33,737 nt of DNA from a virus: positions 1-33,737 of IMG/VR virus record IMGVR_UViG_3300007538_000095. One strand, given 5' to 3'. Position 1 is the stretch's first letter; each line of letters opens with the position of its first letter. Under the pieces are notes generated by a model. It was not told where the DNA came from and did not search any database. It saw only the letters and a list, made by a program, of their open reading frames with translations. The translations under genes were made by a program, and so were the position numbers. This document shows, one piece after another, positions 1 to 33,737 of this stretch.

Positions 1-56
1 AGCGCATTGATTTGGGCGAATTAAACGCCTGGATCGATAATGTTCTGTCTCTCTGA
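1..56 (+). CDS. C-terminal end of an unidentified gene (partial)
   Basis: The third forward frame is open from the window edge to a TGA at 54-56 and reads RIDLGELNAWIDNVLSL. Only 17 residues are visible, so no family can be named. A perfect 8-bp GC-rich hairpin begins 10 nt after the stop, which suits the end of a transcription unit and supports this being a real gene end. The other two forward frames hit stops within the first 25 nt. Confidence 0.5.
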   Translation, partial: RIDLGELNAWIDNVLSL

Positions 57-65
57 TTTAACAAT

Positions 66-84
66 GGCGCCCATAATGGGCGCC
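66..84 (+). terminator. Perfect GC-rich hairpin, probable terminator
   Basis: Arms 66-73 (GGCGCCCA) and 77-84 (TGGGCGCC) pair perfectly across a 3-nt TAA loop. A T-rich stretch follows, but only ~20 nt later (TTTGTTTTT at about 98-106), so it is not a textbook intrinsic terminator with an adjacent U-run. It lies between the end of one gene and the ATG of the next. It may end the upstream message, or be a structured leader for the 78-aa gene. Confidence 0.55.
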
Positions 85-111
85 TCAATTTAACTCTTTG
101 TTTTTCCCCCA

Positions 112-348
112 ATGTACAACTACAACGACGGTCGGAATTTTGCCGCAGTTATGTGCAACCCTAACGGCAAGGGTTACATTGTGACAGCAACTAATGTTGC
201 CAAAGGTGAGACAATTGAGGTCTCAAATGTAATCCAAACCATCGAAGAAGCGCATAATCGTGCCCAACGATTCGCTGGTTACAGTGTCACTAAACCGATG
301 GATTATGATGCGCTTGATCAACATTTATCGGAGCGATTAGGGTTTTAA
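112..348 (+). CDS. Unknown 78-aa protein
   Basis: I do not recognise this protein. It is small and soluble-looking, with no signal peptide or membrane segment. The N-terminal half looks beta-rich (KGYIVTATNVAKGETIEV) and the C-terminal half helical (IQTIEEAHNRAQRF). This resembles a compact alpha/beta fold, but no motif decides a function. No good Shine-Dalgarno sequence precedes the ATG; the preceding bases are T- and C-rich. G+C content is visibly higher than in the structural genes downstream (about 48% by hand count over 121-180). It sits between two hairpins and so may be transcribed alone. Moderately sure it is a real gene, from its composition and clean boundaries. Confidence 0.6.
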   Translation: MYNYNDGRNFAAVMCNPNGKGYIVTATNVAKGETIEVSNVIQTIEEAHNRAQRFAGYSVTKPMDYDALDQHLSERLGF

Positions 349-386
349 AGTAACACTAACCGTGCGGGGGTTAAGTAACACTAACC
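348..386 (+). repeat. 14-nt direct repeat, second copy inside a hairpin
   Basis: AAGTAACACTAACC occurs at 348-361 and again at 373-386, so the repeat starts are 25 nt apart. The first copy begins inside the stop codon of the 78-aa gene. The second copy supplies the loop and part of the 3' arm of the hairpin described at 366-389. Confidence 0.7.
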
Positions 387-389
387 CCC
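366..389 (+). terminator. Hairpin after the 78-aa gene, possible terminator
   Basis: Arms GGGGGTTA (366-373) and TAACCCCC (382-389) pair perfectly over an 8-nt loop (AGTAACAC). There is no following U-run; the 3' side continues as C-rich sequence. It may stop or stabilise the upstream transcript, or be a protein-binding site together with the direct repeat. The rest of the gap to 547 holds a GC-rich patch (411-440) and then an AT-rich leader with no further clear element. Confidence 0.45.
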
Positions 390-547
390 CCCTACGTTCG
401 TTGACAGCAGTTCCCGCGATTGCCGCGTCGCCGCCGCCGTATTAAAAGCACCTAACTTCCCTAGTCTACAAAGTGTTACGAACGCCCTCTAAATATAACT
501 CTCATATAAAAATTTTTTTTCGCTATATAAAAACAAGGTAAGGTTTT

Positions 548-727
548 ATGGAGATGCAAAAAAATTCCGGCAAAAATTTTTCGACTGTAGAGGTCGATCC
601 AGTAACTGGGGATTATATAATAATAATTCCAGAATTTATGATTAACGATCTTGGATGGTATGAAGATACTGAATTAGAATGTATTGTTGAGGGTGATGAG
701 ATTATTCTTTCAGAGATAAGAGAGTAA
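548..727 (+). CDS. Small AbrB/MazE-like protein (59 aa)
   Basis: This ORF starts at an ATG with a strong purine-rich ribosome site just upstream (AAGGTAAGG, 536-544). The protein has the layout of a SpoVT/AbrB-type swapped-hairpin domain: a beta strand (TGDYIIIIPEFMI), then LGWYEDTELECIVEGDEIILSE. This matches the family pattern in which a strand ending in IP is followed by LGW-x(2)-G/D and a second hairpin. The family binds DNA as a dimer and includes antitoxins and transition-state regulators. No toxin gene lies next to it, so a free-standing phage regulator is more likely than half of a toxin-antitoxin pair. DNA binding is inferred from the fold pattern, not shown. Confidence 0.65.
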   Translation: MEMQKNSGKNFSTVEVDPVTGDYIIIIPEFMINDLGWYEDTELECIVEGDEIILSEIRE

Positions 728-729
728 TC

Positions 730-758
730 TTGACATCTTATACATAATCACGTATGAT
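730..758 (+). promoter_or_regulatory. Sigma70-type promoter
   Basis: TTGACA (730-735) is the exact -35 consensus. A 17-nt spacer (736-752) follows, then TATGAT (753-758), five of six matches to the -10 box. Transcription would start near 765, about 16 nt before the ATG at 781. It differs in type from the late promoter motifs downstream, so it probably serves host polymerase early in infection and drives the coupled block 781-2502. Confidence 0.75.
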
Positions 759-780
759 ACTGAAGTAACATTTTTCTATT

Positions 781-1545
781 ATGGCAAAAGGATTTACTGT
801 AAAAGCAGCGGCGCCTATTTCGTCTTCTGCGCCCAAAGAATTGGAGTGGGATTATGATAAAGCAAAAGAAATTGTGAAGGGGAAATCGATTGTATTTTGT
901 CTTCCAGGTCGCGGAGTTTCTTATACTTATTTGAAGAACTTTGTTCAACTTTGTTTTGATCTTGTGCAAAACGGGGCAAGCATCCAGATTTCGCAGGATT
1001 ATTCCTCCATGGTTAACTTTGCAAGGTGCAAGTGTCTTGGAGCAAATGTACTGCGAGGACCGGATCAAATTCCCTGGGATGGTCGATTGAAATATGATTG
1101 GCAATTATGGATTGACTCTGACATTGTTTTTAATACTGAAAAGTTTTGGCAATTGGTTTTAATGGATAAGGATATTGCAGCTGGTTGGTATTGCACTGAG
1201 GATGGTCGCACCACATCAGTTGCTCATTGGTTGGAGGAGGATGACTTCCGGAACAATGGGGGTGTGATGAATCACGAAACTATTGAAAGTATTTCAAAGC
1301 GCAAAAAGCCTTTTACTGTAGATTACACTGGTTTTGGGTGGTTATTGATCAAGCATGGTGTATTTGAGAATGAGGGTATGAAGTATCCTTGGTTTGCTCC
1401 TAAGATGCAAGTTTTCGAGTCTGGAGAGGTTCAAGATATGTGTGGAGAGGATGTATCATTCTGTCTTGATGCAATCGAAGCAGGATATGAGATTTGGTGT
1501 GATCCTCGCATTCGTGTTGGTCATGAAAAGACTCGTGTAATCTGA
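781..1545 (+). CDS. Glycosyltransferase-like protein (GT-A fold, 254 aa)
   Basis: The protein resembles family-2-type glycosyltransferases, which move a sugar from a nucleotide-sugar donor to an acceptor. After an Ala/Ser-rich N-terminus come a first strand (SIVFCLPGRGVSY, 36-48), helices, and a metal-binding DxD-type motif at D112-S113-D114 (WIDSDIVF). Further on, GEDVSFC (E223, D224) sits where the catalytic acidic residue of GT-A enzymes is found, and H248 lies in a C-terminal VGHEK. There is no signal peptide or membrane helix, so it would act in the cytoplasm. It lies directly behind the sigma70-type promoter and its TGA overlaps the next ATG (TGATG), implying translational coupling. Possible targets are virion proteins or host components. 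The fold assignment is reasonably firm; donor and acceptor are unknown. Confidence 0.65.
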   Translation: MAKGFTVKAAAPISSSAPKELEWDYDKAKEIVKGKSIVFCLPGRGVSYTYLKNFVQLCFDLVQNGASIQISQDYSSMVNFARCKCLGANVLRGPDQIPWDGRLKYDWQLWIDSDIVFNTEKFWQLVLMDKDIAAGWYCTEDGRTTSVAHWLEEDDFRNNGGVMNHETIESISKRKKPFTVDYTGFGWLLIKHGVFENEGMKYPWFAPKMQVFESGEVQDMCGEDVSFCLDAIEAGYEIWCDPRIRVGHEKTRVI

Positions 1546-1712
1546 TGGCGGCGACTCGATATGACATCTTATGTCGAGGGCGTAAGATATATCAGAATCT
1601 AAGCGAATTAGAATATTTTGAAGTTATGGAAGATTTGGCTGTGGAGTACTATAAAACTGGTGATCCACATCCTGGCGATTTAAGCACTCAAAAGTATATG
1701 GAGAAAGAATGA
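1545..1712 (+). CDS. Unknown 55-aa acidic protein, translationally coupled
   Basis: The ATG at 1545 overlaps the preceding TGA by one base, and the TGA at 1710-1712 overlaps the next gene's ATG. The product reads MAATRYDILCRGRKIYQNLS and continues as an acidic helix (ELEYFEVMEDLAVEYYKTG) to a KYMEKE end. It is compact and soluble-looking, with one cysteine and no export signal. I recognise no domain. The coupling on both sides and the absence of any gap argue that it is a real gene. Small acidic proteins of this kind are common in T4-like marine phages, but that gives no function. Confidence 0.65.
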   Translation: MAATRYDILCRGRKIYQNLSELEYFEVMEDLAVEYYKTGDPHPGDLSTQKYMEKE

Positions 1713-1840
1713 AAAAGAAAGGTAATTATGTAGAGACAAATCCCAAAAAGTCTCGTCAAGGAGATGGTCGTAATACAAAATACGCCGCGTCTTCTCGCAA
1801 TAAAGCACGTAAAGCATCTAGAGGTCAAGGAAAAGGATGA
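1709..1840 (+). CDS. Very basic 43-aa protein, translationally coupled
   Basis: The start overlaps the previous stop (ATGA at 1709-1712), and its own stop overlaps the next ATG (ATGA at 1837-1840). The product begins MKKKGNYVETNPKKSRQGDG and ends ARKASRGQGKG. By count it has 14 Lys/Arg against 2 Asp/Glu in 43 residues, with no hydrophobic core, so it is probably disordered alone. Such a charge pattern suits nucleic-acid or ribosome binding, but that is only inference from composition. Tight coupling on both sides makes it a likely real gene. Confidence 0.65.
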   Translation: MKKKGNYVETNPKKSRQGDGRNTKYAASSRNKARKASRGQGKG

Positions 1841-2502
1841 GTCAACTTATTGTAAATCTACCAGCAGAAAAAGTCTGGGTTCGAAAGGAATACCTTCGGG
1901 ATTTACAAGATGGGTTTGAAGAATTTGTAGAGGGCGTCTGGGTATCGGCTAAGTCGATTCCTGGGCGTGCTTTTTATTTTGAGACTTATCTTCCAGAGTA
2001 TGGTGCAATGTATGATAAATTACCAATTTCTGCATTTGTATCAAGACCAGAGACTCCTACACCAGATTTAGATCTACCAAATTTACAGTTTTGGAACTGT
2101 ATGGATTACGGTGTTACTAATATTTGTAAGCAATTTACTGCTTCTATGGATTGGGAGATTCGAACTAGGCATTTTGGATGTATGAAAGGTCAATATATCT
2201 GCACTTTAGATAATTATCATGCAGATTGTGACATGATTGATTACTCTACAAGTGAAATTCCTGAGGAACATAAGTCATTCAATCTCATATCACTTGAAAA
2301 TGGTCAGTTTGCATTATATCCGAACAATAGGTGTAGGATATATGATGTCAGTTTAACTCCTCAAGAACCAAAAAAACCCGATTTTAAGGTTTCTACAAAG
2401 TATTATGAATGTGAAAGAGGGTTTAACTGGGGAAGATTGGGAGATACTGATGAATATTTCTGGTCAACACCTGAAGAACGCATAAATGAACTTGAAACCT
2501 AA
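1837..2502 (+). CDS. Conserved-type unknown phage protein (221 aa)
   Basis: The last gene of the coupled block, starting in an ATGA overlap with the basic 43-aa gene. It appears to be a folded soluble protein: aromatic-rich, with many cysteines (for example NCMDYG, HFGCMKGQYIC, YHADCDMID, NNRCRIYD, YYECERG) and an acidic C-terminal tail (STPEERINELET). The spaced cysteines could bind a metal, but there is no regular CxxC pair, so this is speculative. No signal peptide or membrane helix is visible. It lies just before the late structural block but shares no visible motif with T4 baseplate proteins such as gp53 or gp5. No function assigned. Confidence 0.7.
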   Translation: MSQLIVNLPAEKVWVRKEYLRDLQDGFEEFVEGVWVSAKSIPGRAFYFETYLPEYGAMYDKLPISAFVSRPETPTPDLDLPNLQFWNCMDYGVTNICKQFTASMDWEIRTRHFGCMKGQYICTLDNYHADCDMIDYSTSEIPEEHKSFNLISLENGQFALYPNNRCRIYDVSLTPQEPKKPDFKVSTKYYECERGFNWGRLGDTDEYFWSTPEERINELET

Positions 2503-2505
2503 AAA

Positions 2506-2513
2506 AATAAATA
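2506..2513 (+). promoter_or_regulatory. Possible late promoter motif AATAAATA
   Basis: AATAAATA differs from the T4 late consensus TATAAATA at one base. It lies just after the stop of the 221-aa gene and 58 nt before the next ATG, in the only gap of this region. If used, it would give a leader of about 50 nt containing the hairpin at 2545-2563. The base composition is very AT-rich here, so a chance match is possible. Confidence 0.4.
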
Positions 2514-2544
2514 GAAATAAGGGATAGCAACCCCTCTAAAAGTT

Positions 2545-2566
2545 CTGATTTTTCATAAATCAGGAG
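2545..2566 (+). promoter_or_regulatory. Hairpin overlapping the ribosome binding site of the 80-aa gene
   Basis: CTGATTT (2545-2551) pairs perfectly with AAATCAG (2557-2563) around the 5-nt loop TTCAT. Two weaker pairs can extend it outwards (T2544-G2564 and T2543-A2565). The Shine-Dalgarno sequence AGGAG (2562-2566) forms the 3' edge of the stem, so pairing would hide it from the ribosome. The ATG follows at 2572. This is the layout of a translational switch (protein-bound, coupled or thermosensitive), though the stem is short and AT-rich. Confidence 0.5.
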
Positions 2567-2571
2567 CTAAA

Positions 2572-2814
2572 ATGGGACAATCACCTGTAGATAGGAACCG
2601 AGATTACATGAGAAAGATGTGGGGAACTACTCATCTCACTACAGATTATGAAAGTTTACCTCAAAAAAGAGTTATTCAAGAAATAATGCATGATCATGCA
2701 CCAAAGCATGACTTTAAAAAGCAGACAGAACTTCATGAAAAGATTCGTAATGATGAAGATTACGATGATTGGGAATATGGAACTGAGCCTACATATGGAA
2801 CTTTGATTGATTGA
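2572..2814 (+). CDS. Unknown 80-aa charged protein
   Basis: Starts MGQSPVDRNRDYMRKMWGTT, with an AGGAG ribosome site 5 nt upstream. It is strongly hydrophilic: a His/Lys-rich middle (MHDHAPKHDFKKQ) and an acidic, aromatic tail (DEDYDDWEYGTEPTYGTLID). There is no membrane segment or signal peptide, and no domain I recognise. It stands alone between a possible late promoter at 2506 and the promoter of gp25 at 2816, with its ribosome site inside a hairpin, so it appears to have its own expression control. A small late accessory or scaffold-like role is possible but not supported by a motif. Confidence 0.6.
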   Translation: MGQSPVDRNRDYMRKMWGTTHLTTDYESLPQKRVIQEIMHDHAPKHDFKKQTELHEKIRNDEDYDDWEYGTEPTYGTLID

Positions 2815-2815
2815 A

Positions 2816-2823
2816 CATAAATA
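2816..2823 (+). promoter_or_regulatory. T4-type late promoter before gp25 (CATAAATA)
   Basis: CATAAATA matches the T4 late -10 motif at seven of eight bases and lies in the 28-nt gap between the 80-aa gene and gp25. Its last base is 19 nt before the ATG at 2843. The same 19-nt distance is seen before gp8 and before the 755-aa gene. Confidence 0.6.
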
Positions 2824-2842
2824 AAGAAAAATCTACTGCTCA

Positions 2843-3244
2843 ATGGCAATAACTCGGATATCGAGAGCATTTAAAGACATTAGTTTATCTTTTGATCCAC
2901 ATCCAGTCACTAAAGATTTACCTATTTTAACAAACGAGAGAGCAATTATTCGATCGATTCGCAATCTTGTCGAAACAATCCCCAATGAAAGGTTTTTTAA
3001 CCCTGATTTGGGGTCAAATGTGAGATCTAGTTTGTTTGATTTTATTGATTTGGCAACTGCATCTAGTATCCGCGATCAAATTCTAAATGTAATTGAAAAT
3101 TATGAGCCAAGAGTTAACGATGTTGATGTTGAAGTGAATCCAAATCCAGATTCAAATGAATTTGAAATAAGAGTAGTTTTCAATATTATTGGTCAACAGA
3201 CTCCTACACAAGAATTTACGTTCATATTAGAGGCAACAAGGTAA
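2843..3244 (+). CDS. 25: Baseplate wedge protein gp25 (T4-like)
   Basis: This is the T4 gp25 / type VI secretion TssE family, a small core protein of the baseplate wedge that helps start sheath assembly. At 133 aa it matches T4 gp25 (132 aa). Visible family features are a basic N-terminus, FFNPDLGSNV (51-60), and the conserved EPR triad at 88-90 (NYEPRVNDVDVEV) followed by a two-stranded sheet. It is the first gene of the structural block, has its own late promoter motif, and is followed 4 nt later by gp6, its direct partner in the wedge. No clear Shine-Dalgarno sequence precedes the ATG; the predicted late leader would be only about a dozen nucleotides. Confidence 0.93.
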   Translation: MAITRISRAFKDISLSFDPHPVTKDLPILTNERAIIRSIRNLVETIPNERFFNPDLGSNVRSSLFDFIDLATASSIRDQILNVIENYEPRVNDVDVEVNPNPDSNEFEIRVVFNIIGQQTPTQEFTFILEATR

Positions 3245-3248
3245 AAAA

Positions 3249-5153
3249 ATGCCGTTTACTAAGTATACAAACCTAGATTTTGACCAAATAAAGACTTCTA
3301 TCAAAGATTATCTTCGTGCAAATTCAAATTTCACGGATTTTGACTTTGAAGGGTCTAATTTTTCCATTTTAATTGATACTCTAGCTTATAATACGTATAT
3401 TACAGCGTTTAATTCAAATTTAATTGTAAATGAATCGTTCTTAGATTCTGCAACAGTTAGAGAAAATGTGGTTTCTTTGGCAAGAAATATTGGATATGTT
3501 CCATATTCAAGAAAATCTTCAACAGCAAGTATTTCATTTACTGCAAATGTAGGTAATAGTCTAACTACAACATTAACTTTAAAGGCTGGATTAGTTTGTG
3601 TTGGATCTGTAAGTGGATCTTCATATGTTTTTTCAATTCCAGAGAATGTTACAGCAACTGTATCCAATAAAATTGCAACATTTAATAATTTAAATATCAA
3701 AGAAGGAACGTTTTTAAAAAAAACTTTTACATTTGATGGTTCAGTAAATCAAAAATTTATCTTAGATAATTCTTTTATTGATACTGAATCGATAAGGGTT
3801 CATGTTGATGGAAATTTATATACTCTTTCCGATAATATTTTTAAAATAAATTCATCTTCAGAAATATTTTTAATTCAAGAAGTTCAAGATGAAAAGTATG
3901 AACTTTTATTTGGTGATGGTATTTTTGGAAAAAAACCAGTAAACGGTTCTGAAATAGTTGTAACATATATTACAACTGATGGAAAAGAAGGTAACGGTGC
4001 AAATTCATTCTCTTTTGCAGGAAGTTTTGAGGATGATTCGGAAAAATCTATACCAGTTACAGTAAATACAATAACAACAAATCAATCGTCTCAGGGTGGT
4101 TCAAATATTGAGAGTATAGAATCAATTAAAAATTTTGCTCCTAGATTATATTCTTCTCAGTATAGAGCGGTAACTCCAGGTGATTATGAGACGATCATAC
4201 AATCCACAGTTTATCCAAATGCAGAATCGGTATCTGTAGTTGGTGGTGAGCAATTAGATCCTCCACAATATGGGAAAGTTTTAATTAGTATAAAACCAAA
4301 ACAAGGATATTATATTTCAGATTTTGATAAGCAGCAAATAAAAAATAAATTAAAAAGATATTCGGTCTCAGGAATCGATGTCAATATTATTGATACTAAA
4401 GTTCTTTATGTCGAAGTAAATTCAACCGTATATTATGATGCAACAAAGAATGGTAATCCAAACGATTTAAAAACAAGAGTTACAAATTCTTTGACTAAGT
4501 ATTCAAACTCTTCCGAAATTAGATCATTTGGTGGAAGATTTAAGTATAGTAAAGTTTTAAGAGCAATCGACAATACAGATACTTCTATTACATCTAACAT
4601 AACTACGGTTAGAATGAGAAGAGATTTAAAGATTCAGAATAATCTTTTCGCACAATATGAAATTTGTTTTGGAAATAGATTTCATATAAATCCCTTAGGA
4701 AAAAATATAAAATCAACAGGTTTTAAAATTTCCGCAGAGGTAGAAACAGTTTATTTTACAGATACGCCAAATAGTGATCTGAAAACAGGAACAATATCAA
4801 TCGTTAAGCATCCTCGTGTTATTGTTAATGAAAATGGAGAAAGCGAAACAGTTACTCCTATCATTATAAAATCAGCCGGAACTGTGAATTATGAAAAAGG
4901 AGAGATTCTAATTAATGCAATTGCGATTAATTCTACAAATATTGAAAATGATATAATTGAGATTGAAGCAATACCAGAATCAAATGATGTTATAAGTTTG
5001 AATGACTTATATTTGTCTTTTGATGTTTCAAAAAGCAATATAAATATCATAAAAGATGTGATTGCATCTGGGGATGATACTTCTGGTGCCATTTTCTCAT
5101 CAGTAGATTATTATAGATCAAGCTATTCAAATGGAGACTTAACGAGGTCGTAA
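3249..5153 (+). CDS. 6: Baseplate wedge protein gp6 (T4-like)
   Basis: gp6 forms the inner ring that joins baseplate wedges; it belongs to the gpJ/gp6 family. At 634 aa it is close to T4 gp6 (660 aa). The N-terminal helical region carries the family pattern FEGSNFSILIDTLAYNTY (about 34-51), followed by SFLDSATVRENVVSLARNIGY. In the middle, APRLYSSQYRAVTPGDYETI (about 297-316) matches the typical RAVT-x-x-DYE box of this family. The C-terminal part is beta-rich and divergent. A weak AAGGT ribosome site precedes the ATG. It sits 4 nt after gp25, and the next ATG follows its stop by one base, so gp25-gp6-giant is one operon. Confidence 0.92.
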   Translation: MPFTKYTNLDFDQIKTSIKDYLRANSNFTDFDFEGSNFSILIDTLAYNTYITAFNSNLIVNESFLDSATVRENVVSLARNIGYVPYSRKSSTASISFTANVGNSLTTTLTLKAGLVCVGSVSGSSYVFSIPENVTATVSNKIATFNNLNIKEGTFLKKTFTFDGSVNQKFILDNSFIDTESIRVHVDGNLYTLSDNIFKINSSSEIFLIQEVQDEKYELLFGDGIFGKKPVNGSEIVVTYITTDGKEGNGANSFSFAGSFEDDSEKSIPVTVNTITTNQSSQGGSNIESIESIKNFAPRLYSSQYRAVTPGDYETIIQSTVYPNAESVSVVGGEQLDPPQYGKVLISIKPKQGYYISDFDKQQIKNKLKRYSVSGIDVNIIDTKVLYVEVNSTVYYDATKNGNPNDLKTRVTNSLTKYSNSSEIRSFGGRFKYSKVLRAIDNTDTSITSNITTVRMRRDLKIQNNLFAQYEICFGNRFHINPLGKNIKSTGFKISAEVETVYFTDTPNSDLKTGTISIVKHPRVIVNENGESETVTPIIIKSAGTVNYEKGEILINAIAINSTNIENDIIEIEAIPESNDVISLNDLYLSFDVSKSNINIIKDVIASGDDTSGAIFSSVDYYRSSYSNGDLTRS

Positions 5154-5154
5154 T

Positions 5155-8100
5155 ATGATCAATAAGGGTTTTGATTCTAGAGTAAAAATACAAGAGATTA
5201 TTGATAGTCAGATACCAGAGTTTATTTTAGACGAAAATCCAAAGTTTTCGGAATTTTTAAAACAGTATTATATTTCTCAAGAATATCAAGGTGGATCTGT
5301 AGATATATCTGATAATCTTGATCAATATTTAAAATTAGATAATTTAACTCCGGAAATTATTAGCGATTCAATTTCCTTATCTTCTGATATTGATTCAACA
5401 CAAACTGAAGTTACTGTATCGAGCACTAAAGGGTTTCCCAAAAAGTATGGATTATTGAAAATTAATGATGAGATAATTACATATACTGGAATTTCAAATA
5501 ATACATTTACAGGTTGCATTCGTGGATTTAGTGGTGTAACTTCACATCATCAAGATTTAAATAGTGAGGAATTAGTATTTTCAACGTCATTTGCATCAGA
5601 ACATAGTACAGGTGCGTCTGTTCAGAATTTAAGTTCTTTATTTTTAAAAGAATTTTATAAAAATATAAAATCTTACTTAACTCCAGGAATTGAAAGTAGA
5701 GATTTTGTATCTGATTTAAATGCAGGTAATTTTATAAAAGAATCTAAATCACTGTATCAATCTAAAGGAACTGAAGAATCTTTCAGAATTTTATTTAATG
5801 TTCTTTTTGGAGAAACTCCCAAAGTAATAGATTTAGAGAAATTTTTAAGTAAACCATCATCAGCTTCATTTCTAAGAAGAGATGTTGTTATTGCTGAAGC
5901 AATTAGTGGTAATCCATTAAATCTTGCTGGTCAAACTATTTTCAAAAATAATGATGAGAAAACATCTGCTTCTATATCCGAAGTAGAAACTATTACAAGA
6001 AAGGGAAAAAGATATTATAAACTGTTATTATTTGTCGGATTTGATGATTCTTTTCCTCCAACTACAGGAAATTTTAAAATCACTGGAAGCAGCAAAAATA
6101 TAGAAAAAGTATCGGTAGGAAGTTCAATTATAACTGTCGATACAACAATTGGATTTCCTTCTTCTGGAACTTTAATATCAGGTAATAATGTTATTTCATA
6201 TGGAAGTAAAAGTGTAAATCAATTTTTAGATTGTTCTGGCGTAAACTACGAAATTCCATCTGCGTCAACAATATCTTCAGATGAAAATTATTTTGGATAT
6301 GAGGATGGCGATATTTCAAAGAAAGTAGAGTTAAGAGTTACTGGAGTCATATCTGGATTTAAAAAAGGATCAAAAACTTCAATTTCTGAAGTTGGTGAAA
6401 AGTTTTCCGTAAAGAATGTTGGGGAAAAAATCAACAACCCGGAAAATATTAATGAAAAATCATATAAACAAATTTTTGCAAATAGCTGGATATACAATAC
6501 AAGTTCAAGATATTTTATTGATAATGAAAATACAATATTTGATACTCCAACATCAGAAGTTTTTTTAAAAAGTTCTATTGATAAATCGAGCCTAAAATTA
6601 AATGATAGGGTAGATGTTTTAGAAAGGGGAGAATCGTCATTAACTATTGCAGAAGATTTAACCGTAGATATTATTAGTGGTCAACAAATAACCTTATCAG
6701 ATTCTTTTACTTTAGATTCTAGTAAAAAATATGATATTCGTAGGAGAGTTAATTTTGCACAGAGCAATTCTGTAGATTTTGAATACGATTCAATAATATC
6801 TGATGTTCAAAATGTTTATAATGAAAATGATGAATATATGTACGTTGCATCAAATTCATTACCATCATATTCTATTGAAAAGTCTATTTTTTCATATAAT
6901 GCATCAGGATTAAGTAATTTAAATTCAAATACTGCAAAATATTCAAATATAACTTTTTCATCCAAAGTTTCTTTCGTTACAGGAGATGAAATATACTATT
7001 CCTATACTGGAAGTAATATTCCAGAACTAGAAGAAGGTGTTTATTATGTTGAAGTTTTGCCAGGAAATTTTGAAATAAGGCTATATTTTGCCAGATCAAT
7101 TGTAGGAACTTTAAATTATATAACATTTAGTGAATTTCCTACAGGAACACATAATTTTATCTTATATTCTCAAATCGATAAAAAAATATCCGGTCAAAAA
7201 TTACTCAGAAAATTCCCACTCCAAGTTAATAATGGCGATGGGGAATCAGATATTACATCTCCAGGAGGAGTTGGATTACTTATAAATGGAGTTGAGATAG
7301 AAAGTTATAAGTCTGACGATAAAATTTATTATGGACCAATAGAAAAAGTTAGAGTATTAAATGGTGGATCGGATTATGATGTAATAAATCCACCTTTATT
7401 ACAAATTTCAAGTGGAAGTGCTCTTTTACAACCAAGTATTAAAGGATCATTAAAAAAAATATTGATAGATCCACAAGAATTTGATATTGATGTTATAGTT
7501 TCTGTAGATTTAACTGGAGGAAATGGTAGAGGAGCTTCTTTTGATCCAGTAATAGAAAGAAAAAGAAGAGAAATTAAATTTGATGCTCGACAGCTAACTG
7601 ATGGTGGTGGAATTGATATTACAAACGAAACTATTACTTTTCTTACACCTCACGGATTAATAAATGGTGAGTCTATTACATATAGACCATCATCAAATAC
7701 TTATTTGGGAATAGGAACTTTTGAAGGAACTAATGAAGTAACTGGGAACACTTTACTTAAAGATGCTAATTATTTTGTTAAATTTATAAGTGATACTACT
7801 ATTCAATTATATCAATCAAAATCTGATTATAATTTAGGAATTAATACTGTAGGTTTTACAACTGCTGGAACATCAGGTGTTCATAAGTTTGCAACTCAAT
7901 CAAAAAATACTTTATCGGAAATAAGAGTATTAAATTCTGGCGAAAATTATGAAAATAGAAAGTTAAGAGTAAAACCATCAGGAATATCTACATTTTTCAA
8001 TACAATTAATTTTAAAAATCATGGTTTTGAAGATGGTCAAGTAGTTGAATATTCAAATACAGTTAGTTTAGCATCAACAATCGCAAACAAAATTAATGGT

Positions 8101-11100
8101 ATAAGCACTGATAATAAATATTACATTTTAAAAGTAGATGATGACTCTTTTAAATTAGCAGACGCTGGAATAGGTGCAACATCTCCAGATAATTATCAAA
8201 GAAGAGTGCCTGTTGGATTAGGAACAACCGCTGGAGAAGGATATCATGTTTTTAGTTTCCCAGAAATTAATTTAAAAGTAGAATATTCCTCAGTTGGTTT
8301 AGGATCAACACAATTTAAAGGAACGATTAATGCTACTCCAATTATAAGGGGATCAATTCAAGATGTATATGCATATGAAACTGGATCTGATTATGGATCA
8401 TCAATTTTAAATTATGAGAATAGCCCAACTATTTCTATAAAAAATGGTAAGAATGCAAGTTTATTGCCAGTTATTGTTTCTGGAGAGATAAAATCAGTAT
8501 CAATTTTAGGCGGAGGTAGTGAATATTATTCTATTCCCGATTTAGTTGTAAATGGAACTGGATCTGGTGCTAGTTTAAAAGCTGTATTGACAAATAATAA
8601 AATTAGTGATGTAGTTATTATTAATCCAGGAACTGGATATTCTTCATCTAATACAACTATTACTGTAAATTCATCAGGAAAAGGTGCCTTATTTGGTGTT
8701 GATGTTAGATCTTTAACTGTAAATAAAAATTTAAAATTTACAGATATAAATGATAATTTTTATGAATCCAATGAATTAATTTTAAAAGCAGATAATGGTC
8801 TAAAATATTCAATAAGTGGATATACTGATTCATTAAAAGAACAGTTTTCTGATACTAATTCTAGTATTCATTCGCCAATTATTGGTTGGGCATATGATGG
8901 AAATCCAATTTATGGGTCTTTTGGATATAGTGATCCATTAGATAAAACTAGTGATGTTAAATCAATTACTCCAGGATACACTAAAAGTTTAACTCATATC
9001 GAAAATAGACCATCAGGATTTGAATTAGGGTTTTTTATAGAAGATTATAAATTTACAAATTCTGGTGACTTAGATGAATACAATGGAAGATTTTGTGTAA
9101 CAGAGGAATTTCCTAATGGAACTTATGCGTATTTTGCAACTTCCATAGAAAATGCTGAAGGTGTTTTCGATGGCGTATTCCCATATTTTATTGGTGATAG
9201 ATACAGATCTAAATTATTAATAGAAAATAAGACATTAGATCAAGATTTTGATTTTAATTCATCTAATTTGATAAGAAATACCTTCCCATATAAAGTTGGA
9301 GATGTTAATGCGGATTATGATTTTATTGTAGAATCTAATGAATTAATTAATCAAGAGTTGGTAGTAGAATCTGTTTCTTTTGGGCCTTTGGAAGATTTTG
9401 AAATTATAGAGTCTGGAATTAATTATTCGGTAAATGATGTATTAAATTTCGATGAAAGTGAAACTAGTGGGGGTGGATTAATAGTAAGAGTTTCAAAAAT
9501 TAAAGGAAAAGAAATTGATAATTTACAAACTTCATATGTTACTTATGAAGATTCAATTTTTGTTCGGAGAAAGAATGAAATAGATGTTTTTGTTCTTCCT
9601 AGACATGAGTTTAATGATCTAGATTATGTGAATATTTCAGGATTTTCTACTAATTTTTCTTATTTAAATGGAAATTATCAAATTGGTGTTACAACATATC
9701 TTTCCACAATTACCGTTGATATTCCAACGACAGTTGGCGTAATAACGGACATTTACGTTTCTAATATTCCAAAAAATATTTCTATAGGAAGTAGCGCAGA
9801 AATTGGATCTGAAGTATTTAAAATTTTAAATATATTTGATAGAAATAATATTATAAGAGTTCAAAGAAGTTCTGTAGGAACATCTCATACTGCAACATCA
9901 AGAATTAATTTTATACCAAATAAGTTTACTTTCACTAAAGTTGGTGATGATTTCGATTCTAAAGTAAATGATGTAGTATATTTTAATCCAAAAGAATCTG
10001 TAGGTGTTGGAACTACTTCAGGATTAACAACATCGGCTACTTTTAATATTGGCATTCAAACGAATAATACTATTTCTATTCCAACTCAATCAATATTTTT
10101 GCCGGGTCATCCATTTAAAACAAATCAGGGAATATTCTTCAACAAACCAGCTTCTGCAGCATCTATTTCAGTAGCAAATACATCAACAAGCACACCTTTT
10201 GATCTTCCTGGAGTTGGAACAACTATATTTGTAATTAAAAAATCTGCAGATCATATAGGTTTGGTAACTGAGGTTGGATTAACTACCAACACAAATGGAT
10301 TATATTTTATTAATAATGCAGATGATAATTCTCAATATTATTTCGAAAGTGATTTTACGCAAATAACTGGAGATATAAAAAAGATAACTACAAAAGTTAC
10401 TCTTTCTACAACTCACACTTTAAAAACAGATGATATAATTTCATTAACTGTAAATCCTTCATTGAATGTTGGTATTGGAACATCAACCAAAGTCAATATT
10501 TTTAAAAACTTCAACAATACAATATCAGTTGGAAAAAATTATTTTAGACTTTATGATATATCAACAGATAATAAAAATTATCGTTTTGAATCATCAGTAA
10601 AACATAATTTTAAAACAGGTGATAGAGTTATTTACAATTCAGCAATTTATCCCACTAGCATTTTAAAGAAGGCTAATGGAGAAGAGATGGAAAACTCTTC
10701 TTTCTATGTAAAAGTAATTGATGATTATAATGTTATTCTTGTCGAATCATATAGCGATTTATCTAAAAATTCTATTAGTGGAGAAAGTTCTTTAAATCTT
10801 TATTCACCTAGCGTTTCATCTCATGTTGGATCATATTATAGTATTTTAGCATTAGTAAATCCAAAAATAGAAGTAGTAAAGAACAACGATTTGGTATTTG
10901 ACTTAACAGATTCTTCTTTAACTGGATATAATTTAAAAATATTCTATGATAAAGATTTTAAAGATGAATTTATTTCAACAGGATCTACTTCAATATTCAG
11001 CGTTTCTGGAGTAGGAACTGCAGGAGTTTCTACAAACGCTTCACTGACATTAAATTATGGCGCAAATATTCCAGAAAAATTGTATTATGCTTTAGAGAAA

Positions 11101-14100
11101 TCTGGAAGTATCAGCACAGTAGATAAGGAAGTTTCTAACTACTCTGAAATATCTTTTGTTAATAGTCACTATAAAGGTTCTTATAAAGTAACTTCTGTAG
11201 GATCTACTACTTTTGACATATCTTTAACAAAAGATCCAGAAAGAGATTCTTATTCAAAATCTGAATGCGATAGTCTTAAATATGATACATCTTCTTTAAA
11301 TGATACTGGTGGAGTATCAAAACTTGCAGTATTATCTTTTGGAGATAATTATACAAAAATACCAGAATTTATTGATATAACTTCAACTAATGGTTCTGGC
11401 GCTTATGTTATTGCCAAATCTAATACAATTGGAAAAATTAATCAAGTTAGAATTATAAATGAGGGATTTGAATACTCTTCCGATAAAACATTGTCTCCAG
11501 AAACTTCAATATCTAATTCAATAGTACTTGAAGATTCTAATCAAATTTCATCTATTGATGTATTATCGGGAGGTCAAAATTATACATCTGCTCCAGATTT
11601 AATTATTATTGACCCAGAAACACGAGAAGTATTTTCTCAAGGAATATTAAAAGCAAATCTATCTGGAAATTCTATAGAATCTGTGGAGGTAGAACAATCT
11701 CCGAAAGGAATTCCATTTAGAGCAGATGTTAAGGCAGTAAACAATACAAATGGAATTGGCATACAAACATTTTCTGTTTCATCAGGAACAGTTATTACTT
11801 GCAAATTAATAACACCATCTGCAGGATTTGGTGCATTATCTCCTTTCTCTATTGGTGATAAAATTTTTGTAGAAGGATTTGAAAAAGAAGGCTCTGATGG
11901 TTCCGGATTCAATTCCGAAGATTATGGTTATGAATTCTTTACTGTTACTAATTTTAGTTCTGGTGGTCCTGGAGTTGCAGCAGAATTAGAATACAATTTA
12001 ACTGGATTTACAACAAATGCTGGAGTAGCAAAAACTGTTTCAAATAGTTATGCTTCTATAGTTAATTTTAATAAATATCCACAATTCTCAGCAAATTTGG
12101 AATTTTCCAAATTTATAATAAATGAAAAATTACAAGTTAAGGTTGAATCTAACTTTATTGAAAGTGATCTTAAAGTAACAGAGATTGGCGATAATTTTAT
12201 AAAAGTATCTGGATCATATTATTTAAAAACATCAGATAAAATAAGAGGAACAATATCTGGTTCTATTGCAACAATAAATGAAATAAATTCATATCAAGGT
12301 AATTTAATCATTGATTCCAAGTCAAGGAGAGATTATGGGTGGTCTGATGATATTGGAAAATTAAATCAAGATACGCAAGTTATTGCAGATAATGATTACT
12401 ATCAAAATCTTTCCTATTCAGTCAAAACAAAAAAAACATGGGATGATATTTCTAGCCCAGTAAATAAAATTCTTCATACTGCTGGGATGAAGAATTTTGC
12501 AGATACAGAAATTATTAATAGTGTTGGTATAACGACAAAACCAGTATCAGACAGATTTGATAGTTATATCACAGAATTAGTTGATATATCAAGTGAAAAT
12601 AGAGTTGATACTATTAATTATTTTGATTTAGTTAAAGATATTGAAATTTTTAGTTCTTCAAATAAGTCAAAATTTATAAAATTAAACAATAAAAAACTGA
12701 CTGATTATATAAAATCAGTAACAAATAGAGTATTAAAAATTGACGATATCAGTGAATTTTTCTCATCTTCAGAATCGGATTTAGATATTTTTACAAGGAT
12801 AGAAGAAATACCTGCATCTAGAGATTATACTAGGTATTTGGTTCAAGTAACTAATAATGATTTCACTCAAGTTCAACTTGAAGAATTAGTTGTATTGAAT
12901 GATGATGCAAGAAATACTTATTTACTAGAAAAAGCATCGATTTCAAATACTATTGGTTTTGGTATAACAACTTCAGATTATGTTAATACTGAAAATAGAT
13001 TAGGCAATTTTGAAGTTATTGAAGAACTTGGAGCAGTATATCTCAAATTTTCTCCAATTGACGAATATAATACAGACTATAAAGTTAAATTTATTTCCAA
13101 TAAGTTTTCTAATTTTGCAGGAGTAGGAACAACATCTATAGGTTCAATTGACATTACATCAACTTCTCATGCTGTAGGTTCTGGTTTAACACAGACATTA
13201 AGTCAAACTTCCGGTAAAACAGCAATTTATTCTCAAGTTTATTTGACAGACAATGTAACTTTAGAAATGAATTATGTTGAAATTTACGTTGACTATGATG
13301 GAACAGATGTAAATTTCACAGAACTTTTTATGGATAGTGATGAAGATAATTTTAGTGCCAATCCAATAGGGTTATTTACATCTTATGTTGATGGTGGAGG
13401 AATTTTAAAATTAGATTGCGAAAATCTATCAAATAATTCTATTACTTTACAATCAAGAAATATTGAATTTGCATCTGTAGGTATTGCATCGACATATAGA
13501 TTTAAAGCTCTTAATCAACCAGATGAATCTGAAAGAACAATTTTATATGAAGCAAAAGATATTTCTTCATCTTCTTCCGAAATAGAAATAAATTCTTTGA
13601 ATATTAACTTATTCAGCTCACTAAAATCTACTATTAGAGTAGATGATGGTAGTTCTAGTGCTCTGCATCAAGTCATGTTTATTCATGACACTAACAATGT
13701 TTATACGGTTCAATATCCTTTTATTTCTATAGGAAGCACTACTGGAATTGGAACTTTTGGTGGAGAAATAAGTGGTTCCGAAGCAAAACTTAAGTTTTAT
13801 CCAGATTCTGCAGGAACATTTAATTTATTGAGTTTTAATGAGAAATTTTACTCATTTACTGATTTAAATTCATTAAATTCACCTTTACCTTTAAAATATG
13901 GTGATAATAATCAAATAGAAGATTCAAATTATGTAGTAACTCAATATTTGTCTAAAGGTAGTCAAGATGTTTTCAATTTCAAATTAAATTATGAAACTAC
14001 TCCAATTTTCATGAAGGTTTTTGATCCAACAAATACTACTGTTTTAGATCCAACTACTAGTGAATTTACAATACCAAATCATTTCTTTAATACTGGAGAA

Positions 14101-17100
14101 GAATTGACATATAGATATAAGTCTTCCTTTATAGGTGTTACTCCATCATCTATTTTATCTGGCGGTGTTGGAATTGGATCAACAGTTTATGCAATAAAAA
14201 CAAGCAATTCAACATTTAAGTTGGCAGCAAGTAAGTCAGATGCAGATTCTGGAACTTCTATTAGTTTTTCGTCAGTTGGATCTGGAAATGCTCATGAACT
14301 TGAAATGGTTAAGAAAAATGAAAAAGCTTTAATAGTAGTTGATAATTTAGTTCAAGCACCAATTTCATACGCATTATTAAGTTATACAATTGATAATGGA
14401 GGAAGTGACATTAATTCCGGTGTAACAACAATCGCATTGAGTGGAATATCTTCTATTTTTCCAAAAGATATTTTAAAAATTGATGACGAATATGTTAAAG
14501 TTGAAAATGTTGGTTTTGGAACTTCAATTTCCGGTCCGATTTCTTTTGCAGGATCTTTTCCACTTGTTGAAGTTGAAAGAGGATTTGTTGGGTCTTCAGC
14601 AACGTCTCACAGTGATGGTAGTGTAGTTGATTTATATAGAGGTTCATTCAATATTGTAGGAGATGAAATTTGGTTTACAGAACCTCCCAGAGGGGTTCTA
14701 GAGGAACAAGCATTTATTGATGATGATAATCTTCCAGAACCAGTTTCTAGTTTTTCTGGAAGAGTTTTCTTGAAAAAAGATTATTCTAATAATCAAATAT
14801 TCGATAATATTTCAGATAACTTTACTGGAATAGGTCAAACTTATGAAATGACTGTTGGTGGAGCATCTACTAGTGGAATTGGATCAGATGGATCTAGATC
14901 TATTGTTTTTCTTAATGGCATTTTCCAATCACCAACAACAAATAATAATCCAAATGGAAATTTTGAGTTGCAAAATGATTCAAATGCTGGAATTACTACA
15001 ATTATATTCTCAGGTATTACTTCAGCAAATGGTTCAATTATCACTAGCGAAAGTGATGTAAATGTAAATGAAGTTCCTAGAGGAGGATTGATTGTTTCAT
15101 TAGGATCTACTCCAGGTTTAGGATATGCTCCACTTGTAGGTGCTTCTGTTAGACCTATAATTGGTGCTGGTGGAGCAATATCTGATATTGTAGTTGGATT
15201 AGGAACGACTTCTGAAATTAAATCAATAAGTAATCCATATTCTATAAGCACTGCTTCTTATGACAATGTTACTGGTGTTTTAGAAGTTACTACAGTAAAT
15301 CCACATAATTTTGGCGGATCAGATCTTCAAGTGTATTTGGAAAATTTAGAATTTTCTTGCGATTCTTCACATTTGGGAGTAACAACAACTATTTTCCCAG
15401 ATGGAAGCAGCCCTTATGGAACAAAATTCCCAGTTATTGGAATAACATCCGAAAATACTTTTAGTGTTAGAGTTGGAACTAGCACGATTACTCATAATTA
15501 TGTTGGAATGGGATCCGCATATCGTTGGTATAATTTGAATTCTGGATCTGGATATAGAAATTCAGTTTCTATAGGAATAACTGATTTAGGAGAAACTCCT
15601 GGAAGTGGTGCTGTTATAACTGCTTCGGTAGGAGCTGGTGGAACTTTATCATTCGCAGTTTCTTCTCCAGGATCTGGATATTCAACAGAAACTACCTTTA
15701 TAGAAGTTCCTGCGCCATCATACGATAATTTAGAGGTTACTGGAGTATCAAGAAGAGGTATTGGTTCTACTACTGATACTGGAATTGGATTATTGCTTAA
15801 TGTAGAAGTTGGAGCATCTTCCACAACAGGTATTGGTTCAACATTATTCCAAATTTCTAATTTTAATATTACAAGATCTGGATATGGATTTAAGCCAGGA
15901 GATGTTATAACTCCAGTCGGATTAGTAACTGCTGCTGGTCTATCAGAACCTATTGAACAGTTCCAATTGACAGTTTTGGATACATTTTCCGATCAATTCT
16001 TTGCATGGGATTTTGGGGAACTGGATTACATAGATTCTATTAAAAGTTTGCAAGATGGAACTAGAAAATTATTCCCATTATATTATCAAAATCAATTACT
16101 CAGCTTTGATATAGACTTATCAGATTCCGATTCTCAATTAATTGATGTTGATGCTCTTTTAATAATCTTCGTAAACGGAGTTTTACAAGAACCTGGATCT
16201 TCTTATGTGTTTAATGGCGGAACTTCTTTCACATTTACATCTGCACCAAAAGAAAATGATGATGTTAGAATTTATTTCTATAGAGGAAGTTCTAATGATA
16301 GTGGATTGATTAATATCAATGAGACTATTGAAATAGGAGATGAAGTTAGGATAATTAAAAATAATAATTTGTTGGGATTAACCACATCCCAAGACAATAG
16401 TAGAACAATTTCTAATATTGTATATTCTGATCAAATTGAAACAGTTCTATATGGTGGTAGTGGCATTGATGATATCAATTTAAAACCTTTATCATGGTCT
16501 AAACAAAAAAGAGATAAAATAATTGATGGAGTTTATCAATATAAAACTAGAGACATATTAGAACCTCAAGTATATCCAACATCTAAAATAATAAAATCCA
16601 TAACCTCTGGAGATACTACAATTTATGTTGATAGTGTAGACTTGTTTAATTATGAAACACCTTCTTCTTTTGACGCATCAATAATTTCTGGTGATCCTGA
16701 TCCTGTTTCTGCTGCAGTTACTGCAATTGTTTCTTCAAGTGGAACTATTCAGTCTTTATCGATTACAAACCCTGGAAGTGGATATACTGGATCATCAATA
16801 AGTGCTAAAATTTCAGCTCCATCAAAAATTGGAGTTGGAATTGGAACAACTGCAACTGCTACTATAACTGTTTCTGGAGGATTTCTAACAACTCCAATAA
16901 CAATTACAAACCCAGGATTGGGATATAGTCAAACAAATCCACCTCAGGTATTAGTTGCTCAACCAGCACCAATGCATGAATCTTTAACAAATATTAACAC
17001 TTTCCAATATAATTCTGGAAATATTACTGAAATTGGAACTAGATCTGGATTTGGTGGAGCATCTTTAGGAGTATACTTTGTTTTAGATGATGTTACAAAT

Positions 17101-17475
17101 CTTTCTACAGGTGATTACATTCATATTTCCGGAACATCTGTTGGGAATGGAGTTACATCCGTAATAATATCTGATTCAAATATTATTGGATTAGGAACTA
17201 CATGTGTTGATAATATTTACAGAATTTCTGATGTTAATTTAGGAATAAACAGCATTACTTGCAACATTCTATCAACAACTGATACTACCGGAATACAAAC
17301 ATCTGGAAATTATTCCGGAAAGTTCTCTTGGGGAAGACTTTCTTCTGTCACTAGATCTACAACTAATCCAATATCTTTAGATATTTCCGGATACCAAGTT
17401 GATGTTGGATTAACCACTTTCCCAACTATTCAAAGAAGAAGTGAAGGATTGAGGAATACTGGTGCGTTGTCTTAA
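5155..17475 (+). CDS. Giant virion structural protein at the gp7 position (4106 aa)
   Basis: One uninterrupted 12.3-kb frame; GAGGT at 5143-5147 is the ribosome site. It lies between gp6 and gp8, where T4 has gp7 (1032 aa), so it probably organises the wedge and its periphery. The N-terminus is helical (IPEFILDENPKFSEFLKQYY, about 20-39), with a second helical part near 166-246 (SLYQSKGTEESFRILFNVLFG). The rest is beta-rich and repetitive. Modules of the type F-x-T-G-D-x-V-x-Y...YYV occur near 600-670, 823-912, 947-1035, 1638-1900 and 2968-3055. Short GFP-x(n)-IDDEIITYTG units occur near 78-128, 322-362 and 3089-3160. A YHYH-like domain lies at about 1239-1350, GxGY repeats at many places including 3850-3950, and a fibre-type VNGVLQEPGSSY unit near 3672-3712. 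No export signal. Structural role firm; exact gp7 homology is inferred from position. Confidence 0.85.
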   Translation: MINKGFDSRVKIQEIIDSQIPEFILDENPKFSEFLKQYYISQEYQGGSVDISDNLDQYLKLDNLTPEIISDSISLSSDIDSTQTEVTVSSTKGFPKKYGLLKINDEIITYTGISNNTFTGCIRGFSGVTSHHQDLNSEELVFSTSFASEHSTGASVQNLSSLFLKEFYKNIKSYLTPGIESRDFVSDLNAGNFIKESKSLYQSKGTEESFRILFNVLFGETPKVIDLEKFLSKPSSASFLRRDVVIAEAISGNPLNLAGQTIFKNNDEKTSASISEVETITRKGKRYYKLLLFVGFDDSFPPTTGNFKITGSSKNIEKVSVGSSIITVDTTIGFPSSGTLISGNNVISYGSKSVNQFLDCSGVNYEIPSASTISSDENYFGYEDGDISKKVELRVTGVISGFKKGSKTSISEVGEKFSVKNVGEKINNPENINEKSYKQIFANSWIYNTSSRYFIDNENTIFDTPTSEVFLKSSIDKSSLKLNDRVDVLERGESSLTIAEDLTVDIISGQQITLSDSFTLDSSKKYDIRRRVNFAQSNSVDFEYDSIISDVQNVYNENDEYMYVASNSLPSYSIEKSIFSYNASGLSNLNSNTAKYSNITFSSKVSFVTGDEIYYSYTGSNIPELEEGVYYVEVLPGNFEIRLYFARSIVGTLNYITFSEFPTGTHNFILYSQIDKKISGQKLLRKFPLQVNNGDGESDITSPGGVGLLINGVEIESYKSDDKIYYGPIEKVRVLNGGSDYDVINPPLLQISSGSALLQPSIKGSLKKILIDPQEFDIDVIVSVDLTGGNGRGASFDPVIERKRREIKFDARQLTDGGGIDITNETITFLTPHGLINGESITYRPSSNTYLGIGTFEGTNEVTGNTLLKDANYFVKFISDTTIQLYQSKSDYNLGINTVGFTTAGTSGVHKFATQSKNTLSEIRVLNSGENYENRKLRVKPSGISTFFNTINFKNHGFEDGQVVEYSNTVSLASTIANKINGISTDNKYYILKVDDDSFKLADAGIGATSPDNYQRRVPVGLGTTAGEGYHVFSFPEINLKVEYSSVGLGSTQFKGTINATPIIRGSIQDVYAYETGSDYGSSILNYENSPTISIKNGKNASLLPVIVSGEIKSVSILGGGSEYYSIPDLVVNGTGSGASLKAVLTNNKISDVVIINPGTGYSSSNTTITVNSSGKGALFGVDVRSLTVNKNLKFTDINDNFYESNELILKADNGLKYSISGYTDSLKEQFSDTNSSIHSPIIGWAYDGNPIYGSFGYSDPLDKTSDVKSITPGYTKSLTHIENRPSGFELGFFIEDYKFTNSGDLDEYNGRFCVTEEFPNGTYAYFATSIENAEGVFDGVFPYFIGDRYRSKLLIENKTLDQDFDFNSSNLIRNTFPYKVGDVNADYDFIVESNELINQELVVESVSFGPLEDFEIIESGINYSVNDVLNFDESETSGGGLIVRVSKIKGKEIDNLQTSYVTYEDSIFVRRKNEIDVFVLPRHEFNDLDYVNISGFSTNFSYLNGNYQIGVTTYLSTITVDIPTTVGVITDIYVSNIPKNISIGSSAEIGSEVFKILNIFDRNNIIRVQRSSVGTSHTATSRINFIPNKFTFTKVGDDFDSKVNDVVYFNPKESVGVGTTSGLTTSATFNIGIQTNNTISIPTQSIFLPGHPFKTNQGIFFNKPASAASISVANTSTSTPFDLPGVGTTIFVIKKSADHIGLVTEVGLTTNTNGLYFINNADDNSQYYFESDFTQITGDIKKITTKVTLSTTHTLKTDDIISLTVNPSLNVGIGTSTKVNIFKNFNNTISVGKNYFRLYDISTDNKNYRFESSVKHNFKTGDRVIYNSAIYPTSILKKANGEEMENSSFYVKVIDDYNVILVESYSDLSKNSISGESSLNLYSPSVSSHVGSYYSILALVNPKIEVVKNNDLVFDLTDSSLTGYNLKIFYDKDFKDEFISTGSTSIFSVSGVGTAGVSTNASLTLNYGANIPEKLYYALEKSGSISTVDKEVSNYSEISFVNSHYKGSYKVTSVGSTTFDISLTKDPERDSYSKSECDSLKYDTSSLNDTGGVSKLAVLSFGDNYTKIPEFIDITSTNGSGAYVIAKSNTIGKINQVRIINEGFEYSSDKTLSPETSISNSIVLEDSNQISSIDVLSGGQNYTSAPDLIIIDPETREVFSQGILKANLSGNSIESVEVEQSPKGIPFRADVKAVNNTNGIGIQTFSVSSGTVITCKLITPSAGFGALSPFSIGDKIFVEGFEKEGSDGSGFNSEDYGYEFFTVTNFSSGGPGVAAELEYNLTGFTTNAGVAKTVSNSYASIVNFNKYPQFSANLEFSKFIINEKLQVKVESNFIESDLKVTEIGDNFIKVSGSYYLKTSDKIRGTISGSIATINEINSYQGNLIIDSKSRRDYGWSDDIGKLNQDTQVIADNDYYQNLSYSVKTKKTWDDISSPVNKILHTAGMKNFADTEIINSVGITTKPVSDRFDSYITELVDISSENRVDTINYFDLVKDIEIFSSSNKSKFIKLNNKKLTDYIKSVTNRVLKIDDISEFFSSSESDLDIFTRIEEIPASRDYTRYLVQVTNNDFTQVQLEELVVLNDDARNTYLLEKASISNTIGFGITTSDYVNTENRLGNFEVIEELGAVYLKFSPIDEYNTDYKVKFISNKFSNFAGVGTTSIGSIDITSTSHAVGSGLTQTLSQTSGKTAIYSQVYLTDNVTLEMNYVEIYVDYDGTDVNFTELFMDSDEDNFSANPIGLFTSYVDGGGILKLDCENLSNNSITLQSRNIEFASVGIASTYRFKALNQPDESERTILYEAKDISSSSSEIEINSLNINLFSSLKSTIRVDDGSSSALHQVMFIHDTNNVYTVQYPFISIGSTTGIGTFGGEISGSEAKLKFYPDSAGTFNLLSFNEKFYSFTDLNSLNSPLPLKYGDNNQIEDSNYVVTQYLSKGSQDVFNFKLNYETTPIFMKVFDPTNTTVLDPTTSEFTIPNHFFNTGEELTYRYKSSFIGVTPSSILSGGVGIGSTVYAIKTSNSTFKLAASKSDADSGTSISFSSVGSGNAHELEMVKKNEKALIVVDNLVQAPISYALLSYTIDNGGSDINSGVTTIALSGISSIFPKDILKIDDEYVKVENVGFGTSISGPISFAGSFPLVEVERGFVGSSATSHSDGSVVDLYRGSFNIVGDEIWFTEPPRGVLEEQAFIDDDNLPEPVSSFSGRVFLKKDYSNNQIFDNISDNFTGIGQTYEMTVGGASTSGIGSDGSRSIVFLNGIFQSPTTNNNPNGNFELQNDSNAGITTIIFSGITSANGSIITSESDVNVNEVPRGGLIVSLGSTPGLGYAPLVGASVRPIIGAGGAISDIVVGLGTTSEIKSISNPYSISTASYDNVTGVLEVTTVNPHNFGGSDLQVYLENLEFSCDSSHLGVTTTIFPDGSSPYGTKFPVIGITSENTFSVRVGTSTITHNYVGMGSAYRWYNLNSGSGYRNSVSIGITDLGETPGSGAVITASVGAGGTLSFAVSSPGSGYSTETTFIEVPAPSYDNLEVTGVSRRGIGSTTDTGIGLLLNVEVGASSTTGIGSTLFQISNFNITRSGYGFKPGDVITPVGLVTAAGLSEPIEQFQLTVLDTFSDQFFAWDFGELDYIDSIKSLQDGTRKLFPLYYQNQLLSFDIDLSDSDSQLIDVDALLIIFVNGVLQEPGSSYVFNGGTSFTFTSAPKENDDVRIYFYRGSSNDSGLININETIEIGDEVRIIKNNNLLGLTTSQDNSRTISNIVYSDQIETVLYGGSGIDDINLKPLSWSKQKRDKIIDGVYQYKTRDILEPQVYPTSKIIKSITSGDTTIYVDSVDLFNYETPSSFDASIISGDPDPVSAAVTAIVSSSGTIQSLSITNPGSGYTGSSISAKISAPSKIGVGIGTTATATITVSGGFLTTPITITNPGLGYSQTNPPQVLVAQPAPMHESLTNINTFQYNSGNITEIGTRSGFGGASLGVYFVLDDVTNLSTGDYIHISGTSVGNGVTSVIISDSNIIGLGTTCVDNIYRISDVNLGINSITCNILSTTDTTGIQTSGNYSGKFSWGRLSSVTRSTTNPISLDISGYQVDVGLTTFPTIQRRSEGLRNTGALS

Positions 17476-17496
17476 AACTAATGCTTATTGATCGAT

Positions 17497-17504
17497 TATA
17501 AATA
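17497..17504 (+). promoter_or_regulatory. T4-type late promoter before gp8 (exact TATAAATA)
   Basis: TATAAATA matches the T4 late consensus exactly, in the gap after the giant gene. Its last base is 19 nt before the ATG at 17524. Its position means the in-frame TTG upstream at 17488 would precede the promoter, which favours 17524 as the real start of gp8. Confidence 0.7.
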
Positions 17505-17523
17505 TAGAAAAAACTATATTCAC

Positions 17524-19125
17524 ATGCCTGCATTAGTAACAGATAAATTTAGAATAATTAATGCAACGAGTTTTATTGATTCTGTTAATGACTCGTCGAA
17601 CTCTTTTTATGTTTTTGTGGGATTATCTAATCCGTCTGATCCTAGTGGAGGATATGGAAGAGATAGTGATTGGGATTCCAATACACCAAGTCCTATTGAT
17701 AATGTTGATTATTTAAATCATTATAAGTCAACAATTCTTTTTGGTAAAAAAATTACCTCTGCTAATATAAAAAGAGCAGTTAGAAAGATCACTTGGTCTT
17801 CTGGAACAACATATGAGATGTATCGATCTGATTATAGTATTTTAAATCCATCTCCAGTTTCTGGATCTTTAAGACTACATGATGCAAATTATTATGTTGT
17901 AAATTCAGATTTTAGAGTTTATATCTGTATTGATAATGGAGCTTCTGGAATTAATACTAGAGGCAATTCTTCTCAGGTTGAACCAACTTTTACTGATTTA
18001 GAGCCTTCTAAATTAAGTGATGGATATACTTGGAAGTATCTATACACAATATCTCCAAGTGATATTGTAAAATTTGATACTATTGAATATATTACTTTAC
18101 CAAATAATTGGTCAACTTCAACAGATCCTCAAATTTCTTCAATAAGAGACAATGGAGACTCTAGTGTAAATAACAATCAAATTAAAAAAGTATATATTGA
18201 AAATCAAGGATCTGGTTATAATAAAGTAACAGGAGATACTGCAAATATTATAGGAGATGGATCTGGTGGAGAAGTTTCATTAGTAGTTACATCGAATAAG
18301 ATTACAGATGTCATCGTTACTTCTGGAGGAAAAAATTATACTTATGGAATAATAGATTTGCAAACATCAACAGACAATATTCCAGGAACGTATGCAAATT
18401 TGATTCCAATAATACCACCATCAAAAGGACATGGATATGATTTATATGAAGAATTGGGAGCGGATAGAGTTTTAATTTATGCAAGATTTGATGATTCAAC
18501 TAAGGATTTTCCAATAGGTACACAATTCTCACAAATTGGAATATTAAAGAATCCAACTATTTTCGATTCTACGGGAGTTTCAACATCACTTTATACATCA
18601 AGTGAATTTTCTGCAGTTTATTCTGCAAAAGTTAATAATGTTACTGGCGCAAATACTTTGACTCCGGGAGAAAAGATACGTCAAAATGTAACTGGAGGCG
18701 TATCTTATGCATATGTTGCGTCATTTGAGCCTTTAAATTCTCAAGGAACAGAAGGAATTCTAAAATATTATAGAGATAGATCTCTCTATTATAATGGTGG
18801 TGGTGGATCAAATCATCAAGATTTTATCGGAATTAATACTTTTGTTGATAGTAATGGATCTTTACTCAAATTTGATAACAGTAGTACATCTAGTCAAATA
18901 TCATCAATTGATGGAGGCTTTACAGCATCTATTGATGAAACTTTTAGTGGAATAACAACTACGGTTACAAATAGCATAATAAATTTGGGAGTAGAATTTA
19001 ATAATGGAATTGCAGAACCTGAGATAAATAATAAGTCAGGAAGCGTAATTTATATTGATAACAGGGAAACAATTGCGCGAAATGCTAGACAAAAAGAAGA
19101 CGTTAAAATTATCCTAGAATTTTAA
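17524..19125 (+). CDS. 8: Baseplate wedge protein gp8 (T4-like, enlarged)
   Basis: gp8 is a dimeric wedge protein that binds gp7 and gp10. I chose the ATG at 17524 (MPALVTDKFRIINATSFIDS) because a late promoter lies just upstream and the product then begins like T4 gp8 (VTSKFRTEKMLNFYNS). Family features in order: YVFVGLSNPSDPSGG, a long middle with NYYVVNSDFRVYICIDNG, YTWKYLYTISPSDI (about 168-181), and a C-terminal SVIYIDNRETIARN...KIILEF that parallels T4 gp8's MIYMENRPPI...NILFTF. At 533 aa it is much longer than T4 gp8 (334 aa). Part of the extra length is a GxGY beta-repeat at about 230-275 (QGSGYNKVTG...GSGGEVSLVV). The next gene starts 2 nt after the stop. Confidence 0.85.
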   Translation: MPALVTDKFRIINATSFIDSVNDSSNSFYVFVGLSNPSDPSGGYGRDSDWDSNTPSPIDNVDYLNHYKSTILFGKKITSANIKRAVRKITWSSGTTYEMYRSDYSILNPSPVSGSLRLHDANYYVVNSDFRVYICIDNGASGINTRGNSSQVEPTFTDLEPSKLSDGYTWKYLYTISPSDIVKFDTIEYITLPNNWSTSTDPQISSIRDNGDSSVNNNQIKKVYIENQGSGYNKVTGDTANIIGDGSGGEVSLVVTSNKITDVIVTSGGKNYTYGIIDLQTSTDNIPGTYANLIPIIPPSKGHGYDLYEELGADRVLIYARFDDSTKDFPIGTQFSQIGILKNPTIFDSTGVSTSLYTSSEFSAVYSAKVNNVTGANTLTPGEKIRQNVTGGVSYAYVASFEPLNSQGTEGILKYYRDRSLYYNGGGGSNHQDFIGINTFVDSNGSLLKFDNSSTSSQISSIDGGFTASIDETFSGITTTVTNSIINLGVEFNNGIAEPEINNKSGSVIYIDNRETIARNARQKEDVKIILEF

Positions 19126-19127
19126 AA

Positions 19128-22100
19128 ATGGCTCAAAAAACAAATCTTAATGTAAGCCCTTATTTTGACGATTTTAATGAACCAAATATTGGTGGCAGAG
19201 ACAATAACTATTATAAGGTATTGTTTAAACCGGGGAGACCAATACAGGCTAGGGAATTAAATACTCTTCAATCAATACTTCAACATCAAGTAGAATCTTT
19301 TGGTAGTCATATTTTCAAAGAAGGATCTTTAGTAATACCTGGAAATATAACATATGATGATTCACTATTTGCTGTAAAGTTAAATTCAACTCAATCTGGA
19401 GTTGATCTATCTTTATATCTTTCTCAATTAATTGGCAAAACTATTACTGGAGATTCTTCAGGAGTTACTGCTACTGTTCAATTAGTTCAATTGACAAATA
19501 GTGAAGTTGAATACCCAACAATTTATGTAAAGTATATAAATTCAAATAATAATTTTGAACTTGCTCAGTTTGAAGATAATGAGCAACTTACAGCATCTGA
19601 ATTAATTACTTATGGTGGGAATACTATTGCAGCAAATACAGTTTTTGCTACAACAATCAATTCAGAATCAACATCAACAGGATCTGCAGTTTCTATTGGA
19701 GAAGGAGTTTATTTTGTTAGAGGATCTTTTGTTAAAGTAAAAAAACAAACAATAATATTAGATTATTATACAAATACTCCATCATATAGAGTCGGATTAA
19801 GAGTAACTGAAAAAATAATAACGGCTAAAGATGATTTTTATCTTTACGATAATGCAAAAGGATTTAATAATTATGCTGCTCCTGGAGCAGATAGATTTAA
19901 AATTGATTTAACTTTAACTAAGAAATTAATAACAGATAAAAATGATACTGATTTTATAGAATTATTAAGACTTAAAGATGGTGCTATTAAAAAAATAGAT
20001 GTTAGAACTAGTTATAATATCATAAGAGATTATTTGGCGCAAAGAACTTATGATGAATCGGGCGATTATACTGTAAAACCATTTGAAATAAGCCTTAATA
20101 ATTCTTTAAATAATTACCTTGGAAATAATGGAATTTTTTCGCAGGGAGAGACTACTGAAAAAGGCAATACACCATCAGATGATTTGATGTGTATTAAAGT
20201 ATCTCCTGGAAGAGCTTACGTTCAAGGGTATGATGTTGATAAAACAGGTATAGAAATTATTGATGTTGCTAAAACTAGAGAAACTCAGAATGTAGAATCA
20301 GTAAATATCCCATTTGAAATGGGGAATATGATTCGTATTAATAATGTTTCCGGATCTCCATTACAAAAAGGAATAATTAATTTACAAAGTGAAAGAAAAA
20401 ATAGCAATGAGACATCTGCCGGAATTACTGTAGGAAATGCCAGGGTTTATTCTTTCAACGTTACAGATGCAGCTTATTCAGATTCTTCAACAAATTGGGA
20501 TTTATATTTGTATGATATTCAAACATACACTGAATTAACATTAAATCAATCTGTTTCTAGCACAGAGGTTTTTGCGACTTCTTATATAAAAGGAAAAAAT
20601 AGTGGTGCTAGTGGATATGCAGTTAATGCTGGTTCTGGAACATCTGTTATAAACATAAGAGAAACTTCTGGAACATTTTCAGTTGGTGAGCAAATTTATA
20701 TTGATGGCGTAGATACTATTTCAAGAACCATTAAATCCTTTAAAGTTTTTAATGGTTCCGATATAAAATCAGTTTTCCAATCAACATCAGTAACTGGATT
20801 TACAACTGCTTTTGTTGCAGATGTTCAACTTGATAGAGTTTTAAGACCAGGAACTCTTACAGTTACTGGTAGTGATGGTTTAAGTGGAGTAGCTTCTGTT
20901 TCTTCTCCGAATACATTTAGTGGAATAAAAACTGGAGATATTATTAGATATCAGGTTCCTGGATCAACTGTAGAAACATATAATAAAGTTGATAGTATAG
21001 ACACTTCATTGTTAACAATGAATGTTGTTGGCGTATCTACAGTAACTAATGTTTGTGAAGGTGCTGTAGCCATAGGAACTTTTTCTGGAAATTATAGTGT
21101 TGGTGCATCTAGAATTAGAAATGAGGAAGAAGGATACTTATATGCACGAATTCCAAATTCAAATGTTTCAACAGTATATTTAAATGGATCTACAATTTCT
21201 TTTTCTGCCGACTCAAATACAACTTTTACAACGTCTGCTTCAGGAACTTTAACTGTAGATACTGGCAATTTCAATTTAGGTATAAATTCAACAACCGCAT
21301 TATTTGAAGCTTTTGATGAAGAAAGATATTCAATATTTTATACAGATGGTCAGATAGAAAATTTGACTAGCGATAAAGTTGAAATAGATTTAGTTAATAA
21401 TAGAGTAACTTTCAATAATATAAGAGCAAGTGAAAGTGTCTCTAATATTAAAGCAACTTTTGTAAAACAAGGAATTCAAAGTAAAGTAAAGCAATATAAT
21501 AGAAGTCAAACATTAGATATAACCTTATCTAAAGATAAGAATTCTGGAGTTGGAGTTAATACATCTTTAAATGATGGATTAACATTTAGCAATTATTATG
21601 GATTGAGAGTTCAAGACGAAGAAATTAGTTTAAACTATCCAGATGTTGTAAAAATTATTGCTGTGTATGAATCTTTAGATACTTCAGCTCCAGTTTTGGA
21701 TAAAGTAACTTTTAGTTCATTACTAGATGTTGACACAAATGCAATTATTGGCGAAAATATTATTAGTGATACTAGTAAAACAGTCGCTAGAATTGTATCA
21801 AAACCGACAACAGATACCTTGGGAATTGTTTATTTAAATGAGGGAACTTTTACTACTAATGAGGAAGTTAGATTTGAAGAGTCTGGATTGATTGGAAATG
21901 TTAGTTCTATAATTAATGGCGAATATAGAGATATAAGTAATAAGTTTGTGTTGGATGGAGGTCAACGAGATCAATATTATGATTATTCAAGAATTGTAAG
22001 AGAAGGGAATCAAAATCCACCTTCAAGAAGACTTCTAATAATATTCGATCATTACACAATTCCAGATGGAGATACTGGAGATGTATTCAGTGTCAATAGT

Positions 22101-25100
22101 TATGGTGGAGAAAGATTTTTATCAGATATTCCAAATATTGGAATGAATGAAGTTAGAGCGTCAGATACATTAGATTTTAGACCTAGAGTTCAACAATTTT
22201 CAGGATCTAGTGCTTCTCCATTTGATTTTAGTTCTAGAAATTTTGCAAGTACTCCAAAGATTATTGTTTCTCCAAATGAGAGTGCTTTAATCGGTTATGA
22301 TTTTTATCTTGGAAGAATTGATAGATTATATCTCGATAAGACTGGATTATTTAAAGTAATTCAAGGAAATCCAGCAATAGCTCCATTGCCACCAAAAAAT
22401 CCTGATGGAGCAATGCTTATTGCAAGCATAAACATCCCACCATACCTCTATAACCCCTCTAACGCTGGTGTTCAGATGGTGGATAATAGAAGATATACAA
22501 TGCGTGATATTGGCAGGATAGAAGACCGTGTAGAGGTCTTAGAGAGAGTAACTTCTCTGTCACTACTTGAATTAAACACTCAGACTTTACAAATTAGAGA
22601 TGCTCAAGGATTTGATCGCTTCAAGAGTGGATTTTTTGTAGATGACTTTAAAAATCGTGATTTTGCAGATCCGTTATCAAGAATTGGAATTGATCAAGAA
22701 AATTCAGAATTAAATACTCCACTAAGAAGTAATAGTTTAAGTTTAAAACCAATTACTGCACAAAATATAGCAGATAATCAAATTGATTATACTGAAAATT
22801 ATGTTCTTTTAGATTCAAATGTTCAAAAATCTGGAGAAGCAATAACTTTAAAGTATGAATCGATTGATTGGCTAGAGCAATCTTTTGCAACTAAAGTTGA
22901 AAATGTAAATCCATTCCAAGTAGTTAGTTATACTGGAACAGTGACTTTGGATCCTTCAGAAGATAGTTGGGTCAGATTGAGAAGAAGACTTCCCAATAGA
23001 TCGGTTAATGGTGGATTTTTTATAGTTGGTGGAGGTGGAGCTTTTAGATGGTCTATTCAGTCTGTAACTAGAGATGTTGTTGTTGCATCTGGTGCTGAAG
23101 AATTTATGAGATCTAGAAATGTTAAGTTCAGTGCTGTTAATTTAAAGCCGCTTACTCGTTATTATCAATTTTTAGATGGCGTAAGTGGAGTAGACTTTAT
23201 TCCAAAATTGGTTGAAATTGCAAATGACTCAACATTGGAAAATTATGGAGCTTCTGGAGCATTTACTGTAGGTGAAACGGTAGTAGGATCATTTAATGGT
23301 GAAAATTTAATTAGTTTTAGAGTTGCAAATTCAAATCATAAAATAGGCCCCTTTAATAATCCAACATATACTTTTACTGCAAATCCATATTTAAGTTCTG
23401 AAAATATTCCTTCATCTTATAGTGCTTCTTCAAAAACTTTGAATATTGATATAGCATCAATGTCAGAGGAAGTTCAAGGTCTATACTTTGGATACCTGGT
23501 CAAGGGAATGAAATTAGTAGGTCAAACGAGTGGGTCTGTTGCTTATGTGAAAGATTTAAAATTGGTGTCTGATTTTAATGGATTTTTAGAAGGTTCTTTC
23601 TTCTTAAGAAATCCATACGTAGATCCACAACCTGCTGTTAAAGTTGAAACAGGAACAAAAGTTTACAAATTAACAAGTAGCGCAATTAATGCAATTCCAT
23701 TACCAGGAAGTAAATTAATATCTTCTGGAGAAACTCTTTATAGATCACAGGGTATTTGGCAAGATAGGCAATTTGTAACTACAACAACATTTGTTGGCAT
23801 ATACTATGATCCTCTTGCACAATCATTCTCTGTTGGTGGCGTTGTTCAGGCTCCGGGAATAGGAACTAGAGATGATGATCAGGATGGTGTTTTTCTTACT
23901 GCTGCCGATTTATTCTTTGCAAATAAAGATCCAGGCAATGCTCCTGTAACTGTTCAAATTAGAACTATGGAACTTGGAACTCCAACAAGTGTTGTCTTAG
24001 GCAAAGAAGTTGTTTTAAATCCAGATCAAATTCAAACATCAAGAGATGCTAGTGTTGCAACTCGTGTGACATTTGAATATCCAATATATCTTGCTCCAGG
24101 TGCAGAATATGCGATTGTTTTATTAGCACCACAATCAGATCAATATGAGGTTTGGGTTGCAGAGATGGGAGAAAAAACCATTGAAACTGCAGAGTTACCA
24201 GATTCTCAAGCAATTAGATATGCTCAACAGTTTGCTATTGGTAGTTTGTTCTTATCGCAAAATGGAACAATTTGGACGGCAAATCAATATGAAGATATGA
24301 AATTTAAGCTTTATAAAGCTAAATTTACATCTTCTGCAGGAAGTGCATTTTTCCATAATCCGACATTAGATGAAAGCAATGATTATGTTCCAACTTTAGA
24401 GTCTGATCCAATTACAATTCTACCAAGAAGAGTTAATTTGGGAATTACTACTCTCACTGATGATTCTTTAATAGGAATCTTAACCACTGGTAGAAAAGTA
24501 TCTAGCACAAGTAAAACATACAATTATGGAACAATTGTTGGTAGAGGATCTTCTGTAACTGATGTTGCCATTACTGATGGCGGTTCAAATTATACTACCA
24601 CCAATCCAGTTAGCACTTTTGCAATTACTGGAAATGGTAGTGGATTAACTTTGAATATGACTGCTACTAACGGTATAATTGATGGTGCAACTCCAGTTGC
24701 ATTTGGAAATGGATATCAAGTTGGTGACGTTGTTGGTATTCAAACAAGCACAGTTTCTCCACCCGCTGGTAGAGAAGCAAGAATTACAATTACGGGAATT
24801 GGAACAGGATCAGACACATTATACTTGTCAAATGTTCAAGGTGAAGAGTTCTCTGGAACTTTAACATATTATGATAATAGTGGAACCGTTCAAACTGCTA
24901 CAGGAATTAATATTGATTCTTCAACTCCTGTTGGTGGAGTAAATGATGGAAATTATTTTAGAATTAATCATTTAAATCATGGCATGTATTCGAGTACAAA
25001 CAAAGTTACAATTTCTGATGTAATTGGAGATATTAAACCAGCAAAATTACAAAATGCATTATTAGCTACTGATACAACTATCAATATTGGATCCGCTTCA

Positions 25101-26321
25101 ACATCAAATTTCGCAAATTTTGAAGGTCAGTCGGTTCCGGGTGGATATACTGGTTATATAAAAATTGAAAATGAGATTATCAAATATGAAAGTGTTGGGG
25201 CAGATACTTTAGAAACAATTACTAGAGGTCAAGATGGAACAATTGCCCTAGATTATCCAGCAGGAACTTTGGTTTACAAATATGAGTTGGGTGGAGTTTC
25301 TTTAAGAAGAATTAATACAACTCATAATGTAAGTAATACTGATATTGACATTGATAGTCACTATGTAGAATTTAACAGAAGTGGTTCAGTTATATTGCCA
25401 CAATCAAATAACAATGAAAATAGAAGTTCAGATGGATCAACATCAGGAACTCCACAGTTGTCATTCAATCAAAATCTTGTATGTGGAAAATCTATCGTAA
25501 AATCAACTGAAAATATTATTTTCAACCAAGTCAATCCTCATGTAGACGTACTTACACCAGGATCGTTTACTTCTGTAGGGTCTCAAATTAGAACAGTTAG
25601 TGGAACTAGTGTAAGTGGAAATGAAGTTCCATTTGTTGATCAGGGTTATGAAAATGTGGAAATTGGTGTTGAAAATAGACTTACTTCGTCTAGAATAGTA
25701 TGCTCACAAATTAATGAAAATACTCATCTATCATCATCATTAAGAAATAAATCTTTTACATTAAAGGCAGATCTATCTTCTACAAATGAGAATTTATCTC
25801 CTATTATTTTCTGGAAAACATCTTCTGTAGAATTTTCTAGCAACACATTGAATAGACCAATAACAAATTATCCTGGAGATGATCGTGTAAATCTTATTCA
25901 AGGTGATCCACATGCTGCTGTTTATATTTCAAGACCAGCAATGCTATCCAATCCAGCAACCTCATTGAAAGTTATAGTTTCTGCATACAGACATTCTTCA
26001 GCAGATTTTAGAGTTCTTTATAGTTTGATAAGACCAGATTCTGCAGAAGTTGAACAATCTTTTGAACTATTTCCAGGATATGATAATTTATCAATAGATA
26101 ATAATACTGACGGATTCTTAGATGTTATAGATGAGTCTAAAAACAGTGGATTGCCTGATATAGAAATGCCTTCAAGTTTGGAAGATGAATTCTTAGAATA
26201 TGAGTTTAGTGTAAATAATCTTCCAAGTTTTACTGGATATAGAATTAAAATAGTAATGTCTGGAACAGATCAAGCACATGCCCCAAGATTTAGAGATCTA
26301 AGAACCATAGCATTAGCATAA
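19128..26321 (+). CDS. Giant DUF4815-like virion structural protein (2397 aa)
   Basis: The N-terminus (NLNVSPYFDDF...YKVLFKPGRPIQARELNTLQS) matches the DUF4815 type of phage virion protein. A conserved helical segment RYTMRDIGRIEDRVEVLERV lies near 1120-1140 and probably closes the N-terminal part. A second conserved part begins near 1563 (YDPLAQSFSVGG) with a beta-sandwich pattern through about 1720. Near 1805-1890 are GxNY/GxGY repeats, followed by an IKIENEIIKYE unit like those in the 4106-aa giant. The C-terminus from about 2245 is compact (DPHAAVYISRPAML...RFRDLRTIALA). It occupies the place of T4 genes 9-12, which suggests a peripheral baseplate or fibre-connector role; this is inference from position. 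It sits 2 nt after gp8, and its stop overlaps the next ATG (TAATG). Confidence 0.82.
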   Translation: MAQKTNLNVSPYFDDFNEPNIGGRDNNYYKVLFKPGRPIQARELNTLQSILQHQVESFGSHIFKEGSLVIPGNITYDDSLFAVKLNSTQSGVDLSLYLSQLIGKTITGDSSGVTATVQLVQLTNSEVEYPTIYVKYINSNNNFELAQFEDNEQLTASELITYGGNTIAANTVFATTINSESTSTGSAVSIGEGVYFVRGSFVKVKKQTIILDYYTNTPSYRVGLRVTEKIITAKDDFYLYDNAKGFNNYAAPGADRFKIDLTLTKKLITDKNDTDFIELLRLKDGAIKKIDVRTSYNIIRDYLAQRTYDESGDYTVKPFEISLNNSLNNYLGNNGIFSQGETTEKGNTPSDDLMCIKVSPGRAYVQGYDVDKTGIEIIDVAKTRETQNVESVNIPFEMGNMIRINNVSGSPLQKGIINLQSERKNSNETSAGITVGNARVYSFNVTDAAYSDSSTNWDLYLYDIQTYTELTLNQSVSSTEVFATSYIKGKNSGASGYAVNAGSGTSVINIRETSGTFSVGEQIYIDGVDTISRTIKSFKVFNGSDIKSVFQSTSVTGFTTAFVADVQLDRVLRPGTLTVTGSDGLSGVASVSSPNTFSGIKTGDIIRYQVPGSTVETYNKVDSIDTSLLTMNVVGVSTVTNVCEGAVAIGTFSGNYSVGASRIRNEEEGYLYARIPNSNVSTVYLNGSTISFSADSNTTFTTSASGTLTVDTGNFNLGINSTTALFEAFDEERYSIFYTDGQIENLTSDKVEIDLVNNRVTFNNIRASESVSNIKATFVKQGIQSKVKQYNRSQTLDITLSKDKNSGVGVNTSLNDGLTFSNYYGLRVQDEEISLNYPDVVKIIAVYESLDTSAPVLDKVTFSSLLDVDTNAIIGENIISDTSKTVARIVSKPTTDTLGIVYLNEGTFTTNEEVRFEESGLIGNVSSIINGEYRDISNKFVLDGGQRDQYYDYSRIVREGNQNPPSRRLLIIFDHYTIPDGDTGDVFSVNSYGGERFLSDIPNIGMNEVRASDTLDFRPRVQQFSGSSASPFDFSSRNFASTPKIIVSPNESALIGYDFYLGRIDRLYLDKTGLFKVIQGNPAIAPLPPKNPDGAMLIASINIPPYLYNPSNAGVQMVDNRRYTMRDIGRIEDRVEVLERVTSLSLLELNTQTLQIRDAQGFDRFKSGFFVDDFKNRDFADPLSRIGIDQENSELNTPLRSNSLSLKPITAQNIADNQIDYTENYVLLDSNVQKSGEAITLKYESIDWLEQSFATKVENVNPFQVVSYTGTVTLDPSEDSWVRLRRRLPNRSVNGGFFIVGGGGAFRWSIQSVTRDVVVASGAEEFMRSRNVKFSAVNLKPLTRYYQFLDGVSGVDFIPKLVEIANDSTLENYGASGAFTVGETVVGSFNGENLISFRVANSNHKIGPFNNPTYTFTANPYLSSENIPSSYSASSKTLNIDIASMSEEVQGLYFGYLVKGMKLVGQTSGSVAYVKDLKLVSDFNGFLEGSFFLRNPYVDPQPAVKVETGTKVYKLTSSAINAIPLPGSKLISSGETLYRSQGIWQDRQFVTTTTFVGIYYDPLAQSFSVGGVVQAPGIGTRDDDQDGVFLTAADLFFANKDPGNAPVTVQIRTMELGTPTSVVLGKEVVLNPDQIQTSRDASVATRVTFEYPIYLAPGAEYAIVLLAPQSDQYEVWVAEMGEKTIETAELPDSQAIRYAQQFAIGSLFLSQNGTIWTANQYEDMKFKLYKAKFTSSAGSAFFHNPTLDESNDYVPTLESDPITILPRRVNLGITTLTDDSLIGILTTGRKVSSTSKTYNYGTIVGRGSSVTDVAITDGGSNYTTTNPVSTFAITGNGSGLTLNMTATNGIIDGATPVAFGNGYQVGDVVGIQTSTVSPPAGREARITITGIGTGSDTLYLSNVQGEEFSGTLTYYDNSGTVQTATGINIDSSTPVGGVNDGNYFRINHLNHGMYSSTNKVTISDVIGDIKPAKLQNALLATDTTINIGSASTSNFANFEGQSVPGGYTGYIKIENEIIKYESVGADTLETITRGQDGTIALDYPAGTLVYKYELGGVSLRRINTTHNVSNTDIDIDSHYVEFNRSGSVILPQSNNNENRSSDGSTSGTPQLSFNQNLVCGKSIVKSTENIIFNQVNPHVDVLTPGSFTSVGSQIRTVSGTSVSGNEVPFVDQGYENVEIGVENRLTSSRIVCSQINENTHLSSSLRNKSFTLKADLSSTNENLSPIIFWKTSSVEFSSNTLNRPITNYPGDDRVNLIQGDPHAAVYISRPAMLSNPATSLKVIVSAYRHSSADFRVLYSLIRPDSAEVEQSFELFPGYDNLSIDNNTDGFLDVIDESKNSGLPDIEMPSSLEDEFLEYEFSVNNLPSFTGYRIKIVMSGTDQAHAPRFRDLRTIALA

Positions 26322-26521
26322 TGATTCCAGTAAAAGGTCATCCACATTTATACCGAGATGAAAAATCCGGTGCTATAATTAATTGCGATAATCAATCTTA
26401 TCATCAATATATAAACTCTGTGAACGTTCGTAAGTCACAAAGACAGGAAATTGATGATTTAAAAAAAGATATCGCAGAAATAAAATCATTATTGAGGGAG
26501 ATTGTAAATGGATCCAGATAA
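26321..26521 (+). CDS. Small coiled-coil protein (66 aa)
   Basis: The ATG overlaps the giant's stop by one base, so translation is probably coupled; no separate ribosome site is visible. The N-terminal part (MIPVKGHPHLYRDEKSGAII) looks like a small folded tag with two histidines. The C-terminal part (QEIDDLKKDIAEIKSLLREI) is a clear amphipathic coiled coil with hydrophobics at heptad positions. The layout, a short head plus a coiled coil, suits an oligomeric assembly factor or minor virion protein. I recall similar small proteins in T4-like marine phages but know no function. It overlaps the next gene by 14 nt. Confidence 0.75.
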   Translation: MIPVKGHPHLYRDEKSGAIINCDNQSYHQYINSVNVRKSQRQEIDDLKKDIAEIKSLLREIVNGSR

Positions 26522-26678
26522 AATTAAACTAGAAAAAATGAATAAATTATTTGAATATGAAAAATTATCTAGAATGATTGATGATCTTAGCCAAGATGAA
26601 CTTAAAGATTTTGCAAAATGTTATTTGAAGCTTTATTTAAAGCAGCAGGAAACTCTTAGTTTTTTAGGAAGACTTTAA
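26508..26678 (+). CDS. Small helical protein (56 aa)
   Basis: Starts inside the end of the 66-aa gene, in another frame, with a strong GAGGGAG ribosome site at 26494-26500. The product MDPDKIKLEKMNKLFEYEKL and onward (SRMIDDLSQDELKDFAKCYL) is almost entirely helical and charged, with one cysteine and no membrane segment. It ends QETLSFLGRL. I do not recognise a family. The good ribosome site, overlap with the upstream gene and clean stop just before a late promoter motif support a real gene. It may pair with the neighbouring coiled-coil protein, but that is guesswork from proximity. Confidence 0.65.
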   Translation: MDPDKIKLEKMNKLFEYEKLSRMIDDLSQDELKDFAKCYLKLYLKQQETLSFLGRL

Positions 26679-26679
26679 A

Positions 26680-26687
26680 TATAAATA
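26680..26687 (+). promoter_or_regulatory. T4-type late promoter (exact TATAAATA) before the 111-aa gene
   Basis: TATAAATA lies directly after the stop of the 56-aa gene, in the 33-nt gap, and ends 24 nt before the ATG at 26712. The extra 5 nt compared with the other late promoters here may leave room for a weak ribosome site (AAAG-TGA, about 26702-26708). Confidence 0.6.
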
Positions 26688-26711
26688 TCTAAAGGTATAT
26701 TAAAGTGAATA

Positions 26712-27047
26712 ATGGCGGTATATGTATCCAATATTGTAATTGAGCAGGGGTTTACTTTTGACACTTCGTTTCAATTAGAGGATACTAGAACTAATAATCC
26801 ATTAGATCTCAGCACGGCAACACCCTTTGCGCAGATGAGGAAACATCCTGCTAGCTCTACTTCTGTTTCATTTGCAACATCAGTAACTTCTCCGGAGCAG
26901 GGTATTGTTTCAATTTCACTTACTTCGTCACAAACTCTAGATTTAAAGCCAGGTAGATATGTTTATGACATAAAACTGCTTAATTATGGTAAAGAATTTA
27001 AAGCTGTTGAGGGAGCAGCATTAGTAAGAGCAGGAGTAACAAGGTAA
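26712..27047 (+). CDS. Small virion structural protein, adaptor-like (111 aa)
   Basis: A compact all-beta protein: VYVSNIVIEQGFTFDTSFQL, then DLSTATPFAQMRKHP, and GRYVYDIKLLNYGKEFKAVEGAALV at the end. The pattern of an 'EQG' strand, a 'DLS/T' turn, a 'QMRKH' strand and 'PGRYVYDI' is that of the small beta-sandwich domains used at the base of phage fibres and receptor-binding proteins (BppU-like N-terminal domains). No signal peptide. It starts a fresh late transcript and is followed after 1 nt by a fibre-like gene, so the two products probably act together, for instance as adaptor and fibre. The fold is inferred by eye; a role as a minor virion protein is likely. Confidence 0.65.
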   Translation: MAVYVSNIVIEQGFTFDTSFQLEDTRTNNPLDLSTATPFAQMRKHPASSTSVSFATSVTSPEQGIVSISLTSSQTLDLKPGRYVYDIKLLNYGKEFKAVEGAALVRAGVTR

Positions 27048-27048
27048 C

Positions 27049-27990
27049 ATGTCTAACATTATAAACGACAGAATTGGCTCTCAAAATGTAATTCGTGTTT
27101 TATCTAATGCTTCTGCGCCACCAACAAAGTTAATTAATTTAACTGACGTAGATTCTACAATCACCGATGATGGTGTTCTTTTAGTTTGGGATCTCCCAAC
27201 AGAAACATTCATCATGACAAGTGTGATTGATAACAATCTCACTATTTCTGATGAAGATTCTTCATTTGGAACAACGTCAGGTGCTTTTGTAGTATCTGGT
27301 GGTGTTGGAATAGGCAAGAATTTGTTTATTGGTGGTGATGTTTCAATATCAGGAATTACTACATTTGAATCTCGTATAGATTTAAATTCTTCATTAGATA
27401 TACAAGATGATTTAGTTGTAAATAGAAATTTTAAATCAGTAGGAATTACAACACTTTCATCAAGTGGTGGCATAACAACTACTGGAGGTAATTTTTTCGT
27501 CGGATCAAATGCATCTGTTGCAGGAAATTTAAGAGTTGATGGAACGTCAGAATTTATAGGTGTCGTAACATTCCGAGGAGGAACTATAAATCTTGGCGAT
27601 GAAGATACTGATGATATTGTAATTGGTGGAGAATTTGCATCAAATTTAAACCCAACTACTGACAATCTTTATGATCTAGGTATTGAAGGAAAAAGATGGA
27701 GAAATGCTAGATTTTCCGGGTTCACTACTACAGGAACTTTATTTACAAATGGAGTATCTACTCTTAATGGAAACGTAGTTGTTACTGGATTTGTAACTGT
27801 AACCGAGGGATTATATTATGATCTTGATGATTATAATTCTCCAAATGGAATTGGATATTTTGCACCTGGTGGAAAATTAACAAGTTCAACAAACGTTGCT
27901 GCTGGAATAGATACTAGTAATTCATTGTTAACTGTAAATGAATCTGGTGTTCCCGTTTGGACGTCAACAATAGATGGAGGTTGGTACTGA
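27049..27990 (+). CDS. Tail-fibre-like virion protein (313 aa)
   Basis: Begins MSNIINDRIGSQNVIRVLSN, an N-terminal region that seems to anchor to the virion. It continues with glycine-rich beta repeats of fibre type: SGAFVVSGGVGIGKNLFIGG (about 77-96), then units of the form GI-TT...SVAGNLRVDGTSEFIGVVTF. At about 207-224 is LYDLGIEGKRWRNARFSG, a motif common in phage and prophage fibres near the end of the shaft. It ends in a short domain with VNESGVPVWTSTIDGGWY. The repeats predict a trimeric beta-helical shaft. An AAGGT ribosome site precedes the ATG. The TGA overlaps the gp13 ATG (TGATG), so gp13 is coupled to it. Could correspond to a gp9-type connector in some annotations; I cannot decide this. 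Confidence 0.75.
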   Translation: MSNIINDRIGSQNVIRVLSNASAPPTKLINLTDVDSTITDDGVLLVWDLPTETFIMTSVIDNNLTISDEDSSFGTTSGAFVVSGGVGIGKNLFIGGDVSISGITTFESRIDLNSSLDIQDDLVVNRNFKSVGITTLSSSGGITTTGGNFFVGSNASVAGNLRVDGTSEFIGVVTFRGGTINLGDEDTDDIVIGGEFASNLNPTTDNLYDLGIEGKRWRNARFSGFTTTGTLFTNGVSTLNGNVVVTGFVTVTEGLYYDLDDYNSPNGIGYFAPGGKLTSSTNVAAGIDTSNSLLTVNESGVPVWTSTIDGGWY

Positions 27991-28835
27991 TGGCACAACC
28001 AAGCACTAGGCAAGAGTTAATAGATTATTGCCTGAGAAAATTAGGAGCTCCAGTACTCGAAATAAACATAGATGATGATCAAATTGACGATTTAGTTGAT
28101 GATGCTCTTCAATATTTTCATGAGAGGCATTTTGATGGTGTTGAAAGAATGTATCTCAAATATAAAATTACTCAAGATGATTTGGATAGAGGAAGAGCAA
28201 GTGGAACTACAGGAGTAGGCATTGCAACAACCACAGGAACATCATCAAGTATTCCTGGTTATGGAGCAACAACGTTTAATTTTTATGAAACTTCCAATTT
28301 TATACAAATACCCGATTCTGTAGTTGGTATAGAAAAAGTTTTTAAATTTGATACCAGTTCAATATCTGGTGGAATGTTTAGCATTAAATATCAATTATTT
28401 TTAAATGATTTATATTATTTCAACTCAGTCGAATTGTTACAATATTCTATGACAAAATCTTATCTAGAAGATATAGATCATTTGTTGACTACAGATAAGC
28501 AGATAAGATTTAATAAGAGACAAAATAGAATGTATTTGGATATTGATTGGGGATCACAATCAAAAGACAATTTTTTAGTCATAGATTGCTATAGAATTTT
28601 AGATCCAAATGATTTTTCAAAAGTATACAATGATAGTTTTTTGAAGAAATATTTGACTGCTCTAATGAAACGTCAATGGGGTCAAAATTTAATAAAATTC
28701 CAAGGCGTTAAACTTCCTGGAGGAATAGAACTTAATGGAAGACAACTTTATGATGATGGTGAGAGAGAATTGGATGCGATTCAGAGAAGAATGGCAATGG
28801 ATTATGAACTTCCTCCATACGACTTTATTGGATAA
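27990..28835 (+). CDS. 13: Neck protein gp13 (T4-like)
   Basis: gp13 joins gp14 in the neck that closes the filled head and receives the tail. I start it at the ATG at 27990, which overlaps the previous stop and follows a strong GGAGG site; an upstream in-frame ATG at 27957 lies inside the fibre gene and adds residues that do not look native. The product (281 aa; T4 gp13 has 309) shows LRKLGAP at 15-21, a DDDQIDDLVDDALQYFHERHFDG region (28-50) matching T4's [21 protein letters not shown], and a C-terminal RQWGQNLIKFQGVKLPGG...GRQLYDDG (about 228-257) like T4's QGMMLPGGVTIDGQRLIEE. It ends PPYDFIG. The gp14 gene follows after 2 nt. Confidence 0.9.
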   Translation: MAQPSTRQELIDYCLRKLGAPVLEINIDDDQIDDLVDDALQYFHERHFDGVERMYLKYKITQDDLDRGRASGTTGVGIATTTGTSSSIPGYGATTFNFYETSNFIQIPDSVVGIEKVFKFDTSSISGGMFSIKYQLFLNDLYYFNSVELLQYSMTKSYLEDIDHLLTTDKQIRFNKRQNRMYLDIDWGSQSKDNFLVIDCYRILDPNDFSKVYNDSFLKKYLTALMKRQWGQNLIKFQGVKLPGGIELNGRQLYDDGERELDAIQRRMAMDYELPPYDFIG

Positions 28836-28837
28836 CA

Positions 28838-29935
28838 ATGCCTTTAAATCCATTTTTTCAGCAAGGATCTCCTCCAGAACAATTTTTGATTCAGGATCTC
28901 ATCAATGAGCATTTGAAAATTTATGGTGTAGATGTTTATTATTTGCCAAGAAAAATATTTCAGACTGACGATATTATTAGAGAAGTTCAGTCATCTAAGT
29001 TTGATGATAGTTTTCTTCTAGAGGCATATATTAATAATTATGAGGGATATGCTCCTGGTAGTGATATTATGTCAAAATTTGGAGTTACATTGAAAAATGA
29101 AGTTAGTTTAACAATATCACGAGAACGATATGAAGAATTTATTGCACCATTTTTAGAAGGTATAACTTCAGGTATTCGTGAAGGTAGAATTACTGACTTT
29201 GATTTTGGAGATTTAATTTCAAGACCAAAAGAAGGTGATTTGATCTATTTTCCTTTGGGAGAAAGGTTATTTGAAATTAAAAGAGTTGAACATGAAAAAC
29301 CTTTTTATCAATTGGGAACAAATTATATCTACGAATTACAATGTGAATTGTATGAATATGCAGACGAAATTATTGATACTACAATTGAAGAAATAGATAA
29401 TACGATTGAAGATGAAGGATATATTACTACAATAAAAGTAGTTTCTCGCGCCCAAAATGCTTCTGGGGTTGCAGCAACTTCTACTGGATATATTAGAGAA
29501 ATATTTTTAAATAATGATGGATATGGATATACCTCAACACCTTCAGTAGTTATATCTCCATCTTCATTTGGTCAAAATGCTTCTGCAGTTGCTATTACTA
29601 CATCTATTGGCGGTGTTCAATCTATATCTGAAATAAGATTATTAAATGCTGGTAGTGGTTATACAGAACCTCCAACTATAAGTATTATTGGTGGTGGAGG
29701 AGTAGGAGCAGCTGCTACATGTTCGATTGAAAAAGTTAGTGCTGGTGTCAATGCAGTTAGTGTATCTGGTGGAACTGGATATTTGGCAATTCCATCTGTA
29801 ACATTTAGTTCTCCTGGCGATCCAGATGCGTCTGCAGCTGAAGTATCAAATACAATTACTACAGATATTTCATTTACATTTGACTCTACAACATTAACGT
29901 TTGACTTAACTGCATACACTTTCGATTCTAATTAA
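28838..29935 (+). CDS. 14: Neck protein gp14 with a beta-repeat extension
   Basis: gp14 is the second neck protein. The first ~180 residues align with T4 gp14: VDVYYLPRKIF (31-41; T4 VECYYVPREYV), AYINNYEGYAPGSDIMSKFG, and EGDLIYFPLGERLFEIKRVE followed by PFYQLG (about 133-161). T4 gp14 is 256 aa; this one is 365. The extra C-terminal part (from about 205) has no T4 counterpart and consists of GxGY-type beta repeats: DGYGYTSTPSVVISPS, GSGYTEPPTISIIGGGGVGA and GGTGYLAIPSVTFSSPG. These match repeats in gp8 and the two giants. The last 25 residues are a Phe/Thr-rich tail (FTFDSTTLTFDLTAYTFDSN). It closes the gp13-gp14 pair; a new late promoter follows at once. Confidence 0.88.
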   Translation: MPLNPFFQQGSPPEQFLIQDLINEHLKIYGVDVYYLPRKIFQTDDIIREVQSSKFDDSFLLEAYINNYEGYAPGSDIMSKFGVTLKNEVSLTISRERYEEFIAPFLEGITSGIREGRITDFDFGDLISRPKEGDLIYFPLGERLFEIKRVEHEKPFYQLGTNYIYELQCELYEYADEIIDTTIEEIDNTIEDEGYITTIKVVSRAQNASGVAATSTGYIREIFLNNDGYGYTSTPSVVISPSSFGQNASAVAITTSIGGVQSISEIRLLNAGSGYTEPPTISIIGGGGVGAAATCSIEKVSAGVNAVSVSGGTGYLAIPSVTFSSPGDPDASAAEVSNTITTDISFTFDSTTLTFDLTAYTFDSN

Positions 29936-29943
29936 AATAAATA
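29936..29943 (+). promoter_or_regulatory. T4-type late promoter (AATAAATA) before the 755-aa gene
   Basis: AATAAATA matches the late consensus at seven of eight bases, directly after the gp14 stop. It ends 19 nt before the ATG at 29963. The stretch downstream (ATAAATAAA...GAAAA-TCT, then ATGGC) closely resembles the gp25 promoter-leader at 2817-2847. Confidence 0.6.
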
Positions 29944-29962
29944 AAAGAAAATCTATTAAATA

Positions 29963-32230
29963 ATGGCAAAACTAGGGATATTAACTGGAACAACTCCAAA
30001 TGATGGCTCAGGAGATACTCTACTTCAAGGTGCCATCAAAATTAATAGTAATTTTAATGAGATTTATTCAAATTTTGGAGATGGATCCAATCTTACATCT
30101 CTAGTTGGATATGCAACTGAAGGGTATGTTGATAATGCAGTAGCAGATATAACTGTTGGTATTGTAACTAGTGGAGATCTTGTAGGATTTGCTACTTTAG
30201 GAGATATTGCTGGAGTATCTACTTTTTCTGGAGATTATAATGATTTAATAAACACACCGACAATACCATCAGATACTGGTGATTTAACAAATAATGCCGG
30301 ATTTGTAACTACAGGAAATTTATCCAATTATGTTCAGGAAGAACAAATAATTGGATTTGTTACAGATGGATATGTAACAAATGCCCTTGTAGGGTATGCA
30401 ACTGAAGCGTATGTAATTTCTCAGGGTTATGCGTCTACCTCATACGTAGATAATCAGATAGAAGAATATTTCACTTCAAATATTGTAGGATATGCAACTG
30501 AAGGATATGTCGATAATGCTGTAGTTGGATTTATAACCTCAGGAGCATTAACTGGATATGCAACTGAAGGTTATGTAACAAATGCTCTTGTAGGATATGC
30601 AACTGAAGGATATGTTGATAATGCTGTAGTTGGATTTATAACATCTGGTGGGTCAGCTATTGGTTTGACTTCATTAACTGGTGCTGCAGAAGGAACATAT
30701 GGAAATTCACTCAATACCCCACAAATAACAATTGATTCTACAGGAAGAATTACAGATATTCAACAAATTGGAATTTCTGGAGGTGGAGGTGGAGGTGGAT
30801 TTGGTATAAATGTTTATGATAATGGAGGGTCTGTAGGATTTGCAACTGATATTTTCTTTAGAAATAATCTTGATGCAGTTTCTGCAGGAAATACAATTTA
30901 TATTGATGTAACTGGAGTTGCTACTGAGGCATATGTAACAAATGCTCTTGTAGGATATGCAACAGAGGGTTATGTTGATAATGCTGTAGTTGGATTTATA
31001 ACCTCAGGAGCATTAACTGGATATGCAACTGAAGGTTATGTTGATAGTGCAGTAGTTGGATTTGTAACTTCGGGTGGAAGTGTTGAATATGCTATTGTAT
31101 CTGGAGTAGCAACAGTAGCAGGGATAGCAACTTATACTTCGGAATGGATTCTTGGAGCATCTGGAACTGATCATTATACTTTTACTGGACCAGGTTTAAC
31201 AGGAGCAGAGAATGATCCGGATATTTACCTTGTTAGAGGTCAAAAGTATAAATTTAACAATCAAAATAGTTTAGGAGCACATCCTCTTAGAATTCAAACA
31301 ACTCCAAATGGATCTACAGGAACTCAGTATGATGATGGAGTCACGAATAACAATGCGGCAGGTCAATCTACACTAGAGATAGATGTTCAATTTGACGCTC
31401 CGGATATTCTTTACTATCAATGCACAGTTCACCCAAACATGGGTGGCAAAATTTTCATCGATAATAGTGGAACATCTTTGTATGTTGATGGAAATGCTGG
31501 TATTGGAACTACGAATCCAATAGCAAAATTAGATGTTCGTGGAGATGTTTACATTTCTGGAGTTGTTACTGCATCATCATTATCCGGAAATGCGTCATCA
31601 GCAGATTATGCAACAAACTCGGGTGTTGCAACTTATGCAGGATCTTCTGGTATTGCTACATACGCAACAAATGCTGGAATAGCAACTTATTCAGACTCTT
31701 CTGGAATAGCAACTTATGCTTCGAGTTCCGGAATAGCAACTTATGCTTCGAGTTCCGGAATTTCTACAGAAGTATCTGGAGGAATTGCATCAGTAACTCA
31801 ATTATCAGTTTCTGGTGTTTCTACATTTACTGGGATAGCAACCTTTACTCAAATTGGAATATCCACAACAAATCCTAAAACAAATTTCCAGACAGAAAGA
31901 TATACAATTAAAACTGGATTTGGAACATATACTGCCTCTGCAGGAATATCTACGGACATTGATAGTTTTACAATTTCCTCAAATGATTTTAGAACATCTG
32001 AATATACTTTACATTTTGAATATAATTCAAATATACAATCTCAAAAAGTTCTCGTAATGCAAAACGGAACTACTGCATATGCTCAAGAATATGCAATTAT
32101 GTATCAACCAAATCAGATTGTTTCAGTTGGTGCAACTATTTCTGGAGGAGACTTAAAATTACAAGTTACTCCAGAAACCGGTGTCAATGGATTGACAACT
32201 TACAGATTTGTAAGAGGGGCGTTAATCTAA
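29963..32230 (+). CDS. Fibre/connector-like virion protein with a cupredoxin-like domain (755 aa)
   Basis: Modular. Residues 1-41 (NDGSGDTLLQ...KINSNFNEIYSNFGDG) match the N-terminal module of T4 gp9 and gp10 (KIN-x-NF-x-x-IY...GD), which docks on the baseplate. Residues about 45-370 are fibre repeats built on GYATEGYVDNAVVGFITSG, broken by a Gly7 run near 272. Residues about 395-512 form a cupredoxin-like domain (DPDIYLVRGQKYKFNN...) with H440, C487, H490 and M493, a full type-1 copper set. Short SSGIATYA repeats follow near 555-600. The C-terminal ~100 residues (RTSEYTLHFEYNSN...TTYRFVRGALI) look like a gp9-type or trimeric fibre head domain. It has its own late promoter. Copper binding is inferred from ligand spacing; the fibre or connector role is likely. 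Confidence 0.8.
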   Translation: MAKLGILTGTTPNDGSGDTLLQGAIKINSNFNEIYSNFGDGSNLTSLVGYATEGYVDNAVADITVGIVTSGDLVGFATLGDIAGVSTFSGDYNDLINTPTIPSDTGDLTNNAGFVTTGNLSNYVQEEQIIGFVTDGYVTNALVGYATEAYVISQGYASTSYVDNQIEEYFTSNIVGYATEGYVDNAVVGFITSGALTGYATEGYVTNALVGYATEGYVDNAVVGFITSGGSAIGLTSLTGAAEGTYGNSLNTPQITIDSTGRITDIQQIGISGGGGGGGFGINVYDNGGSVGFATDIFFRNNLDAVSAGNTIYIDVTGVATEAYVTNALVGYATEGYVDNAVVGFITSGALTGYATEGYVDSAVVGFVTSGGSVEYAIVSGVATVAGIATYTSEWILGASGTDHYTFTGPGLTGAENDPDIYLVRGQKYKFNNQNSLGAHPLRIQTTPNGSTGTQYDDGVTNNNAAGQSTLEIDVQFDAPDILYYQCTVHPNMGGKIFIDNSGTSLYVDGNAGIGTTNPIAKLDVRGDVYISGVVTASSLSGNASSADYATNSGVATYAGSSGIATYATNAGIATYSDSSGIATYASSSGIATYASSSGISTEVSGGIASVTQLSVSGVSTFTGIATFTQIGISTTNPKTNFQTERYTIKTGFGTYTASAGISTDIDSFTISSNDFRTSEYTLHFEYNSNIQSQKVLVMQNGTTAYAQEYAIMYQPNQIVSVGATISGGDLKLQVTPETGVNGLTTYRFVRGALI
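30512..31041 (+). repeat. 65-nt exact direct repeat within the fibre gene
   Basis: Bases 30512-30576 and 30977-31041 are identical over 65 nt, starting GATAATGCTGTAGTTGG and ending GAAGGTTATGT, 465 nt apart and in the same reading frame. A neighbouring 32-nt exact pair (30572-30603 and 30932-30963) lies in the same region. They encode the GYATEGYVDNAV repeat. Identity at silent positions points to recent duplication or gene conversion rather than protein-level selection alone. Confidence 0.85.
31703..31756 (+). repeat. 27-nt perfect tandem duplication in the fibre gene
   Basis: The 27-nt unit at 31703-31729 is repeated exactly at 31730-31756. It adds nine residues in frame (an IATYASSSG unit) to a run of degenerate copies of the same unit upstream. 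Exact identity marks it as a recent slippage event. Confidence 0.9.
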
Positions 32231-32231
32231 A

Positions 32232-33737
32232 ATGAAAACAACTACTGATTTTATACAAAGAGAACTTGTATCAGAACTTCCTGATGATTCTCCACAATCT
32301 TATGAGGTTTATATAAAAAATGCTTCAGATTGGCAAGAAATTCACGATTATATTATAAATGAAAATGAAATAGATGGAATACCAAATAGAAGAATTTCTT
32401 GCATTTCTGAAATGAAGTGTTCGAAAAAAAGATCCGTTTATGAAATGTCAAAGAATGAGGCAGAGATATTAAAAACACATCCAAAAGTTCAATTTGTCAC
32501 ACCATCAACTTTATATAATCCTAAAGTATTGGAACAAAGAAAGATTGATGAGCAATTTGACAGGCATTTAGATACCAATAGATATAAAGATGATATTACA
32601 AATAGAAGAACAACTGGAGATCCTGGATCAGTATTAAATTTTACTCAATGGGGATTGTCTAGACATTCATACACTTCAAATAATTATGGATCAAGCACTT
32701 TAATTAATGAAGATATTAAGTATTCTCTGACAGGAGAGAATGTTGATGTAGTTATTATGGATAATGGTGTTCGATGGGATCACCCAGAGTTTTTACTACC
32801 AGAATATACATCAGTTCCTGTCGGAGTTGCAACAGAAACTGTAAGTAGAGTCAGAGATATTTTAATTCACGGTCAAGATGAATATGGTATTGATTGGGCA
32901 TCCGAAGGTTTAGTTGCTCCTGGAACAGGATCACTAGCAAATTATACTAAAGCAGAAGCATTGCAGAGTGAAACATTTAATACAACTCCGCCAAATACTG
33001 TATGGCACGGAACTCATGTTGCAGGAATTGCTGCAGGAAATCAATTTGGATTTGCTTTCAAGTCGAATATATGGAGTATTGCATGTGTCGATAGATCAGA
33101 CCTTGGATTTTCAGATCCATCAGATGGATTTGATTATATCAAAGTATGGCATAAAAACAAACCTATCAATCCAGCAACAGGTAGAAAAAATCCAACTATT
33201 GTAAACGGCAGTTGGGGCCTTAGACAATTTGTTTCTTACGGAGCTCCATATCAAGTAAATTTTAGAGGATCATCATATTCTTCTGGAGACATAGAAGGAT
33301 CTAATTCATTTTTACCTCCAGTTTATAATATTTCTACACTTAGTGGTTATTATCAATTTACTTCAGTTCATGCAACATCTCAAGCAACAGCTGATGAAAT
33401 ATTTGATGATCCTGATTGTAAAGATATATCTTTTGTCTTTTCTGCAGGTAATTCGGGAAATCCTAGTGGTAAGCAAGATATTTTTAATGGAGTTGATTAT
33501 AATAACCAATTTACTAGCGGAACTTTTTATTATGGAGGTCAAGTTGCCGAAACTAGAGGTGCAGTAGATGAATATTTTAATCGTGCTGGAACTCCATCTA
33601 TAGCACATCAGGGTCAAAATGATGCTCCCATTTCAGTTGGTTCTCTTGATAATGTTGTAGTTACAAGTGGAATAACTTCAGAAAGAAAAAGTAATTTTTC
33701 AAATACTGGGCCAGCAATTGATATTTGGTCAGCAGGA
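32232..33737 (+). CDS. Subtilisin-like serine protease (S8), cut by the window end
   Basis: Open from the ATG at 32232 through the last base (502 codons), so the C-terminus lies outside the window. Three of four family signatures are visible: VVIMDNGVRWDHPEF with catalytic D177, WHGTHVAGIAAG with catalytic H259, and VFSAGNSG with oxyanion N407. SVGSLD and FSNTGPAIDIWSAG follow, after which the Ser box (GTSMAxP) would be expected within about 10-20 residues, beyond the edge. Residues about 22-95 (SYEVYIKNASDWQEIHDYI...THPKVQFVTP) resemble an I9-type inhibitory propeptide. There is no N-terminal signal peptide, so it is probably not exported by Sec. The long stretch between Asp and His (82 residues) is an insertion relative to subtilisin. 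It follows the fibre gene by 1 nt, with GAGGGGC as a distant ribosome site. Probably virion-associated or a processing enzyme. Confidence 0.88.
   Translation, partial: MKTTTDFIQRELVSELPDDSPQSYEVYIKNASDWQEIHDYIINENEIDGIPNRRISCISEMKCSKKRSVYEMSKNEAEILKTHPKVQFVTPSTLYNPKVLEQRKIDEQFDRHLDTNRYKDDITNRRTTGDPGSVLNFTQWGLSRHSYTSNNYGSSTLINEDIKYSLTGENVDVVIMDNGVRWDHPEFLLPEYTSVPVGVATETVSRVRDILIHGQDEYGIDWASEGLVAPGTGSLANYTKAEALQSETFNTTPPNTVWHGTHVAGIAAGNQFGFAFKSNIWSIACVDRSDLGFSDPSDGFDYIKVWHKNKPINPATGRKNPTIVNGSWGLRQFVSYGAPYQVNFRGSSYSSGDIEGSNSFLPPVYNISTLSGYYQFTSVHATSQATADEIFDDPDCKDISFVFSAGNSGNPSGKQDIFNGVDYNNQFTSGTFYYGGQVAETRGAVDEYFNRAGTPSIAHQGQNDAPISVGSLDNVVVTSGITSERKSNFSNTGPAIDIWSAG

Follow-up and report, generated by a model that had tools for sequence, protein, structure and literature searches.

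A predicted type-1 copper site of the cupredoxin kind in the fibre connector protein of a T4-like cyanophage, and its recurrence in virion proteins of aquatic phages

The stretch of viral DNA analyzed in this work (hereafter the window; 33,737 nucleotides, IMG/VR record IMGVR_UViG_3300007538_000095) encodes a 755-amino-acid protein, of which residues ~390–506 form, with a probability we put at roughly 0.8, a cupredoxin domain with a complete and selected type-1 copper site, present as a module in the gp9-type connector of a T4-like cyanophage. The domain is very probably a copper-binding cupredoxin, as predicted from its sequence and modelled structure, and its copper competence is strongly supported. 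The positions of the protein, its parts and the four predicted ligands are given in Table 1.

Table 1. Features of the domain-bearing open reading frame, in window coordinates.
Feature	Position	Strand	Basis
755-aa fibre/baseplate connector protein, gp9-type, PHROG 677	29963..32230	+	ORF and PHROG match
N-terminal segment, residues 1-47, common to other tail fibre and baseplate wedge proteins	29963..30103	+	PHROG 6942, PHROG 958
Fibre region of GYATEGYVDNAV-type repeat units	30107..31055	+	37-nt direct repeat, 13 copies
Cupredoxin-like domain, residues 390-506	31130..31480	+	Profile match, AF2, Foldseek
His440, first predicted Cu ligand, HP motif before strand	31280..31282	+	
Cys487, predicted thiolate Cu ligand, sole Cys of the 755-aa protein	31421..31423	+	
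His490, predicted Cu ligand	31430..31432	+	
Met493, predicted axial Cu ligand	31439..31441	+	
C-terminal fibre region downstream of the domain, GIATYA-type repeats	31607..31768	+	Repeat family D4

The protein matches PHROG 677 (‘baseplate wedge tail fiber protein connector’) with an E-value of 1.1e-43, over its residues 1–501 and profile positions 1–410 of 412, which makes it a member of this family, annotated as joining fibre to baseplate. Its beginning matches PHROG 6942 (residues 1–47, E 5e-12) and PHROG 958 (residues 6–45, E 1e-7) as well, and residues 1–47 are probably the end by which the protein attaches to the virion. The open reading frame lies in the tail and neck region of a T4-like cyanophage fragment, where gp6-, gp7- and gp8-type wedge proteins are followed by gp13/gp14-type neck proteins, the fibre/connector frame itself and a subtilase (the T4 names of the neighbors being our interpretation of PHROG names). 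The gp8-type protein is closest to those of Synechococcus phages (e.g., S-SRM01, S-T4), at ~55% identity.

Some other genes of the window deserve a mention in their own right. The gp14-type neck protein (PF11649; 28838–29935) has a C-terminal extension starting at about residue 181, another shared virion module, to which parts of numerous further tail and structural PHROGs are similar. The subtilase gene (PF00082, E 6e-13; 32232–33737) adjoins the fibre gene and is cut by the end of the window, and in P-SSM2 a PF00082 gene is likewise positioned beside a domain-bearing protein; by analogy with the subtilase of S-H9-1, the missing end of that of the window may carry a cupredoxin domain too. At 1837–2502, a 221-aa frame with seven Cys matches PHROG 3704 (‘ferredoxin’) with an E-value of 4e-108; neither Pfam nor NCBIfam gave support for a ferredoxin, and the name is doubtful.

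The original prediction, made from the sequence of the window, read residues ~395–512 as a blue-copper-like domain with His440, Cys487, His490 and Met493 as ligands. All four residues are found at these positions in the translation of 29963–32230, with the claimed spacing (i.e., H-x46-C-x2-H-x2-M), and the profile places the domain at nearly the same residues, 390–506. The step of 47 residues from the first His to the Cys is indeed that of plastocyanin, and the C-x2-H-x2-M spacing that of amicyanin. Counted over its translation, the protein has one Cys, four His and four Met. In principle, a pattern of four residues could be a mere chance match in a low-complexity fibre protein, and outside the domain this one is rich in repeats. 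Even a loose form of the pattern (C-x2-5-H-x2-5-M with a His 30–60 residues upstream), however, emerged in just 10 of 200,000 shuffles of the 755-aa protein, the chance expectation of the exact pattern is ~1.5e-7, and the conservation of the ligands across phages, described below, already refutes this explanation, whose likelihood we consider negligible.

Profiles were needed for the detection of homology to known cupredoxins, since searches with the single sequence of the window copy gave no significant match: phmmer against the PDB retrieved NirK only, at an E-value of 0.13, short of significance, and no cupredoxin match was found in Pfam. A profile of 23 viral relatives (alignment A1) retrieved NirK, amicyanin, pseudoazurin and plastocyanin, all of them weakly (best E 4.7e-4); the first His was two residues off in the alignment of this narrow profile to amicyanin. 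When the PDB was searched with the profile of 18 very diverse copies (alignment A2; mean column identity 35%), the E-value was 1e-6 for NirK and ~1e-5 for both rusticyanin and plastocyanin; in these last two, the residues that bind Cu line up with the four predicted ligands. The profile search proposed with the original prediction therefore gives NirK, rusticyanin, plastocyanin and amicyanin. Aligning the domain alignment to the PetE of P-SSM2 with hhalign gave an E-value of 3e-6, and NCBIfam scans of the relatives match amicyanin, rusticyanin, plastocyanin, halocyanin and pseudoazurin. Profile homology to known cupredoxins is detectable, and the four residues follow one another as the ligands of cupredoxins do, in line with a type-1 copper site. 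Where scores were compared with curated cut-offs, these are not reached. PF00127 (Copper-bind) is matched weakly by 7/23 and 6/18 relatives (best 4.6e-4), the score compared being 13.5 bits for one relative against a gathering cut-off of 21.2, and TIGR02657 (amicyanin equivalog) is matched by 7/18 relatives (best E 2.8e-4), the first member scoring 20.9 bits against a cut-off of 110.2. For this reason, we consider the domain a separate branch of the cupredoxin superfamily, outside PF00127 and TIGR02657.

The AF2 model of the domain, for which alignment A1 was the input, is a β-sandwich with a mean pLDDT of 86.9 and a pTM of 0.79. Foldseek matched this model to 30 PDB entries at E<=1e-3, all of them cupredoxin-fold proteins (three-domain NirK, amicyanin, rusticyanin, plastocyanin, laccases, factor V, a COX2-type domain and nitrous oxide reductase), with moderate TM-scores of ~0.4–0.5. 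In the model, H440 immediately precedes a strand, C487 closes the penultimate one, H490 belongs to the loop that follows and M493 leads into the last strand; this placement of the four residues is the cupredoxin arrangement. The model thus predicts a Greek-key β-sandwich of the cupredoxin type, and in fold and strand placement of the ligands the structural check suggested along with the original prediction turns out in its favor. A second AF2 model, of the divergent S-TIM5-type branch (alignment A4), is of low quality (pLDDT 71.5), its PDB matches being Ig-like only and at E>0.05, so that generality of the fold to this branch rests on sequence. In BFVD, the domain model finds matches with TM-scores up to 0.63–0.65 among ‘beta-sandwich proteins’ of giant viruses (Pithovirus LCPAC302 and LCPAC304, Marseillevirus LCMAC201).

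The ligands are where the domain varies least, so that a lack of ligand conservation in relatives, which the original prediction had named as grounds for its rejection, did not materialize. All four are invariant across the 23 relatives of A1, and the invariant columns of the 18 diverse copies of A2 are H, Y, C, H and M only, the Y standing two residues before the Cys. Of 365 copies, 114 remain after reduction to <80% identity, and 109 of these have the complete His/Cys/His/Met set; the five most conserved positions among them are the four ligands and one Tyr, and the Gly and Pro of the fold vary more than the ligands do. As some of the search seeds contained the Cys-His motif, conservation was retested in a ligand-independent way, with a bait made of the first 200 residues of S-SM1 gp9, in IMG/VR scans and reference phages. 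The domain is C-terminal in 79/79 of the full-length gp9 proteins so obtained, the ligands are intact in 63/63 distinct domains, and 74 of the 79 proteins have exactly one Cys. These gp9 sequences are mutually related and do not represent independent events, a point that the diverse A2 set covers. In S-SKS1 (NC_020851.1, L040:7986-8330) two extra residues in the ligand loop turn C-x2-H-x2-M into C-x4-H-x2-M, a change by which the site could be tuned.

Loss of ligands is seen in some copies (the first copy in P-HM2 gp7, L045/L071; L061 in P-TIM40; L066 in the 6180-aa protein of S-SM1; L182 and L212), which means that the fold tolerates it, and such copies provide natural metal-free controls. 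Their persistence could be taken to suggest that the domain is a metal-free Ig-like or adhesion β-sandwich, or that it holds another metal (e.g., zinc), with the conserved residues serving the fold or a binding surface. The Ig-like matches of the low-confidence S-TIM5-type model point the same way, and so do weak Pfam matches to Big_7 and CBM_4_9. Such an interpretation, however, would hardly explain why the ligands are better conserved than the fold's own Gly and Pro, why their spacing is of the amicyanin type or why, in alignments with plastocyanin and rusticyanin, they fall on the Cu ligands. Neither can a disulphide explain the conserved Cys, a role that is ruled out since most copies have a single Cys. 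We thus hold the metal-free or other-metal interpretation to be improbable, and a cupredoxin copper site the better explanation.

A relative of the window domain is encoded in 352 of 50,697 phage records. Wherever the host is given, it is Synechococcus, Prochlorococcus, Pelagibacter or Methylophilales, all aquatic; the other records are marine or uncultured. Scans with A2 found copies in 10/10 whole phage records and 4/4 viral contigs. P-SSM2 has four in long virion-type frames and one weak match in a 131-aa frame, which is its annotated PetE plastocyanin, recovered blind to the annotation; P-HM2 has five profile matches, with ligands not intact in all. The proteins concerned are diverse. The domain occupies the C-terminus of gp9 in S-SM1, occurs in long fibres of S-SCSM1 and P-SSM2, in a podovirus structural-region gene of P-GSP1, in a structural protein of S-TIM5, in neck-region structural proteins and in a fibre of a Pelagibacter phage, ends a subtilase in S-H9-1, and is present in two or more copies in some proteins. 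With the N-terminus of the window protein as bait, 43 fibre frames (31 complete) were recovered, and only three of them carry the domain, one being from a near-identical contig, which makes it an optional module in this type of fibre. The domain, therefore, behaves like a portable module and not like a fixed part of one protein. No cellular relatives appeared in a first GTDB scan, and a plasmid search gave no domain match. When the S-TIM5-type domain served as query in a second GTDB scan, four MAG/SAG contigs were retrieved, which are probably viral, since the domain genes of 3/4 match phage tail PHROGs.

Amicyanin and the tethered cupredoxin domains of three-domain NirK, which share the C-x2-H-x2-M loop, are the top profile and fold matches. 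The phage domain differs from them in being tethered in a fibre and in its longer His-to-Cys span (47), and stays below the amicyanin cut-off. The same 47-residue step is found in plastocyanin (cyanobacterial PetE, including that of phage petE), whose four ligands align; but plastocyanin is a small free-standing electron carrier, encoded in phages by an auxiliary gene, whereas the phage domain is a virion module, and its loop from the second His to the Met is shorter (C-x2-H-x2-M against C-x2-H-x4-M). Its ligands are also in register with those of rusticyanin, and its His-Pro-Phe context resembles the surroundings of the type-1 His in laccases (i.e., the HPF motif found in multicopper oxidases). 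The phage domain, though, comes without an enzyme domain and without a type-2/3 copper cluster. Among the cyanophage gp9 connectors of PHROG 677, the family of the window protein, the domain is the C-terminus of every full-length gp9 sampled, while the window protein continues for some 250 residues past it.

What such a site would do in a virion can be proposed with less confidence. Given copper binding, a role in docking or stability is our preferred but tentative suggestion, at somewhat short of even odds, with a redox role coming second. The cytoplasm, where virions are assembled, is poor in free copper, so the metal would most likely be loaded after release, from the lysate or seawater. 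The bound Cu would then pin the loop that joins the last two strands, and the sandwich locked in this way would be rigid and stable, with an end face that could dock a partner (i.e., a second protein of the fibre or baseplate, or the surface of the host).

A redox-active site would instead cycle between Cu(I) and Cu(II) and gate a step of infection, for example the triggering of the gp9-type connector, by sensing redox at the host surface. The presence of the full electron-transfer ligand set, Met included, in 109/114 copies and in every sampled gp9 argues for it, because a Met-complete set exceeds the need of a purely structural metal site. On the other hand, one redox trigger common to a subtilase and to fibres so varied is hard to imagine, and we know of no redox partner of the phage domain. 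Adsorption of several marine cyanomyoviruses is reported to be light-dependent (PMC2984593), which is consistent with a redox site, though the link to light is one of association only. We deem redox activity unlikely, while the more specific idea, that a type-1 copper centre on the gp9 connector end or fibres senses the redox state at the surface of the photosynthesising host and renders adsorption or triggering light-dependent, appears quite improbable.

Another conceivable role, by analogy with iron, is that of a Trojan horse, whereby surface copper would let the virion use a component of host copper uptake as receptor. T4 gp37 contains bound iron, and iron has also been proposed for the fibres of marine phages (PMC11705849), a precedent in which metal is likewise held by a phage tail fibre, and all matched records with a named host infect aquatic bacteria. 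Those iron sites, however, are HxH motifs between the chains of a trimer, whereas the predicted cupredoxin site is made of His, Cys, His and Met of a single chain, and the domain often sits in gp9, the connector of fibre and baseplate, and not at the fibre tip. Such use of copper is, in our opinion, a long shot next to the docking or stability role preferred here.

The petE plastocyanin of cyanophages has been described as an auxiliary gene (PMC3037559). In the open-licence literature, which was the scope of our search, we found no account of virion proteins with cupredoxin domains, and none of the PHROG and record annotations examined names a cupredoxin; the family of PHROG 677 is named, its cupredoxin identity is not. 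The domain recurs, apparently unrecognized so far, in hundreds of ocean phages, in proteins of their baseplates and fibres. While its fold and site are of known kinds, it is new to find them employed widely as a module of virions.

If copper is indeed present in these sites, abundant cyanophages would have several copper proteins in their virions, with several sites per genome, a pool of phage-bound copper would be added to the trace-metal chemistry of the ocean, and the adhesion apparatus of cyanomyoviruses, which is poorly annotated, would become easier to approach. The domain also offers a testable candidate explanation for the light-dependent adsorption of several cyanophages. Finally, cupredoxin matches in viral contigs may be structural modules of the virion, and not auxiliary metabolic genes.
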